From Chryseobacterium sp. W4I1 (GTDB lineage: Bacteria; Bacteroidota; Bacteroidia; Flavobacteriales; Weeksellaceae), in contig NZ_JAUSXQ010000001.1 of the NCBI RefSeq assembly GCF_030816115.1, forward strand, positions 3,410,001-3,474,000: a DNA stretch of 64,000 nucleotides. The letters are read 5' to 3'. Under the pieces are notes generated by a model. The model saw only the letters and a program-made list of their open reading frames with translations, did not search any database and was not told the origin of the DNA. Position numbers and translations under genes: made by a program. Positions 1 through 64,000 of the stretch are shown here, piece by piece; position 1 is the first letter of the stretch; every line of letters starts with the position of its first letter.

Positions 1-2
1 GC

Positions 3-416
3 TGTGACAGAAAAAAGAATGAGTTTATTCCGTTGGATCATATGACCTTTATAAACAGCTATTACAAAAACTCTGTAAAGATTTCTTATTATATATTGAT
101 AGACAATCCTGATTCAGAAAATATTTTAAAAAAAGAAATCATAAAATATGCAAAAAAGAAATTACAATACAACAAATCATTGGCGCAGAAAAATATAGCT
201 TCAATAAATTTCGTTTTTTATAAAAAAACAGGTAATACCTCTTATTTTATAACACATAAAGAAAATTCAGACGGATTACTCAGTGAAGAAATATCTCATT
301 ATCAGGAAGATTTTATAGCTAATTATTATGTAAGTAAATGCAAGGAAGGTACTATTGAAAAAATATATATGTATCAACTATTGGAAGAAACTATTTCGAA
401 TACCTGCAAAAAATAA
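3..416 (+). CDS. 3' end of an unrecognised gene, start outside the window
   Basis: The frame is open from the left edge, so only the last 137 codons of this gene are seen; the in-window TTG at 33 and ATG at 42 are not needed as starts. The visible protein is lysine- and tyrosine-rich, without a transmembrane stretch or a motif I recognise. The first visible residue is Cys, so an upstream lipobox cannot be excluded. It ends 6 nt before the next gene, so it probably belongs to the same transcript as the PAAR-like effector at 1232. Its function is unknown; a role as a small accessory or immunity factor of the effector locus is only inference from position. Confidence 0.55.
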   Translation, partial: CDRKKNEFIPLDHMTFINSYYKNSVKISYYILIDNPDSENILKKEIIKYAKKKLQYNKSLAQKNIASINFVFYKKTGNTSYFITHKENSDGLLSEEISHYQEDFIANYYVSKCKEGTIEKIYMYQLLEETISNTCKK

Positions 417-422
417 AAAAGC

Positions 423-1214
423 ATGGAAGAAACCCGAGTAAAACCTTTTCAAAAATATCAAGGAACACACCTTTATCATGTAGAGGGTTCCCTTCAGATA
501 CAGTTTGGCGAAACCAAAGGTTTTCATTCTTCCTGTAAACTTACCATTCATGAAACAGAAAATGAAGACCAGACTAAAAACTGGCTGATAGAAAAGATAG
601 AGGATCTTCCCCTTCCCTCTGAAAATAGTTTTATGGAAATTCTTCATACCCTGGAACAGAGTTCTTATCCCGCAGAAATAAAAGTAGACGAAAAAGGTGT
701 TTTTCTCCAGGCTACCAATCATCAGAAAAATATAGAAGACTGGAAACAAAAAACTTCAGGAATTCAGGAAAAGTATCATAATGCCGATGTTTTCAGAAAC
801 CAATACCTGGCAGCTTTTGAAGATGAAGAAATTTTTTATAGAAATAAACGTAAAGAACCATTCTGGAATCTGCTGCTTTTTGCTCCTTCCTACGTAGACA
901 ACGGTGGAAAAAATGAGGAGGTCATGACATGGAATATTAAGGGAATCGGAGATATAGAATGTGTAGGCACCATCACAGCAGAACAGAGAGATTATGGTTT
1001 TGATGCATTCTTCATTTCAGAAACCATTGTTCCAGATTATATAAAAGAAGAACTAGGCAAAAAATACCTGCACAAAGCAGAACAGTATAAAGCTGAGCTT
1101 ACCATACATATGGAGTATAATTCTCCGAAAAAACAGTATTCAAAGAAGAAGGCTGAATTTACATTATCAGCCGGTAAAAAAATAGTATACAGGGAGACAA
1201 GCAGTATTATTTAA
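423..1214 (+). CDS. hypothetical protein upstream of PAAR-like effector
   Basis: This 263-residue protein has no signal peptide and no membrane segment, so it is predicted to be cytoplasmic. It is rich in charged residues and reads like an alpha/beta fold, with no family I can name. It starts with ATG 6 nt after the previous stop and ends 17 nt before the DUF4280 effector, so it is tightly coupled to that gene. Genes in this position next to PAAR or VgrG-like effectors are often adaptors or chaperones that load the effector on the spike. That role is an inference from context only. Confidence 0.7.
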   Translation: MEETRVKPFQKYQGTHLYHVEGSLQIQFGETKGFHSSCKLTIHETENEDQTKNWLIEKIEDLPLPSENSFMEILHTLEQSSYPAEIKVDEKGVFLQATNHQKNIEDWKQKTSGIQEKYHNADVFRNQYLAAFEDEEIFYRNKRKEPFWNLLLFAPSYVDNGGKNEEVMTWNIKGIGDIECVGTITAEQRDYGFDAFFISETIVPDYIKEELGKKYLHKAEQYKAELTIHMEYNSPKKQYSKKKAEFTLSAGKKIVYRETSSII

Positions 1215-1231
1215 CTTTATGAACACATGAT

Positions 1232-4200
1232 ATGGCAGATAAAGGATTTATTATTGTAGAAGGGGCTACCGCATTCTGCAGCAGTTCTATAGCCAATAAT
1301 TCTAAAGGAACCGCCGTTCCTATGGAAGTAAAAAGCCAGAAAAAGAAACTTGGAAAAAATAAATATTTTGCCCAAAGCAAACCTGTGGCTACTTATCTGG
1401 ATGATAAAGCTGAAAGTTTCGGCGGAGGCAATGGATTTGGAAACTGTAAAGGTTCAGATGGAAAGCCGTATCCATGCAAAGGAAAGTGCAACCTTAAATA
1501 CAAAGACTATTATGAAAACGTAGAATTCAACAAAAGTATGAAAGTACTTTTAGATGTTTCTACTGCCACCTGCCCCGGATATGGTGTGCCGGGAACCATT
1601 GCCTTTGCCACTACCGGACAAGCCAACAATGTTTCTCAAATCGACGTAAAAGAGGCGGATGAATTCTCGGTAGCCAATACCTCACCACAATGGGCAACTT
1701 CAGATACATCATCCACTACTACATCAGTAAATTCCATTTCAATGACCCTTCCTGTTCCTGTAACCAAACCTACCGGAATCTATTATTATGTCCAGATTCC
1801 CAAAAGTCCTTTTAGTTCTTTTATGAATCCCTTCTCTGCCGACAATCTTACATTGAACGCCCAGTTTAAGGGAGATGCCACAAAGATTATATGGGCTCTT
1901 TTCAAAGGAGAAGATACCAAAGACAAAGTAAAAACTTTCATAGGCTTGGGAAGTATTTTCAATCAATCTTTAAGTAAAACTTTTGACACTCTTCCGGAAG
2001 GAAAATACCGAATCGAAGCATATGGAAAGAAAGCCGGTGATAAAAACTGCGCGATCATCATTGAAGTTGTAAAAGATTTCGTTAAAAAGATTGTTATTCC
2101 CGGAACTTCCACTCTCATCAATATACCTGTTCCCGTATCTGTAGAATATAAATTGAATACAAGCGCTGATCAGATGAAAATTCTGAACAGAAATAGTTTT
2201 TTACCTTTAACCAATACAGCGCAATGGCGTATAAAACAGGGAACAACAGTGCTGTACAACAGTCATTCAGGAACAACTTCACCTCATCTTGTCGGTGTAG
2301 GTAAAGTTGGAGGAAATGCAATGCTTAGCTTTAAAAATGCAGGTAAATATACCATAGAAGCATTTACGGATCCCAATGATCCCAAACCTGAATCTGTAGA
2401 AATAAAAATTGAGAATACATTAGGCGTTATGGGCGTAAGCGGAGAGCCAGGGCTGCTCCGACCTGGCGATATGCTAAAAATTCAGGCTTCTAAGTTCAAT
2501 GTAGCTTATCTGCCAAATACAGGAAAAACAGTACACTGGTACCTTAAAAAGGAAGGAGCAGGAAGAATTACAGCATTTGAAAATTCAGCATCATTCAAAA
2601 CTGCGGTGATCAATAAAAAAGCAGATGCTTTCCTTAGTCAGGATGCTCAGCTTTCCAGTGGGCAATATCTGGGAAAATATGTTCTTGAAGCGTATGCAAA
2701 TCCGCTCGGTGCAGGCAAGCAGCCGGCTTTCACAGGTTCGGATACTTTTAATTTCGAGATTATCAACAATGTTATTGATAAGTTCTCACTTCCTGCAGGA
2801 AATATCCCCAAAGGAACAAAAGTAAAATATACCGCAACAGCCAGAATTGCTACCCTGGCCGGAAATGAGGCGATAAAAATAGAAGTCCCGCAGAATGTTA
2901 CGGATAATGGAGATGGAACACTTACCTTCAACGAGCTGGGCGAGTTTACCATTTCAGCTTATTTAACCGGCACGAATACGGATAATAAAAAAATTGATAC
3001 AAAAATAAAAGTTTCACAGCCCGCTATAAAAAGAGCACTCTGGGCATATGGAACAGGAGTAAAACGTACCGAAACAGGTTTTGGAGAAGAAACCTATGGC
3101 TTTGTGGAAATAGATGGTCTTCAGAATCAGACTCTGAAAGTAAAGGTCTGGGTAAAAGGCGAAGGGGACGATTTTTACAAGGAGAAAGAAAAATACATGC
3201 TGGAAGAAAAAAGCGTAACACTTAATAATGAAGGTAAAGCCTCCTTTATAATCAATACCAGCGAAGATTATAGGAAAAAACTGGATACTGCCATTCCTAA
3301 AACAGCAGAAAATCCCACACCAAAATACCGTTTTGTATTTACGATAGAATTGCAGGCAGGCACTTCAACAGAGGTAGTATTACCCGGCAATATCTCCATA
3401 GCCGGAACAAAACCTGTTGTGATAGATGCCACGACTACGTATCTGGAAGTTCTGGATTCCAATGAAGAACTCATCATTACCTCGGAACAGAAAATAGTTT
3501 CTATTATGTTTTCCACCGAAAACGGAAAAGACATTCAGCGTCAGCAGACGTTCTATGGAAAAACGCACAAGATCTGGGTACATACCGTCAATATGACAGA
3601 AGAAACTCTGAAAATTGATGTGTTTAAGGAAGTTCCCAAAGAAGCTCTCAACGAAAAAGACCACATTATCTATACCCACGAAAGCAAAGAATCCTACAAA
3701 GAAGAAAAAACAGGTAAAGACGGTCTGCTGGAAGTTTCCTTCACAGCGAAAGAAGAATGGAAAAACCCACCTAAAAATTTCGACTACTATATTGCCCAGG
3801 TTTCAAGACAGCTGAAAGATCCTGCCGATCCCAATAAAAAGATATGGAAAGAGGAAAAAACCCAGGTAACCATTAATAATACACTGCCAGCCGATCTTGT
3901 ACGCACCGAAGATATGGAAAAGCTCGGTATAAAAGCTTACAAACAGGATGGAACCGCTTTTACACAAGAAGAAATGCTGGAGCTTCGCAAACAGTTTATA
4001 TTTTATGAAGCTGGTTGCCTGAAGGTTTCCCAGAAAGAAACACCGGAAGCAATTGATAATGATGTGATGCCGGTGGTGGTGGAAATGGCGGAGGTAAAAA
4101 GAGAAGGAAATGGATGTCCCCGTTGCAATGATCCAATAACTGCAGATCAGCTAAAGCAAATATTTCCCAATGCAGATCCTACTATACTGACGCAAGTTGC

Positions 4201-4543
4201 CGCTGCATATACAAAATACATGAAAGAGATCGGTATGAATACCTGCTGGAATAAAGCGCACCTATTTGCTCAGGCCAGAGTGGAATCAGGCACATCCCTT
4301 CATATTAAAGACGGAGAAAATTTCAATTGGTACTGGGAAAAAATACCGGGTACTTTTGCAGCATTCAGAACAACAGAAGGGAGAGAAAATGCAAAACTTT
4401 GGGGACGTGCAGTAGAAAAACCAGCTATACCCGGAGTATCTCAAGAAAATCAAAAAAATATAGCAAACTGGCGCCTATTCTCCAACAAGTGCCAAAGGGA
4501 AAGAATTAGGAAATACGGAATCTGGAGACGGATGGAACTTTAG
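1232..4543 (+). CDS. PAAR-like (DUF4280) effector, N-terminal part, frameshifted
   Basis: The N-terminal ~130 residues resemble DUF4280, a PAAR-like spike-tip domain, with conserved glycines and cysteines (GKGxC-type stretches near residues 70-90). Several Ig-like beta modules fill residues ~170-900. From ~960 a GH19 chitinase/muramidase-like domain begins, with the ARVESG segment carrying the expected catalytic Glu. After IANW (about residue 1080) the frame is lost: the true continuation, reading AYSPTSAKGKELGNTESGDG, lies in another frame. One extra base near 4472 explains this, and the last ~24 residues here are out of frame. The intact gene would run 1232-5519 and encode about 1428 residues. 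Such proteins ride on type VI-like or contractile injection systems and cut peptidoglycan in the target periplasm; the delivery route is inferred. Confidence 0.85.
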   Translation: MADKGFIIVEGATAFCSSSIANNSKGTAVPMEVKSQKKKLGKNKYFAQSKPVATYLDDKAESFGGGNGFGNCKGSDGKPYPCKGKCNLKYKDYYENVEFNKSMKVLLDVSTATCPGYGVPGTIAFATTGQANNVSQIDVKEADEFSVANTSPQWATSDTSSTTTSVNSISMTLPVPVTKPTGIYYYVQIPKSPFSSFMNPFSADNLTLNAQFKGDATKIIWALFKGEDTKDKVKTFIGLGSIFNQSLSKTFDTLPEGKYRIEAYGKKAGDKNCAIIIEVVKDFVKKIVIPGTSTLINIPVPVSVEYKLNTSADQMKILNRNSFLPLTNTAQWRIKQGTTVLYNSHSGTTSPHLVGVGKVGGNAMLSFKNAGKYTIEAFTDPNDPKPESVEIKIENTLGVMGVSGEPGLLRPGDMLKIQASKFNVAYLPNTGKTVHWYLKKEGAGRITAFENSASFKTAVINKKADAFLSQDAQLSSGQYLGKYVLEAYANPLGAGKQPAFTGSDTFNFEIINNVIDKFSLPAGNIPKGTKVKYTATARIATLAGNEAIKIEVPQNVTDNGDGTLTFNELGEFTISAYLTGTNTDNKKIDTKIKVSQPAIKRALWAYGTGVKRTETGFGEETYGFVEIDGLQNQTLKVKVWVKGEGDDFYKEKEKYMLEEKSVTLNNEGKASFIINTSEDYRKKLDTAIPKTAENPTPKYRFVFTIELQAGTSTEVVLPGNISIAGTKPVVIDATTTYLEVLDSNEELIITSEQKIVSIMFSTENGKDIQRQQTFYGKTHKIWVHTVNMTEETLKIDVFKEVPKEALNEKDHIIYTHESKESYKEEKTGKDGLLEVSFTAKEEWKNPPKNFDYYIAQVSRQLKDPADPNKKIWKEEKTQVTINNTLPADLVRTEDMEKLGIKAYKQDGTAFTQEEMLELRKQFIFYEAGCLKVSQKETPEAIDNDVMPVVVEMAEVKREGNGCPRCNDPITADQLKQIFPNADPTILTQVAAAYTKYMKEIGMNTCWNKAHLFAQARVESGTSLHIKDGENFNWYWEKIPGTFAAFRTTEGRENAKLWGRAVEKPAIPGVSQENQKNIANWRLFSNKCQRERIRKYGIWRRMEL

Positions 4544-4643
4544 AGGTAAAGGTCTTATACAGCTGACCGGAAGAAAGGCCTATGAATATGCCAACACTTA
4601 TACAAAAAAAGAAGGAGCAGATATTATCGCAGATCCGGATCTA

Positions 4644-5519
4644 GTGTTAACCAACGTTGCGATTTCTGTAATTTCTTCCATGGCTTTTTTCAAATGGAAA
4701 GGGATCAATTCAATCGTCAATGGATCGAAAGATACTTTACCTGTAAGCAAAAAAGTGGGTAAAATGGTAGAAACGAAAGATGAACAGGGAAAAACATCTG
4801 ACAACTACAAAGAAAAGCAAAAGGCATTTGATGACTTTACTTCCAAGACATTCAAAACCTCAGAATGTGAATGGGGCAAAGCAGTAGATATCAATCTTGC
4901 TGGAAGGAGTCCATGGATGGAAATTGCAATTGCTGAAGCTAAAGTATATGGTGGTAAAGATGAAGGAACAATCGACAGCAGAATCAAAACTTATCATAAA
5001 GACGGAGGAGGAACGGATGCAGGAAGTGGGACAGCATGGTGTGCATCATTTGTATGTTGGTGTATTGAGCAAAAAGATCTACCAAGTCCGCATTCTGCAG
5101 GCTCCAGAATGTTTTTGACCAGTGCTAAGGCTGAAAAATGTGAGGCATTCTTTGGTGCGGTGGCTATATTTTCAGACTGTAATTCTACAGGGACCAATAT
5201 AGAAACCTCCGGACACGCTACATTTGTTTTCGGAAAACTGCCAGGGACAGAAATCTATGCCTGCCTGGGTGGAAATCAATCTGACAAATTGAAAATGTCA
5301 AGCTATAATTGCAGCGGAAATGTTTTTGTATCATGGAAGGAGAAAAATGGAACAGAACATTATAAAATTTTTAGAGGATTTTATAAACCTAAAGGCTATG
5401 TTATTAAAGACCTGGATAAGTTAAATAACAATGATAATTATTCATCTGCGGATGAAGCTAGCAAAAAAGCGTTAAATTTAGATATTAAATCAGATGAAAA
5501 TGGCGAAAGTTCAAGGTAA
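4644..5519 (+). CDS. C-terminal part of the frameshifted effector: GH19 end plus NlpC/P60-like amidase
   Basis: This frame is open from 4464, and the GTG at 4644 is merely the first in-frame start, so this is probably not a separate gene. Upstream of the GTG the frame encodes the GH19 hallmark GWNFRGKGLIQLTGR at about 4527-4571. Downstream comes a cysteine amidase/endopeptidase-like domain of the TIGR02594 kind, with TAWCASFV carrying the candidate nucleophile Cys and SGHATFVFG the candidate His. The two catalytic domains together suggest that both the glycan strands and the peptide stems of peptidoglycan are attacked. The end overlaps the following lipoprotein gene by 26 nt. If the frameshift is real, this part may not be made. 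Confidence 0.75.
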   Translation: MLTNVAISVISSMAFFKWKGINSIVNGSKDTLPVSKKVGKMVETKDEQGKTSDNYKEKQKAFDDFTSKTFKTSECEWGKAVDINLAGRSPWMEIAIAEAKVYGGKDEGTIDSRIKTYHKDGGGTDAGSGTAWCASFVCWCIEQKDLPSPHSAGSRMFLTSAKAEKCEAFFGAVAIFSDCNSTGTNIETSGHATFVFGKLPGTEIYACLGGNQSDKLKMSSYNCSGNVFVSWKEKNGTEHYKIFRGFYKPKGYVIKDLDKLNNNDNYSSADEASKKALNLDIKSDENGESSR

Positions 5520-6702
5520 ACTTATTATAACTAAGATTTTAATTGCTTCCTGCTTTTTCTGTCTCATCCAATGTCAGGAAAAAAAGCAGGAGGTGATTAA
5601 TCCACATCTAAAAACCAATAACATGCAAAAAATAGAAATAAGCTCTGTTTTGGCGGAACAATTAAAGAAAGGGGCCGCTGAGGAATATGGAAGTTTTAGC
5701 AATTATTCTGAAAAGGACCTTAATTCCTTAATTGAAATTGAAGACTCTATCCTTCAATCCAATGGCTATAAAAATCCTGATAACAACCAGTTTGCTGCAA
5801 AAGTGGAACAAATTTTTGGCCGAAAAATAGATTACAATTCAACCACTAACTTTTTAAAACTGGACACCTCTGACAAATGTGATAAGGAGCTGAACTTTGT
5901 ACCCCTATCTTCAGAACATCAGAACCTATATATATCTAAAAAAAATAAATTCCTTTCCTATTTTTACCCTATTCCTTTGATCATTGACTATCAGAAGCAA
6001 TATCCTGAACTGAAAAATATCGAAGATAGTCCTATTGATATTGAAACAAACGATGGACCCAATACAATAAAACGCTGGAAAGATATACCTAATTTAAAAG
6101 AACAGCAAAAAAAGAATACTCAGACATTAGTAGCCCGTAATATGTACCTGTTTAATGATAATAAAACATATACGACATGGCTGGTTACACAGGACCCTAT
6201 CTTCGTGAAGTTATTGGTTAAACAATATGGCTATACCAAAGAACCTAAGTTTAATGATTTGGCCATGAATGATTATCTTGAAAAGTACCAGACATCGCCT
6301 GATATCGGAGATATTATCTTTGTAAAAAACTGTAATGGAGCATTAGAAATAAGAACCGAACTTCTAACCTATATCAAAAATCACACGAAAGCTGATGAAA
6401 ACAGATTACTGACTGGCTTAGAAAATTTCGGATATGCATTAGAAAATAACAATACTTTTACAAAAGACGAGAAATATAAAATATTAGCCTACATCGGCAA
6501 TACAGTAGACCCATTCTATCTGGATTTTGCAGGGATTACTTCCGGTAATGCCTCATGGAATGCCGAAAGCGTACTTTATAACAGTTCGGTAAAGGATAAA
6601 AATATAATAGCCATATTCAAGAAAAATAATTATTACGGACTCCCTGATCTTAAAGAAAGCTTAATAAGAGTACAAGGAATTCTGGAACATGATTCACAAT
6701 AA
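5494..6702 (+). CDS. lipoprotein, candidate immunity protein of the effector
   Basis: The 402-residue product begins with a signal peptide ending in a lipobox-like LIQC at about residue 27, so it should be a lipoprotein in the periplasm or outer membrane. The rest is soluble, and I do not recognise a family. The ATG at 5494 lies inside the 3' end of the effector (26 nt overlap); ATG 5500 is an alternative start. Overlap with a peptidoglycan-hydrolase effector plus a periplasm-facing location is what is expected of a cognate immunity protein. This is inference from context, with no sequence match to a known immunity family. Confidence 0.75.
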   Translation: MKMAKVQGKLIITKILIASCFFCLIQCQEKKQEVINPHLKTNNMQKIEISSVLAEQLKKGAAEEYGSFSNYSEKDLNSLIEIEDSILQSNGYKNPDNNQFAAKVEQIFGRKIDYNSTTNFLKLDTSDKCDKELNFVPLSSEHQNLYISKKNKFLSYFYPIPLIIDYQKQYPELKNIEDSPIDIETNDGPNTIKRWKDIPNLKEQQKKNTQTLVARNMYLFNDNKTYTTWLVTQDPIFVKLLVKQYGYTKEPKFNDLAMNDYLEKYQTSPDIGDIIFVKNCNGALEIRTELLTYIKNHTKADENRLLTGLENFGYALENNNTFTKDEKYKILAYIGNTVDPFYLDFAGITSGNASWNAESVLYNSSVKDKNIIAIFKKNNYYGLPDLKESLIRVQGILEHDSQ

Positions 6703-6889
6703 CGTTTAGATACAAGTATAATTTTTCAGATTATGATTTTTTAATATTTCAGCATAAGAATTATAAAATTGATGAGAATAGTCATCCGTGAAAACTAAAC
6801 ATCTAATTCGCCATCTTTTTGCTCTTATAATTTCAACAATTTTTGTAATTCCCAAGCCATAAGCGAAGAAAAAATAAAGAAACATATTC

Positions 6890-7753
6890 ATGACAACTAT
6901 TTCACTTAAAAAATCTCTCCAATCAGTTTTTTCTTTGCTGATTCTTTTACTTCTACCGGTATGCATTTCTGCACAGGAACTGGATCAGGTAATTTTAAAG
7001 CAGGATTTATTATTCAGGAATGTTCTTAGCAAAAAAGATTACGGTGTGCATGGAGATATAAGAAAATTACAAATAACAAATTCTAATTTTGGTGACAAGG
7101 TTACCAAATACTATGAAACTGTTTACTTTTCCGAAGCAGGAGTACTAACAAAAAAAGAACTGTATGGGGAAGGAGAAAGAGAGGCAGTAGAAACTTTGCT
7201 TTACCATTACAATAATAACAAACTTGACAGCATAACAAACAATTCCCATACAGCAAAGCAAGTTTTTATTTATGATGACCAGAATAAACTTATTAAAAAG
7301 GTCAGTTATGGAAAATATGAAGAAAATAAGGATGAAATAGATGAAGAGGAAACCTTTCATTATAATTCTGAGAATTTTATAATCAAATCCGTCAAATCTA
7401 CAAATCTTGTAATAGAATGTAAGTACAACAAAAATAACCAGATTGTACAGACCAAAAGCTTTTCTACAGACAGCCCGAAAGATATTGACGTTATAGAATA
7501 TCAGTTCCGGGCTTTAACTGATAAACCAGATATAATCATTACCAAAAGGAATGGAAAAGTTCAAAATACAGTCCTAAACAAATTTGATACAAAAGAAAAT
7601 ACAATTGAAACAACGATTATCTTTCCGGATAAAACTGGCAGAACAACAAAAAACAGCCTTACCTATGATAATAATGGTAATATTGTATCTAACATCACCT
7701 CAAATAATGAAGGAAAAACTGGTGAAAGAATTCAGAAAATTGAATATCAATAA
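6890..7753 (+). CDS. secreted protein with YD-like beta-hairpin repeats
   Basis: The 287-residue protein has a clear N-terminal signal peptide ending near ISAQ, without a lipobox Cys. The body holds several imperfect repeats of about 20 residues with the pattern tyr-x-x-asn-x-lys-ile (for example VFIYDDQNKLIKKVSY, then CKYNKNNQIVQTKSF and SLTYDNNGNIVSNIT), like the YD/Rhs-type beta hairpins that Bacteroidota proteins often carry. It lies 187 nt after the lipoprotein gene, in the same direction. It could be a second factor of the effector locus or an unrelated envelope protein; function is unknown. Confidence 0.75.
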   Translation: MTTISLKKSLQSVFSLLILLLLPVCISAQELDQVILKQDLLFRNVLSKKDYGVHGDIRKLQITNSNFGDKVTKYYETVYFSEAGVLTKKELYGEGEREAVETLLYHYNNNKLDSITNNSHTAKQVFIYDDQNKLIKKVSYGKYEENKDEIDEEETFHYNSENFIIKSVKSTNLVIECKYNKNNQIVQTKSFSTDSPKDIDVIEYQFRALTDKPDIIITKRNGKVQNTVLNKFDTKENTIETTIIFPDKTGRTTKNSLTYDNNGNIVSNITSNNEGKTGERIQKIEYQ

Positions 7754-7953
7754 TTTTTTTTCAGCAAAAAGAAAAAAATTACAACAGTTCCTTTCTAAAA
7801 TAATACAGGAGCCTACCGAAAGATATAAAACCTACACCCTCTTATCAGCAAAAGAAATATTTTCTAAAACAGCATAACATAGCCCAAAAATACACTTTAA
7901 ATACTGCAGTGTACCCTATTACGTTTTTGTTTATGCATCTCATTAATAATCCT

Positions 7954-7961
7954 TAAATTTG
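7954..7961 (+). promoter_or_regulatory. rocD promoter, -7 box
   Basis: TAAATTTG matches the Bacteroidota -7 consensus TAnnTTTG and ends 16 nt before the rocD ATG. I see no well-spaced -33 TTG, so only the -7 element is claimed. Confidence 0.55.
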
Positions 7962-7977
7962 TCAAAAACCAAAACAT

Positions 7978-9225
7978 ATGTCAACAGCAGCAACAGCAAA
8001 AAATTCACAATATTTTATTGACCTTGAAGACAAACATGGAGCACACAATTATCACCCTCTTCCAGTAGTTCTTGACCGTGGAGAAGGCGTTTTTGTATGG
8101 GATGTGGAAGGCAAAAAATATTATGATTTTCTTTCAGCATATTCTGCTGTCAACCAGGGACATTCTCACCCTAAGATTGTTAATGCATTGGTAGCTCAGG
8201 CTCAAAAACTGGCCCTGACTTCAAGAGCGTTCTACAATTCAAACCTGGGAGAATACGAACAGAAGATCACTACACTTTTCGGATTCGATAAGGTACTTCC
8301 TATGAATTCCGGAGCTGAAGCCGTAGAAACTGCCGTAAAATTAGCCAGAAAATGGAGTTATGAAGTAAAAGGGATTTCAGAAAATGCAGCCAAGATTATT
8401 GTTTGTGAAAATAATTTTCACGGAAGGACGACCACCATTGTTTCTTTCTCCAATGATCCGGATGCCAACCAGAATTATGGCCCTTTTACACCAGGATTTA
8501 TTAAAATTCCATACAACGACACCGCAGCATTAGAAGAAGTTTTAAACAGAGAGGCAGGAAACATCGCTGCATTTTTGGTGGAACCTATTCAGGGTGAAGC
8601 GGGTGTATATGTTCCGGATGAAGGCTATCTGAAAAACGTTTCTGAACTGTGTAAAAAACATAATGTGCTTTTCATTGCTGATGAAGTGCAGACCGGTATT
8701 GCAAGAACAGGACAATTAATTGCGTGTCATCATGAAAATGTACAGCCCGATATTCTGATCTTAGGAAAAGCCCTTTCCGGAGGAATGTATCCTGTATCCG
8801 CAGTATTGGCCAATGATAATATCATGAGTGTCATTAAGCCTGGCCAGCATGGTTCCACATTCGGAGGTAATCCTATTGCCTGTGCAGTGGCTATGGCCGC
8901 TTTAGATGTGGTAGCTGATGAAAAGCTTTCGGAAAGAGCAGAACAGCTCGGACAGCTTTTCAGAGCTGAGATCAATAAGCTCATCGAAAAAAGTGACCTT
9001 ATTACCAAAGTAAGAGGAAAAGGTCTTCTGAATGCTATTTTGATCAATGACACTCCGGATAGCTCCACAGCATGGAATTTATGTCTTCAGTTGAAAGAAA
9101 ACGGGCTCCTTGCAAAACCTACCCACGGAAATATTATCAGATTGGCACCTCCTTTGGTCATTACAGAAGAGCAGCTTTTAGACTGCGTAAAAATCATTGA
9201 AAAAACTTTTACAGAATTTCATTAA
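7978..9225 (+). CDS. rocD: ornithine--oxo-acid aminotransferase
   Basis: The 415-residue enzyme is a class III PLP aminotransferase that moves the delta-amino group of ornithine to 2-oxoglutarate, giving glutamate semialdehyde (arginine/ornithine breakdown and proline link). Visible hallmarks are [19 protein letters not shown] for cofactor phosphate binding, [10 protein letters not shown] with the Asp that contacts the pyridine nitrogen, and [16 protein letters not shown] with the Schiff-base Lys. Length and start ([20 protein letters not shown]) fit the RocD family, and the -7 box just upstream fixes the start. Its stop overlaps the next ATG by 1 nt, so the glycosyltransferase that follows is probably co-transcribed, although the functions look unrelated. 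Confidence 0.95.
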
Positions 9226-9983
9226 TGAAGTTATCAGTCTGTTATATTGTTTTTAATGGAGAGAGAATCATTGAGAAAAGTATCAATAGCATTTACCAAA
9301 TAGCTGATGAGATTATTATCGTTGATTCTTTTTCCACAGACAAAACTGAGGAAATCTGTACCGGGTTTCCGAAAGTAAAATTTATCCAGAAAAAATTTCA
9401 CGGCTTCGGCTGTCAGAAAAACTATACCCTGTCAGAAGCTTCGGGAGAATGGATCTTATTCCTGGATTCTGATGAGGTTCCGGATGAAACAGCTGTAAAT
9501 GCTATCAACAACATTTTAAAGAGCACTGATCCTCCTTATAAAGTATATGAGATCCATTTCAACAATATCCTGTTGAGAAAAACCATTAAATATGGTGGCT
9601 GGGGCAATGTATGGCGAGAAAGGTTCTTCAAAAAAGGCCATGGAAAATATTCTGACGACCTGGTACATGAATGCTTTATCACAGAAGATAAAAAAGGAAA
9701 GCTACCGGGACACATCGACCATTACACCTATAAAAGTATAGCCCATCATATTGAAAAGATCAATAACTATACCCAATTAATGGCAGAAAAAAAGGTTTCC
9801 AACGGAAAAACAGTATCTCTTTTCAAGATGATATTTTCACCTTTTTTTGATTTCATGAAAAACTATTTTTTCAAACTGGGTTTTCTGGATGGTATTGCAG
9901 GATTTTACATTTCCATTACCGGTGCCTTTTACACATTCCTGAAATATGTAAAAATCAACGAGATCCTTAAATTCAGAAAATAA
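9225..9983 (+). CDS. family 2 glycosyltransferase, WaaE/KdtX-like
   Basis: The 252-residue GT-A type enzyme has the N-terminal nucleotide-sugar fold (VCYIVFNGERIIEKSI), then IIVDSFSTDKT and the DxD-type motif FLDSDEVP. The segment KFHGFGCQKNYTL is typical of the WaaE/KdtX group, which adds glucose to lipopolysaccharide core heptose. The C-terminal part contains hydrophobic stretches that may associate with the inner membrane. It overlaps rocD by 1 nt and opens a run of surface-glycan genes, so a role in lipopolysaccharide core or surface-glycan assembly is likely. The sugar and acceptor cannot be told from sequence. Confidence 0.9.
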   Translation: MKLSVCYIVFNGERIIEKSINSIYQIADEIIIVDSFSTDKTEEICTGFPKVKFIQKKFHGFGCQKNYTLSEASGEWILFLDSDEVPDETAVNAINNILKSTDPPYKVYEIHFNNILLRKTIKYGGWGNVWRERFFKKGHGKYSDDLVHECFITEDKKGKLPGHIDHYTYKSIAHHIEKINNYTQLMAEKKVSNGKTVSLFKMIFSPFFDFMKNYFFKLGFLDGIAGFYISITGAFYTFLKYVKINEILKFRK

Positions 9984-10005
9984 TTTTTAAATATTCAAAC
10001 CCATA

Positions 10006-10188
10006 TCAGCCGGAATACCAATCAATTGTATCATCCGGCTTTTCTTTATCTAAAAATAAATGGTAATGGATAGCCGGATATTGTATGTTGATCTTTTTAA
10101 ACCCCAGCTTAACATTCTTTTCTTTAATTTTATCAATGGCTGTTCAGTTCTTTACCTCTTATTTTAATGTATTTTTAAGTTCCTGCAT
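10006..10188 (-). pseudogene. remnant of a small minus-strand gene
   Basis: On the minus strand, an ATG at 10188 opens MQELKNTLK, then TAA (10161-10159) and TGA (10146-10144) interrupt the same frame. The frame continues as TAIDKIKEKNVKLGFKKI and on to IDWYSG and a stop at 10006. The composition of the last 45 codons looks like real protein, with an amphipathic Lys/Ile-rich stretch. No family is recognised. It is best read as a decayed gene inside the 373-nt gap between two plus-strand polysaccharide genes. Confidence 0.4.
10008..10044 (+). terminator. possible terminator after the WaaE-like gene
   Basis: AGCCGGA (10008-10014) pairs with TCCGGCT (10034-10040), and an inner ATAC/GTAT pair extends the stem. 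TTTC follows, giving only a short U tract. It overlaps the 3' end of the minus-strand remnant, so the symmetry may be coincidental. Confidence 0.4.
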
Positions 10189-10200
10189 TCAATAATTAAT

Positions 10201-10208
10201 TAAATTTG
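10201..10208 (+). promoter_or_regulatory. possible -7 box upstream of the polysaccharide deacetylase
   Basis: TAAATTTG matches TAnnTTTG. It would give an unusually long 5' leader of about 140 nt before the ATG at 10357; the interval holds no other gene. Confidence 0.35.
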
Positions 10209-10356
10209 AAGGTTGTAACAAATGTATATTTATACAGACTTATAGTATATAATCAGACAATCAATTAGTCATTAAATAAACAATAGAATGATTGGGGCTA
10301 TCATTAATTTCCAGGGATAAATTTCAGAAATTAACAGCTCCACAATTCAGATAACC

Positions 10357-11100
10357 ATGCTCAGATTTGTTAAAAGGACACTTGGATTTTTAAGCACAGA
10401 AAGCGTCCGCATCCTCATGTATCATAAAGTTCTGCCGGAGAAAGAAATCCCTGGTAAAGACTCTCTGACCGTTTCTACAGAAAATTTGGAAACGCAGTTG
10501 CAATACATCAAAAACAATTATAACACACTGTTTTTCAGCGAACTGGAAGCCAATAAAAAGCAAACAAACAAACTCATACTGACCTTTGATGACGGCTATC
10601 TGAATAACCGGCAATACCTTATTCCTTTGCTGGAAAAATACAGACTGAAAGCGACGATCTTCATTCCAACCGGGCTTATCCAGAACGATACTGCAGATGA
10701 AAGCCGCAATATGATGACATTTGAAGAGATCAGATCACTTAATCCTGAATTTGTTGAAATTGCTCTGCATAGCCATTCCCACAGCAATTATTCACAAATC
10801 TCGCTGCAGGAAGCAGAAAATGATCTTCAGGAAAACATCCGTACTCTCGAAGAAAAACAAATTACTTTTACCAAAGTACTGGCCTACCCTTATGGTAAAT
10901 TTCCAAAAAAAGGAGAACAGAAAAAAGAATTCTTTGCCATGCTGAAAAAAGCAGGAATTACTTCTGCAGTGCGTATCGGAAATAATATTGCATATTATCC
11001 GTGGCAGAATAATTTTGAGATCAAAAGGATAGATATTAAAGGAGGCGACAGTTTTGATGTATTTAAATGGAAATTAAGACTGGGAAAGATCAAACTTTAA
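10357..11100 (+). CDS. polysaccharide deacetylase family protein (NodB-like)
   Basis: The 247-residue protein has the NodB homology domain of carbohydrate esterase family 4. The motif LTFDDGYLNN near residue 74 carries the catalytic and metal-binding Asp pair, and ALHSHSHSNYS near residue 133 carries the metal-binding His pair. Such enzymes remove N-acetyl groups from glycans. No signal peptide is evident, which fits a cytoplasmic or membrane-face role on lipid-linked intermediates. It converges tail-to-tail with the next glycosyltransferase, the two genes overlapping by 4 nt. Its place in the polysaccharide cluster supports surface-glycan modification. Confidence 0.9.
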   Translation: MLRFVKRTLGFLSTESVRILMYHKVLPEKEIPGKDSLTVSTENLETQLQYIKNNYNTLFFSELEANKKQTNKLILTFDDGYLNNRQYLIPLLEKYRLKATIFIPTGLIQNDTADESRNMMTFEEIRSLNPEFVEIALHSHSHSNYSQISLQEAENDLQENIRTLEEKQITFTKVLAYPYGKFPKKGEQKKEFFAMLKKAGITSAVRIGNNIAYYPWQNNFEIKRIDIKGGDSFDVFKWKLRLGKIKL

Positions 11101-12176
11101 TTCAGAAGCTCTCCATATAATTTTTCATAAGCTCCAGCCATCTCACGGTACCCAAATTTTAAGGCTCTTTCTCTTAACTTCAGTGCATATTCATCAGTTT
11201 TGGCGCCATACGTCTGCATTCCGTGGGCATATACCTGTTGCATATCTTCAGGCGAAAAATCGTCAAAATAAAAAGCCAAATCTCCCCCAATCTCCGGGAG
11301 GCTGGTCAGACGGCTTAAAAACACAGGCTTACCAAAATACATGGCTTCTACTGGTGGGATTCCAAAGCCTTCTGCCAAAGATGGATGACAGTAAGATTCA
11401 CAATGCTGGATAAGAAAATATTTCTCATCATTATCTATATTTTCAAGAATATGTACTCTATTTTCCAGTCCTAAAGCCTTGATTTTTTCTAAAAACCTCT
11501 CTTTATAAGCAGATTTTGCAGAGGAAGTTATCAACACAAGCTCCTTATCATTTTTTGAAATAAGATCCAGCAGGACTTCCTGATTTTTTTTAGGGAAAAG
11601 TACGCCGATATTTAAAATATACTTCTTCCCGATAAAGCTGTATGTTGTTTTAGAATTAAATTCTGTATTATTGGGAAATATCAGTCCATTATAAATCACC
11701 TCTACCCTTACTTTATTTTTTAAAGAAAAAAGATTTTTATTTTTGATAAAATCATCTTTCACAAATTCAGAGATACAAACAACCGCATCTGCATTTCCAA
11801 TATTTTTCTGAACGAGTTTTGTGCTTTTTTCCACTTTTTGTTTCGGACTTCCATCATGCAAAAAATTAAGATCATGGAGGGTCACCACCTTTTTCTGCTC
11901 TTTTTTTATGGTATAAAAATAACGGGAAAGCTGATGAGCAGTATGAATCAGAGCAAAAGAGCCGGTACTAAAAGAGAATTTCTTGTGCCAAAACTTCCAA
12001 TTGATGATTTTAAAGTTTTTTTTCGTGTGTGGAATATTTTTTTTCGGACCAAAAAGAGTATACTCAAAATCAGACGTTTTTTCATCTAATCCCTTTATTA
12101 ATGAAACACATACGTTGGCAATTCCCGACTTCGGGTACTTTAATCTTTCAGCATCAATAAGGATTTTTTTTTCCAT
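11097..12176 (-). CDS. family 4 glycosyltransferase (GT-B)
   Basis: The GT-B fold is shown by the C-terminal nucleotide-sugar domain: KYILNIGVLFPKKNQEVLLD, then CHPSLAEGFGIPPVEAMYFGKPV with the E-x7-E type signature near the end. The N-terminal acceptor domain begins ILIDAERLKYPKSGIANV. I place the start at ATG 12176 (359 residues), because a -7 box (12195-12202) abuts the upstream ATG at 12194 and would leave it without a leader. It is the only minus-strand gene in the polysaccharide cluster. Substrate is unknown. Confidence 0.9.
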   Translation of the reverse strand: MEKKILIDAERLKYPKSGIANVCVSLIKGLDEKTSDFEYTLFGPKKNIPHTKKNFKIINWKFWHKKFSFSTGSFALIHTAHQLSRYFYTIKKEQKKVVTLHDLNFLHDGSPKQKVEKSTKLVQKNIGNADAVVCISEFVKDDFIKNKNLFSLKNKVRVEVIYNGLIFPNNTEFNSKTTYSFIGKKYILNIGVLFPKKNQEVLLDLISKNDKELVLITSSAKSAYKERFLEKIKALGLENRVHILENIDNDEKYFLIQHCESYCHPSLAEGFGIPPVEAMYFGKPVFLSRLTSLPEIGGDLAFYFDDFSPEDMQQVYAHGMQTYGAKTDEYALKLRERALKFGYREMAGAYEKLYGELLN

Positions 12177-12194
12177 TTCAGTCAGGCTTTGCAT

Positions 12195-12202
12195 CAAAAA
12201 TA
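12195..12202 (-). promoter_or_regulatory. minus-strand -7 box for the GT4 gene
   Basis: On the minus strand this reads TATTTTTG, a match to TAnnTTTG. It lies 18 nt before ATG 12176 and touches ATG 12194, which decides the start of the minus-strand glycosyltransferase. Confidence 0.55.
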
Positions 12203-12223
12203 TAAATTTAAATATGAAATTTT

Positions 12224-12231
12224 TATTTTTG
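12224..12231 (+). promoter_or_regulatory. plus-strand -7 box, possibly leaderless transcript
   Basis: TATTTTTG matches TAnnTTTG and ends only 4 nt before the ATG at 12236. Transcription starting about 6 nt after such a box would begin at or near the start codon. It forms a divergent pair with the minus-strand box 21 bp away. Confidence 0.55.
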
Positions 12232-12235
12232 CAGT

Positions 12236-13213
12236 ATGAAAATTTGTTTAATCAGCTTCGATTTCTGGCATTACGACGAGCACATAGTTGAAAAACTGAG
12301 TGATAGAGGCATTCAAGCGTGTCACATCAACATCGGAGCCTTTACTCACAAAAATACCGGGGAGCGTATAAAAAACACTTTCAGTAAGATTTTTCTGGGT
12401 AAAAACCCGAAACATCACAAAAGACAAAGTTTCATACTGGAATCTCTGGAAAAAATAGGAAAACAGGATCAGATCCTCGTCATTAATCCTGAAGCTATTG
12501 AAGAGGAGATCCATAAGAAGATCCGGGAATATGCTGACCGCAATATTGCTTATCTTTATGACAGTATGGCCAGAAACCCAGCCACTCATCTCCTTCATTA
12601 TTTCGACACTACATTTTCTTTCGATGATGAGGATGTGAAAAATTTTGGATTTGAAAAAATTACGAATTACAATTATCTTGATCATGTTCCGGCTGACAAA
12701 CAACATCCAAAGCTGGATCTGTTCTATATTACGTCTTATGACCAGAAAAGATTGACCGCTTTAAATCTGCTGATCAACAGGCTACATCCTCTGAAAATAA
12801 AATTTCAGGTATACATTGCCGGAAAGAAAGGCTGGAAAAATAAGCTGAACCAGATTTTTGACAAAAAGAATATTGAAATTTTAAAATTCGGAAGAAAAAA
12901 AATACCTCATCACGCACTTCCTTCCTATTATAGAAATACCAAAGTCATTCTCGACCTGATGCGTGCAGACCAGACAGGATTAAGTTTCAGGATATTCGAA
13001 GCAATGGCTCTGGAAAAAAAGGTGATTACAGATAATCCTACGATAAAGACCTACGATTTTTATAATCCTCATAATATTTTGGTGCTGGATAAGAATTTCC
13101 GTAATGTAAAAAAAGATTTTTTCAGGACACCATACGAAAAGCTGCCGGAAGAAGTTTATTATAAGTACACTCTGGACAATTGGGTGGATACTGTCTTTAA
13201 ACTGAATTCATGA
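12236..13213 (+). CDS. glycosyltransferase, CgeB-like GT-B type
   Basis: The 325-residue protein starts KICLISFDFWHYDEHIVEKL and shows a GT-B-like C-terminal half: KFQVYIAGKKGWKNK, then YYRNTKVILDLMRADQTG and FRIFEAMALEKKVIT, where the Glu of the family signature sits. This arrangement is like the CgeB/YkvP group of glycosyltransferases. It begins the plus-strand run 12236-18162, and its stop overlaps the next start in ATGA. The donor and acceptor are unknown. Confidence 0.8.
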   Translation: MKICLISFDFWHYDEHIVEKLSDRGIQACHINIGAFTHKNTGERIKNTFSKIFLGKNPKHHKRQSFILESLEKIGKQDQILVINPEAIEEEIHKKIREYADRNIAYLYDSMARNPATHLLHYFDTTFSFDDEDVKNFGFEKITNYNYLDHVPADKQHPKLDLFYITSYDQKRLTALNLLINRLHPLKIKFQVYIAGKKGWKNKLNQIFDKKNIEILKFGRKKIPHHALPSYYRNTKVILDLMRADQTGLSFRIFEAMALEKKVITDNPTIKTYDFYNPHNILVLDKNFRNVKKDFFRTPYEKLPEEVYYKYTLDNWVDTVFKLNS

Positions 13214-14397
13214 AAGAAATAAAAAATGTGCTGATCGTAACCCGGGAATATCAATGTTCCCAAACTCCCAAAATAGGAGGCACGGGTGTTTTTTACAAAA
13301 ACTTATGTTCAGAACTTATCAAAAAAGGGATCTCAGTACATGTTTTCCTGGTCTCAAAATTTGCATTTGAAATTGAGGAAGAGGGTGTGAAAATTCATTC
13401 TGTTAAAGATATTTTTAAAGCAAATCCAATTCTGGAACTGGTAAGGTCATTTACAGGAAAAGTAAAAGCACTGGAACAGTTTCATTTTAAGACTTATCTA
13501 TTCGAGAAAAAAATTATTTCAGATAAAATAAATACCTGGATCAGAAAAAACAATCTTCATTTCGATATTGCAGAAACCCATGATTTTGACGGAATGGCTC
13601 TTTCTATCCCAAAGGAAATTCCTTATGTGATCAGGTGCCATGGTTCATGGTCTGTACTGGAAAAATATTTTGGATATAAAAAAGTCCATAAAGGAAGAAT
13701 ATTTTGCGAAAAAGAGGCCTTCAAGATCTCAAAAAACATCATTACGATATCCAGATATAATGAGCAGATCAATAAAAGTCTTTTCGCTATTAAAGATCCG
13801 GAATTGATCTACAATGGTATTGATGAAAAATTCTACAGGCCTTTTGAAAACCGGAAAATCATCCCTAAATCTATTTTTTATTTGGGAAACGTTTCTTTTG
13901 AAAAAGGAGCAGAAACGGTTATTCATGCATTCATTCAACTTAAAAAAGATTATCCTGAGGCTTCGCTGCACTTCATAGGAAACCCTAATCATTACCCTAC
14001 TTACATTACAGAGACTATTCCAGATCCTGAAACCAGGAATGCCATCTATTTCTACGGAAATAAATCAGGGAAGGAAATCGTAAAGCTTATTAACCAGGCA
14101 GAGACCGTATGCTTCCCCTCCAAAGGTGAAAATTTTAGCTTATCTTTGCTTGAAGTAATGGCCATGCAAAAAGCGGTTGTATGTTCTGCTATAGATTCTT
14201 TTAAAGAGATCATACAGGAACCGGTGAACGGCCTTATTGCTAAGGAAGGCAACTTCCATGAAAAGCTGAGTCTTATTTTTGAAGACGATGATCTGAGGAA
14301 CAGGCTATCATTGAATGCACGACAATTAATAGAATCAAAATTCGGTATTGATAAAATGGTGGATAAAACCATTAGCTATTACCAGTCAATCAAATAA
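13210..14397 (+). CDS. family 4 glycosyltransferase
   Basis: The 395-residue GT-B enzyme has the glycine-rich N-terminal loop PKIGGTGVFYKNLCSEL and the C-terminal donor-binding region SIFYLGNVSFEKGAETVIHA. The signature VCFPSKGENFSLSLLEVMAM follows, with both Glu residues of the E-x7-E motif region. The start overlaps the previous gene by 4 nt (ATGA), implying translational coupling. Together with its neighbours it most likely adds sugars to a surface polysaccharide or O-antigen. Specificity cannot be read from the sequence. Confidence 0.92.
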   Translation: MKEIKNVLIVTREYQCSQTPKIGGTGVFYKNLCSELIKKGISVHVFLVSKFAFEIEEEGVKIHSVKDIFKANPILELVRSFTGKVKALEQFHFKTYLFEKKIISDKINTWIRKNNLHFDIAETHDFDGMALSIPKEIPYVIRCHGSWSVLEKYFGYKKVHKGRIFCEKEAFKISKNIITISRYNEQINKSLFAIKDPELIYNGIDEKFYRPFENRKIIPKSIFYLGNVSFEKGAETVIHAFIQLKKDYPEASLHFIGNPNHYPTYITETIPDPETRNAIYFYGNKSGKEIVKLINQAETVCFPSKGENFSLSLLEVMAMQKAVVCSAIDSFKEIIQEPVNGLIAKEGNFHEKLSLIFEDDDLRNRLSLNARQLIESKFGIDKMVDKTISYYQSIK

Positions 14398-14432
14398 ATA
14401 AGTGTATTTAACAGGAAACCGCAACTGAATTT

Positions 14433-14451
14433 CTTAGGTTATCCTAAGTTT
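14433..14451 (+). terminator. weak hairpin between glycosyltransferase genes
   Basis: CTTAGG (14433-14438) pairs with CCTAAG (14443-14448) around a TTAT loop and is followed by TTTT broken by AG. With a 6-bp stem it is at most an attenuator; it lies 10 nt before the GT61 ATG. Confidence 0.25.
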
Positions 14452-14457
14452 TAGAAT

Positions 14458-15690
14458 ATGAATGCAAAGGAACAAATTGAGAATCTAGAAAAAGAGCTTA
14501 AAGCACTTAGGAAAAAATATTATATCAAGTCTTTTTTCAGAAAAGCAAAAAGGCTTGTGACAGATTTCCTGCCTCTGGATTCTATACCATCTGAATACTG
14601 TACAGAAAGAATTAAGGTAAGTGAAAAACAGGAGGCAGAGCTTTTTCTGCCTAAAACGTTTGGTGCTCTTCAGGTTTCTGTAAAGACACCTAAAAATTCC
14701 GTAGAGATCCTTGCTCTTCAGAATGTGCTGTGCATTCCCAATTCCACGTATTTTTTAGATTTAAAAAAGGAAAAAATCTTTTATGAAAAGTGGCATGATG
14801 ATGACAGGACCATTTATGTTTATAATACAAACAATTTGATGCAGCATTCTATGACTCTTGCAAAGGTCAAGAATCATAAGAATGTTTACTATGATGAAGA
14901 AGCTATTTTTCTGGGCGGAACTTTCACCTTCAATTATTATCATTTTCTGGTAGATATTTTATCTAAGGTTGAATTTTTCCAGCATATTCCTGATGCAAAA
15001 AATAAACTGATCATCATAGATGAAGACGTACAGAAGGTTGAAAATCTGAAAGATCTTTTGATGTTCTTTCTCAAAGATTATAAAATTCTATTTTTAAGTC
15101 ATGAAAAAAATTACTACCAGTTTAAAAAGCTGTGGCATATCACGAGCACGAATTATGCTGTTCCCAACATTATGCCCGGCGAAAATTATGAAGTAGGATT
15201 TGCTAAAATGTCAAAATCTTCTCTTCAATACCTAAGAAAAACGGCGTTTGATAATTTGGATCTTACTAAAGTCCGCATCAAGCCTGTTAAAAAAATCTTT
15301 ATTTCCAGAAGATCTCAATATAGAAAATATAACGAGGAAGAAATCTTCGGAATAGCAAAAAAATATGGTTTTGAAGAAGTCTTTTTTGAAGACCTGAACA
15401 TCCACGAGCAAATCTACCTGGTCAACAATGCTGAATATATTATCGGTCCAAGCGGCGCAGCCTGGACGAATGTTCTGTTTGCCAACCCCGGAGCAAAAGG
15501 TCTTTCCTGGTTCAGTGCAGTGTGGGGAGATTTTGCCATCTTCTCTACTCTGGCGGCAGAAGTGAAGTTTGATCTTTATTTTTACATCTACCCACAGGAT
15601 CACGAAGGTTTCCATGAGGATTATAGGCTGGATCCTGAAGTTTTCCGTGAGTATATGGATAAACTAATCAATAAGGAAGATACAGCTTAA
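14458..15690 (+). CDS. family 61 glycosyltransferase
   Basis: The 410-residue protein begins with a short coiled coil (KEQIENLEKELKALRKKY) and has the GT61/DUF563 core. That core shows GGTFTFNYYHFLVDILSK, then KIFISRRSQYRKYNEEEI and finally YIIGPSGAAWTNVLFANPG with the conserved Gly-Pro-Gly/Ser-Ala stretch. GT61 members transfer xylose, GlcNAc or similar sugars; bacterial members are found in capsule and O-antigen clusters. The gene follows the GT4 gene by 60 nt in the same direction. Confidence 0.9.
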   Translation: MNAKEQIENLEKELKALRKKYYIKSFFRKAKRLVTDFLPLDSIPSEYCTERIKVSEKQEAELFLPKTFGALQVSVKTPKNSVEILALQNVLCIPNSTYFLDLKKEKIFYEKWHDDDRTIYVYNTNNLMQHSMTLAKVKNHKNVYYDEEAIFLGGTFTFNYYHFLVDILSKVEFFQHIPDAKNKLIIIDEDVQKVENLKDLLMFFLKDYKILFLSHEKNYYQFKKLWHITSTNYAVPNIMPGENYEVGFAKMSKSSLQYLRKTAFDNLDLTKVRIKPVKKIFISRRSQYRKYNEEEIFGIAKKYGFEEVFFEDLNIHEQIYLVNNAEYIIGPSGAAWTNVLFANPGAKGLSWFSAVWGDFAIFSTLAAEVKFDLYFYIYPQDHEGFHEDYRLDPEVFREYMDKLINKEDTA

Positions 15691-15710
15691 TCAGATGATC
15701 ATTACAACGT

Positions 15711-17006
15711 ATGAATTCAGTCCCTACTCTTAGAAAACAGATTTTCTCGTACGGAATATTATTTTTATCCATTTTATATCTTGCCTTCATAAGTGTCTAT
15801 TCTATTAATCAGGTTGATTTAGGATTTCAATTATCTGCAGTAGGAAGGTTAAAAGCCGGGCAGGCTATCTATAAGGATTTTGATTTTATCCGTCCTTTTT
15901 TCGGGATTATTTTCTGGGACTGCCTTCTAAGGTTTATTCCGCAAAATTTTGATTATTTAATCTTATTGTCAAGAATTCTTGTTATTGCGGAAAGCTTTAT
16001 AATCTGCCATGTGATCCAGAGAATTATTTTTGACAGGAAAGATCTGCAGACTACTGTATTCCTTGTATTATGTTTTCTTCATACCTTCCCTCTGATGCCA
16101 TGGCATACCATAGACGGAATTTTTTTTTCAGTGTTTGCCATCCTGTTTTATAAAAAAAAATGGTACCTGAGTTCCCTTATTTTTATTGTATTTGCAGCCC
16201 TTACCAAACAGTCATTTGTAGTTTTTGGACTCGGGGCATCAGTATTTGTACTGATTGATCTGTTTAAAAAATTTACAATCAGAAAAGAAGATTTATACCT
16301 GTTTGTTCCTTCACTGATATTTTTACTCGCTGTACTGATTCAATACCAAATTTTTGAAAATTTCGGCTTATTTGTCGAACAGGTTTTACAATCACCTTCT
16401 ACTTCCTACCTTTATGATGGCTGCATAGCTCCTTATCTTTTTTTTGATAAAAACTTTCACACTATCCTTTATATTCTTTCATTAATCCTTGTCTATTTTT
16501 TAAATATCAAAAGAACAGTCTTTGAAACAATACTGGTTGTCATACTGCCTTTGTTTATTATCTATCCTTTTTTTAATGACGGATTATTCAAAGGAGTGTA
16601 TGTGCTATATATGCTGTTGTTTGTTTTATTTTTAAAATATGAACGACAGAATAAATTTATATTTTTAATGCTGTTCCTTGGGTGGAGTTCATCTATTTCC
16701 TGGGGATACAATACTCCTCTATTCTTTATTTTAATTCTTCTTTACAGGTTCATAGAAAAGCAGGATCGGTTTTTCATCCCTGTATGGGCAATCACATTAA
16801 CTATTTTTTCAGTATACAGAATAAAATATCCTTATTCTTCAGACAGTCTTACCTCTAAACATATTTTTATTAAAAACGTTCCGGCAGTGTCAGGATTACT
16901 GGTTTCAGAAAAAGAATATACTTATATAAAAGAAGCACAGCAGATCAATAAAAAGCACAGAGATGTTATATTTTCTGCCTGCCTCTCCCCTTCTGGATAT
17001 TATTAA
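15711..17006 (+). CDS. polytopic membrane protein of the polysaccharide cluster, frameshifted at its end
   Basis: The 431-residue product has about ten hydrophobic segments. An N-terminal loop with VDLGFQLSAVGRLKAGQAIYKDFDFIRPFFG resembles that of membrane glycosyltransferases of the GT39/GT83-like or PMT type. The last residues after FSACLS are out of frame: removing one C from the CCCC run at 16987-16990 restores a reading frame that goes on as LLDIINASFPDRASWEI to 17223. The intact protein would have about 503 residues, with a soluble C-terminal domain. It probably acts on lipid-linked sugars at the inner membrane, although no catalytic motif proves it. Confidence 0.75.
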   Translation: MNSVPTLRKQIFSYGILFLSILYLAFISVYSINQVDLGFQLSAVGRLKAGQAIYKDFDFIRPFFGIIFWDCLLRFIPQNFDYLILLSRILVIAESFIICHVIQRIIFDRKDLQTTVFLVLCFLHTFPLMPWHTIDGIFFSVFAILFYKKKWYLSSLIFIVFAALTKQSFVVFGLGASVFVLIDLFKKFTIRKEDLYLFVPSLIFLLAVLIQYQIFENFGLFVEQVLQSPSTSYLYDGCIAPYLFFDKNFHTILYILSLILVYFLNIKRTVFETILVVILPLFIIYPFFNDGLFKGVYVLYMLLFVLFLKYERQNKFIFLMLFLGWSSSISWGYNTPLFFILILLYRFIEKQDRFFIPVWAITLTIFSVYRIKYPYSSDSLTSKHIFIKNVPAVSGLLVSEKEYTYIKEAQQINKKHRDVIFSACLSPSGYY

Positions 17007-17223
17007 TGCAAGCTTCCCTGACCGGGCCTCATGGGAGATCGATATTGAATATCCAAGCTGGAGAAACGACTTTAAAAGACTAAAGAACAACACCATAGCG
17101 GTAGACAATAATCTTTTTGTAAATTATAAAGAAGGCTTTTTTATCAGTTCCATCACCCTTGAGCTGATGAAACACAAAAAAATAATTGAAAAAACTGAAA
17201 ACTTTACGGTGTACAGTAATTAA
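16963..17223 (+). CDS. C-terminal part of the frameshifted membrane protein
   Basis: This 86-codon frame starts at a fortuitous ATG inside the membrane protein gene and is read +1 relative to it. From LLDIINASFPDRASWEI onward it has the character of a soluble extracytoplasmic domain (NNTIAVDNNLFVNYKEGFF) and continues the upstream protein if one C of the run at 16987-16990 is dropped. It is therefore best taken as the tail of the 15711 gene, not as an independent gene. Confidence 0.6.
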   Translation: MLYFLPASPLLDIINASFPDRASWEIDIEYPSWRNDFKRLKNNTIAVDNNLFVNYKEGFFISSITLELMKHKKIIEKTENFTVYSN

Positions 17224-17256
17224 ATTCGTCCCATCTAAAATCAGTATATTTAAATA

Positions 17257-18162
17257 ATGAATAACCCGCCGCTTGTCAGTCTTATCATTATCACGATGAA
17301 TCATGAAAAGTTCATTGAACAGGCATGCCAGTCTGCCATTTCTCAGACCTACCCCAATTATGAAATCATTCTGCTGGATAATGCCTCACAGGACAATACA
17401 TTTGAAAAGGCAGAACGGGTACTTTCACAATTCGGCCAGCACTATAAAATGATCCGGAATACTGAAAGTTTTGGAGTAGCTAAAAACATCAACATTGCCG
17501 TTTCAGAGGCTTCGGGAGAATATGTTTCCCTCCTGTCTGGAGACGACTGGTATACAGAAGACAGCCTTGCAGAAAAAGTATCTTATATTCAAGAAAATCC
17601 GGTAGATTTTATTCTTTCCGATGGCTATAAATATTATCAGTCTGAAGATAAAACCACGGATGCATACAGTCCGAAGGAGAAAAAACACGTCATAGAAAGT
17701 CTTACTAATTTCTTTCATGAAAATGTAGCAGAAAATAAAACGGCCAATGTAGGAACGTTTGTAAAAAGAGAAATTCTGACACAACATCCGTTTGATGAAA
17801 ACATCAATACTGAAGACTGGGATATGAATCTAAGGCTTACTTCCAAAGGCTACAGAATTGGATTTATTGACAAAAAGCTCTTCTACTACAGAATTCTTTC
17901 CACCAGTCTTTCCAGAAACTGGAAGCTGATGAAAGATTCGTACGAAAAGGTAACGAATAAATACATTGATTATATAAAAGCTGACAAAGAGCTTTATAAA
18001 AAATACAGGCTTAAGCTTATCCATTTCAAATACGAGATCTTATTATCAGAAACAGATTCTGAATCTGAAAAAGAAAGACTGCAAACCGAATGGAAAAAAG
18101 AAAAGTACAGGATCAAATACAAAAATCCGGTCTTATTTTTTAAACTTATAATGATAAAATAA
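17257..18162 (+). CDS. family 2 glycosyltransferase
   Basis: The 301-residue GT-A enzyme opens with the classic VSLIIITMNHEKFIEQACQS and EIILLDNASQDNTFE. The metal-binding motif follows in LLSGDDWYTEDSLAEK, and a NTEDWDMNLRLTSKG segment corresponds to the acceptor or catalytic base region (ED motif). It is typical of the enzymes that build O-antigen or capsule repeats in the cytoplasm. It closes the plus-strand polysaccharide run and converges with the MACPF gene. Confidence 0.92.
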   Translation: MNNPPLVSLIIITMNHEKFIEQACQSAISQTYPNYEIILLDNASQDNTFEKAERVLSQFGQHYKMIRNTESFGVAKNINIAVSEASGEYVSLLSGDDWYTEDSLAEKVSYIQENPVDFILSDGYKYYQSEDKTTDAYSPKEKKHVIESLTNFFHENVAENKTANVGTFVKREILTQHPFDENINTEDWDMNLRLTSKGYRIGFIDKKLFYYRILSTSLSRNWKLMKDSYEKVTNKYIDYIKADKELYKKYRLKLIHFKYEILLSETDSESEKERLQTEWKKEKYRIKYKNPVLFFKLIMIK

Positions 18163-18199
18163 AAGATGGAGATTAGAGCTTATATAGTTGAGATCATTT

Positions 18200-18239
18200 C
18201 TAAAAAATAAAGCAGTAAAACTCCTATGTTTTACTGCTT
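18200..18239 (-). terminator. terminator of the MACPF gene, probably bidirectional
   Basis: A perfect 12-bp stem (18210-18221 with 18228-18239) encloses a TCCTAT loop. On the minus strand it is followed by TTATTTTTTA, a good U tract, so it mainly serves the minus-strand MACPF gene. It may also stop the converging glycosyltransferase transcript. Confidence 0.85.
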
Positions 18240-18257
18240 CACATTATTTATTATGTA

Positions 18258-19640
18258 TTAGTAAGCATAAAATTCTATTCCTTCATATACATAGCCACTT
18301 GGTCTTACACTCGACTTTGTATAGTGATGATTTTTCCCGTTCCAATATCTGTAAATAGGGACTGTATTTGGCTGTTGTGTAGAAAAAGCATTAAACTCAA
18401 TTCCTTCATCAACATAGCCTTGGTAATATCCTGGTGTTTTTGTATAATAATGATCTTTACCGTTATAATATCTGTAAATAGGAACTGTGTTTGGAGCTTT
18501 ATAAATGAATGCATTAAACTCTACTCCTTCATAATTATAGCCTCCATAATTTCCGGCTGTTCTTGTATAATAATGATCTATGCCATTAAAATATCTGTGA
18601 ATTTGAACTGTTTTAAATTCCAAATATACTTTATTATCAATCAGATATTGATCTACATACGCCTTAAGCTGAGCTTTTTTAGATGCATCTTTTACCAAAT
18701 CATAAATAAGTACCAATCCATTATTACCAAAATCCACTAAAACCGAATTATTTACATTCGAACTGCTCTGCCAGTTTGAAATATTAATTTTAGGATTAGT
18801 CTGATCCAGATTAAGTTCTCCGATCAATCCTATGGCAGGATTTCCTCCTCTTGTTCTGTATGATAATTTTTTTGAATAGTTTTGGTTTGATGTTGAAGTA
18901 TTCACATCATTGGTAACGTCAACATCAAAAATATCTTTCATACCGGCTTTAATTCCTACTCTTGCAGCATGATCACGACTTTGATTCATTGTTTCTGCCT
19001 GAAACATGACATCCAATTTAGCTCCTGTATAAATATCCACAGCTACATGTGTTCCATAATCACTTACGATCTGCTGCGGAGTTTTCGTTTGTAAATCCTG
19101 AGTAAATTCGGGCGTTAAATAATCACCCAACATATCTGCCGTAGCATTAAATCTTAATCTTTTTTGTTTAATTGTAAGGTTATAGCTGCCATAAATATAC
19201 TTTGCATCATATTTATTCGTATTGGTGACTGCGGAATTAAAAGAAACAGAAAGTACCTTTTTAAATAAAGGAATTCCTGCAGTTGCGTTTACTTTTGTGG
19301 AAACCATTTTAGAATAGGTTTCTGCATTTTCACCATATTCTTCAGTATATTCCTGAGAAAATGTATTTTCTGTAATCAATCTTCCTACTTGCTCATCCTT
19401 AAAACGGTTAACATCAATTACTTGAAATCCCGCTGCTGTAGCATTTGCATATTCTCCAGCAACATCATAGCCATGTCCTAAAACATCATAGAGACCGTCA
19501 CCGGCAACTTTGCCTGCCAATAAGCGGTCAGATTTCTCAGGATTAAGTGATGATACCTCATTATTAAGTTCTTCCGTAGAACACGAAGTCATAAAAAGCA
19601 TTAGAAAAGCACTAACACAAAAAGAAATTTGTTTTTTCAT
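18258..19640 (-). CDS. MACPF-domain lipoprotein with three C-terminal repeats
   Basis: The 460-residue protein has a signal peptide with lipobox FMTSC at residue 20. It then has a membrane-attack-complex/perforin domain with the family signature SDYGTHV near residue 190 and amphipathic stretches on either side. After KVYLEFKTV come three repeats of about 39 residues with the pattern IYRYYNGKDHYYT...YEGIEFNAF, like the DUF5648/PF18885-type repeats of secreted bacterial proteins. MACPF lipoproteins of Bacteroidales (BSAPs) kill related strains from the cell surface. The domain layout here fits such a pore-forming role, with the repeats as a possible target-binding module. The killing role is inferred. 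No adjacent immunity gene is visible. Confidence 0.88.
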   Translation of the reverse strand: MKKQISFCVSAFLMLFMTSCSTEELNNEVSSLNPEKSDRLLAGKVAGDGLYDVLGHGYDVAGEYANATAAGFQVIDVNRFKDEQVGRLITENTFSQEYTEEYGENAETYSKMVSTKVNATAGIPLFKKVLSVSFNSAVTNTNKYDAKYIYGSYNLTIKQKRLRFNATADMLGDYLTPEFTQDLQTKTPQQIVSDYGTHVAVDIYTGAKLDVMFQAETMNQSRDHAARVGIKAGMKDIFDVDVTNDVNTSTSNQNYSKKLSYRTRGGNPAIGLIGELNLDQTNPKINISNWQSSSNVNNSVLVDFGNNGLVLIYDLVKDASKKAQLKAYVDQYLIDNKVYLEFKTVQIHRYFNGIDHYYTRTAGNYGGYNYEGVEFNAFIYKAPNTVPIYRYYNGKDHYYTKTPGYYQGYVDEGIEFNAFSTQQPNTVPIYRYWNGKNHHYTKSSVRPSGYVYEGIEFYAY

Positions 19641-19662
19641 AGTTTTTGTTTAAAAATCTGTG

Positions 19663-19670
19663 CAAATGTA
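19663..19670 (-). promoter_or_regulatory. -7 box of the MACPF gene
   Basis: On the minus strand this is TACATTTG, matching TAnnTTTG, 22 nt before the MACPF ATG. No correctly spaced -33 TTG is seen. Confidence 0.55.
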
Positions 19671-19907
19671 ATACTCCCTTACAAGTGAATAAAAATTATT
19701 TTGATGATAAAAGTCACATAGAAGAGATTTTATATTCCATTAATGTTCTGTTTATAAAGATTTAATCTCCTTTATTGAAATGGAAAAATTATTTTTTTTT
19801 ACTTACATCAATATTCACAAAATATAATTTTATTTAAAAAAATCCATTTTATTCTATCAAATCGATTTAAAAGCATTCTTCAAATCTTATAAACGTATAA
19901 TTTTAAG

Positions 19908-19915
19908 TAAATTTG
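19908..19915 (+). promoter_or_regulatory. -7 box of gltX
   Basis: TAAATTTG ends 19 nt before the gltX ATG and matches TAnnTTTG. The upstream 200 nt are very AT-rich and hold no gene. Confidence 0.55.
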
Positions 19916-19934
19916 CATCAAAATTTTAATTGAA

Positions 19935-21662
19935 ATGGAGAAAGTAAGAGTCCGTTTTGCTCCAAGTCCTACTGGACCTTTGCATTTGGGAGGTGTAAGA
20001 ACCGCATTATATGATTATCTTTTTGCTAAAAACCAGGGTGGTGAGTTTATCCTTCGAATAGAAGATACAGACACCGCAAGATATGTGGAGGGAGCAGAAG
20101 ACTACATTGAAGAAGCTTTAGAGTGGTGCGGCATCATTCCTGATGAAAGTCCTAAAAAAGGAGGTAAATTTGCACCTTACAGACAGTCTGAGAGAAGAGA
20201 TATCTATGACAGATATACCGAGCAGATCCTAAAAACAGATTATGCTTATATCGCTTTTGATACTTCTGAAGAACTGGATGCCATCCGTGCAGAATTTGAA
20301 GCAAACGGAGACGTTTTCTCATATGACAACAAAACCAGAAACCAACTGAGAAACAGCGTTGCACTTTCTGAAGAGGAAGTTCAGAAATTACTGGATGAAA
20401 AAACGCCTTATGTGGTGAGGTTCAAGATGCCGGTGGATAGAACGCTGAATCTTGAAGATATCATCCGCGGACATTCTGCAGTCAATACCAACACATTAGA
20501 CGATAAGGTCCTTGTAAAGAATGATGGAATGCCAACGTATCATTTCGCCAACATTATTGATGATCACGAAATGGAAATCTCCCACGTAATCCGCGGTGAG
20601 GAATGGCTGCCATCTTTAGGCCTTCACACTTTATTGTATGAAGCAATGGGTTGGGAAGCTCCGCAATTTGCACACCTTTCACTAATTCTGAAACCTGATG
20701 TATCAACCTTAATCAATAAAGATAATATTGACGGGATCACGAAGTCTTTTACAGAAGAATTTGTGACGAAAAACAGCCAGTATTCTTTTGACGAATCAGC
20801 AGCAATTATCAAATCCTTCTTTTCAGAGGTAAAAAGCCCAAGGTTTAAATCTATGCTGAGCGAAAATGATAAGGACAATGAAATAACGGCTTCTGTAAAA
20901 CAGTTCTTAAAGAAGGGGCTTTCAGGAAAATTAAGCAAAAGAGACGGAGACAAATTTGGATTCCCTGTATTTCCACTGGATTTCAAAGATTCTGTAACCG
21001 GAAATATTTCAAAAGGATACAGAGAAAACGGATACCTTCCGGATGCATTCATCAATATGGTTGCCCTTTTAGGATGGTCTCCCGCAGATGATAAAGAAAT
21101 TCTGACCCTGGAAGAAATGGCCAAAGAATTCGATCTTCATAAGGTACATAAAGCAGGTGCCAGGTTCAGTAAAGAAAAATCTGAATGGTTCAACCATCAG
21201 TATATTCAATTGAAATCTGACGCAGAGCTTCTTCAGATCTTAAAGAATACAGATATTGACTTTGCAGGTGCTTCCGATGAAAAATTAATAAAGATCATCG
21301 GCCTGATGAAGGAAAGAGCAACTTTTCCAACAGATATTTACGAAAACGGAAGATTTTTCTTTGAAGCTCCGGTTTCTTATGACGAAAAAGCATCGAAAAA
21401 AGCCTGGAACGAAGAAACGTCTGCAGTTTTAGGAGAACTAGCAGAAAAACTTACTACCATTGAGTTTGCTTCAGAGCCTTTAAAGCAGGCTGTCCATGAT
21501 TTTGCCGAAAACAAAGGCCTTGGTATGGGAAAAGTGATGATGCCACTCCGTTTAACCCTCGTAGGCGAACTGAAAGGTCCGGACGTTCCGGATATCATGG
21601 AACTTATTGGAAAAGAGGAAAGTATCTCCCGAATAAACAATGCTATCAATAATTTTAAATAG
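19935..21662 (+). CDS. gltX: glutamyl-tRNA synthetase with an insertion before KMSKS
   Basis: This class I synthetase charges tRNA-Glu. The HIGH motif is seen in PSPTGPLHLGG at residues 9-19, and the KMSKS loop as GKLSKRDGD near residue 332. The anticodon-binding helical part lies at the C terminus. At 575 residues it is longer than the ~500 residues usual for the family. About 75 extra residues lie between HLSLILKP (near 250) and the KLSKRDG loop, rich in Lys, Asp and Ser. The insert keeps the frame and has normal codon use, so it looks like a lineage-specific insertion that leaves the active site intact. Confidence 0.95.
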   Translation: MEKVRVRFAPSPTGPLHLGGVRTALYDYLFAKNQGGEFILRIEDTDTARYVEGAEDYIEEALEWCGIIPDESPKKGGKFAPYRQSERRDIYDRYTEQILKTDYAYIAFDTSEELDAIRAEFEANGDVFSYDNKTRNQLRNSVALSEEEVQKLLDEKTPYVVRFKMPVDRTLNLEDIIRGHSAVNTNTLDDKVLVKNDGMPTYHFANIIDDHEMEISHVIRGEEWLPSLGLHTLLYEAMGWEAPQFAHLSLILKPDVSTLINKDNIDGITKSFTEEFVTKNSQYSFDESAAIIKSFFSEVKSPRFKSMLSENDKDNEITASVKQFLKKGLSGKLSKRDGDKFGFPVFPLDFKDSVTGNISKGYRENGYLPDAFINMVALLGWSPADDKEILTLEEMAKEFDLHKVHKAGARFSKEKSEWFNHQYIQLKSDAELLQILKNTDIDFAGASDEKLIKIIGLMKERATFPTDIYENGRFFFEAPVSYDEKASKKAWNEETSAVLGELAEKLTTIEFASEPLKQAVHDFAENKGLGMGKVMMPLRLTLVGELKGPDVPDIMELIGKEESISRINNAINNFK

Positions 21663-21679
21663 TTTTTCATAATTTTTCA

Positions 21680-21687
21680 TAAATTTG
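21680..21687 (+). promoter_or_regulatory. -7 box of accA
   Basis: TAAATTTG lies 23 nt before the accA ATG and matches TAnnTTTG. It suggests that accA can be transcribed separately from gltX, 48 nt upstream. Confidence 0.5.
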
Positions 21688-21710
21688 AAAGATTTAATTT
21701 ACTTCAAGAA

Positions 21711-22667
21711 ATGGAATATTTAAGTTTCGAACTTCCTATAAAAGATCTAATGGATCAACTTCAGACTTGTTCTTTAGTAGGAGAAGAAAGTGGTGTTGAT
21801 GTAAAATTAGCATGCAGCCAGATTGAGGACAAGATCTTGGAAAAGAAAAAAGAGATCTACGGAAACCTCACCCCTTGGCAGAGAGTACAACTATCCCGCC
21901 ATCCGGACCGTCCTTATACGATTGACTATATCAACGGAATGGTGGATAAAGGAAGTTTTCTGGAACTTCACGGAGACAGAAATTTTGCAGACGACCCTGC
22001 AATGATTGGCGGCTTAGCTACATTGGACGGTCAGAAAGTAATGATCATAGGAACCCAGAAAGGGAGAACCACCAAAGAAAGACAGTACAGAAGGTTTGGA
22101 ATGCCGAATCCTGAAGGATACAGAAAAGCTTTACGACTGATGAAGCTTGCTGAAAAATTCAAAATTCCTGTAATCACTTTAGTAGATACACCAGGAGCTT
22201 ATCCTGGATTGGAAGCTGAAGAAAGAGGACAGGGTGAAGCTATTGCAAGAAACATTTTTGAAATGGTTCAGCTTAAAACTCCAATTTTCACCTATATTAT
22301 TGGTGAAGGAGCAAGTGGCGGTGCTTTGGGAATAGGTGTAGGTAACAAGGTATACATGCTTGAAAACACATGGTATACTGTAATTGCTCCGGAAAGCTGT
22401 TCTTCTATCTTATGGAGAAACTGGGATCACAAAGAAGATGCAGCCAATGCACTGAATCTTACTCCAAATGATGCTTTAAGAGAAAAATTCATTGACGGTA
22501 TTATTGAAGAACCACTTGGAGGTGCTCAATATGATCCGGAAGTAGCTTATCTGAATTTGAAACATTCAATTTTACAGAATATTAAAGCTTTCTCTAAATT
22601 CTCAGGACAGGAACTTGAAACCCAAAGGCAGGAGAAATTCATTGCGATGGGACAGTTTAAAGGATAA
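21711..22667 (+). CDS. accA: acetyl-CoA carboxylase carboxyltransferase subunit alpha
   Basis: The 318-residue protein is the alpha half of the carboxyltransferase, which moves CO2 from biotin to acetyl-CoA to give malonyl-CoA, the first step of fatty acid synthesis. Hallmarks are [14 protein letters not shown], the oxyanion-forming [15 protein letters not shown], and [14 protein letters not shown]. The N-terminal helical region ([14 protein letters not shown]) and full length fit the family. It works with AccD, which is not in this window. Confidence 0.97.
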
Positions 22668-22669
22668 AA

Positions 22670-22709
22670 ATAAAACGGTTAAGAAAATTTCTTAACCGTT
22701 TTATTTTTA
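22670..22709. terminator. bidirectional terminator between accA and the converging gene
   Basis: A 17-bp nearly perfect inverted repeat (22670-22686 with 22688-22704) has ACGGTTAAG as its core. It is followed by T-rich sequence to the right and preceded by A-rich sequence to the left, so it can stop transcripts in both directions. Confidence 0.85.
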
Positions 22710-22728
22710 TTTTTTCTTCAATATAATA

Positions 22729-23490
22729 TTAATCAGCTACATTAAGCGCAATCTCGATATCCTGGGTGATCTTCTTCAGTGAAGAGTATTTTGCATCACA
22801 AACCATAGTGGTCAAAACATATTCTCCTTTATCTATCAGGATAAAATTCTGCCCTTTGGCAGGAACACTTAGATTATAATATTTTTTTCCGCTTATTTTA
22901 ACGATCAGGTTGCAGCTTGATCTGTTCTTGATATTGATATAAGCTTCATTTTTATTGACATCATTATTAAAAAGATGAGTAAGCATTGCTGCGGTTTTCT
23001 TATTTGCTTCACTGGGTTCTGCTTTAGCAACCCCTGCAGTTTTGGCTGAGCCTGTAGAAGCAAAACTTGCCAGTCTTTCTTCTTTCAAAGCCTTGATGGC
23101 ATCATTCGTTTTATCCGTGTTTTTGGTATTATTTTCAGCTGATGCTTTATTGGCTGCCATCACTTTGCCACTATTCAGTTCATTATTTTGAACAATTCTT
23201 TCGATCTTTTCCTTACTAATCGGTTTAATGGTAGGTTTTGCTTCGGGAGAATTATCAGCCATGATCATATCGATCAGTTTTCTTTTAAAATAATCAGTTT
23301 TGGCATGTCCGGGATTTTGTTTCAGGAAACCGGCAATGACTCTTGCCTCTTTTGAAGACTCTGCATCCTGCTCTGTATAGATAATTACGGTTTCTTTTTC
23401 TACAACAGCTTTAGATTTCGATTTTTTCTTTTTTTGAGAAAAACCGAGGGTAAAAATGCATAAAAAGAGAAGGAAAAAGATTTTTTTCAT
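22729..23490 (-). CDS. secreted protein, member of a four-copy paralogue family
   Basis: The 253-residue protein has a signal peptide ending TLGFSQ, followed by a Lys-rich patch. The C-terminal ~85 residues carry a domain shared with the genes at 35251, 36819 and 37523. Its key positions are NRSSCNLIVKISGKKYYNL, a Pro-Ala-x-Gly turn, and a GEYVLTTMVCDAKYSSLKK block. Two conserved Cys might form a disulphide in the periplasm. From memory only, it resembles a domain called DUF6759 in Chryseobacterium. Function is unknown. Confidence 0.75.
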   Translation of the reverse strand: MKKIFFLLFLCIFTLGFSQKKKKSKSKAVVEKETVIIYTEQDAESSKEARVIAGFLKQNPGHAKTDYFKRKLIDMIMADNSPEAKPTIKPISKEKIERIVQNNELNSGKVMAANKASAENNTKNTDKTNDAIKALKEERLASFASTGSAKTAGVAKAEPSEANKKTAAMLTHLFNNDVNKNEAYINIKNRSSCNLIVKISGKKYYNLSVPAKGQNFILIDKGEYVLTTMVCDAKYSSLKKITQDIEIALNVAD

Positions 23491-23565
23491 TAATCAAGTC
23501 TTTAAAATAGTATTAAATATATCAATAACGTGAAAAGTCATTTTTTAGTTTATCATTAAAATCAT

Positions 23566-23573
23566 TATCTTTG
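23566..23573 (+). promoter_or_regulatory. -7 box of tsf
   Basis: TATCTTTG matches TAnnTTTG and lies 61 nt before the tsf ATG, leaving a leader of about 55 nt. It shows that tsf has its own promoter here. Confidence 0.55.
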
Positions 23574-23634
23574 CACTGCTTTAAATTTAAGCTAAAAATT
23601 AATACTAATCTTAAATAAAAAAATAATAGATATT

Positions 23635-24462
23635 ATGTCTTATACACCAGCTGCTGCAGACGTAGCAAAATTAAGAAACCAAACAGGTGCAGGTATGATG
23701 GACTGCAAGAAAGCTCTAGTTGAAGCAGAAGGAGACTTCGAAAAAGCGGTAGATATCCTTAGAAAAAAAGGACAGAAAGTTGCCGCTAACAGAGCTGACA
23801 GAGATTCTTCTGAAGGTGCAGTAATCGCAAGAGTAAATGAGGACAATACTTTAGGTACTGTAATCTCTCTAAACTGCGAAACTGACTTCGTTGCTAAGAA
23901 TGAAGCTTTTATTGAACTTGCTTACGAATTAGCTGAAATGGCTATCTTCGCAGCTACAAAAGAAGAGCTTTTAGCTACAGATTTCCACGGTATGACCGTT
24001 GCTGAAAAATTAATTGAGCAAACTGGTGTTATCGGTGAAAAAATTGAGATCGGAGCTTTCGAAAGAATTGAAGGACCATTCTTGGGAGCTTACATCCACG
24101 CTGGAAACAAAATCGCTGCTATCACTGCACTTTCTGCCAAAGTAGACGGAGCTGACGAAGCTGCTAAAGCTGTTTCTATGCAGGTTGCTGCAATGAACCC
24201 AATTGCTCTTGATGAAACAAGAGTTTCTCAGGAAACGATCGATAAAGAATTAGAAATCGAAAGACATAAACTTACTGAAGAAGGTAAGCCTGCAAACATT
24301 ATCGACAATATCTTGAAAGGTAAAATGCAGAGATTCTACAAAGACAACACTTTGGTACACCAGGATTTTATCAAAGACAGCTCTATTTCTGTTGCTGACT
24401 ATGTGAAATCTGTAAATGCAGACCTTAAAGTAACAGGATTTGTAAGAGTAAGCTTAGCTTAA
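23635..24462 (+). CDS. tsf: elongation factor Ts
   Basis: The 275-residue protein is the guanine-nucleotide exchange factor of EF-Tu. The N-terminal UBA-like domain includes VAKLRNQTGAGMMDCKKALVEAEGD, and the core contains LNCETDFVAKNEAF, whose TDFVAKN residues enter EF-Tu. Length and composition are typical. In most bacteria tsf follows rpsB directly. Here it stands alone, with its own promoter and terminator, while rpsB lies about 13.6 kb away on the other strand. Confidence 0.97.
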   Translation: MSYTPAAADVAKLRNQTGAGMMDCKKALVEAEGDFEKAVDILRKKGQKVAANRADRDSSEGAVIARVNEDNTLGTVISLNCETDFVAKNEAFIELAYELAEMAIFAATKEELLATDFHGMTVAEKLIEQTGVIGEKIEIGAFERIEGPFLGAYIHAGNKIAAITALSAKVDGADEAAKAVSMQVAAMNPIALDETRVSQETIDKELEIERHKLTEEGKPANIIDNILKGKMQRFYKDNTLVHQDFIKDSSISVADYVKSVNADLKVTGFVRVSLA

Positions 24463-24487
24463 TCATCTTTCAAAGAACAATACGAAT

Positions 24488-24517
24488 TCCGGTGAATATT
24501 TCACCGGATTTTTTTTA
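24488..24517 (+). terminator. tsf terminator
   Basis: TCCGGTGAA (24488-24496) pairs with TTCACCGGA (24500-24508) around a TAT loop, followed by eight T residues. This is a strong intrinsic terminator. Confidence 0.92.
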
Positions 24518-24677
24518 TGCGTCAATGCTTATTTATTAAAAGCTTACTGCACTTGACAATGTTAGCCGAGCTAAATACTAAATTACCGGATTCGAATCTC
24601 GTAAGACTTTTAATTAAAAATCATGAATAAATTTTAACTTTTGTTATATTTATTTAACACTATTTCAAATATTATTT

Positions 24678-24685
24678 TAAATTTG
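24678..24685 (+). promoter_or_regulatory. -7 box of first T9SS giant gene
   Basis: TAAATTTG, a TAnnTTTG match, ends 22 nt before the ATG at 24708. Confidence 0.55.
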
Positions 24686-24707
24686 TAGAAATCCTAATTC
24701 CACACAC

Positions 24708-27569
24708 ATGAAAAGATTTCTACTCGGCTTAGTATTACTTCTTTTATCAATTAATGTACTCTTTGCACAAAGGGATACGGAACACTGGTTTGCACCCATG
24801 GCAGCTAAGTCTTCTGCTCTTTCAAGCCCAAAGCAGGCGCTCTATTTTTCTACCGATTCCACAACTCCGTTTCCTGTAGAAATATATAGCAATGGCGTAC
24901 TGCTTGGAACCGTAACCATTATGAAGGGTGACCCTAAAACATTTGACATTATCACTGCTACGATGATTACATCGAACGCAACGGAAATGTTTACCCCTAT
25001 TGGTAAAGGAATTTATACTAAAGGAGCGAAACCATATTATGTTAATTTCAGATTTAGTGTCACCAGTCATGGGGAGATATTAACTTCAAAGGGTAAGGCA
25101 GGTATTGGACTGAAATTCTATGCAGCTGCTTCTCCAATGACAGGTCAGACTATAACTTTATTAAATTTCACAACTGGAATTTTAGCAACAGAAGACAATA
25201 CTACGGTTACTGTTTCAGATTATGACCCTGGAATACAATTTTCTAACGGTACTACAGGAACTACCAACCCAACACTTACATTTACGCTTAATAAAGGTCA
25301 AGCATATATTATAGAAGGAAGAGAAAATAATGGAACCAACGCCACAGGATTTATCGGGGCCAAAATAGTATCTAACAAACCTATATCTGTAACCAACGGT
25401 AATTTTAACGGACAGTTTGCCCTTCCGCCAGCCGCTGGATCTGCCGGCTCTGATATTGTAATGGATCAATCTGTTCCTACTGACAGATTAGGTAATGAAT
25501 TTGTCCTTGTAAAAGGAAACGGAGACAGTGATGACGGAGATGAAGATGCACTGATCATCGCAACAGAAAATGACACTCAGGTATACCTAAATGGCTCTAC
25601 TACGCCTGTCCAGACCCTCAATGAGGGGGAATGGATGAGAGTAGGGCAAGGGCCTAACAATACTTATATATTCCCATATATTGACCAAGGAAGTACTCAC
25701 TTCAATATGCACATCAAAACTTCAAAGAATGCATATGTATATCAGCTTCTGGCTGGTCTTCCAAACAGTACGGCAACGGAAGGATTCAATTATATCCCGC
25801 CTTTGAACTGTTTCCTGCCTAGAAAAATTGAGGAAATAGGATTGATCAATGAACTTCCGGAAACCTTTTCCAGTGGGACAAAAAATATTAAACTAAATAT
25901 CCTTACTGAAACCGGAGCAGTCATTAACGTTACCTTAAATGGAACTCCTGCTCCAATCGTACAAGGCCCCTTCAACGTAACAGGAACTACAGCATGGGTA
26001 TCTTATTCTGTACCCAACGTAACAGGTAATGTTACTGTTACATCATCAAAAGCAGTTACAGCAGGGATTTCTGCAGGAAGTGGAGCTGTGGGATATGGTG
26101 GCTACTTTGCAGGATTCTCTTCAATTCCTGTTATTGCTAAAAAAACAGGTGAATGTGCTCCCGGTATTGTATTGGAAGTGGATGACGGCTACGAAACATA
26201 CCAGTGGTTCTTAAACGGAACAGCTATTCCAGGAGCAACAGCCAACACTTTCTCACCTGCAACTTCAGGAAACTATACCGTAAAAGTAACAATGGGTACA
26301 TGTCCTCCTGTTACAACACCGGTTTATAAAGTATTTACCTGCTTAAAGCTGACCACACAGACATTGAGCGCATGTTCAACGAAAGTAATTACTCCTGCAT
26401 TTACATCTTCAACACAAACACCGGTAGCGGGAACGCTGGTTATCCTCACAGCTCCAACGCACGGTACAGCTGTAGTGAATCCTAACGGAACCATTACTTA
26501 TACCCCTACTTCAGGTTATTATGGTCCTGACCAGATCGTTTATAAATTCTGTGGCAATGCCACCGAGTTCATCGACTGTGAGCAGATCACTTTAAACCTA
26601 ACGGTAGTCCCGTTTGTTGTAAGAGATGCTTTAATCAAATCATGTCAGTATGATGTAGATCCGTATGCTTATTTTGATCTGACGAAAGCTGTTGTTAGTG
26701 ATTATAATCCTGTATTTAAGAAATATTATCCTTCAATGGCTGATCTAAACGCAGGAACAAATGAGATCACTAACATCACCAATTATCCATCTACTGGAGG
26801 ATATGTTTATGTAAAAGTAACGACCAGCGAAGGATGTACAGCCATTGCAAAAATTGAGCTAATTGCTCTTCCGATAAAAAAATCACCAATTCTTGTTGAC
26901 CAGTTTATCTGTGTAGACAGCTTAACGAATCTGGATGCAGGCCCAGGATATGACTCTTATCTATGGAGTACAGGGGCTACTACTGCCTCTATTCAAAATG
27001 TAGGGATAGGAGAATACACTGTGATCCTTGGTAAAAACGGATGTCTCCTTCCACAAGTCGTGAGAGTACGAAAAGTAGAAGATCCGGTAATCACAAAAAT
27101 TGAAATTTCCAACACTACAGCTACAGTTATTGTAAACGGAGGAAAAGCTCCATATAAGTTTGCGGTAGACGGAACTGCGAATTGGCAAGATTCCAATATT
27201 TTCACAGGACTTACAAGAGGTCAGCATACATTCTATGTAAAAGACGCCTTTAACTGTGAGCCTACATCTGTAGAAGTAACGGTTCCTAACCTTATCAATG
27301 CCATCACTCCTAACGGTGATAACAAAAATGACTTTATTGATTACAGCGCATTGGCCTATAAAGAAAATCTTTCTTTTGTAATTTATGACAGATATGGTAA
27401 TATGGTATTTACCGGAAACAAATTCAATAATTACAAATGGGATGGAAAACATTATGACAAGAAACTTGTAACAGGAACCTACTGGTATCACATCAACTGG
27501 AACGAAACCAACAAAGAAAAAACTCCAATCTATTATACAGGATGGATTTTAGTTAAAAACATTGAATAA
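24708..27569 (+). CDS. T9SS type B secreted protein with IgGFc-binding-like N-terminus (copy 1)
   Basis: The 953-residue protein has a signal peptide ending LFAQ. Then comes a ~450-residue domain like the IgGFc-binding protein N-terminal domain, shown by DTEHWFAPM, MDQSVPTDRLGNEFVLVKGN and YVYQLLAG. Ig-like modules follow (YQWFLNGTAIPGATANTFSP and GTLVILTAPTHGTAVVNPNG), then a SprB-like repeat. The last ~90 residues form a gliding-motility-type C-terminal domain (NAITPNGDNKNDFIDYSALA ... YDRYGNMVF ... GTYWYHINW), the T9SS type B sorting signal. It is exported by the type IX system and displayed or released at the cell surface. An adhesive role is inferred. It is the first of three tandem paralogues. 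Confidence 0.9.
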   Translation: MKRFLLGLVLLLLSINVLFAQRDTEHWFAPMAAKSSALSSPKQALYFSTDSTTPFPVEIYSNGVLLGTVTIMKGDPKTFDIITATMITSNATEMFTPIGKGIYTKGAKPYYVNFRFSVTSHGEILTSKGKAGIGLKFYAAASPMTGQTITLLNFTTGILATEDNTTVTVSDYDPGIQFSNGTTGTTNPTLTFTLNKGQAYIIEGRENNGTNATGFIGAKIVSNKPISVTNGNFNGQFALPPAAGSAGSDIVMDQSVPTDRLGNEFVLVKGNGDSDDGDEDALIIATENDTQVYLNGSTTPVQTLNEGEWMRVGQGPNNTYIFPYIDQGSTHFNMHIKTSKNAYVYQLLAGLPNSTATEGFNYIPPLNCFLPRKIEEIGLINELPETFSSGTKNIKLNILTETGAVINVTLNGTPAPIVQGPFNVTGTTAWVSYSVPNVTGNVTVTSSKAVTAGISAGSGAVGYGGYFAGFSSIPVIAKKTGECAPGIVLEVDDGYETYQWFLNGTAIPGATANTFSPATSGNYTVKVTMGTCPPVTTPVYKVFTCLKLTTQTLSACSTKVITPAFTSSTQTPVAGTLVILTAPTHGTAVVNPNGTITYTPTSGYYGPDQIVYKFCGNATEFIDCEQITLNLTVVPFVVRDALIKSCQYDVDPYAYFDLTKAVVSDYNPVFKKYYPSMADLNAGTNEITNITNYPSTGGYVYVKVTTSEGCTAIAKIELIALPIKKSPILVDQFICVDSLTNLDAGPGYDSYLWSTGATTASIQNVGIGEYTVILGKNGCLLPQVVRVRKVEDPVITKIEISNTTATVIVNGGKAPYKFAVDGTANWQDSNIFTGLTRGQHTFYVKDAFNCEPTSVEVTVPNLINAITPNGDNKNDFIDYSALAYKENLSFVIYDRYGNMVFTGNKFNNYKWDGKHYDKKLVTGTYWYHINWNETNKEKTPIYYTGWILVKNIE

Positions 27570-27591
27570 ACCCATTTTACTAAAAATAGAT

Positions 27592-27622
27592 AACCGCAAT
27601 TTATAATTGCGGTTTTTTTTTA
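27592..27622 (+). terminator. terminator of T9SS giant copy 1
   Basis: AACCGCAAT (27592-27600) pairs with ATTGCGGTT (27606-27614) around TTATA and runs into a T tract. The same stem reappears after copy 2. Confidence 0.92.
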
Positions 27623-27675
27623 ACCAAAAACCAATAATTTTTAACTATTATACAATTACACATCAAATATTCTCT

Positions 27676-27683
27676 TATTTTTG
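27676..27683 (+). promoter_or_regulatory. -7 box of T9SS giant copy 2
   Basis: TATTTTTG matches TAnnTTTG and ends 23 nt before the ATG at 27707, so copy 2 has its own promoter behind the copy 1 terminator. Confidence 0.55.
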
Positions 27684-27706
27684 CGACAATCATAATTCCC
27701 ATATAA

Positions 27707-30550
27707 ATGAAAAATTTTTTACTAACTTTTCTTCTACTTTTTTCAGCTATAAACTCACTTTCTGCCCAAAGGGATACAGAACATTGGTTTGCTCCTATGG
27801 CTGCAAGAAGTACAAATGTCATTAACCCGCAACAGGCACTGTATTTCTCAACAGATTCCACTACTCCGTTTCCTGTGGAAATTTATAGTAACAATACATT
27901 GCTGGGAACCGTAACCGTTGCAAAAGGGGCGCCTCAGACCTTTACAGTTCCCTTGGGAAGTATTATCACGAGCAATACTTCCGAGCTGTTCACAACAGTA
28001 AATAAGGGACTTTATACTAAAGGTACAAAGCCATATTTTGTAACCCTTAGATTTTCGGTAAGCAGCCACGGAGAGATTCTTACCTCAAAAGGAAAAGCCG
28101 GAATCGGTAAAAAGTTTTATGCGGTAGTTTCACCTATAGAAAACCCGGTTGTTGCACTAAATTTCACGACCGGTGTTATGGCTACTGAAGATAATACTAC
28201 AGTGACTGTTTCAAACTATTCTCCTGACGTTATATTTGCCAACGGATGGACAGGTGTTACCAACCCAACTCTTACATTTACTCTTAATAAAGGCCAGTCC
28301 TACATTGTTGAAGGAGTTGGAGATAAAGCCGGAAATAAAGAGGGCTTCATAGGAGCTAAAATAGAAGCAGACAAGCCTGTTTCGGTGACCAATGGAAATT
28401 TTAACGGGCAGTTTGCCATTATTCCGGCAGGAGGCTACTTTGATGGAGCTGATATTGTAATGGATCAGTCTGTTCCAACAGACAGGCTGGGAAATGAGTT
28501 CGTTCTTGTAAAAGGAAACGGAGACATCAGTGAGAGAATGGAAGATGCTCTGATCGTAGCTACCGAAGGTGGTACACAGGTATTTATTAACAACGGTACA
28601 ACTCCGGCAGTTACTTTAAGTGAAGGAGAAAGCTACAGAGTGAATAAACTTAATAACACCAATTATATCAATCAAGGTAACAATCATTATAATATGTACA
28701 TCAAAACTACCAAAAATGTTTATGTGTACCAATTATTGGCAGGCGTTTCAAACAGTAATGCTACAGTTGGATTCAACTATATTCCGCCTTTGAACTGCTA
28801 TCTTCCAAGGAGAATTGATGAAATTGGAAATATCAATATCCTGCCTCCTACCACCAATAATGTTAAACTGAATATCCTGACAGAGACTGGTGCTGCAGTC
28901 ACTGTAAATGGAGCCACACCTCCTGCAGCTCAGGGACCTTATGTTGTATCAGGAACGTCTTCATGGGTATCTTATTCTGTTCCGAATGTTACAGGAAACG
29001 TTACCATCACCTCATCGAAAGCTGTAACGGCAGGAATTTCAGGAGGAAGTGGTGTAGTAGGTTATGGTGGATATTTTGCAGGATTTTCTTCCATCCCTGT
29101 TATCGCCAAGCAGACCGGTGAATGTATTCCCGGCATTGTGCTTGAAGTAGACGACAGCTTTGATTCTTACCAATGGTACAGAAATAACAATCCTATTTCT
29201 GGTGCCGTATCTAATTCCTATATCCCGACACAATCAGGTGAATATACGGTAAAGATTACCGTAGGATCATGCCCTCCTATAACCACTCCGGTTTATAAAG
29301 TTTTTACTTGTCTTACAGAAACAACATTAAACGAAACAGTATGCGACGGTGTGAAACTGATCGTCCCTACATTTACCAACTCTACTCAGTCTGTAGTACC
29401 CGGAAGCGTTATAATTGTTACGCCTCCTACTAATGGGAATGCAGTGGTTGATCCTACAACTGGGGTGATCTCCTATGCTCCTGCTTATAATTATGTTGGC
29501 CCCGACTCCTTCGTCTACAAATTCTGTGGAAATAACCCTGATTTCACAGACTGTGAGGAAGTGACCTTAAATTTAACTGTTTCGGAAAGCCCTGTGGTCA
29601 ACAATGCGGCTTTAAGAGCTTGCTACCTGGACAACAACCCTGTAACAGGATTATTTAACCTTACCAATGCATCGGTAACGATTCAGCCTGGGGTGACAAA
29701 AAAATATTATCCTTCTCCTACAGATGCTCACAACAGCACCAACGAGATCCTGAATCCAGCTAATTATATCGCTCCTAGCGGTGTGGCTTATGTAAAAGTG
29801 AGCAACGCAAACGGATGTTACAGAATTGCAGAAATTACACTTACCGTTCTTGCTCCTGTAAAGTCTGATGTTCTTGTTGATAAGATAATCTGCGTGGAAG
29901 ATAAAACAACACTTGATGCAGGTCCTGGTTTCAGTGGCTATGAATGGAGTACCGGTGCAACCACCCAAGCTATTCAGAATGCAGGAGTAGGAACTTATTG
30001 GGTAAGGCTGAAAACAGGTGACTGCACCACCCTGCAGACGGTGAAGGTATATGCTTCGGACCAGCCGGTTGTTTCAAATATTGACATTTCAAATACCACA
30101 GTTACGGTATATGCTATAGGTGAAAATCCTCCTTACCAATACTCTCTTGATAATATCCAATGGCAGGATTCCAATATATTTACAGATGTTGCGAGAGGTA
30201 TTTCAGCAGTATATGTAAAAGACGGTTATAATTGTGTCCCTATCAAGGTGGAAATTACCATCCCAAATCTCATCAATGCTATTACACCTAACGATGACGG
30301 TGTCAATGATGTGCTCGACTATTCTCTGTTAGCAGGGAAAAAGAACTTACAGTTTACCATTTATGACCGATATGGAAGCAAAATATTCCAGGGAGATCAA
30401 TTTAATGGGTATAAATGGAACGGAACTCTGGGCGGAAGCAAAAAAGTTTCTACCGGAAACTACTGGTTTGAGATCCACTGGAATGAGCCTGCGGGCAAGC
30501 AGACCGCTGTAAAATATACAGGCTGGATTCTGGTAAAAAGCAGAGAATAA
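27707..30550 (+). CDS. T9SS type B secreted protein with IgGFc-binding-like N-terminus (copy 2)
   Basis: The 947-residue paralogue of the preceding gene has the same order of parts. These are a signal peptide (ending LSAQ), the DTEHWFAPMAARS start of the IgGFc-binding-like domain, MDQSVPTDRLGNEFVLVKGN, Ig-like modules, a module with DAGPGFSGYEWSTGATT, and a type B sorting domain (NAITPNDDGVNDVLDYSLLA, then YDRYGSKIF). Much of the N-terminal half is nearly residue-for-residue alike to copy 1, whereas the middle modules have drifted. It is most likely a cell-surface or secreted adhesin-like protein sent out by the type IX system. Confidence 0.9.
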   Translation: MKNFLLTFLLLFSAINSLSAQRDTEHWFAPMAARSTNVINPQQALYFSTDSTTPFPVEIYSNNTLLGTVTVAKGAPQTFTVPLGSIITSNTSELFTTVNKGLYTKGTKPYFVTLRFSVSSHGEILTSKGKAGIGKKFYAVVSPIENPVVALNFTTGVMATEDNTTVTVSNYSPDVIFANGWTGVTNPTLTFTLNKGQSYIVEGVGDKAGNKEGFIGAKIEADKPVSVTNGNFNGQFAIIPAGGYFDGADIVMDQSVPTDRLGNEFVLVKGNGDISERMEDALIVATEGGTQVFINNGTTPAVTLSEGESYRVNKLNNTNYINQGNNHYNMYIKTTKNVYVYQLLAGVSNSNATVGFNYIPPLNCYLPRRIDEIGNINILPPTTNNVKLNILTETGAAVTVNGATPPAAQGPYVVSGTSSWVSYSVPNVTGNVTITSSKAVTAGISGGSGVVGYGGYFAGFSSIPVIAKQTGECIPGIVLEVDDSFDSYQWYRNNNPISGAVSNSYIPTQSGEYTVKITVGSCPPITTPVYKVFTCLTETTLNETVCDGVKLIVPTFTNSTQSVVPGSVIIVTPPTNGNAVVDPTTGVISYAPAYNYVGPDSFVYKFCGNNPDFTDCEEVTLNLTVSESPVVNNAALRACYLDNNPVTGLFNLTNASVTIQPGVTKKYYPSPTDAHNSTNEILNPANYIAPSGVAYVKVSNANGCYRIAEITLTVLAPVKSDVLVDKIICVEDKTTLDAGPGFSGYEWSTGATTQAIQNAGVGTYWVRLKTGDCTTLQTVKVYASDQPVVSNIDISNTTVTVYAIGENPPYQYSLDNIQWQDSNIFTDVARGISAVYVKDGYNCVPIKVEITIPNLINAITPNDDGVNDVLDYSLLAGKKNLQFTIYDRYGSKIFQGDQFNGYKWNGTLGGSKKVSTGNYWFEIHWNEPAGKQTAVKYTGWILVKSRE

Positions 30551-30571
30551 TAATTGAAAAATATAAGTTTC

Positions 30572-30603
30572 AAAACCGCAATTTTTTTATTGCGGTTTTT
30601 TTA
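30572..30603 (+). terminator. terminator of T9SS giant copy 2
   Basis: AAAACCGCAAT (30572-30582) pairs with ATTGCGGTTTT (30589-30599) and is followed by further T residues. Its core equals that of the copy 1 terminator. Confidence 0.92.
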
Positions 30604-30636
30604 TTAATTTTCGAAGTAATCAATTCTTTTTATTAT

Positions 30637-30644
30637 TAAATTTG
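30637..30644 (+). promoter_or_regulatory. -7 box of T9SS giant copy 3
   Basis: TAAATTTG matches TAnnTTTG and ends 19 nt before the ATG at 30664. Confidence 0.55.
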
Positions 30645-30663
30645 TGTTAAACTCACTATCTGA

Positions 30664-33600
30664 ATGAAGAAAATTTTATCTTTTTTATTTATACTTTGTT
30701 TTTTCACCTTAAACCTTGCTCAATTAGACCGGGAACATTGGTTTGCACCTATGGTAGACAGAACAACAAATCCCAACCCCTACCAAAAATTATACTTATC
30801 GACTAATAGAACGACACCTTTTCCTGTCAGCATATATAACAACAATGTGTTGATCGGTACGGTAACTATTAGTAAAAATAGTCCCCAAAAATTTGATGTC
30901 TTAAGAACCTATATTATTACTTCCAATCAGGCAAATTTATTTACCCCCACAACCAAAGGGTTATACCTAAAGGCAGAATTCCCTTTTTATGCCAACCTGA
31001 GATTTTCTGTATTTAATCACGCTGAGATTATTACTTCAAAAGGAATTTCTTCGACGGGAAAAAACTTTCATGTAGCCTATGCACCCATTAAGGTCATCAA
31101 TCCCATCTTAAATTTTATGACCAGTATTCTTGCCACTGAAGATAATACAACGGTTACAGTCAGTGGTTATAAGCCAGCCGTTGAATTTTCAAACGGAACG
31201 ACAGGAGTTACTAATCCTACTATGACTTTTAGCCTCAATAAAGGTCAGTCTTATATGATTGACGGAAAAGGCTCCATCGCTGGAAATTCTGACGGCTTCA
31301 TTGGTGCAAAGATCAGTTCAAACAAACCGGTAAATGTAACCAACGGAAATTTTAACGGACAGTATGCAGGAAACTTTATAAGCAGCTCTGATATTTTAAT
31401 GGATCAGTCTGTGCCGGTGGAAAAACTGGGAACAGAATTTGCCCTTGTTAAAGGCAATGGGAGCATAACATCCAATATGGAAACAGTTCTGGTTATTGCT
31501 ACGGAAAATAATACACAAATTTTTGTAAATGATGAGATACCACCTCTCGCCACTTTAAATGTCGGTGAATATTTTATAATTCCAAGTTCCAAATATAAGC
31601 TTCAAGGAAACAACCATTATAATCTTTATCTAAAAACGTCTAAAAATGCTTATGTCTATCAACTACTCGCTGGAGCGGCTTCGACAAGTGAGATTGCTAC
31701 GGGTGGATTCAATTTTATTCCTGCCCTGAACTGCTATCTACCAAAACAGATCAATGAATTAGGGCTTATCGATGAAAATTTTGTTCATTCTAATGCCAAT
31801 CCATCAGGGGTTCTCAATATTCCAACAAAATTGAATCTCATTACAGAAAAAGGAGCTAACGTCACTGTAAATAATGTTATTCCTCCAGCTTCAACCGGTC
31901 CTTTTAATATGACCGGCACCAACAACTGGGTCACTTATGGCATTCCTAATGTAACAGGAACAATCACGATAGTTTCAGATAAAGCGATCACAGCTGGGAT
32001 CAATGCAGGAAGTGATGCGGTAGGATATGGAGGCTTTTTTGCAGGTTTTCCAACTCAGCCTGTTATCTTAAGGTCTGGGGGGACATGCGTTCCAGGTATT
32101 GTGCTCACGGTAGACCCGGTTATTTATGACACCTATCAGTGGTATGTGAATGGAAATCTTATTTCAGGAGCAACAGGATCCTCCATTACTCCCACACAAT
32201 CAGGATATTACACCTGTTCAGTAACGATGGGAAGATGTGCTCCTTTGGTGACAGAGCAGTTTAAAGTACTGAACTGTACTAAGCTTAGTACTTCATCTTA
32301 TAATGTATGTAACACACAAACTGTTATTCCCCAATTCACTAGCTCAACACAAACTCCGGTACCTTCAACAGTTTCCATTGTTACAGCTCCTACTTTAGGC
32401 ACAGCAGTAATAGATCCTGTAACAGGCATCATTAACTATACCGTTACCACACCCGGAACTCCGGGAACAGATACTTTCACCTATACATTCTGTGGAGACG
32501 ACCCTGTTTTTACGGATTGTGAAACGGTAACTGTTACTCTTAATATTCTTGCCCTTACGGTCATGAATGTAACACTTCATGAATGCGATATTAACGGACA
32601 AGGAACATTTGACCTTACTTCCGCTAATGTAACGAACAATTCGCCAGTAAGTATTACCTACTACCCAACCATGGCAGATGCCATTACAGAAAATCCGGGT
32701 GCGCTAATCACAGGAGCAAATGCTTACACAGCTCCGAATGGCACCATTGTGTATGCTGTCGTAAAAAATAATATAGGCTGTAAAAGTATAGCTCAGATCA
32801 CTCTTTCTTTGTACAATCTGGCTGTAGTAACAAACAACTACAACGGTATTTTCTGTGATGATAATATGGATGGAACCGTTACCGTTATACTATCTAATGT
32901 AACAGGCATTGTTCTTAACAACCCAGCCTATTTTACCAATGTAAGATATTACGCTTCACTTGCTGATGCCAATGCTGGCAATAACAATACACTTCCTAAC
33001 AACTGGAGCTATACAGCTACCACAACGATCTACATAAGAGTAGAATCTCCAGATGGTTGCGCTGTTGTTGTGAAGCCATTACAGTTCAGTATAGGAGCCA
33101 GAATTCCTTTGATAACAACGTCTGTAGTTACCAGCATTTGTGATGATGACCTGGACGGAATAAAAACAGTTAATCTGGCACAATTCATACCTCAGTTTAC
33201 TGCAGACCCGAATGTTACCTATACCTTCCATGGAACGCTGGCCGATGCACAGAATGACACGAATGCAATATCAGCAACAATAAATATTACCGGAACGCAG
33301 ATCTTTTATATCAGATTCGAGAAAAACGGTATATGTCCAGAAGTAGGATCTGTGAAAATAACAGTAAAAAAACCCAAGAAATCAGATCTTTTAAAAGATA
33401 AGATCATCTGTCCTAAAGCAACTACGACTTTAGATGCTGGTCCCGGATTTGAAAAATACTTGTGGAGCACAGGAGCTACTTCTCCTTCTATTACCAATGT
33501 TCCTGTAGGAAGTTACTGGGTGGAACTTACCTTTAATGGATGTGTTTACAAGCAGTATGTTACTGTTACAGAGTCTCCTATTCCGATGATCACTTCTATC

Positions 33601-34059
33601 GAAATTAATGGAAGTACGGTAACAGTTGGAGTAAGCGGCGGTACACCTCCTTATGAGTATTCTCTGGATGGGGTAACCTGGCAGTTTTCAAACGTTTTCT
33701 ACAATGTACCACGGGGTGGACATAGTGTTTTTGTAAAAGACTCAAATTTCTGTGAAGAAGTTACAAAGCCCTTTGCTATTATCAACCTGATCAATACGAT
33801 TACTCCTAATGGAGACGGACATAATGAAGAGATCAATTATTCAGCTTTAATGAGCAATACTAATCTGGAATTCAGAATATTTGACCGTTACGGATCTGAA
33901 ATCTTCAGAGGAAGTCCAAGCAACAGATACACTTGGGACGGAAGATTAGGTGGAAGGCCTGTACCTACAGCTACTTACTGGTATTATATTAGCTGGACAG
34001 AATATGGCACAGGAATTTCTGTAAAATACACGAGCTGGCTGCTTTTAAAAAATAAATAG
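30664..34059 (+). CDS. T9SS type B secreted protein with IgGFc-binding-like N-terminus (copy 3, expanded)
   Basis: At 1131 residues this is the longest and most diverged of the three paralogues. It keeps the signal peptide, the REHWFAPMVDRTT start, MDQSVPVEKLGTEFALVKGN and the type B sorting domain (NTITPNGDGHNEEINYSALM, then FDRYGSEIFRG). The additional length comes from the middle: a ~95-residue module starting with Cys-Asp and containing a YY or TF stretch plus ADAxxxxN occurs three times (near residues 640, 735 and 825), where copies 1 and 2 have one. No terminator hairpin is evident after it. Confidence 0.9.
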   Translation: MKKILSFLFILCFFTLNLAQLDREHWFAPMVDRTTNPNPYQKLYLSTNRTTPFPVSIYNNNVLIGTVTISKNSPQKFDVLRTYIITSNQANLFTPTTKGLYLKAEFPFYANLRFSVFNHAEIITSKGISSTGKNFHVAYAPIKVINPILNFMTSILATEDNTTVTVSGYKPAVEFSNGTTGVTNPTMTFSLNKGQSYMIDGKGSIAGNSDGFIGAKISSNKPVNVTNGNFNGQYAGNFISSSDILMDQSVPVEKLGTEFALVKGNGSITSNMETVLVIATENNTQIFVNDEIPPLATLNVGEYFIIPSSKYKLQGNNHYNLYLKTSKNAYVYQLLAGAASTSEIATGGFNFIPALNCYLPKQINELGLIDENFVHSNANPSGVLNIPTKLNLITEKGANVTVNNVIPPASTGPFNMTGTNNWVTYGIPNVTGTITIVSDKAITAGINAGSDAVGYGGFFAGFPTQPVILRSGGTCVPGIVLTVDPVIYDTYQWYVNGNLISGATGSSITPTQSGYYTCSVTMGRCAPLVTEQFKVLNCTKLSTSSYNVCNTQTVIPQFTSSTQTPVPSTVSIVTAPTLGTAVIDPVTGIINYTVTTPGTPGTDTFTYTFCGDDPVFTDCETVTVTLNILALTVMNVTLHECDINGQGTFDLTSANVTNNSPVSITYYPTMADAITENPGALITGANAYTAPNGTIVYAVVKNNIGCKSIAQITLSLYNLAVVTNNYNGIFCDDNMDGTVTVILSNVTGIVLNNPAYFTNVRYYASLADANAGNNNTLPNNWSYTATTTIYIRVESPDGCAVVVKPLQFSIGARIPLITTSVVTSICDDDLDGIKTVNLAQFIPQFTADPNVTYTFHGTLADAQNDTNAISATINITGTQIFYIRFEKNGICPEVGSVKITVKKPKKSDLLKDKIICPKATTTLDAGPGFEKYLWSTGATSPSITNVPVGSYWVELTFNGCVYKQYVTVTESPIPMITSIEINGSTVTVGVSGGTPPYEYSLDGVTWQFSNVFYNVPRGGHSVFVKDSNFCEEVTKPFAIINLINTITPNGDGHNEEINYSALMSNTNLEFRIFDRYGSEIFRGSPSNRYTWDGRLGGRPVPTATYWYYISWTEYGTGISVKYTSWLLLKNK

Positions 34060-34240
34060 CTTGGTTTAACAAAATATTTATTGTCTTTTAGCTAAAATAG
34101 TATGGTTTTACCTGCAATTCATCTGTATACTTTTAATTTATTTAAGTTTATAACATTCATTAACAGTTTAATGTTAAAGTTTAATATAACTTTAACCAGT
34201 AATTACCATCTAAACAGGTATAAATTGTTGTATTTCTGCG

Positions 34241-34248
34241 TAATTTTG
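34241..34248 (+). promoter_or_regulatory. -7 box upstream of carboxypeptidase-regulatory-like gene
   Basis: TAATTTTG matches TAnnTTTG and ends 10 nt before the ATG at 34259, so the 5' leader would be only a few nucleotides. Confidence 0.5.
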
Positions 34249-34258
34249 CCCCAATTAT

Positions 34259-35047
34259 ATGAAGAAGCTAATTACCCTATTAATGCTGGTTTTTCTAGCA
34301 AAAGTCAGTGCACAGATATATTCCGGAGATGTATTTTTAAGAGACAATTCTATCTTGTATCTCAATCAGGTTTATGTAACCAATCTGAATACCCAGAAAA
34401 CAGTGCTTACTGACTACAATGGTAGTTATAATATTCCTGCAGTTCCCGGTGATGTGATCCGTTTTACATCCATCGTTACAGAGCGGAAAGATATCAGGCT
34501 TACTCCCGAGATGATACAGCAGAAAAATTTAATTGAATTAAAAATTGCATATTACGAGATCCAGGAAATTGTACTCAGCAGGTTCAAGCCTACGGGAAAT
34601 CTAAGGTATGATGTAAATTCTATAAGAAAAGTAGATAAGGCTCTGGCTCTGAAAAAAGTAATCGGACTTCCTGAACCAAAAGGCGACGGAACATCTCCTG
34701 AACTTCCGGTTGCGGGATTAAGGGATGGTGGACTTACTTTCAGCCTGGAGAGTATTTATGATATACTTTCGGGGGACAGAAAGAAAAAACAAAGGTATAT
34801 GGCCTACGAAAGGATGAATAATTCTGTGAGTCAGATCAAGAATTATTTGGGCAAAGATTATTTTGCAAAATTCAAAATTCCTGAAAACCTGATTGACAAT
34901 TTCCTTCAGTTTGTCTATACTTCAGAAAATATCGAAGCATATGTACTTGCCGGCAATTTTGAGGCGATCAAAATACCTATCGAAAAATACCTGCCAATCT
35001 ATCAGAAGAGACTTAAAACCTCCAACCTCCAAGAGGTAATTAAATAG
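34259..35047 (+). CDS. secreted carboxypeptidase-like regulatory domain protein
   Basis: The 262-residue protein has a signal peptide ending KVSAQ. The first ~90 mature residues look like a CarboxypepD_reg-like beta sandwich: VYVTNLNTQKTVLTDYNGSY and IPAVPGDVIRFTSIVTERKD, as in the N-terminal plug-extension of TonB-dependent receptors. The remaining part is helical and Lys-rich. Such stand-alone proteins are frequent in Flavobacteriia and lie in the periplasm or outer membrane; the role is unknown. It has its own -7 box and a strong terminator. Confidence 0.8.
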   Translation: MKKLITLLMLVFLAKVSAQIYSGDVFLRDNSILYLNQVYVTNLNTQKTVLTDYNGSYNIPAVPGDVIRFTSIVTERKDIRLTPEMIQQKNLIELKIAYYEIQEIVLSRFKPTGNLRYDVNSIRKVDKALALKKVIGLPEPKGDGTSPELPVAGLRDGGLTFSLESIYDILSGDRKKKQRYMAYERMNNSVSQIKNYLGKDYFAKFKIPENLIDNFLQFVYTSENIEAYVLAGNFEAIKIPIEKYLPIYQKRLKTSNLQEVIK

Positions 35048-35069
35048 ATTTTTAATAACAATAACTTTA

Positions 35070-35115
35070 AAGAAATGTATACTATATAAAATTTATGGTA
35101 TACATTTCTTTTTTT
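35070..35115 (+). terminator. terminator after the carboxypeptidase-regulatory-like gene
   Basis: A perfect 13-bp stem (35070-35082 with 35098-35110, core AATGTATAC) with a 15-nt loop is followed by a T tract. Confidence 0.88.
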
Positions 35116-35250
35116 GTTTAAAATATGCTTAATTTCATGTCACAATTAAACGTTTAAAATAAAAACAGCAGGATGTCGTTATTATGGAGAAAACTAATTG
35201 GCCAAACACAGATTAAGAAAAGCTTCAACCTTTTTAATTAATATTTGTCA

Positions 35251-36024
35251 ATGAAAAAATTACTTTTACTTTTTATTTCCATTCTTTCCTTCAACATATC
35301 TGCGCAGAAAAAGGGGAAAGATTATACCAATATTATAAAGAGCAAAAACATTTACGAGATCAATGCATTTCTGAGAGATGCACACCCGGATGATCCCCGG
35401 AGATCTGTCCTGAAGCCGAGGGTAATGGAACTGATGACACAATATATCAAGGATGCCCATCCCGCTGACCAAAAAGTGAAAGACATGCAGGAAATGCTTG
35501 CCCTGCTGAAAAGAAGACCATCTACAAAGATCAGCTTCGATGAAATGAATGCCATTATCAAACAGAAACAGATCGCCAAATACAAGGCAGAACTTGCCGC
35601 AAAACAACCAACTGTAGTCTATACTCCAAGTAATGCACAGAACACATTTGTTGTCAATACATCAGCCAATGCCGCTGTTCCGAATGCAGAGGCCGACGAA
35701 TTCAATCTACTGATGGCAGTAAATCCTGTGGAACACAAAAACAGAACCGTAAAAATATTAAACTCACTGTTTGATAACGATCCCAACTCCAAGGAGAGTA
35801 TTGTTCTGATCAAAAATAATTCAGACTGCAATATTATTGTGAGAATGGAAGGGGTTGGAACTACCAAATACAGGCTTGCTATCCCTGCCCATGATGAAAG
35901 TTCTATTGTTATAACCAAAGGACAATATCTTTTCACCAGTCTGGTCTGCGGGGCACAGTATGCCTCACAAAAAACTATCGAAAAAGCCATTATGGTGGCA
36001 CTGGGAAGTTCTGCAACACAATAG
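35251..36024 (+). CDS. secreted protein, paralogue family member 2
   Basis: I place the start at ATG 35251 (257 residues), since the TTG two codons upstream is less likely. A signal peptide ends NISAQ. The N-terminal half shares NIIKSKNIYEINAFLRDAHP with the 36819 gene (NEILKSTNIKEIEEYLRKAHP), so these two are the closest pair. The C-terminal domain has the family core NNSDCNIIVRMEG, the Pro-Ala-His turn and YLFTSLVCGAQYASQK. The conserved Cys pair suggests a folded periplasmic or secreted domain. Its function is unknown. trmB follows about 100 nt downstream in the same direction. Confidence 0.8.
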   Translation: MKKLLLLFISILSFNISAQKKGKDYTNIIKSKNIYEINAFLRDAHPDDPRRSVLKPRVMELMTQYIKDAHPADQKVKDMQEMLALLKRRPSTKISFDEMNAIIKQKQIAKYKAELAAKQPTVVYTPSNAQNTFVVNTSANAAVPNAEADEFNLLMAVNPVEHKNRTVKILNSLFDNDPNSKESIVLIKNNSDCNIIVRMEGVGTTKYRLAIPAHDESSIVITKGQYLFTSLVCGAQYASQKTIEKAIMVALGSSATQ

Positions 36025-36094
36025 ACGGAAAGCAAATATTCTAAGCACAACTCTTTTATATGTAAAAGGCAGGGCAATCTATGTAAAATTTGCT

Positions 36095-36102
36095 TATTTT
36101 TG
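36095..36102 (+). promoter_or_regulatory. -7 box of trmB
   Basis: TATTTTTG matches TAnnTTTG and ends 21 nt before ATG 36124, which decides that start over the TTG at 36100 lying within the box. Confidence 0.6.
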
Positions 36103-36123
36103 CGGGATTTTATAAATGATTCG

Positions 36124-36801
36124 ATGGGCAAAAATAAATTAGCAAGATTCGCTGAAAACAAGACATTACCAAACGTTATCCAGCCTACAAGAGAGGATGC
36201 CATCAATGGTATTTCCCTGAAAGGAAACTGGAGAAAAGATTTCTTCAAGAATGAAAATCCGATCGTTCTGGAGCTTGGCTGTGGAAAAGGAGAATATTCT
36301 GTAGGACTTGCGAAAACATTCCCTGAAAAAAACTTCATCGGAATAGATATTAAGGGGGCAAGGTTCTGGTTCGGAGCTAAAGAAGCTGTGGAAAATGGCA
36401 TGAATAACGTGGCCTTCCTAAGAACACAGATCGAACTTGTAGATCATTTTTTTGCCGAAAACGAAGTTGATGAAATCTGGATCACATTCCCCGATCCACA
36501 GATCAAATACAAACGTACCAAGCACAGGCTTACGCATCCCGACTTTTTAGAACGATATAAAAAGTTTCTGAAGCCAGGCGGCATTATTCATTTAAAAACC
36601 GATTCTGAATTCCTTCATGGTTATACATTAGGATATCTGCAGGGCGCAGGCTATGAAATTATTTCAGCTCATCACGATATTTACGGTGCTCCTGAATATG
36701 ATCCCGGTACGGAACACCTTAGAGACATAAAAACCTATTACGAAGAACTTTTTTCAGCAAAAGGAAAAACAATAACCTATATAAAATTCCGGATAAGCTG
36801 A
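36124..36801 (+). CDS. trmB: tRNA (guanine-N7-)-methyltransferase
   Basis: The 225-residue SAM-dependent enzyme methylates N7 of G46 in tRNA. The SAM-binding motif is VLELGCGKGEYSVGLAK, followed by NFIGIDIKGARFWFGAKEA. The family motif ITFPDPQIKYKRTKHRL carries the catalytic Asp and RNA-contacting basic residues, and PGGIIHLKTDSEF is near the end. ATG 36124 is chosen because the -7 box overlaps the upstream TTG. It sits between two members of the secreted paralogue family, with which it shares no obvious function. Confidence 0.95.
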   Translation: MGKNKLARFAENKTLPNVIQPTREDAINGISLKGNWRKDFFKNENPIVLELGCGKGEYSVGLAKTFPEKNFIGIDIKGARFWFGAKEAVENGMNNVAFLRTQIELVDHFFAENEVDEIWITFPDPQIKYKRTKHRLTHPDFLERYKKFLKPGGIIHLKTDSEFLHGYTLGYLQGAGYEIISAHHDIYGAPEYDPGTEHLRDIKTYYEELFSAKGKTITYIKFRIS

Positions 36802-36818
36802 TGGAATAAACCAAATTG

Positions 36819-37514
36819 ATGAAAAAAACTTTAATGACCCTCCTCTTCATTTTCCTGATTTCGGGTTTTACTTCTGCGCAGAAGTCACAGAAAAAAAACA
36901 ATGAGATCCTGAAAAGCACAAATATCAAAGAAATTGAAGAGTACCTCAGAAAGGCACATCCCGAAGACCCTAAAAGGATGGTGCTAAAACCCAAACTCAT
37001 CGCTCTGAAGAACGCTGAATGGACAAAAGGTGCCAAATCTTCCAAACCCATGGAAGCCAGGCCCGTAATGACTGATATTCCGAACAGATTCATGAGGAAC
37101 TCAAGCTCTAATGATGCGGAAGAATTTAAAAAACTTCTTGCAGAAACCTCTGATCAGCACAAAGAAAAAACAGTAAAGCTTCTGAACGCTATGTTTGATG
37201 AAGATATTACCTCAAAAGAGGCTGTACTTCTGTTTAGAAATAATTCAGACTGTAATATTGTTCTGAGAATTGAGGGAAAAGATTTTTACAATCTGGCAGT
37301 TCCCGCCCATGGAGAGAATTTCATTGTCCTCAACAAAGGTTCATACAGCCTAAACAGTAATGTCTGCGATGTAAGATACTCTTCTCAGAAAGATATAAAA
37401 AAAAGTATATTTTTAGTGATTGAAAATCCGGGCTCCCCTAAACATGAAACAGTGAAAGATCCAAAGGAAATGGCACCGGTAAAACCAACAAAAAAGAAAA
37501 GATTAAAAAAATAA
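36819..37514 (+). CDS. secreted protein, paralogue family member 3
   Basis: Starting at ATG 36819 (231 residues), 17 nt after trmB, the product has a signal peptide ending TSAQ. It then has the NEILKSTNIKEIEEYLRKAHP stretch shared with the 35251 gene. The C-terminal family core is NNSDCNIVLRIEGKDFYNL, PAHGENFIVLNKGSYSLNS and NVCDVRYSSQK. The C terminus ends in a Lys-rich tail (KPTKKKRLKK). The gene is probably co-transcribed with trmB and the next gene. Function is unknown. Confidence 0.78.
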   Translation: MKKTLMTLLFIFLISGFTSAQKSQKKNNEILKSTNIKEIEEYLRKAHPEDPKRMVLKPKLIALKNAEWTKGAKSSKPMEARPVMTDIPNRFMRNSSSNDAEEFKKLLAETSDQHKEKTVKLLNAMFDEDITSKEAVLLFRNNSDCNIVLRIEGKDFYNLAVPAHGENFIVLNKGSYSLNSNVCDVRYSSQKDIKKSIFLVIENPGSPKHETVKDPKEMAPVKPTKKKRLKK

Positions 37515-37522
37515 TAGCTGGT

Positions 37523-37969
37523 ATGAAAAAACTGCTTGTGTTTTCAGGAATTTCAATTATTCTGGTCAGCTGCGAAGCTAACTATGCTACCTATCCTGTA
37601 AGAACTTCTTATCCTTCGGGTTCTGGAAACAGTGTAGGAAATACTGCAATGAGTACAGAAAGAGAATATAATGAACTGATCAAGACCTATAAGCCTGAAA
37701 CAGCAGATGTTTTAACCGATCTTCTTAATGAAGACTCTCCTACCAATCCCAGAACGTCTATTTCTGTAGAAAATAAATCACCGTGCAATATGGTTCTTAC
37801 CGTAAGCGGAAACGGTTTTTTCAAAAAGATACCAATAGCATCAGGCAGAGTGGGTTATACTATGGTTCCTAAAAACCAGAATTACAAATTGTCCGGCATG
37901 CTGTGTAATTCATCGTATCAGTCTACAAAATTTATTACCACTTCTCACGCCATAAAGATCAGCAATTAA
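37523..37969 (+). CDS. small lipoprotein, paralogue family member 4
   Basis: The 148-residue protein has a signal peptide with lipobox LVSC at residue 17, so unlike its three relatives it is lipid-anchored. The C-terminal domain keeps the family pattern in shorter form (ENKSPCNMVLTVSGNGFFKK, then YKLSGMLCNSSYQSTK), with both Cys conserved. It starts 8 nt after the previous stop, so the two are coupled. The function is unknown. Confidence 0.75.
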   Translation: MKKLLVFSGISIILVSCEANYATYPVRTSYPSGSGNSVGNTAMSTEREYNELIKTYKPETADVLTDLLNEDSPTNPRTSISVENKSPCNMVLTVSGNGFFKKIPIASGRVGYTMVPKNQNYKLSGMLCNSSYQSTKFITTSHAIKISN

Positions 37970-37973
37970 CATA

Positions 37974-38003
37974 AACTCTCACTCTTTTGAATGGGAGTTT
38001 TTT
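37974..38003 (+). terminator. terminator after paralogue family member 4
   Basis: AACTCTCA (37974-37981) pairs with TGGGAGTT (37992-37999), including one G-U pair, followed by T residues. Confidence 0.8.
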
Positions 38004-38020
38004 CATGATTAAATATGAAT

Positions 38021-38053
38021 AAAAAAAAACGCTGGACAGAATCCAGCGTTTTT
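38021..38053 (-). terminator. terminator of the rplM-rpsI-rpsB operon
   Basis: A 12-bp stem with core ACGCTGGA (38025-38036 with 38042-38053) is followed on the minus strand by a run of T, placing it 24 nt beyond rpsB. Confidence 0.9.
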
Positions 38054-38076
38054 CCTATATTAAAGAAAATCTTTAA

Positions 38077-38838
38077 TTATTCAGCATCGAAATCAGCATC
38101 TGTTTCAGCAGATACTTTTTCTCCTTCTTCTTTAGATTTTTCTTTATCAGCTTTTCTTTGAGACTGACCTTCTTTGATAGAATCAGAAACAATGTTTAAG
38201 ATCATATCAATAGATTTAGAAGCATCATCGTTTCCTGGGATAACGAAGTCTACTTTTCTAGGATCAGAGTTTGTATCAACAATACCGAAAACTGGAATAC
38301 CTAATTTCTTAGCTTCAGTTACAGCGATGTGTTCTCTCATAATATCTACAACGAAGATTGCAGAAGGAAGACGAACCATGTCAGAGATAGAACCTAAGTT
38401 TTTCTCTAAGTTAGCTCTTTGTCTATCTACCTGTAATCTTTCTTTTTTAGATAAAGTTTCGAACGTACCGTCTTTTTTCATTTTGTCGATATGGTTCATT
38501 TTCTTTACCGCCTTTCTGATAGTAACGAAGTTCGTTAGCATACCTCCTGGCCATCTTTCTGTAATATAAGGCATATTAAGTTCAGAAGCGTGTTTTGCAA
38601 CTACTTCTTTCGCTTGCTTCTTAGTAGCTACGAAAAGAACTTTTTTACCTGCAGAAGTTAATTTTTCTAAAGCGCTGCACGCCTCATCTAATTTAACTGC
38701 TGTTTTATGTAAGTCTACAATGTGAATACCGTTTTTCTCCATAAAAATGTATGGAGCCATATTTGGATTCCACTTTCTAGTCATGTGACCGAAGTGTACG
38801 CCAGCCTCTAAAAGGTCTTTTACATTTGCTTTTGCCAT
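38077..38838 (-). CDS. rpsB: 30S ribosomal protein S2
   Basis: The 253-residue protein has the S2 hallmarks: LLEAGVHFGHMTRKWNPNM near the N terminus, TERWPGGMLTNFVTIRK, and VFGIVDTNSDPRKVDFVIPGNDDA. It is needed for the platform of the small subunit. The C terminus carries a Lys/Glu-rich tail typical of Bacteroidota. It is the last gene of the rplM-rpsI-rpsB operon, 182 nt after rpsI. The expected downstream partner tsf is missing here. Confidence 0.97.
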   Translation of the reverse strand: MAKANVKDLLEAGVHFGHMTRKWNPNMAPYIFMEKNGIHIVDLHKTAVKLDEACSALEKLTSAGKKVLFVATKKQAKEVVAKHASELNMPYITERWPGGMLTNFVTIRKAVKKMNHIDKMKKDGTFETLSKKERLQVDRQRANLEKNLGSISDMVRLPSAIFVVDIMREHIAVTEAKKLGIPVFGIVDTNSDPRKVDFVIPGNDDASKSIDMILNIVSDSIKEGQSQRKADKEKSKEEGEKVSAETDADFDAE

Positions 38839-39020
38839 GTTTTCTGTTTTTGTTAGTTTACTTTCCGTCTTTTAAACAATCAACAACTTCTTTAGATGGG
38901 AGAAGCGTTTGGATGCTAAACGTAACGGGCAATTTTTTGTTTTGATAAATAGATTTTAGACATAAGATAACAGACCAAAAAAATTCTGAAATCTGAGATC
39001 TTGTATCTGAAGTCTGAAAA

Positions 39021-39407
39021 TTAACGTTTTGAGAATTGGAATCTCTTTCTTGCTTTTTTCTGACCTGGCTTCTTTCTTTCCACCATTCTTGCATCTCTCG
39101 TAAGTAAACCAGCAGGTTTCAAGGCTAATCTGAATTCAGCATTGATTTCGCATAAAGCTCTTGAAATACCTAATCTGATAGCTTCTGCCTGACCTGTATT
39201 ACCACCACCGAAAACATTTACGGTAACGTCATACTGACCAACAGTCTCAGAAAGGATAAACGGCTGGTTCAATTTGTAAACCATCACGTCTGTAGAGAAA
39301 TAAGTTGCAGCATCTTTACCGTTTACTGTAATGTTTCCAGAACCTGGTCTTACATAAACTCTAGCTACAGAAGTTTTTCTTCTTCCGATTTTGTGAACTA
39401 TAGACAT
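39021..39407 (-). CDS. rpsI: 30S ribosomal protein S9
   Basis: The 128-residue protein shows the S9 pattern: [20 protein letters not shown] at the start, [20 protein letters not shown] in the middle and the highly basic C-terminal tail ending [11 protein letters not shown]. That Lys/Arg tail reaches the P-site tRNA. It lies 6 nt after rplM, as in most bacteria, so the two are co-translated. Confidence 0.97.
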
Positions 39408-39413
39408 AATTAA

Positions 39414-39869
39414 TTATTTAAATTCGTTAACATTAATTGTTTTAGGCTGTTGAGCTTCATGTTTGTGCTCAGTTCCTTCATATAAATAAAGGTTCTTCAA
39501 TAAAGCAGATCCTAACCTGTTTTTAGGTAACATACCTTTTACAGATTTCTCCAATACTTTTAAAGAATCTTTCTTTTGAAGTTCAGCCGCAGTCATAGAC
39601 TTCTGTCCACCAGGATAACCTGTATGCCAGATGTAAGTCTTATCAGCCCACTTATTTCCGGAAAGCGTAATTTTCCCAGCATTCAAAACGATTACGTTAT
39701 CACCACAATCTACGTGAGGTGTAAAGTTCGTTTTGTGCTTACCTCTCAAAATCTTTGCAACCGTAGAAGCTAGTCTTCCTAACGGCTGTCCTTCAGCGTC
39801 TACCACAACCCATTCTTTATTAGCAGTAGCTTTGTTCGCTGAAACAGTTTTGTAACTTAATGTATTCAC
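39414..39869 (-). CDS. rplM: 50S ribosomal protein L13
   Basis: The 151-residue protein has the L13 core: WVVVDAEGQPLGRLAS, ILRGKHKTNFTPHVDCGD and the family stretch VKGMLPKNRLG. It is an early assembly protein of the large subunit. It opens the rplM-rpsI-rpsB operon behind a well-formed promoter at 39916-39944. Confidence 0.97.
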   Translation of the reverse strand: MNTLSYKTVSANKATANKEWVVVDAEGQPLGRLASTVAKILRGKHKTNFTPHVDCGDNVIVLNAGKITLSGNKWADKTYIWHTGYPGGQKSMTAAELQKKDSLKVLEKSVKGMLPKNRLGSALLKNLYLYEGTEHKHEAQQPKTINVNEFK

Positions 39870-39915
39870 ACGTTTTAGTTAAAGATTAAACATAATTTTC
39901 CCCTAAAAGGGTGTG

Positions 39916-39944
39916 CAAAGGTACAAATAATTTTCGTAACCCAA
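39916..39944 (-). promoter_or_regulatory. rplM operon promoter with -33 and -7 boxes
   Basis: On the minus strand TACCTTTG (39923-39916) matches TAnnTTTG, and TTG at 39944-39942 lies 18 nt upstream. This is the expected Bacteroidota spacing and makes it the best-formed promoter in the window. It leaves a leader of about 40 nt before rplM. Confidence 0.8.
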
Positions 39945-40325
39945 AAACATATTTTATTTAATCTATTTGAGCATCTTCCTTTTCCTTTGATCAAATGAAA
40001 CACTTTTTACCTTTACAATTCATTTTCCGTTCGGTAGTTGCAGAATTTCAACTACTTATATTGTAACCCTTACGCACTTCTGATCCTTTTCAAGTTTTAA
40101 AATCTTAATAAGAACTTTAAAAAGGCTTTAACAGGCATTAACAACAATTTTACTTTTGGCACAGAACTTGTAAAATGAATCACCGATGAATGAAAAATTT
40201 TCGAAGATTCTAAAAACACAAATGATAAAGTAAAGAGTTTGTCCCTCAACTCTTTCTTTATTAACTTTACTTTAAAAATTCCCCTCAAAACTTATCAATG
40301 TGATTATTTTATATTGCGAAATATT
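39945..40325. other. intergenic region without recognised gene
   Basis: This stretch between the rplM promoter and the DUF3667 promoter is AT-rich. Neither strand shows a convincing coding frame, hairpin terminator or RNA gene. Confidence 0.5.
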
Positions 40326-40333
40326 TATATTTG
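40326..40333 (+). promoter_or_regulatory. -7 box of the DUF3667 gene
   Basis: TATATTTG matches TAnnTTTG and ends 22 nt before ATG 40356, which rules out a start further upstream. Confidence 0.6.
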
Positions 40334-40355
40334 TGCAAACTATATTACAATATCC

Positions 40356-41462
40356 ATGGGTCACGGAAAAATAAGAGAAGATAAAACATGCCTGAACTGC
40401 GGGCATCAGGTCGAAGAAAGATACTGCCCACACTGCGGACAGGAGAATATCGAAAGCCGCCACCCTTTTTATTATCTCTTCACTCACTTTTTTGAAGATT
40501 TCACCCATTATGACGGACAGTTCTGGGGAACGATGAAGAATCTTCTTTTCAAACCCGGAAAACTTACTCAGATTTACATGGAAGGGAAAAGAGCCCGGTT
40601 TGTACCTCCCGTGAAACTTTATATTTTTATCAGTTTTGTAACATTCCTTTTTATTTCATTCCAAATAACAGATCTGAATTTCGGAAAAGAGGGAGTTCAG
40701 ATCCACAAAGGAAAAGAAATCAATAATGAAATTAAGAAAGAAGTGGCTAAAAATGAAGAGGTCCGTAATGCTTTACAGTCTCCTGAAGTGGCAAAGGCAG
40801 ATTCTTTAACCGGCGGGATGCTGGCTCATGCATTAGATTCCTCCCAGATTAATAAGAAAGATGATATAGACGTTGAAAACATATTTACAAGTAAGAGCAT
40901 TACAAAATCTTTGGGATTAAAGTCTATGGAAGACTTTGATAACAGGGAGAAGAAAAATGGCCAGAAATATCAAACTTTCCGTCCCTTCCTTGCCAAGATT
41001 TTTGAACTGGAGGAAAAAGGTCATTCTCCTAATGAGATCACCAATCTGTTTATAAAGAGTTCCATCCATAACCTGCCCAAAGCACTCTTTATATATCTTC
41101 CACTATTTGCTTTCCTGCTGTGGATCTTTCACAGTAAAAGAAAATGGTGGTACTTTGATCACGGAGTATTTACACTTCACTACTTTTCCTTTTTACTATT
41201 GCTTACCCTGCTGCTTTTTGTATTGAATAAAGTATTAAGCTATTTTGATGAAAATACTTTTATCATGTTCATAAAAGGACTGCTTACCACATCTGCAGTT
41301 GTTTACGCAGGATGCTATTTTTTTATAGCTCATTATAAAACATACAGAACCCACCCTGCCCTGACGATACTAGTAGGTGCCCTTCTGTTTTTTATCAACA
41401 CCATTATTTTCACTTTCTTACTGATGGGTCTGGGAATCGTTAGTTTCTTATTAATGCACTAA
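40356..41462 (+). CDS. DUF3667 membrane protein with zinc ribbon
   Basis: The frame is open upstream to 40239, but the -7 box at 40326 lies inside that extension, so I start at ATG 40356 (368 residues, MGHGKIREDK). The N terminus has a four-Cys zinc ribbon (CLNCGHQ...RYCPHCGQEN), then the DUF3667 core FEDFTHYDGQFWGTMKNLL and PGKLTQIYMEGKRARFVPPV. One membrane segment follows, then a charged loop of ~130 residues, then about four C-terminal membrane segments. The family is common in Bacteroidota, with no assigned function. It converges with the next gene, overlapping it by 4 nt. Confidence 0.88.
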   Translation: MGHGKIREDKTCLNCGHQVEERYCPHCGQENIESRHPFYYLFTHFFEDFTHYDGQFWGTMKNLLFKPGKLTQIYMEGKRARFVPPVKLYIFISFVTFLFISFQITDLNFGKEGVQIHKGKEINNEIKKEVAKNEEVRNALQSPEVAKADSLTGGMLAHALDSSQINKKDDIDVENIFTSKSITKSLGLKSMEDFDNREKKNGQKYQTFRPFLAKIFELEEKGHSPNEITNLFIKSSIHNLPKALFIYLPLFAFLLWIFHSKRKWWYFDHGVFTLHYFSFLLLLTLLLFVLNKVLSYFDENTFIMFIKGLLTTSAVVYAGCYFFIAHYKTYRTHPALTILVGALLFFINTIIFTFLLMGLGIVSFLLMH

Positions 41463-41791
41463 CGGCGGAGAGACTTATTGGCTCTGAAACTGGCAATTAA
41501 ATAATATGCCACAAAAACTGTAGAAAATTTCAGGATAGACGGAATAGCAAGCTGGAGGCTAAATAATAAAGTTCCTATCAGAACCAGAACCCCCATTGCC
41601 GCAAATGACAGCCCCATTTTCTTAGGCAGGGAAAAATCCGGTGTATCCAGATAATAAGCCAATCCCCAGGCGCAGCCGAAAGCCACAGCATAGTACAGGT
41701 CTAATCCTATATTCTGTGTGCTTAAAAAGAAATAATTAATCAGGAAACTGACTACTGTTCCTAAGGCGAAATATATCAGAGCTTTTTGCAT
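41459..41791 (-). CDS. small four-helix membrane protein
   Basis: Starting at ATG 41791 (110 residues), which is 18 nt after a minus-strand -7 box, the product is almost wholly hydrophobic with about four membrane segments (ALIYFALGTVVSFLINYFF, LYYAVAFGCAWGLAYYL, GLSFAAMGVLVLIGTLLF and STVFVAYYLIASF). It ends with a basic tail. No family is recognised. Function is unknown; it is placed in the inner membrane by sequence alone. Confidence 0.75.
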   Translation of the reverse strand: MQKALIYFALGTVVSFLINYFFLSTQNIGLDLYYAVAFGCAWGLAYYLDTPDFSLPKKMGLSFAAMGVLVLIGTLLFSLQLAIPSILKFSTVFVAYYLIASFRANKSLRR

Positions 41792-41809
41792 ATTTATAAA
41801 AATAGACTG

Positions 41810-41817
41810 CAAAAATA
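41810..41817 (-). promoter_or_regulatory. -7 box of the small membrane protein gene
   Basis: On the minus strand this reads TATTTTTG, a TAnnTTTG match. It decides the start at 41791 over the TTG at 41812. Confidence 0.5.
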
Positions 41818-41941
41818 GAGAATTTACTTATCTTTTTTAAACGAATGATTGTTAAGATGGGGAAAAGTCAAACATAAGCAAACACATAATCAGCTAATAA
41901 TCAAATTTATAACCAAAATCAAACGGTTCTTATTTTATTAT

Positions 41942-41949
41942 TATATTTG
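41942..41949 (+). promoter_or_regulatory. -7 box of the fused mutase gene
   Basis: TATATTTG matches TAnnTTTG and ends 27 nt before ATG 41977; a possible TTG start at 41947 falls inside the box and is rejected. Confidence 0.6.
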
Positions 41950-41976
41950 AAAATTCAGAAATTTTCTAGATTTTTT

Positions 41977-44900
41977 ATGGAAACCCAAAAATATACTCCA
42001 ACCAATAAAGTGAGAATCGTAACTGCGGCGTCATTATTTGACGGCCACGATGCTGCGATCAATATCATGCGACGCGTGATCCAGGGAACAGGATGTGAAG
42101 TCATCCACCTTGGCCACGACAAATCTGCTGAGGAAGTTGTGAATACAGCGATCCAGGAAGATGCCAATGCAATTGCATTAACGTCATACCAGGGCGGTCA
42201 CAACGAATATTTCAAATATATTTATGACCTTTTAAGAGAAAAAAATTCACCACAGATCAAAATTTTCGGTGGTGGCGGTGGTGTAATCCTGCCTGAAGAA
42301 ATTGAAGATATCATGTCTTATGGAATCGACAGGATTTATTCTCCGGATGACGGCCGTGAACTTGGTCTACAGGGAATGATTGATGATCTGGTTAAAAGAT
42401 CTGATTTCGCAACCGGAAAAGATATTACAGCTGATGATTTAGATTCAATTAATTTTGAAAACTCTACCAGCATTGCTAAAATTATTTCAGCAGTAGAAAA
42501 CTTTTCAGAGGAAAAACCTGAACTGGTAAAAGCAATTGACGAAAAATCAAAAGATTTAAATATTCCGATCATCGGGATCACAGGTACAGGAGGAGCCGGA
42601 AAATCTTCTTTAACAGATGAACTGGTAAGACGTTTCATCCGCTCAAATCCTGATAAAAAAATTGCCATTATCTCTATCGACCCTTCTAAAAAGAAGACCG
42701 GAGGTGCGTTGTTAGGAGACAGGATCCGTATGAATGCGATCAATGATCCAAGAGTTTATATGCGTTCTATGGCAACAAGAGAAAATAACGTTTCAGTTTC
42801 GCCTTTCATCCATTCAGCTTTGAATGTACTGAAACTGGCTCATCCGGATGTTATTATTCTGGAAACCTCAGGGATTGGACAGTCCGGTTCGGAAGTTTCA
42901 GATTTTGCTGATGTTTCAATGTACGTGATGACTCCGGAATATGGAGCTTCCACACAGCTTGAAAAAATCGACATGCTGGATTACGCAGATCTTGTTGCTT
43001 TAAACAAATCTGACAAACGTGGAGCTCTTGATGCGCTTCAGGCAGTAAGAAAGCAATTCCAGAGAAACCATTTGCTTTGGGAACAGCCGTTGGATGAAAT
43101 GCCTGTTTATGCTACAAAAGCATCTCAGTTCAACGATCACGGAACTACGGAACTTTACAACAGATTAGTTGCAAAAGTAAACGATAAGTTCTCAGATTTA
43201 AATTTACAAGGATTTGTTGAGCAGGAAATTACCGATGAAGTAACAATCATTCCTCCGAAAAGGGTCCGTTATCTTTCTGAAATTGTAGAAAATAACAAGC
43301 AGTATGATGCAACAGTAGAAAAGCAGGCCGAGCTTGCCAGAAAAATGTATCATATAGAAGGGGTAAAAAGTTTCTTATCCAATGAAACATTAGACACCGA
43401 ATATCAAAAAGCTGAAAAAGACCTTCAGCAGGAAAATATTGATTTCCTGAAAACATGGGATGATACAAAAAAAGCGTTCCATGAAGAATTCTATTCTTAT
43501 TTTGTACGTGGAAAAGAGATTAAGGTGGAAACCTCAACAGAATCTTTATCACACTTAAGGATTCCAAAAATTGCTTTACCAAAATACACTGACTGGGGTG
43601 ACCTGATCAAATGGAAGGGCCAGGAAAATCTTCCGGGAGGATTCCCTTATACAGCAGGGATTTATCCGTTCAAAAGAACCGGTGAAGATCCTACAAGAAT
43701 GTTTGCGGGAGAAGGAGGTCCGGAAAGAACGAACAGAAGATTCCATTATGTTTCTGCAGAAATGGATGCAAAACGTCTGTCTACCGCCTTTGACTCTGTA
43801 ACGCTTTACGGTCAGGATCCAGCATTACCACCGGATATTTACGGTAAGATCGGAAATGCCGGAGTTTCTATCGCGACACTGGATGATGCTAAAAAACTGT
43901 ATTCAGGATTTGATCTGGTTAATGCAATGACTTCAGTTTCCATGACGATCAACGGTCCGGCTCCCATGCTTTTAGCGTTCTTTATGAATGCGGCCATCGA
44001 TCAGAATGTTGAAAAATATATTGCTGAACATAAGCTTGAATCTAAAGTTGAAGCTGTTTTAAAAGCCAAATTTGACGACAGAGGCTTGGAAAGACCTAAA
44101 TATAATGGGGAGCTTCCTCCTTCCAATAATGGTTTAGGTTTAAAACTATTGGGAATTACAGGAGATGAAGTGATTCCTGCTGATGCGTATGCAGAAATCA
44201 AGGCAAAAACGATTGCTACAGTTCGTGGAACGGTTCAGGCCGATATTTTAAAAGAAGATCAGGCTCAGAATACCTGTATTTTTTCTACTGAATTTGCCCT
44301 AAGATTAATGGGTGACGTTCAGGAGTTTTTTATTACAGAAAAAGTAAGAAACTTCTACTCTGTTTCTATTTCAGGTTATCATATCGCTGAAGCGGGTGCG
44401 AATCCGGTTTCCCAACTGGCATTTACACTTGCAAATGGTTTCACTTATGTGGAATATTATTTGTCTAGAGGAATGGATATTAATGATTTTGCTCCCAACT
44501 TATCTTTCTTCTTCTCCAACGGTATCGATCCTGAATATTCAGTAATCGGACGTGTAGCAAGAAGAATCTGGGCAAAAGCTATGAAGCTGAAATACGGGGC
44601 AGACGAAAGAAGCCAGATGCTGAAATACCACATCCAGACTTCAGGACGCTCTCTTCACGCTCAGGAAATTGATTTCAATGATATCAGAACGACGCTGCAG
44701 GCTCTTTATGCAATTTATGACAACTGTAATTCTCTTCACACAAACGCATATGACGAGGCGATTACGACTCCAACTGAGCAATCGGTAAGAAGAGCAATGG
44801 CCATCCAATTGATTATCAATAAGGAATTAGGTTTAGCTAAAAACGAAAATCCATTACAGGGGTCATTCATTATTGAAGAACTGACAGACCTTGTAGAGGA

Positions 44901-45324
44901 AGCTGTGTATACAGAATTCGACAGAATTACAGAGAGAGGCGGTGTTCTTGGTGCTATGGAAACCATGTATCAGCGTTCTAAGATCCAGGAAGAATCTATG
45001 CATTACGAATGGCTGAAACATACAGGAGAATATCCGATCATTGGAGTGAATACTTTCCTTGGAAAAGATGGTTCACCAACGGTTCGTCCGGGCGAAGTGA
45101 TCCGTTCTACTGAAGAGGAAAAGCAGGTTCAGATTGAAACGCTTCATAATTTCCAAAAATCAAATGAGGATAAATCTGAGGAAGCCCTTAAAAAGTTACA
45201 ATATGCAGCTATTAACCAGCAGAACTTATTTGCTGTGATGATGGATGCCGTGAAATACTGTTCTCTTGGACAGATCACCAACGCTTTATTTGAAGTGGGT
45301 GGTAAGTACAGAAGAAATATGTAG
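41977..45324 (+). CDS. icmF: fused isobutyryl-CoA mutase (IcmF-type methylmalonyl-CoA mutase family)
   Basis: The 1115-residue protein joins three parts. The first is an N-terminal B12-binding domain ([15 protein letters not shown], with the cobalt-ligand His, and [11 protein letters not shown]). The second is a MeaB-like G-protein chaperone ([18 protein letters not shown] as P-loop and LNKSD as guanine motif). The third is the large mutase barrel ([19 protein letters not shown] and [13 protein letters not shown]). This order is diagnostic of IcmF, which interconverts isobutyryl-CoA and butyryl-CoA (or pivalyl/isovaleryl-CoA) by a radical B12 mechanism. The [10 protein letters not shown] motif argues for IcmF over classical methylmalonyl-CoA mutase. 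A -7 box and a terminator make it a single-gene unit. Confidence 0.92.
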
Positions 45325-45382
45325 TCCTGTCGAACAGACATTTTAAATAATACTGAATGCTATTTCAGTTATATTATAATTT

Positions 45383-45413
45383 AAACCTCAAGGAATTTTC
45401 TTTGAGGTTTTTT
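45383..45413 (+). terminator. terminator of the fused mutase gene
   Basis: AAACCTCAA (45383-45391) pairs with TTGAGGTTT (45402-45410), inner bases extend the stem, and a T tract follows. Confidence 0.88.
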
Positions 45414-45444
45414 GTATTTTTACACAATAGCAATATTTTAACTA

Positions 45445-46215
45445 ATGAAATACATTTTGTTCCTGATAGGAATTATTTTCAGTGGATTCTTCAACGCTCA
45501 GGAAGCCAATAATAACCTTCAGGGTTATTTTATGACTAATTCTAAAGAAACGTTATACCCATATTTTGCCTTTGATGGCAACGGAAAGGTTGATATTGCA
45601 GGATATGGAAAAGGAGATTACTTTGTAAAAAATGATTCTGTAGTCCTTTTTCCGGATAAGGATATTTTTATTTTTAAGATTTCTAAAAACCGTTTGTCCG
45701 GAAATTCATCCTGGGTAAAAAACACCAAATGGGATCTGAAGAAAGACAGCATCGCTGAAAATAACAGAAAAGATGACGCTCTGGCTAAGAAAAACGCACA
45801 GCTTCTTTACGAATATTACCGTAAAACAAGAACAAAAACCAATGATCTTGAGAAATTATTTGATGAAAATGCAATGGTAAATTATACAAAAACCATTGAT
45901 GATTTGTGTACCAGAGGACTTGCAAAGGCATGTATGGAAAAATTTGGATTAATGGTTATGAATGATATTGGAGGAATGGAAGCTGTTTTAAAAAACAAAC
46001 TGAAAAAGCCTAAACAGAATCCTGAAATTATCAAGCTAGGACAAAAAATCATCAGCATGGGTGAGGTTGAAGGTCATACGGTTTTAGGAAGCTATTATTA
46101 TAGTCTGGGTGACAAAACCAAAGCCAAGAAAGAATGGCAAACAGCAACTGATAAAGGAAGCACCAAAGCCGGATTAGCACAATTTGAAGCAGAAATGAAT
46201 GATGCAGCAAAATAA
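45445..46215 (+). CDS. secreted hypothetical protein with TPR-like C-terminus
   Basis: The 256-residue protein has a signal peptide ending FFNAQ. The N-terminal half is a small beta domain (YPYFAFDGNGKVDIAGYG, DYFVKNDSVVLFPDK). The C-terminal ~60 residues (GEVEGHTVLGSYYYSLGDKT, then AKKEWQTATDKGSTKA) look like a Sel1/TPR helical hairpin. It is probably periplasmic. The function is unknown. It overlaps or closely abuts the next gene, with which it may be translationally coupled. Confidence 0.75.
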   Translation: MKYILFLIGIIFSGFFNAQEANNNLQGYFMTNSKETLYPYFAFDGNGKVDIAGYGKGDYFVKNDSVVLFPDKDIFIFKISKNRLSGNSSWVKNTKWDLKKDSIAENNRKDDALAKKNAQLLYEYYRKTRTKTNDLEKLFDENAMVNYTKTIDDLCTRGLAKACMEKFGLMVMNDIGGMEAVLKNKLKKPKQNPEIIKLGQKIISMGEVEGHTVLGSYYYSLGDKTKAKKEWQTATDKGSTKAGLAQFEAEMNDAAK

Positions 46216-46216
46216 A

Positions 46217-46942
46217 ATGCAGAATGAATTAATGAAACCCAAAGCCGTATTCAACTGGAGCAGCGGAAAAGATTCTGCGCTTGCCCTTTACAAAGTTCTG
46301 CAGGAAGACCAGTACGAAGTTACTACCCTGCTTACAAGCATTAATAAAGAATTTCAGAGAATTTCTATGCATGGTGTTCATGTGTCGCTTCTGGAAAAGC
46401 AGGCTAAATGTCTGGGTTTTCCTTTGATTAAAATGGAGCTTCCAAAAGAACCGTCTATGGAAGAGTACCGTGATCTCATGAATAAAACGATGGCTGAAAT
46501 TCAGGCTATGGGAATTACCCAATCGATCTTTGGAGATATCTTCCTGGAAGATCTCCGGAAATACCGTGAAGACCAGCTGAAAACCATCGGAATGAAAGCT
46601 GTTTTCCCGCTTTGGAAAAAGAACACGACAGACCTTATCCATGAGTTTCTGGACCTTGGCTTTAAAACGATTGTTACGTGCGTCAACGAAACTTACCTGG
46701 ATAAAAGCTTTGCAGGAAGGATCATCGATAAAGATTTTATTCGCGATCTGCCGAAAGATATTGATCCATGCGGCGAAAATGGAGAATTTCACACTTTTAC
46801 TTTCGACGGACCTATTTTTAAAGAGCCTGTTTTTTTTGAAGTCGGGGAAACGGTAAAGAAAACATATCCCAAACCTAAAGCCAGCCCTGAAGATGAAGAC
46901 GGATCATATATTTTCTGGTTCTGTGATCTGATCCTTAAATAA
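46217..46942 (+). CDS. Dph6-like ATP-pyrophosphatase (diphthine--ammonia ligase family)
   Basis: The N-terminal PP-loop motif FNWSSGKDSALALYKVL, the VNETYLDKSFAGRIIDKDF segment and DPCGENGEFHTFTFDGPIF are signatures of the DUF71/Dph6 family of ATP-pyrophosphatases, which amidate a carboxylate. Bacteria lack diphthamide, so the substrate here is unknown. The first ATG after the previous stop is 46217 (241 residues); ATG 46199 (overlapping the previous gene) and ATG 46232 (MKPKAVFNW) are also possible. Length is near the family's usual 220-240 residues. Confidence 0.85.
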   Translation: MQNELMKPKAVFNWSSGKDSALALYKVLQEDQYEVTTLLTSINKEFQRISMHGVHVSLLEKQAKCLGFPLIKMELPKEPSMEEYRDLMNKTMAEIQAMGITQSIFGDIFLEDLRKYREDQLKTIGMKAVFPLWKKNTTDLIHEFLDLGFKTIVTCVNETYLDKSFAGRIIDKDFIRDLPKDIDPCGENGEFHTFTFDGPIFKEPVFFEVGETVKKTYPKPKASPEDEDGSYIFWFCDLILK

Positions 46943-46972
46943 ACCCAGCTTAAAACAAGGAAGTTATGGGTA

Positions 46973-48385
46973 TCATTCCATCTCTGAGATAATTTTATTC
47001 ATCACATCAAAGATGATCTGAATATCTTTATCACCGGTTCTCCAATTGACAAAAGCAGCCCTGATTCCTTTATGACCATTATAAAAAGTAGGGGTCATAA
47101 AAACTTTTCCCGTACCATTAAGCATTTCCAAAAACTTTCCTACTGCATCCTGTTTTCTTTCATCTTTTAAAGTAAAGCATATCGTATTTAGCCGAACAGG
47201 AGCCAGAAGTTTAAAGTCATTGCTATTTTTAATCAACTGCCCGAACTGTTGAGATCGTTTTATATTATTTTCTACAATATCCTGATAGCCCTTTTTCCCA
47301 TAAGCCATGATTGAAAACCATGCAGGAAGTGCTTTTAATCTTCTTGAGTTTTCGGGGAGAAAATTTAAATAGCTAAAGCTTTCCAACGGATCTCCAAGAT
47401 AAGGAGCATTGGAATTCTGAAAAGTTTCTACCTGTAAAATTTTGTAGTCTTCTTTTACAAAAAAGACAGCACTTTCATAAGGAACATTGAGCCATTTGTG
47501 ACAGTCAACCGTAATGCTGTCTGCATTTTCCCAGCCGTCAACAAGATGTTTATAAGTTTCTGAACATGCCGCAAAGCCTCCAAAAGCCGCATCAATGTGC
47601 CACCAGAAATTATATTTTTCTTTTAATTGGTGTATTGCATTGAAATCATCAAAATCAACTGTATTGACTGTTCCTCCACTGGAAATTAAAATAAATGGTT
47701 CTCCGTTAAGTTTCATAATCTGATCTTCCAGATCCGTAATACCGATAGCTTCCCGATCTTCTCCTGCTGTTTTGATCTTTATAATATTACTGCTTCCAAT
47801 CCCCAAAAGTGACAGGGATTTTATAGATGAAGAATGAGGTGTAGCTGTTAATATATTGATCTTTCCGGAAATACCTTCCTTAGCAATATCCCTTCCCTGT
47901 TCTTTTCCAAGCCATTGGCGGGCAACAGCCATGCATGTAAAATTCGACATAGTAGCTCCGGTGACGAAACCTCCCAGAAAATTTTGTGGTAGTCCGAGAA
48001 GTTCCAGCAGAATCTTTATGGTTTCGAGCTCCACATTGGCTGAAATGTCTCCCTGTCCTTTTGCAGACTGTGTATTCTGATCATAAATTGTAGCCAGCCA
48101 ATCACCGGCAATAGAAGCTGGTGTGGATCCTCCTGTGACAAATCCGAGATACCTCGGACCTGATGAGCCTACCATAATCGGTTCAAATCTTTCATTGAAT
48201 ATTCTCAATGTTTCTTCAGTTCCAAAACCAGATTCCGACAGATCTGCTTTACCTGATATTAATGTATTATCTACGGAAGTCATCCTTTCATTGATGTTAT
48301 TCAGGAATTCAGTTCCCTGTTTCTTTATCATTTCCAGGATATGGTCAATTTGGTCTGAATCGTTTTTCAAGTATTCTTTCATCAT
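46973..48385 (-). CDS. PLP-dependent group II decarboxylase
   Basis: The 470-residue enzyme belongs to fold-type I PLP decarboxylases of the aromatic-amino-acid/glutamate type. HIDAAFGGFAA holds the Asp that pairs with the pyridine nitrogen, and DSITVDCHKWLNVPYE holds the Schiff-base Lys. SSGGTVNTVDFDD and PRYLGFVTGGSTPAS fit the family. ATG 48385 (or 48382) is chosen because a -7 box lies just upstream and the alternative is a TTG. The substrate amino acid cannot be told; homologues act on tryptophan, tyrosine, DOPA or 2,4-diaminobutyrate. Confidence 0.9.
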   Translation of the reverse strand: MMKEYLKNDSDQIDHILEMIKKQGTEFLNNINERMTSVDNTLISGKADLSESGFGTEETLRIFNERFEPIMVGSSGPRYLGFVTGGSTPASIAGDWLATIYDQNTQSAKGQGDISANVELETIKILLELLGLPQNFLGGFVTGATMSNFTCMAVARQWLGKEQGRDIAKEGISGKINILTATPHSSSIKSLSLLGIGSSNIIKIKTAGEDREAIGITDLEDQIMKLNGEPFILISSGGTVNTVDFDDFNAIHQLKEKYNFWWHIDAAFGGFAACSETYKHLVDGWENADSITVDCHKWLNVPYESAVFFVKEDYKILQVETFQNSNAPYLGDPLESFSYLNFLPENSRRLKALPAWFSIMAYGKKGYQDIVENNIKRSQQFGQLIKNSNDFKLLAPVRLNTICFTLKDERKQDAVGKFLEMLNGTGKVFMTPTFYNGHKGIRAAFVNWRTGDKDIQIIFDVMNKIISEME

Positions 48386-48412
48386 GGTTGTGGAGTTAAG
48401 GGATAATTTGAT

Positions 48413-48420
48413 CAAAAATA
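48413..48420 (-). promoter_or_regulatory. -7 box of the decarboxylase gene
   Basis: On the minus strand this reads TATTTTTG, a TAnnTTTG match, 27 nt before ATG 48385. Confidence 0.5.
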
Positions 48421-48550
48421 TTAAATACTTAGAAACAATTCTCCTGTCTTAGCATAAATTTTGCTTGTCTTTGAGACTTCAATGGATTTTGTTACCTTTA
48501 AATAGGCATATTTCTATTTGATATTTCCAATTTTAATATAAATACACACT

Positions 48551-49675
48551 GTGATAAAAAAATTCCACTCTTTTCTTGTACTTATTGTACTTGCATCCGG
48601 CTTGCTTTCATGTAAAAATGAATTGGTTTCTACCTCAAAACCTGTTGACAAAAATGCAATCATCGATTCTACGGTCATGGCTTTTCAAAAGACACTTTTG
48701 AAACAGCAGATTGATTCTGTTTTTAAAAAATATGATTTCAATGGCAGCATTGCTGTGTTCAAGGATTCAACAGAGCTTTACCAGAAAGAGAATGGTTATT
48801 CAGATTTCAAGAATAAAATAAAAATAGACAGCAGCACCGTTTTTGCCATCGGATCTATAAGTAAGCAATTCACAGCTGTTCTTATTCTTCTTCAGATGGA
48901 ACAGGGAAAGCTGAATGTTACTGACAAAGTATCTGACTATTTAAAAGAATTCAGGACCAAAGAATACGAGAATATCACTATTCATCAGCTTTTAAATCAT
49001 ACTTCAGGATTAAATCTTTTCGGAGGAAAACTGATGTTCAAGAGTGGCTCAGATTTTTTCTATTCTAATGACGGTTTCAATGCCTTGGGCAAAATTGTGG
49101 AAACTGTTTCAGGAAAAACTTATGACGAAAATGCGCTGGAGCTTTTCAAAAAGGCAGGCATGAAAAATTCGTCAACCGGAAACATTTTTGAAGGAAAAAA
49201 CTTTGCCAGTGCTTACCTGGGTAATGGCAAAGATGCACAAATAGTTCCCAATATGCCGAAAAGATTAGGTGGGAAAGACATAGGAACTCCGGCAGGCGGA
49301 ATTCTTTCCACCATAGAAGATCTACACATCTGGAATAATGCTCTTTATGGTGGAAAAATCCTGAAACCTGAAACTTTAAAACAGTTCGTCTCCAAAGGGG
49401 CAGTAAGGCATCATGCGATTTTTGGAAAGATGGGCTATGGCTATGGGATCATGCTGAATATGGGAAGGCCCGAAAGCTATTTTCACAGCGGCTATGTGAA
49501 AGGCTCCCCTTCTCTGAATATTTATTATCCTCAGACAAAAACATCTGTCATTATACTGTCTAATATCGCAGATGAAGAAAAAGGCAAAAGTTCAACTTTT
49601 CGCCCCCATATCGAAGTTAAAAGGATAACGGATAATCTGGAAAACACTTTGCTGCAGCTTAAATCAAAACATTAA
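48551..49675 (+). CDS. serine hydrolase, class C beta-lactamase-like lipoprotein
   Basis: The 374-residue protein starts with GTG and has a signal peptide with lipobox GLLSC near residue 21. The beta-lactamase/transpeptidase-like fold shows the SxxK tetrad as AIGSISKQFTA, the YxN motif as FFYSNDGFN, and HSGYVKGSPS in place of the KTG motif. QLLNHTSGL is also typical. Such periplasmic enzymes are often esterases, D-peptidases or cell-wall-editing enzymes; resistance to beta-lactams should not be assumed. It is divergent from the decarboxylase gene. Confidence 0.88.
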   Translation: MIKKFHSFLVLIVLASGLLSCKNELVSTSKPVDKNAIIDSTVMAFQKTLLKQQIDSVFKKYDFNGSIAVFKDSTELYQKENGYSDFKNKIKIDSSTVFAIGSISKQFTAVLILLQMEQGKLNVTDKVSDYLKEFRTKEYENITIHQLLNHTSGLNLFGGKLMFKSGSDFFYSNDGFNALGKIVETVSGKTYDENALELFKKAGMKNSSTGNIFEGKNFASAYLGNGKDAQIVPNMPKRLGGKDIGTPAGGILSTIEDLHIWNNALYGGKILKPETLKQFVSKGAVRHHAIFGKMGYGYGIMLNMGRPESYFHSGYVKGSPSLNIYYPQTKTSVIILSNIADEEKGKSSTFRPHIEVKRITDNLENTLLQLKSKH

Positions 49676-49864
49676 AACTAAAAATCAACAACATTACAAA
49701 AACTGCTAAAGCAAAATCTGCATATACATAAACAAGGTATGAACCGGGAAGCAGCAAATAGGAAAAAATAAATGAAATATCAAGCCGTATTAGCGTGTTA
49801 TTCTTATTCTAATTGGTAGTCTTTAGATTTTATATATATGTTTAAAAAAATATTACATTGAGCT

Positions 49865-50392
49865 ATGAAAAAAATGTATTTCATTGCCATTTATCCGCCC
49901 CAGGAAATTATTGAAGAAGTGAAGGTTTTCAAAAAAGATCTTATGCTGAATTACGGAAATTCAAAGGCCATAAAAAATGATGCCCATATTACTTTATTTC
50001 CTCCTTTTTCCAGAGAGTTGGAACTGGAAAGTGACATTCATGCAGCTTTTCAAAAAATAGATACAAATATGTCTCCTTTTGAAATCATTCTGAACGGTTT
50101 TGGAAGCTTTCCTAACCCAAAGAATCCTGTCCTTTTTGTTCAGCCTGAAACCAACAATAATTTAAACATTCTTCACCAAAGAGTAAAACAGCACTTCAAT
50201 TTTACAAAATACACTTTCACTCCACATATGACGGTCGGCTATAGAGACCTCAGCTATGACAATTACCTGAAGGCGTGGGAAGTTTACAAGAATAAAGAAT
50301 ACAGAACTAAATTTATAGTTAATAAAATTTCACTTCTTCGCCACGATGGAAAGTGGATCCCCATTGCCGAAAAAGCTTTACAGGAAAACTGA
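49865..50392 (+). CDS. 2H phosphoesterase / 2'-5' RNA ligase family protein
   Basis: The 175-residue cytoplasmic protein has the two HxT catalytic motifs of the 2H superfamily: DAHITLFPPF near residue 40 and FTPHMTVGYR near residue 120. Family members cut or join 2'-5' or cyclic phosphodiester bonds in RNA or nucleotides (ThpR/YjcG-like). The natural substrate is unknown. The gene lies 64 nt upstream of ruvC, which has its own -7 box. Confidence 0.88.
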   Translation: MKKMYFIAIYPPQEIIEEVKVFKKDLMLNYGNSKAIKNDAHITLFPPFSRELELESDIHAAFQKIDTNMSPFEIILNGFGSFPNPKNPVLFVQPETNNNLNILHQRVKQHFNFTKYTFTPHMTVGYRDLSYDNYLKAWEVYKNKEYRTKFIVNKISLLRHDGKWIPIAEKALQEN

Positions 50393-50444
50393 ATTCTCAA
50401 AGAAGCTTTTATCTCAACTGTATCAGAAAATATTTATAAAACCC

Positions 50445-50452
50445 TATCTTTG
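50445..50452 (+). promoter_or_regulatory. -7 box of ruvC, possibly leaderless transcript
   Basis: TATCTTTG matches TAnnTTTG and ends 4 nt before the ruvC ATG, so the transcript would start at or next to the start codon. Confidence 0.55.
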
Positions 50453-50456
50453 ATGA

Positions 50457-51011
50457 ATGATTTCAGAGAAAATAATTTTAGGTATTGACCCGGGAACAGC
50501 AATTATGGGTTTTGGCATTATTTCCATTAAAAAGGGTAAAATGGAAATGATCTCTATCCACGAACTGATCCTAAAAAAATATCCGAACCACGAAACCAAA
50601 CTGAAATATATTTTTGACAAAACATTAGCACTGATCGATGAGTACCACCCTGACGAAGTTGCTCTGGAAGCTCCGTTCTTCGGTAAAAACGTGCAGAGTA
50701 TGCTCAAACTGGGCCGGGCTCAGGGAGTAGCCATGGCCGCAAGCCTGCACAGGAATATCCCTATTACGGAATACTCACCCAAAAAGATTAAAATGGCCAT
50801 CACCGGAAACGGAAACGCCAGCAAGGAGCAGGTTGCAGGGATGCTCCAAAACCTTTTAAATCTGAAGGAATTTCCTACTAAATATTTAGATGCCTCGGAT
50901 GGCCTGGCTGTCGCAGTATGCCATCATTTCAACTCGGGGACTATTGCAGATACAAAGTCGTATAGCGGATGGGATAGTTTTTTGAAGCAGAATCCGGGAA
51001 GGGTGAAGTAA
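50457..51011 (+). CDS. ruvC: Holliday junction endodeoxyribonuclease RuvC
   Basis: The 184-residue resolvase cuts Holliday junctions with RuvAB. The acidic active-site residues are seen in ILGIDPGTAIMGFGI (first Asp), DEVALEAPFFGKN (Glu), and YLDASDGLAVAVCHHF (C-terminal Asp pair). Length is normal. ATG 50457 is used; ATG 50453 is in another frame. The downstream flank is the accessory region with decayed genes. Confidence 0.96.
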   Translation: MISEKIILGIDPGTAIMGFGIISIKKGKMEMISIHELILKKYPNHETKLKYIFDKTLALIDEYHPDEVALEAPFFGKNVQSMLKLGRAQGVAMAASLHRNIPITEYSPKKIKMAITGNGNASKEQVAGMLQNLLNLKEFPTKYLDASDGLAVAVCHHFNSGTIADTKSYSGWDSFLKQNPGRVK

Positions 51012-51041
51012 TTATTAGGAGGCTGTTATGTTAATACATTT

Positions 51042-51337
51042 ATGAAGTCTATAACTTTGGTAAGCGGCTTACAGAAGTAAGAAAAGATAAAGGACTTATG
51101 CAGAAAGAAGTTTATTCACATCTCGCTATTGGCAACAGCAATTACAATAAGCTGGAGAACGGTCACAGACGGTAGATGAGTTGTTGAAGCTTTCTAAGCT
51201 TTTTAACCTTAGTGCAGATCAGATTCTGAACTACGAAAATATCATCTCAGAAGAAGGTTACCATTGAGGACAAACCCGATTTTGAGAAGCTGCTTTTGAT
51301 TAATTATAAAGTATCAATAGATCCGCTACAAAAATGA
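51042..51337 (+). pseudogene. decayed XRE-family regulator
   Basis: Three frames together spell a short helix-turn-helix regulator. First comes GKRLTEVRKDKGLMQKEVYS, running to YNKLENGHR; then, after a shift, TVDELLKLSKLFNLSADQIL; then, after another shift, KVTIEDKPDFEKLLLINYKV to a stop at 51337. A further shift is needed near the ATG at 51042. The pieces follow the normal order of an XRE (Cro/CI-type) DNA-binding protein, so this was a regulator that no longer makes a full product. Confidence 0.75.
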
Positions 51338-51373
51338 CTTAAATTTATGGTGTAAAGTTTAAAACCTTTATCC

Positions 51374-51957
51374 ATGAATAAACAACAACAGCAAGTTAAG
51401 GCTCGCAAAGATTGGCTTAAAATCTATTTACAAGAATGAAAGTTATTAGGATCTACTCTAATAAAAAAGCAGAAAGTACGATACATTTTTTAGGTGAAAT
51501 TTTGGATACATTCTATTTTCCTATACAGCATATTCAAACTGACTGGAGAACGGAATTTTTTAATTATTCCTTTCAATACGAATTGCATGAGCATTTTATC
51601 AAATACAGGCCCATCAAGCCCAGATCCCCTCATTTAAATGGTAAAGTAGAAAGAACCCAACAGACTGACAAATCCGAATTCTGGTCACTAATAGATTTAT
51701 CTGATCCAGATCTTGATTTAAATGCTTTAGCTATTGAATGGCAGGAGTTCTACAATAAGAAAAGACCACACTCTTCTTTGAATGGAAAAACGCCTTGGGA
51801 AAAGTTACAGTTGTTGGAACATCTCATCCCTATTCAGCCTGATGTTACTGCAAAATTTTGGGACTCGAATGAAGTAATATTGCCCAGAAATTATACTTAT
51901 TTAAGTTATATAAAACAAAAAAATATTAATTTAGTTTCAAAGCCCAAGAGGAAGTAG
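51374..51957 (+). pseudogene. internally deleted IS481-type transposase
   Basis: ATG 51374 opens MNKQQQQVKARKDWLKIYLQ, a typical transposase N terminus of the IS481 kind, which stops after 21 codons. Overlapping it, the frame 51436-51957 gives the C-terminal half of the integrase core, with IQTDWRTEFFN, PRSPHLNGKVERTQQ and YNKKRPHSSLNGKTPWE (the last Asp and Glu of the DDE triad). The middle, including the N-terminal helix-turn-helix and the first catalytic Asp, is missing. It is a dead element; I could not fix terminal inverted repeats with confidence. Confidence 0.8.
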
Positions 51958-52008
51958 GCTCTGCTGGGGAGCAACCTACCAGCACTAGGCTTTTAGATAT
52001 ACGGAAAG

Positions 52009-52035
52009 GGAGACCCAAAAGGTCTCCTCTTTTAT
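52009..52035 (+). terminator. hairpin downstream of the transposase remnant
   Basis: GGAGACC (52009-52015) pairs with GGTCTCC (52021-52027) around CAAAA and is followed by T-rich sequence. An outer imperfect pairing (51995-52007 with 52034-52046) extends it. It may be a terminator or the end of the former element. Confidence 0.55.
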
Positions 52036-52144
52036 TTCCGGTATCTTTTATGGCTAAGAAAACCCTCTCTTAATTTGTAACGAATCTATTGTTATAGCAC
52101 ATATTAGTATTTTTATCTTATTAATCTGTAACGATTATTTAGGA

Positions 52145-52558
52145 CTAGTGATTATTTTTCTTTAATTTTTCGCATTTACATGGAGGTGGGGCTCCATTAA
52201 AATTCTTATTATCAAAATGTAGATAATATATTTTATTATCTCTTTCAATCAATAATGTTAAACTATCTTTTTCTTTAGAAACATGATCACCTAAATGAAT
52301 TTTTCCTGTCCATTGGTCAAGCATAGGTAAACAGACTTCTCCAAAATTCATGTAAGCATTCATGTGATTTGCCGTATCTGCAATCTCACCTAAATATACT
52401 TCTTTGTTCATTTCAATCGGAGAAAAATCGTCTAGGAATGATTCTGTTCCTGATTTAAAAAAATCAGACAAATCTTTTTTCTCCGAATTAAAATAGATAA
52501 AAAGAACTAGGAATCCAATCAATGAAAGTATAACTGTTATTTTATTATTCTTAAACAT
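52145..52558 (-). CDS. orphan candidate immunity protein with one membrane segment
   Basis: Starting at ATG 52558 (137 residues, MFKNNKITVI), the product has one N-terminal membrane helix and a periplasm- or cytoplasm-facing domain rich in acidic residues, ending in a Cys-x-Cys, Lys-rich tail. It starts 7 nt after the end of a decayed Rhs tip on the same strand, the usual place of an immunity gene for a polymorphic toxin. No family is recognised. The coding frame is intact although the tip upstream is broken, which would fit an immunity gene kept after its toxin was displaced. Confidence 0.65.
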   Translation of the reverse strand: MFKNNKITVILSLIGFLVLFIYFNSEKKDLSDFFKSGTESFLDDFSPIEMNKEVYLGEIADTANHMNAYMNFGEVCLPMLDQWTGKIHLGDHVSKEKDSLTLLIERDNKIYYLHFDNKNFNGAPPPCKCEKLKKNNH

Positions 52559-52565
52559 TTTAATA

Positions 52566-53517
52566 TTAATTTTTAAGTGGTGTTGTCCAAAAAAGTTTCG
52601 TTGCACCATATTGATAAGATCCACCTGCGCCAATTGGATTAGTTCCAATACCAAAAGTTGTATAACCTTTTGCTCCGTTATTATTGAGTCCAAAATTACT
52701 CGGATTCATATCCCGTAATTGAAATCTGCCATCATAGTCTGTTCCTCCGTAAGATGCATTAAGAAATGGAACACCTCCTGAATAACTCATTCCATTTCCT
52801 GCAAAATCTCCAATTTTAAAATCATGCCCCTCGGCAGGAGTTACGCTATACATACTTAAAGATGGACCCACATCATAATCCACATCAAAATTTATATTGG
52901 CATAAAAAGAACTTCCATTATTATTATCAGCAGAAACATAACTAGGGCTCCAGACCATCCATAACCAACTATTGAACTGTATCTAAGTTCTACCCCCATT
53001 CCTCCAGATCCAGCTAATTTTAATTGGCCTACAGTTGCCAACATTTTGACTATCAGGATTAATTCCAATTTGAGTTCCTGCTCCAGTTGTAAAGGATTCA
53101 GTCATAACCTTTCCACTAGAGTCGGTTGCAACTCCTGTATCACTTAAATTATATTGATAATTTTGATTGCCATTACTATCTGTTCCTGTTATTGTTAAAG
53201 CATCTTGATATTCCTAAACTCCCATATATTTTTTATCTTGAGCATCTTGTAATGAATGAACATCTTTATCGTAAGTCCAAGATGTTTGCCCATCAACAAC
53301 TGACTTAATCCATCCTGTACCTTCTCTTCCGTCAGGGTCTACAAAATTAATTGGATTATTGAAAGCATAATTAAAAGGAGAATGTCTTCTCATCTTTTCT
53401 GCCAACGGATCCACCACTCCCCATCTTCCAATATCCGGCATATACATTCTCGCTCCATAGTCATACATTCCAGTCTCTTGCAACTCCTTCCCGTTGTACT
53501 TGTAGTTCTATAATTCC
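52566..53517 (-). pseudogene. decayed orphan Rhs tip (core end plus C-terminal toxin-like region)
   Basis: On the minus strand the frame begins [20 protein letters not shown], the end of an Rhs core. It continues through [10 protein letters not shown] to [11 protein letters not shown], the point where toxin tips normally begin. A TAG (53216-53214) follows KKYMGV in the same frame. The frame then continues ALTITGTDSNGNQNYQYNLS and is shifted twice (around 53030 and 52940), so that ATVGQLKLAGSGGMGVELRY is read in another frame. It then returns to the first frame and ends TTPLKN. It has no start of its own and was once the 3' end of a full rhs gene. The tip family is not recognised. Confidence 0.75.
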
Positions 53518-53541
53518 ATTCAATTGAGAGAAGTTGTTTAT

Positions 53542-54060
53542 TTAAATACCCAAATGTTTTACGGTTAATAACTTCCATTGATTTTCTTTACAAGAATATT
53601 CAAACACTATTACCGAACCTCCTACATTTGTAAACTGATAGTTTTTATTCTTGTATGTTATTTTAAAATCCATAATGTTGATTGTGATTCTATTTCCGTT
53701 TAATACTTCTATGATTTTCCATACATTTATTCCTTTTTTTAAAAGGCTTCTGTTATTTTTATCATAAATATCAATTTCTTTGAATTGTATTTTAGAAATA
53801 GTGTTTATTTTAAAACCTCGATTATTCTCGTCTAGTAAATATAAATTATTAATCTTAGTAGAAAGTTGCTGTATATAAAGTTTCCAATTTTCGGTTTGAA
53901 TATCTTTACTCAATTCTTGCTTATAAAAATTATAAAAATCATCACCACTAATTACTATAGCATCATCTTTTAAAGTTTTATATTCATTGTCTAATTTTTG
54001 AGCTTTAATCGTAAAAGAACAAAGTAAAAAAATACAGATTAAAGATATTATTCTTTTCAT
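53542..54060 (-). CDS. candidate immunity protein for the Rhs-JAB toxin
   Basis: The 172-residue protein has a signal peptide ending TIKAQ and a soluble mature part with alternating charged and aromatic residues (DDFYNFYKQELSKDIQTENW, YKNKNYQFTNVGGSVIVFEY). It starts 2 nt after the Rhs stop on the same strand, the standard position of an immunity gene. No known immunity family is recognised. Export suggests that the toxin would be met outside the cytoplasm, or that the protein has another envelope role. Confidence 0.7.
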   Translation of the reverse strand: MKRIISLICIFLLCSFTIKAQKLDNEYKTLKDDAIVISGDDFYNFYKQELSKDIQTENWKLYIQQLSTKINNLYLLDENNRGFKINTISKIQFKEIDIYDKNNRSLLKKGINVWKIIEVLNGNRITINIMDFKITYKNKNYQFTNVGGSVIVFEYSCKENQWKLLTVKHLGI

Positions 54061-54062
54061 TT

Positions 54063-57000
54063 CTATTTTGTTTTAGGGGTTACAAAGTATTTTTGAGGAA
54101 TAGTCGCTTTGACACCTGTATTATTATAAATATATACAGTTCCATTTGATCTGGAGAAAACATAATTAATTGCAGTTCCACTATTTTGAATATCTCCTCC
54201 TTGATTTGATGGTGCATTCCCCCAACTACTTGTAGTTGTAGTTCCTCCTATCGTTGCAGAAGATGATCCCATAATATTATTTGAACCTGATGATTCAGTT
54301 TTACTTCCACTTGGATGCGAGTGAAATATAGATTGATTTCCATAGCTAGTAATCGAAATACTTGCATTTGGATCTGTTGCGGGATCGCGAACAGGTCCCA
54401 TTGGAGATTCTACAACAGTACCGTCTTTTTTAATTCTACCTCCGTATTCTCTATTATTTGCATCAGATGTCCCTCCTTTTCCATTATCCTGATTGACTAT
54501 GTCTACCATCCCTTGACGTGTATCAGGACTTCCTGTAATTTCAACACTATTATCATAAGCTAAACTATTTGATTGAAATGCGGAAGTATTTCCAGAGTTT
54601 TCGGTAATAAATTTTTCTGTTGCTTTTCTATCCTTATTAGATATTCCTGCAGATGGTGCGCCAGAATCAAAGCTTGATTTTGTTGTTTTTACTACATAAA
54701 CTTTTTTATCATCAATACCATCATTACCCAAATATGTTCCATCTTCACTTATAAAATCTCCTTCTAATCTTCCATCGGGATCTATAAAACGAATAGGATT
54801 GTTATAAGCATAACGATATGGTGACCAAGCTCTGTTAACTTCCGCCAAAGGATCTACCACACCCCATCTTCCCAAGTCAGGCATATACATTCTCGCTCCA
54901 TAATCATACATTCCCGTTTCTTGCTGTAATTCTTTGCCATTATATTGATACTTATAAGCAGGATTTCCTGTCAAAGCATTATATCCTTCATGTTTTAAAC
55001 CAAACGGATAATAATTGTTTTCTTCAAGAACTGCTGTGTTGCTGCCATTGTTGAAATAACTCAAACGTACATTTCCCAAATGATCTGTATAGTTGTAAAT
55101 ATACTTATTTTTTACAAAATCAAAATAACCTTCTGAGGTCGGTACAAACTGTAAATCAGGTGTAGGAGGAGGACAATCAATACATCCAAATCCTATGCCT
55201 TCAAGTACATATTGAAAACTATCCAAATAATCCGTAGTCGTTAGAGCAAGGTTTGTATTTCCCTGCCAATCTTTTTTGTAATAAGAATATACTTTTTTAA
55301 GTTTTCTTCCATCAGCTCCATAAAGATGGGAGATAATACCCCCGAAAGGACTTGTATTATTATTCTTAGTAAGAATAGAAGGAAGGTTGAGGAAATTATA
55401 CTGAATATTTGTAATTTCTTTATCTACATGATTCGTCATATTTCCGTTCAAATCATAGCCAATAGTATTTCCACCTCCAACATACCCTGAATAATTCTGG
55501 GAAGCATCCGTTACATTTAACAGCCTATTACCTGCATAGTTATACGTTAAATTGTCAATTTGCATTGCCATTCCGTTGGTTGTATTTTTAGCATTCCGAT
55601 ATAATCGGGTAATATTACCATTCAGATCATATTCTATAGATTCCCCGAAATGATCTTCCAGTGGCACAGTACTATTAGGCTCAGAATAATGTCCGAATTT
55701 AAGTCTGTTTAATTTATCATAATTATAAGAGTATTTTTTTAGTACACCATCATTTGAAGTCTTCCAATCGACTTCTGCAATATTCCCGTTATACTTTGCC
55801 ATAGCAAAAGTAGTATTGACTGGATTATGGTATCTAAGCTCATATCCGAATAATTTTCCGTTCAGGTTAACGGGATCATTAATCTGTGTCATCCAGCCAC
55901 GGATGTTGTATTTGTAATCTATGGTCTGTAATGGTGATGCTATAGCTATTCCCCCAACTTTTTTAGATTCCAGCTGGGAAAGCTCATTGTATTTGTTTTG
56001 AGCCAGATATTCAACAGGGTTGCTGCCTATCTGATGGGTATGGGTCAAAAGCCTGTTCTGGTGATCGTATGTAAAGTTTTCAGTGATGACTCTTTCATTA
56101 TCAGTAGCCAGTCTTTTGTGTCTTGTAACTGCAATTTGTGGAACACCTGAAAAATCAAGCTTAGATTCTGTTTTAGTATACCCCCCCAAATGGTTAATGG
56201 AATGAGTTCCTATTGAGCGTCCTTTAGTATCGTAATAGGTATAATTCTTTGTCCAGTTATCGTCCTCAATATTCTTCACCAGGCTCATCACCGGAAGTCC
56301 TTTGGTGCTTCTTCCATCTGCAGGAGTATCGGTCAAAACAGGCTCATCCTGGATGGTTGAGGGGAAAGAAGGATTAAAGCTGTATGGAGGATAAGTGTCA
56401 TAATAATTTAATGTTAATATCTTAACCCATTTTGTAGAATTCGGATAAGTAACATCCTGATTTCCGTAATATACATCCATGCCCTGTCTGTTAAAAGCAG
56501 TAGCTACACGAATGACATTATTAGAGCCTAAAGCATCTATTTCTGATTGTTCAACGCTTCTTTGATAACCTGTTCCTATTCCCGTGATTGCCACTCTTCC
56601 GAACTGGTCGTATTTGGTGTACAGCCATTGACCTTTTTCTTTTAAAATAGTGTCTTGAGTAGCTACTAGACGATCCTGTTTATCATATAGCATATATTCC
56701 CAGCCTTTGCCTGGTAGTTTCTTTTCCACTAAACGGCCTCTGCCATCGTAACGGTATTGGTAACACAAATCGTTTAACACGGTATCTGTAATAGGTCCTT
56801 GTAATGCTTTAGGAGGAATAACAAATGCCAGCTGGTCATATTCATTATACACATAATAGGTGTCAGTGTAATATGTCCCATCAAATTTTCTTACCATTAC
56901 AGCCTGCCCTTGCCCATTTTTGAATTCTATAGTGATATTACCATCTTCATCAGTTACTGTATTCTTGTATAATTGGTTTGGCGGAAAATATTCCAGAACT

Positions 57001-57530
57001 AAAGCAGATGATGTGGCATTATTTACCCAGGAGGTATTGGTTGTAAATTTATAGACTTCATATTGGGCATTGGTATCGTACTGAAAGGTTACGGGCTTAT
57101 TTGCCCAGGCTGTTCCAACTTGAATCTGCTGCTGGATCCTGTCCAATGGAGAGTTTTCCAAAACCTTTTCCGCATAGATTTTTTCTCCCCCATAAATAGC
57201 TGGTGCATTACCTAGTGGTGTAGGAAAAATAGCTCCATTTTGTGTTGAAGATTGTGGGATAGGTAAAAAATCTTTAGTTTGTCTTCCGAATCCGTCATAT
57301 TCGATATGATTTACAACATCTCTTCCTAATGGTGATGCTTTTACACCTACAATTTGTTTAGGTCTTCCTAAGCCATCAAAATACTGAACGGTTTCTGAGA
57401 TCTTGGTAGGTGTTGTCCCATTGTAGTCCAAATAGGTTTTAGACTGGATATAGTTTTCTTCCTGGGTAAGCTGGGCATATGCTGAATGGGTGATCAGCAG
57501 AAGACCAATAGGAATGATTATTTTTTTCAT
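54063..57530 (-). CDS. Rhs toxin: DUF6443 N-terminus, Rhs core, JAB/JAMM-like C-terminal tip
   Basis: The 1155-residue protein has a signal peptide ending SAYAQ, and a DUF6443-like N-terminal region (ETVQYFDGLGRPKQIVGVKA). A long set of YD repeats (for example YDKQDRLVATQD, YDLNGNITRLYRN) follows, then the Rhs-associated core ending [20 protein letters not shown] and FIDPDGR near residue 918. The last ~238 residues are the variable tip. It holds EYGGRI, then IFHSHPSGS near residue 1070 and NAPSNQGGD, the order expected of a JAB/JAMM metalloprotease (Glu, His-x-His, Ser, Asp), as in the polymorphic-toxin family Toxin-JAB1. The enzyme role is predicted from motifs only. The gene lies between its YD partner and a candidate immunity gene, 8 and 2 nt away. 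Confidence 0.88.
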   Translation of the reverse strand: MKKIIIPIGLLLITHSAYAQLTQEENYIQSKTYLDYNGTTPTKISETVQYFDGLGRPKQIVGVKASPLGRDVVNHIEYDGFGRQTKDFLPIPQSSTQNGAIFPTPLGNAPAIYGGEKIYAEKVLENSPLDRIQQQIQVGTAWANKPVTFQYDTNAQYEVYKFTTNTSWVNNATSSALVLEYFPPNQLYKNTVTDEDGNITIEFKNGQGQAVMVRKFDGTYYTDTYYVYNEYDQLAFVIPPKALQGPITDTVLNDLCYQYRYDGRGRLVEKKLPGKGWEYMLYDKQDRLVATQDTILKEKGQWLYTKYDQFGRVAITGIGTGYQRSVEQSEIDALGSNNVIRVATAFNRQGMDVYYGNQDVTYPNSTKWVKILTLNYYDTYPPYSFNPSFPSTIQDEPVLTDTPADGRSTKGLPVMSLVKNIEDDNWTKNYTYYDTKGRSIGTHSINHLGGYTKTESKLDFSGVPQIAVTRHKRLATDNERVITENFTYDHQNRLLTHTHQIGSNPVEYLAQNKYNELSQLESKKVGGIAIASPLQTIDYKYNIRGWMTQINDPVNLNGKLFGYELRYHNPVNTTFAMAKYNGNIAEVDWKTSNDGVLKKYSYNYDKLNRLKFGHYSEPNSTVPLEDHFGESIEYDLNGNITRLYRNAKNTTNGMAMQIDNLTYNYAGNRLLNVTDASQNYSGYVGGGNTIGYDLNGNMTNHVDKEITNIQYNFLNLPSILTKNNNTSPFGGIISHLYGADGRKLKKVYSYYKKDWQGNTNLALTTTDYLDSFQYVLEGIGFGCIDCPPPTPDLQFVPTSEGYFDFVKNKYIYNYTDHLGNVRLSYFNNGSNTAVLEENNYYPFGLKHEGYNALTGNPAYKYQYNGKELQQETGMYDYGARMYMPDLGRWGVVDPLAEVNRAWSPYRYAYNNPIRFIDPDGRLEGDFISEDGTYLGNDGIDDKKVYVVKTTKSSFDSGAPSAGISNKDRKATEKFITENSGNTSAFQSNSLAYDNSVEITGSPDTRQGMVDIVNQDNGKGGTSDANNREYGGRIKKDGTVVESPMGPVRDPATDPNASISITSYGNQSIFHSHPSGSKTESSGSNNIMGSSSATIGGTTTTSSWGNAPSNQGGDIQNSGTAINYVFSRSNGTVYIYNNTGVKATIPQKYFVTPKTK

Positions 57531-57538
57531 GTTTGTGT

Positions 57539-60500
57539 TTAGTTTTTATAGTTGTATTTATATTCTTTAACTATTTTGTATACAGGATTTCCTGCAGCAT
57601 CTTTACTCAGCTGTTTCACTTCCTTTAATCGATTAGCTGTGTCATAAACATACATTTCCCTGATGCCGGAAGGCGGGGTAATGCTTCTAACTCCGATTAA
57701 TGGGTCGTAAGTATAGGTACTGATCTGATAGTTTGATAATGCAGAGTTATTTCTGAAAATATCCAAAGCTGAAATTAAAGACTGCTCTGAGGTATCAGTA
57801 CCCAGCTGGGCATCATTAGTAGATGCGTTAACGATACTGTCTATCACCGTTTGTGAGATATCTGATAATTTTGCTCCTTCTATTTTAGCAATAGGCTGGG
57901 TTTTGTTGTAGCCCCAAATAACTGTTGTTGAAATACCATCTTTTGTGGTGTATTGTATAGGATTTCCTTTGGTATCATATCGGTTAAATACCACTTCTTC
58001 GGATGGCAAATTTGTTTGAAGATCATATGATAAAATAGATGTAGGGAGTAACAGATTTCCAGTTTGCCCTGTGGGCAATGATGTTGGATAAACATTATCA
58101 ATCTTTGCGATTGTTTTATTGTTTTTTTTCGTTTCACTTTCTACAGGAACTCCCACCATATATGCGTTAACCATTGCCTGATTGTTAATATCTGAAGCAT
58201 ATTTATAAGTTGTGAGATAACTATCTGTTCCATCACTTTTAGTCTGATTAATAGGTGTATTATATATATTGTTATATGCATTGGTCTCGATGGTTTCCAT
58301 ATTATCAAAAACTGTTTTCTTTTGAGACAGAAAGCTAGTATTGAAATTTATATGATAAGCATCAAGTAAAACTCCATACCATGTTCCGGCATTTTGGAAG
58401 GATGATCCAGGTGTCCCCACACTTTGGCTGAAGCGTTTATGAATCGATGTATAAGCTCTAAGATAATCCTGCTGCTGTATATAAGTATAATTAGTTTCAC
58501 TTATCTTTTGGGTATCAGACCAGATTATTTCTTTCAAAGCCTTTCCGCGCATCAGTGAATATGAAGTATATGGAAGTTGCTTATACAACGCGGGTATACC
58601 CCAACCCATATAAGCTCTGCCTCTCAAATCATTTGAACTTTCCTGATCAAAATTGGTAAAATAACTTTCTTTTTTTCCACCGTTATCATCAATCTCAGTT
58701 ACTTTACTGTAGCCTACCGAATTATCTTCGTCTTTAAGGCTTTGGTAGGAATTGAAATTGAAATCCCAGAAGCTATAGTTTATGGAGGGTTCGCCTCCTT
58801 CTATTAAATAAATAGGTTTATATGGAAGTATTCCGCTTGAAGAAATTCCACCATCACTTACGTAGGAATATGTTTTGTTAAAGCAATAATTATTTTCATT
58901 ACAGGAACTAATTTTTTTAATTCTTAACCCACCTCCCGTCTCTTTAACGGCAGAGGTTGTATACAGCTTTAGCATACTTTGGCTCATATCCTTATCACCA
59001 TATTTGGAATAATCGTTCAATTCATATTCAAAGTTCGTTTTTCCACCAGTTGGATAAGTAATCTGTTCCAATGTTTGTGCTTTGGTCAGGTTAAGGTTAG
59101 GCATTTTGTAATTCGGGTAAATGTTCTGATAGACATTTTTCTGCTGGTCAGGTGTCATAGTATAGAGTGAAAAATAATCAGATTCAAAATTGTTTCCATT
59201 ATAATATCCCCATCCATCAATTTTATCTGTAGTATATTTTGGCAATTTCGTGCCGTTATACTGAAACGAATATTTCTCTATTGTATTGATTGTTAAATTA
59301 TTAAGTAAAAGTCGATCGTTAGGATCATTATTATAAGTAAAAGCAATATTTTTTATTACTTTTCCTCCTCTGTCTGTAACAGTAATATTATCAAGCTTAT
59401 GCCAATGCTTATGATTATTATAGCTTTGTAAATGATGAGCATATGGTGGAATCCATTCATTCGCAGGGAATTCGAATTCATCATATTCTTTCTGATCAGC
59501 CATAGACCTGTTAAGGTTAACAACAAAATCCTCGCCCTCCACTTTTGTTAAAAAAACATTATTCAACCTGTTGCTGGTAAGGATAAATGTCTGTCCTGTA
59601 GAAGAAGAATTACTGATATTTCCGAATAATGATCCATTTTTATCCCAAGAAGCATTTCCGCTTCGATTTACTACAAAAACGCTTCTGTCATCACGAGTAT
59701 AGGTAAACTTCATATTTTTACCGTCTGGATAGATAATTTCTTTAACTTGCCATGAAGCCGGAATAATCTGAGGATTAAAACTTGTATCTACCTGTTCTGA
59801 CGTTGATGAAAATTCTATAGCAGTGTCATCTAACCCAAAAACATACTTTGTTCCATCATCCATAATGATATTGAATCCATACAAAATCCTTTTTAATGTA
59901 TAATATCTTGGAATCGTAGTATATTGTGTTCCGACGATAATATTTTCAGGTAGTTTATAATCAAATTTATATTGATGTTCCACTTTAAAAGTCCTTCCTT
60001 CTCTGGTACGGCCAATCCACTTTCCTTTTTCATTCAGATAAAAGCTCCCTGTGATTCCGCCTACATTAATGATAAATTCATCAGGCGCAGGAACTACAGT
60101 TGGAAACGCATTAGGTAAATTATTGTCATAATTGGTAACAAAAAAATCATTCATTGCCTGTTGTGTATCCCAGTTTGGATTATCCAGCATGGAATAATTA
60201 TCCAGATAAGAAAAGTGATTATATGGAACGGTATAAATTCCAGTATACACCTCATCCACTCCTCCGTTTACAATTCTTGTTACAGAACCTCCCACATTAA
60301 GACTCCATCCCAAGCCTGTCCATGTCGGGATTGTGGATGGCTTTACGGTTTTTACATTATAATCTAACGACATTGCAAAATTGCTTTGCCCTTTCTGTGT
60401 GCTGAATAATGAAATATTTATAACAGGAACTCCCTTATACATATTTACAGGATATTTTCCGGTCACTGCAAAAGGAGTAGTATTTGGACTTTGAGGAAAG

Positions 60501-60592
60501 AAATTATCTCCAAAATTTTTATAATTCTGTATTCCTTGTGCCTGATATAAAAAACTCAATAATGTTGAGGCTAAAATTATATTTTTTTTCAT
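57539..60592 (-). CDS. secreted YD/Rhs-type partner protein
   Basis: The 1017-residue protein has a signal peptide (ending LYQAQG) and an N-terminal region with PVNMYKGVPVINISLFSTQK and GLGWSLNVGGSVTRIVNGGV, typical of the large proteins that precede DUF6443 Rhs genes in Flavobacteriia. The C-terminal ~150 residues carry Rhs-like repeats (VVFNRYDTKGNPIQYTTKDG, then YVYDTANRLKEVKQLS), so the fold probably runs on into an Rhs-like shell. It starts 5 nt after the T9SS protein and ends 8 nt before the Rhs toxin, so the three form one transcript. The likely role is to help carry or wrap the toxin; this is inferred. Confidence 0.85.
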   Translation of the reverse strand: MKKNIILASTLLSFLYQAQGIQNYKNFGDNFFPQSPNTTPFAVTGKYPVNMYKGVPVINISLFSTQKGQSNFAMSLDYNVKTVKPSTIPTWTGLGWSLNVGGSVTRIVNGGVDEVYTGIYTVPYNHFSYLDNYSMLDNPNWDTQQAMNDFFVTNYDNNLPNAFPTVVPAPDEFIINVGGITGSFYLNEKGKWIGRTREGRTFKVEHQYKFDYKLPENIIVGTQYTTIPRYYTLKRILYGFNIIMDDGTKYVFGLDDTAIEFSSTSEQVDTSFNPQIIPASWQVKEIIYPDGKNMKFTYTRDDRSVFVVNRSGNASWDKNGSLFGNISNSSSTGQTFILTSNRLNNVFLTKVEGEDFVVNLNRSMADQKEYDEFEFPANEWIPPYAHHLQSYNNHKHWHKLDNITVTDRGGKVIKNIAFTYNNDPNDRLLLNNLTINTIEKYSFQYNGTKLPKYTTDKIDGWGYYNGNNFESDYFSLYTMTPDQQKNVYQNIYPNYKMPNLNLTKAQTLEQITYPTGGKTNFEYELNDYSKYGDKDMSQSMLKLYTTSAVKETGGGLRIKKISSCNENNYCFNKTYSYVSDGGISSSGILPYKPIYLIEGGEPSINYSFWDFNFNSYQSLKDEDNSVGYSKVTEIDDNGGKKESYFTNFDQESSNDLRGRAYMGWGIPALYKQLPYTSYSLMRGKALKEIIWSDTQKISETNYTYIQQQDYLRAYTSIHKRFSQSVGTPGSSFQNAGTWYGVLLDAYHINFNTSFLSQKKTVFDNMETIETNAYNNIYNTPINQTKSDGTDSYLTTYKYASDINNQAMVNAYMVGVPVESETKKNNKTIAKIDNVYPTSLPTGQTGNLLLPTSILSYDLQTNLPSEEVVFNRYDTKGNPIQYTTKDGISTTVIWGYNKTQPIAKIEGAKLSDISQTVIDSIVNASTNDAQLGTDTSEQSLISALDIFRNNSALSNYQISTYTYDPLIGVRSITPPSGIREMYVYDTANRLKEVKQLSKDAAGNPVYKIVKEYKYNYKN

Positions 60593-60597
60593 GATTA

Positions 60598-61758
60598 CTA
60601 TTTCTTGATTAGTTTGGTGCTAACTGTTTTATTGATATCTGTTTCTATTGTTATCAGATAAGCCCCTTGAATTAAGTTTTGCGTATTGATCTTCGTTACT
60701 TTATTCTTAGTTTTCAGACTTTGCAATTGTCTTCCTCCCATATCATACAACATAATATCCGCCTCTTTAAAATCAAAACCTATTTCTACATAAGCATAAT
60801 CTGAAACAGGATTAGGATAAATTTTGATGTCTTGTTTTTCGATCAACTGATCAAGTTGTTTATCTCCAAGCTTCACAATCTTCCAGTTCTCTTTCCCGAG
60901 TTCTTCGGCGCTGGTTCCTGCCAGAATAATAGAACCATCCCTGTTCAGCTTTATATCTGAAAGCCTTTCTTCTCTTTTTCTGGATTCTCCTTTGACATGT
61001 TTTCTCCACTGCTCATTTCCATCCTGGTTCAGATACAGCATCCAGAAGGTTTCATCATCAGTCTCAATTCTTCCTTCTGCCTGCGTATAACCACCCAATA
61101 GAATTCCTTTGATCACATCTTGGTTCTTGGATCTTGTATCCTGGCTCTGAATAACACTCACTCCCATCAGGATATCTCTATTCCCAAACTTGTAGGATTT
61201 CTGCCAGATTTCTTCCCCTCTTTCGTTCAATGAAATAAGCCATAGATCGGTTCCTTCTTCAATGCCTGCTGTTTTATTTCCGGATCTCTCGGATCTGGAT
61301 TCGCCACCAATCAAATAGCCTGCTGATGTCAATGACAGTGTTCTGATGTGATCATCTCCTTTTCCGCCAAAATTCTTTTCCCATTCTACTTTCCCGGTTT
61401 TATCCAGCTTGATGATATAGTAATCTCCTTCGCCATAATTTTCGGTTTTCTTTGAACCGCCTGTAGTGCTTCTTGAATAAATTCCCAACAAAGCTCCTCC
61501 ATCTTTCGTAGGAATCATTTTCTCTACTTCATCCAGACCTTTGCCTCCTACAATGGATTGAGAAAGTTCTTTCCCGTTTTTATCGAGTTTTACTATCAAA
61601 ACATCTTTGGAGCCATACCCTTTAGCCGAATTTTGTATGTTACCAGACACAAAGAATCCAAGATCAGTTGTTTGGATAACAGATTTGGCTTCTTCATCGG
61701 AAGGACTTCCCACTGTTTTCTGCCATAATTCATCTCCGAATTCATTAAGTCGAATCAA
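60598..61758 (-). CDS. T9SS type A repeat protein, C-terminal part after a nonsense codon
   Basis: The 386-residue frame carries repeats of about 50 residues with the pattern WQKTVGSPSDEEAKSVIQTT / GFFVSGNIQNS, as in beta-propeller-like secreted proteins. The last ~75 residues form a T9SS type A sorting domain (IKIYPNPVSDYAYVEI, then YDMGGRQL and IQGAYLITIE). The frame continues unbroken upstream to 61902 and is separated from the N-terminal part (61903-62154) by one TGA. The ATG at 61758 is therefore probably not the true start. The full protein would have 518 residues. Type IX export to the surface is predicted. Confidence 0.82.
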   Translation of the reverse strand: MIRLNEFGDELWQKTVGSPSDEEAKSVIQTTDLGFFVSGNIQNSAKGYGSKDVLIVKLDKNGKELSQSIVGGKGLDEVEKMIPTKDGGALLGIYSRSTTGGSKKTENYGEGDYYIIKLDKTGKVEWEKNFGGKGDDHIRTLSLTSAGYLIGGESRSERSGNKTAGIEEGTDLWLISLNERGEEIWQKSYKFGNRDILMGVSVIQSQDTRSKNQDVIKGILLGGYTQAEGRIETDDETFWMLYLNQDGNEQWRKHVKGESRKREERLSDIKLNRDGSIILAGTSAEELGKENWKIVKLGDKQLDQLIEKQDIKIYPNPVSDYAYVEIGFDFKEADIMLYDMGGRQLQSLKTKNKVTKINTQNLIQGAYLITIETDINKTVSTKLIKK

Positions 61759-61902
61759 CCAAATGTCCGATCCACCTTTGGAATCTTCTTTTTTATCTAA
61801 CCCTTTTCCGGAATAGGAAGTTCCAGCGAGAAGAAATCCTCCTTCCTGGGTGGCTACTGAAGCTAACAGGTAATCATGGTTCTGTCCTGAGAAATATTTC
61901 TC

Positions 61903-62154
61903 TCAGACCTCTTCTCCTTGTTGGTTGAGTTTTACCACATGAAAGTCATAGCCGTTATTCTGTTTATTTCCTTCCTGAATCTTAGCAGGCTGGATTGAAC
62001 TTCCGGTAATTAAATATTGCTGATCGATTGTTGTCGTAATCTGGCTTAGAAAATCCTGTGTAGAGGATTTGATATCTTTCTGCCATAAAACTTCCTGGGC
62101 AGACAGCCCAAAGACTGTGCATAAGACCAATGCACCAGAGTAGAATTTCTTCAT
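61903..62154 (-). CDS. N-terminal part of the T9SS repeat protein, ended by a TGA
   Basis: The 83 codons encode a signal peptide (GLSAQ) and the first propeller-like repeat (VLWQKDIKSSTQDFLSQI, DFHVVKLNQQGEEV). The stop at 61905-61903 reads TGA where the other repeats have Trp (ELWQK, EIWQK, EWEKNF), and the same frame continues EKYFSGQNHDYLLASVATQE. A single TGG to TGA change explains the split. It starts the minus-strand Rhs operon. Confidence 0.78.
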   Translation of the reverse strand: MKKFYSGALVLCTVFGLSAQEVLWQKDIKSSTQDFLSQITTTIDQQYLITGSSIQPAKIQEGNKQNNGYDFHVVKLNQQGEEV

Positions 62155-62470
62155 CTGTTTGTGTTTTTAAATTAGTACTAGTTTTTATAATTAAGGCTGT
62201 AAAATTAACATTTTTTAACAATATGAAACAATATTAAATCTATGATATGTGAATATTATTATATTCTTAATACATCTCACTGCATTATTCATACTTGCAA
62301 TCTCTTTATTATTAAATTTATTATCGTAAAGGTATACTGAGACAACGACAGAATTTGACGTATTTAAACAGGATATAATGTATATAGAGTAAATAAATTA
62401 ATATTGTGTGAATCAACAAATTAAATAAAACCACCTAATTACTTGGCAAAACATAATACTATCTTTTACA
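62155..62470. other. AT-rich intergenic region between the Rhs operon and the DUF4407 gene
   Basis: The stretch holds the divergent control region of the minus-strand Rhs operon and the plus-strand DUF4407 gene. No perfect TAnnTTTG box for the Rhs operon was found, and I see no RNA gene or coding frame. Confidence 0.5.
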
Positions 62471-62497
62471 TTGGTATGATTTTTAGTGTTACATTTG
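62471..62497 (+). promoter_or_regulatory. promoter of the DUF4407 gene
   Basis: TACATTTG (62490-62497) matches TAnnTTTG and a TTG at 62471-62473 lies 16 nt upstream, slightly short of the usual spacing. The box ends 15 nt before ATG 62513 and so decides that start. Confidence 0.6.
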
Positions 62498-62512
62498 TAT
62501 AAATTTTCATTA

Positions 62513-63583
62513 ATGAAAACAAACCAACCAATTATAAATCAAGCGAATCATAAAATAAACTGGTTCCAGAAGTTTCTGATGGTATGTTCCGGAGGAAACA
62601 TTCATATTTTGAGAAAGACCCCGAGCGAATGGAATAAATTTTCCGGGATCGGCGGTATTGTATTATTCACCGCAGTATTTGCGACGCTGTCTGCAGGTTA
62701 TGCCATGTATACTGTATTTGATAATATCTGGACTTCAATAGGATTTGGTGTTCTTTGGGGACTGATGATTTTCAATCTTGACCGCTACATTGTTTCTTCT
62801 ATCAAAAAAACAGGAACCTGGTGGAATCAAATACTGATGGCTATTCCGCGTTTAATTTTAGCAACTTTCCTTGGAATTATTATCTCCAAGCCTTTGGAGC
62901 TTAAAATCTTTGAAAAAGAAGTTAATAAACAGCTGAATACCATTATTCAGAGAAATAAAAAACAGCTTCAGGGAGAAATGAACGGGAGAATCCTACAGCA
63001 GAGCGGCCCTTTTGAAACGGAAAAGAAACAGATTGCTGAAAAGACAGCCCAATATCAAAAGTCTTACGATTCCGCATCTGTAGAGCTCGAAAAAGAAATT
63101 CTCGGAAAACAGTCTGGTTTGACGAGTGGAAAAGAAGGTTTCGGACCGAATGCAAAACGTAAGCAGGAACTAAAGGAACAGAGACGTCAGGATCTTGAAA
63201 ATTTTCAGAAACAGAATACGGCAAGACTTGATTACTTAGACAAGGAAATCTCTAAAGTTTATACAAATCTGGAAACGGAAAGGAAATCTACGGAGACTTT
63301 TGAGGATAAATTCAATGGGTTTGCAGCTCGACTTCAGGCTTTGGATGAATTGGGGAAAAATTCAGCCATCATAGGACTGGCAGCGGCTTTTATCATGGGC
63401 CTTTTTATCTGTCTTGAAATCTCCCCGGTATTGGTGAAATTAATTTCCCAGGTAGGACCGTATGATTATCTTTTAGAAAAAACTGAAAATGACTTCAAGC
63501 TTTATTCGAAGGAAAAAATTGAGAAGGGAAATGCTTTAACTGATTTCCGGATCGATGATTTTAAGGATAATTTAAAAAAATAG
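62513..63583 (+). CDS. DUF4407 membrane protein
   Basis: The 356-residue protein begins MKTNQPIINQ; the frame extends upstream to 62486, into the promoter box region. The N-terminal part has the DUF4407 block FLMVCSGGNIHILRKTPSEW followed by two membrane segments (GIVLFTAVFATLSAGYAMY, SIGFGVLWGLMIFNLDRYIV) and a third (RLILATFLGIIISKPL). A ~150-residue coiled-coil region then leads to a last membrane segment (AAFIMGLFICLEISPVLVKL). The family is found in Bacteroidota and actinobacteria with no agreed function. The AAA+ gene 14 nt downstream suggests a membrane-anchored ATPase pair. Confidence 0.88.
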   Translation: MKTNQPIINQANHKINWFQKFLMVCSGGNIHILRKTPSEWNKFSGIGGIVLFTAVFATLSAGYAMYTVFDNIWTSIGFGVLWGLMIFNLDRYIVSSIKKTGTWWNQILMAIPRLILATFLGIIISKPLELKIFEKEVNKQLNTIIQRNKKQLQGEMNGRILQQSGPFETEKKQIAEKTAQYQKSYDSASVELEKEILGKQSGLTSGKEGFGPNAKRKQELKEQRRQDLENFQKQNTARLDYLDKEISKVYTNLETERKSTETFEDKFNGFAARLQALDELGKNSAIIGLAAAFIMGLFICLEISPVLVKLISQVGPYDYLLEKTENDFKLYSKEKIEKGNALTDFRIDDFKDNLKK

Positions 63584-63597
63584 TGTATTTTTCACAC

Positions 63598-64000
63598 ATG
63601 ATTATTGATAAAGAAGAGATCCAGAAGAAAAAGAAAAAACTGGACGACTGCAAAACATTCCTGAAAAAAGAATTCATCGGAATAGATAAGATTATTGATG
63701 ATTTGATGGAATATCTTCAGATTTGGTACCTAATGCCGGAAATTCTGACAAGACCTGTTGTAATCAACTTATGGGGAATGACAGGCGTAGGAAAAACTGA
63801 TCTGGTAAGAAAAACTGTCCGCTTTCTGGAATTCCAGAACCGTTTTGTAGAAATAGAGCTCAGCAACAGCGATGAAACGTCGTGGAGTAAAAGTGTTTCC
63901 GATATTTTTCAAAGCAATCGCCTAAATGACGAGAAACCGAGCATTGTTCTCTTCGATGAAATCCAACGTTTTAATACAATAGATCCGGATGGCACACCTG
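63598..64000 (+). CDS. AAA+ ATPase, 5' end only
   Basis: ATG 63598 opens a frame that runs off the right edge (134 codons seen). The N terminus is a Lys-rich helix (MIIDKEEIQKKKKKLDDCK). Then come the Walker A motif WGMTGVGKTDLVRKT near residues 59-73 and the Walker B motif SIVLFDEIQRF near residues 114-124. This is the ATP-binding core of an AAA+ protein. It starts 14 nt after the DUF4407 gene, so the two are probably one operon. The remainder of the protein and its partner domains are outside the window. Confidence 0.85.
   Translation, partial: MIIDKEEIQKKKKKLDDCKTFLKKEFIGIDKIIDDLMEYLQIWYLMPEILTRPVVINLWGMTGVGKTDLVRKTVRFLEFQNRFVEIELSNSDETSWSKSVSDIFQSNRLNDEKPSIVLFDEIQRFNTIDPDGTP

Follow-up and report, generated by a model that had tools for sequence, protein, structure and literature searches.

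Displacement of the C-terminal ends of rhs genes was reportedly first described by Jackson et al. in 2009. Among the orphan rhs-CT/rhsI and cdiA-CT/cdiI modules described by Poole et al. (2011, PMC3150448), a tip fragment that carries a piece of the core, mostly without a translation start, is followed by an immunity gene and lies behind a complete gene, and orphan tips are found on complete genes elsewhere. In the E. coli EC93 example of that work, cells make the orphan immunity protein but apparently not the orphan toxin (PMC3150448). C-terminal displacement arrays of rhs have also been described in bee gut bacteria, where most rhs genes of Apibacter (Flavobacteria) adjoin T9SS sorting-domain genes (PMC8125069). 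In the sequential T6SS effector displacement described for Vibrio cholerae, which leaves arrays of immunity genes, a new pair replaces the old effector and the old immunity gene is kept, with protection against kin as the hypothesis (Kirchberger et al. 2017, PMC5361080). Polyimmunity loci are described in Bacteroidetes (PMC3482391), as are T9SS-neighbouring polymorphic toxins of a class other than the one treated here (PMC7073777).

Here we analyze a stretch of 64,000 nucleotides from Chryseobacterium sp. W4I1 (hereafter, the window), which holds an rhs locus that shares these features. On our reading, positions 52145 to 53510 of the window are an Rhs tip-immunity cassette that rhs C-terminal displacement has left behind and whose immunity gene is predicted to block the same toxin tip when it comes from relatives; we put the probability of this reading at roughly 85%.

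The rhs locus and its displaced cassette

The rhs locus runs along the minus strand in the order sorting-domain protein, Rhs-like partner, complete rhs, immA, core end, broken tip B, immB. Just upstream of the rhs genes is a gene for a T9SS type A sorting-domain protein (60598-61758; TIGR04183, E 8e-12, above cut-off), followed by an Rhs-like partner gene of 1017 aa (57539-60592; YD_repeat_2x, E 0.0012, above cut-off) whose relatives stand upstream of rhs in related loci too. The complete rhs gene encodes 1155 aa (54063-57530), with DUF6443 at its N end (PF20041, E 1.5e-32) and a match to Rhs_assc_core (TIGR03696, E 4.1e-18). Its end forms the active tip A (about 54066-54770), which also occurs on a complete rhs gene in another genome (G092). 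Directly behind lies immA (53542-54060, 172 aa, with a signal peptide recognized by eye), the candidate immunity gene of tip A. In a set of 197 related genomes, that of W4I1 included, immA relatives were found in three, W4I1 among them, and in both others they adjoin a tip-A relative. We count 53542-54060 as the immunity gene of the active tip and not of the displaced one. Tip A (54063-54770) also contains an HxHPSG stretch resembling JAB/JAMM metalloproteases, presumably their motif, with no such match in Pfam. Tox-JAB-1 and Imm65 were tried as assignments for tip A and immA and rejected, as no such Pfam family appeared at E <= 1; the HxHPSG of tip A and the YxC of immA (a motif taken from PMC3482391) are resemblances only. 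Matches of immA to LTD and ComGF fell below their curated cut-offs and were set aside.

About 31 bases after the immA stop, the Rhs core resumes. This displaced core end (53325-53510, the lower bound approximate) opens with a core fragment reaching up to a DPxG motif and has neither a start of its own nor an export signal (the latter judged by eye). Its peptide matches TIGR03696 at E 1.9e-14, above the cut-off, and so the second core end is not a chance resemblance. Between 53397-53481 and 54840-54924, the remnant and the active core form an 85-nt repeat that is 87% identical, within which 23 nt (53437-53459 and 54880-54902) match exactly. Behind it comes the displaced tip B (52566-53324), whose frame is interrupted by an in-frame TAG and by two frame changes. 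Compared with the intact relatives (G022, G026, G020, CH21 and G010), the TAG is a substitution; the two frame changes may be real or sequencing errors, between which the assembly cannot distinguish. The broken frame stops a few bases short of immB (52145-52558, 137 aa, P0006), the orphan candidate immunity gene, which encodes a single N-terminal membrane helix (recognized by eye) and a small beta domain. A longer frame starting at TTG had been taken as the orphan immunity gene and was replaced by 52145-52558. The cassette is bordered by the C-terminal part of an IS481-type transposase on the plus strand (51436-51957; NF033577, E 7.3e-27, below its cut-off, positions 162-283 of 284). Beyond this fragment is a gene that we take, from its sequence, to be ruvC.

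A reading made from the sequence alone had proposed a second Rhs core end behind the active tip and its immunity gene, a 23-nt identity between the two cores, and an old tip decaying through a TAG and two shifts beside an immunity frame still open. Each of these bore out on reading the DNA and searching its products, and the core remnant, which it had put in the region of 53437-53517, runs from 53510 down to about 53325. DNA homology to the complete tip-B rhs genes of C. endalhagicum L7 (G022), CH21 and G026 (loci L069, L083 and L070) starts at 53507-53510 and stops in the last codons of immB. This span indicates that core end, tip and immunity gene form one cassette unit.

We propose that the rhs gene acquired tip A together with immA through an exchange in the conserved core end, and that the older cassette of core end, tip B and immB was left behind them; the architecture is observed, and from it we infer this order of events. 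Lacking a start, an export signal and a core of its own, the displaced tip B would be silent, and would then have accumulated the lesions seen in it. immB needs none of the start, signal or core of rhs and stays open; it may be read from the rhs operon or from its own promoter. Its product is predicted to sit in the inner membrane by its anchor, facing the periplasm, and there to block tip B delivered by relatives still bearing it on a complete rhs gene. Promoter and terminator scans returned 16 promoter-like sites against 12.5 expected, 3 terminator-like sites against 0.8 expected (one of which, at 52008-52028, follows the transposase fragment on the plus strand) and 80 copies of TAnnTTTG, which we take to be the Bacteroidota -7 motif, against 83.8 expected; we draw no conclusion on immB expression from them.

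Tip B and immB in related genomes

In the same 197 genomes, at E 1e-3, the open piece of tip B has matches in 18/197 and immB in 17/197, all in the one genus Chryseobacterium. A wide protein search returned 34 immB relatives, the named ones from Chryseobacterium except for one Frigoriflavimonas (59%) and one Riemerella anatipestifer (48%) protein. Seven distinct complete Chryseobacterium rhs genes bear tip B: the frames of G022 (1221 aa), G026 (1238 aa) and G020 (1161 aa), that of CH21, and proteins P0003, P0004 and P0005 (P0001 is the L7 gene and P0002 the CH21 gene). An immB relative lies directly behind tip B in all four complete loci whose DNA was read (G022, G026, G020 and CH21). Overall, 9 of 20 immunity matches adjoin a tip match, the W4I1 pair included along with three distant pairs at 29-36% identity (G023, G114 and G117). 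The sequence-only reading would have fallen had no genome carried the orphan tip on a full rhs gene, or had the immunity gene been missing wherever the tip occurs, and these results answer both points in its favor. W4I1 itself has only the broken window copy as a match to the tip-B piece at E 1e-3, and we therefore rejected the idea that immB is kept against a second tip B of its own genome.

The family is found in several states. Primary loci have an intact tip in 4/4 cases and an open immB in 3/4, the CH21 gene being frameshifted in its contig; where immB is displaced or orphan (six loci, 60% identity or more), a broken or missing tip is seen in 5/6 and an open immB in 5/6. The difference in tip integrity gives p 0.048 (Fisher), and the paired comparison of open immB with open tip in displaced loci runs 4 to 0 (sign test, p 0.125). 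In G010 a displaced cassette has an open tip as well as an open immB, whereas in three displaced loci with an open immB the tip is all but gone. immB without a tip occurs in Chryseobacterium sp. Bi04, whose contig starts 975 nt upstream, and in C. soli DSM 19298 (open in both), as well as in sp. MYb7 (damaged); C. soli has a second protein with tip B, on a complete rhs (P0005). Comparing immB from two C. soli strains (P0008 and P0014), we observed that the last 76 residues differ at one position and the first 60 differ widely, so that the gene looks mosaic. The linker that precedes the toxin domain of tip B is near-unchanged in a G032 tip (L064) with a much diverged toxin domain, suggestive of exchange inside tips.

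C. endalhagicum L7 and C. angstadtii KM (G017) share a site beside an M20 peptidase gene (named by eye). At L7 the order is rhs, tip B, immB, a core remnant and a lipoprotein-like gene, which resembles a next immunity gene. At KM it is rhs, another tip, a candidate immunity gene, the last ~40 residues of tip B, an open immB, a core remnant and the same lipoprotein-like gene. The two are 81% identical over the rhs core and 91% over the tip end and immB. Judged from the two sequences, this is a near before/after pair, in which a new pair at KM would have replaced most of the old tip and spared immB.

The sequence-only reading had also taken the open immunity frame to fit selection for continued immunity, and this part was not upheld for W4I1. 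Given the three lesions found along 940 nt of tip, an immunity gene of 426 nt would escape with no lesion with a probability of 0.33, and the lesion count is thus uninformative. Using our own codon models on eight immB genes, we obtained a one-ratio w of 0.063; the four orphan branches have w 0.074 (p 0.58 against the rest; w=1 rejected, p 3e-8) and the window branch alone 0.104 (w=1 rejected, p 0.025). On that same branch the largest open piece of the broken tip has w 0.025 (w=1 rejected, p 3e-7) and still looks constrained. Most of the branch would thus date from before the tip broke, and an open immB does not prove that selection has acted since then. For the branches that have lost the tip (G017, Bi04 and C. 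soli) the joint w is 0.064 (w=1, p 2.6e-5), a low value that rests on the long Bi04 branch, since G017 and C. soli without it give 0.27, above the rest (p 0.029) and indistinguishable from 1 (p 0.30), and G017 alone gives 0.25 (p 0.28). The uninformative lesion count, the constraint still visible in the broken tip and the relaxed w of two tip-less lineages are all in keeping with an immB that is a mere remnant, open only because the tip broke recently and without a present role. We regard this as unlikely, given that immB is open in five of the six displaced loci, including three whose tip has almost disappeared, and that w=1 is firmly rejected for the four orphan branches, even if w rises to 0.27 once Bi04 and the window are left out. 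Either selection or recency alone may account for the open immB in W4I1.

A further question is where the displacement took place. The proposal that a new tip-immunity pair had displaced the old one was upheld as far as the displaced cassette, the presence of its tip on complete rhs genes elsewhere, and an immunity gene that accompanies the tip and outlives it in other species are concerned; it was not upheld for the old pair having once stood on the rhs gene of the window itself. Nine other species were read at the ruvC site, and all of them lack a tip-B match there (in G004 the contig ends at this place). G017 carries a complete rhs that ends in a different tip; in G004 a core whose tip also differs stands at the contig edge; G006 shows a single weak core-end match, which lies apart from the gene; and the stretches fetched for G022, G027, G012, G020, G010 and G026 hold no rhs core. 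The cassette may therefore never have been on this rhs gene: it could have been displaced elsewhere and have come to the ruvC site within an array that was copied from a different locus or species, as the whole displaced cassette with an open tip in G010 would allow. We give this somewhat less than even odds, bearing in mind that displacement at an rhs gene is the source of such arrays in the systems described (PMC3150448, PMC5361080, PMC8125069). Core identities do not separate the two histories: among cores that carry tip B, the remnant is 81% identical to those of L7 and CH21 and 77% to the G026 and G010 ones; it is 80% identical to three cores bearing other tips (L026, L087 and L024) and 76% to the active core of the window, values compatible both with arrival along with the cassette and with local displacement. 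The cassette could also be a reserve, its tip returning to the core through recombination between the two core ends in a form of weapon switching, as is reported for CDI loci (PMC3150448). The 85-nt direct repeat would offer a substrate, but the tip is broken, the identical run reported is 23 nt and switching would also delete immA, which makes such a role highly improbable.

Displaced arrays, break points and Rhs class

Of the seven complete rhs genes in the W4I1 genome, five are followed by displaced core ends. We observed displaced tip-immunity cassettes behind four further rhs genes of this genome (L021, L023, L024 and L026). In L024 the core end and pre-toxin stretch are repeated in the displaced tips, the best pair being 97% identical over 500 nt. 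In L021 a displaced tip continues in one frame into an apparent lipoprotein-like immunity gene (8449-10140 of that locus). A TGTA repeat of 8.5 copies (L026:8598-8631) lies inside a lipoprotein-like, perhaps immunity, gene behind a displaced tip, whose frame ends just past the repeat; this is possibly a phase-variable orphan immunity gene. A further Rhs-core match (L077:5214-6452) belongs to a separate and shorter frame, in whose vicinity there is no second core end.

We then took a census of nine genomes comprising 171 core ends, 21 from W4I1 and 150 listed of 185 matches elsewhere. A core end was called short if its frame is under 900 aa, and chained if steps of at most 7 kb on the same strand lead to a longer upstream frame; frames of at least 900 aa include other Rhs classes. 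Among the matches listed, a chain to a long frame upstream is found for 86/97 short core ends, and 0/97 have such a frame within 7 kb downstream. G082 contributes 55 of these 97 and 51 of the 86 chained, and chaining is seen for 0/3 short core ends in G032 and 1/3 in G002, again among the matches listed. G082 has 84 core ends in its genome. Behind one of its complete rhs genes, 19 displaced core ends extend across about 46 kb (L093-L095), 18 of them also among the census matches listed.

The window remnant and several others begin near the codons for YNGKELQ. A fixed insertion point near this motif, as expected of site-specific insertion, was considered and rejected, because the starts of 91 displaced core ends (tblastn) spread from 0 to more than 131 residues upstream, with 2, 15, 11, 11, 14, 13, 9 and 16 sites in successive bins. 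The loci counted were chosen for holding arrays rather than at random, and tblastn ends may overrun by some residues; the count leaves out L096 and L097 entirely, as they belong to another Rhs class, along with a single L025 site, five sites lying at the edge of a fetched stretch or contig, and a complete gene that had been mislabelled. Such spread break points fit recombination at various points rather than a site-specific enzyme.

For the rhs gene at 54063-57530, a Pfam scan gives DUF6443, a weak RHS repeat and a weak aRib, and no PAAR. The T6SS sheath model TIGR03355 has no match in the W4I1 genome, though it may miss the T6SS of Bacteroidota. The T9SS channel SprA is encoded in this genome, and sorting-domain genes of the TIGR04183 type occur between two rhs loci in L022 as well as at 60598-61758. 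Going by its sequence, the Rhs class here is a non-PAAR, T9SS-neighbouring one. Neither tip B nor immB has a match above curated cut-offs in the Pfam and NCBIfam scans made, and we set aside the sub-cut-off matches of tip B to DUF4165 (E 0.0034) and Dioxygenase_C and of immB to NES_C_h and MAG1140.

Comparison with known systems

Architecture, mechanism and protection hypothesis are already known from the described systems (PMC3150448, PMC5361080, PMC8125069). What our analysis adds is an extension of rhs C-terminal displacement to a Bacteroidota Rhs class without PAAR, found beside T9SS sorting-domain genes, together with a near before/after species pair at one site (L7 and KM). Since tip B and immB occur in primary, displaced and tip-less states, selection on an orphan immunity gene can be tested against its slow decay with this one family.

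The predicted fold of tip B may resemble the Vap fold of Rhodococcus equi (VapD and VapB; PMC4118825, PMC4089522), at a Foldseek E of only 0.05 and with six strands listed in the model against the eight of Vap, described as an eight-stranded Greek-key barrel; there is no sequence match between them and we claim no shared function. A limited literature search found no work linking VapA of Rhodococcus equi to polymorphic toxins. It is conceivable, if rather doubtful, that Chryseobacterium runs T9SS-linked Rhs weapons and stores the spent tips in sequence behind each rhs gene (19 displaced core ends behind one gene in G082), and that tip B is the first of an unnamed Vap-fold family of antibacterial toxins acting on the envelope and blocked by a membrane-anchored periplasmic immunity protein.

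The orphan modules of PMC3150448 come, in the examples described, from Proteobacteria, and those orphan toxins that were tested are functional, whereas the window has a Bacteroidota Rhs with an export signal and DUF6443, and its displaced tip is broken. The displacement described in V. cholerae concerns T6SS clusters (PMC5361080), whereas here it concerns an Rhs core end. As described, the rAID arrays of gut Bacteroidales (PMC12247911) are also orphan immunity genes in Bacteroidota and have been shown to protect; they are recombinase-associated immunity arrays, whereas the window has an rhs locus with an IS481-type transposase fragment beside it, as found in the part of the window ORFs that was scanned. 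The displacement arrays of bee gut bacteria (PMC8125069) share both the architecture and the inferred mechanism and differ in the genera. Set beside these systems, the unnamed tip/immunity family with its Vap-like predicted fold and the array of 19 displaced core ends are possibly new.
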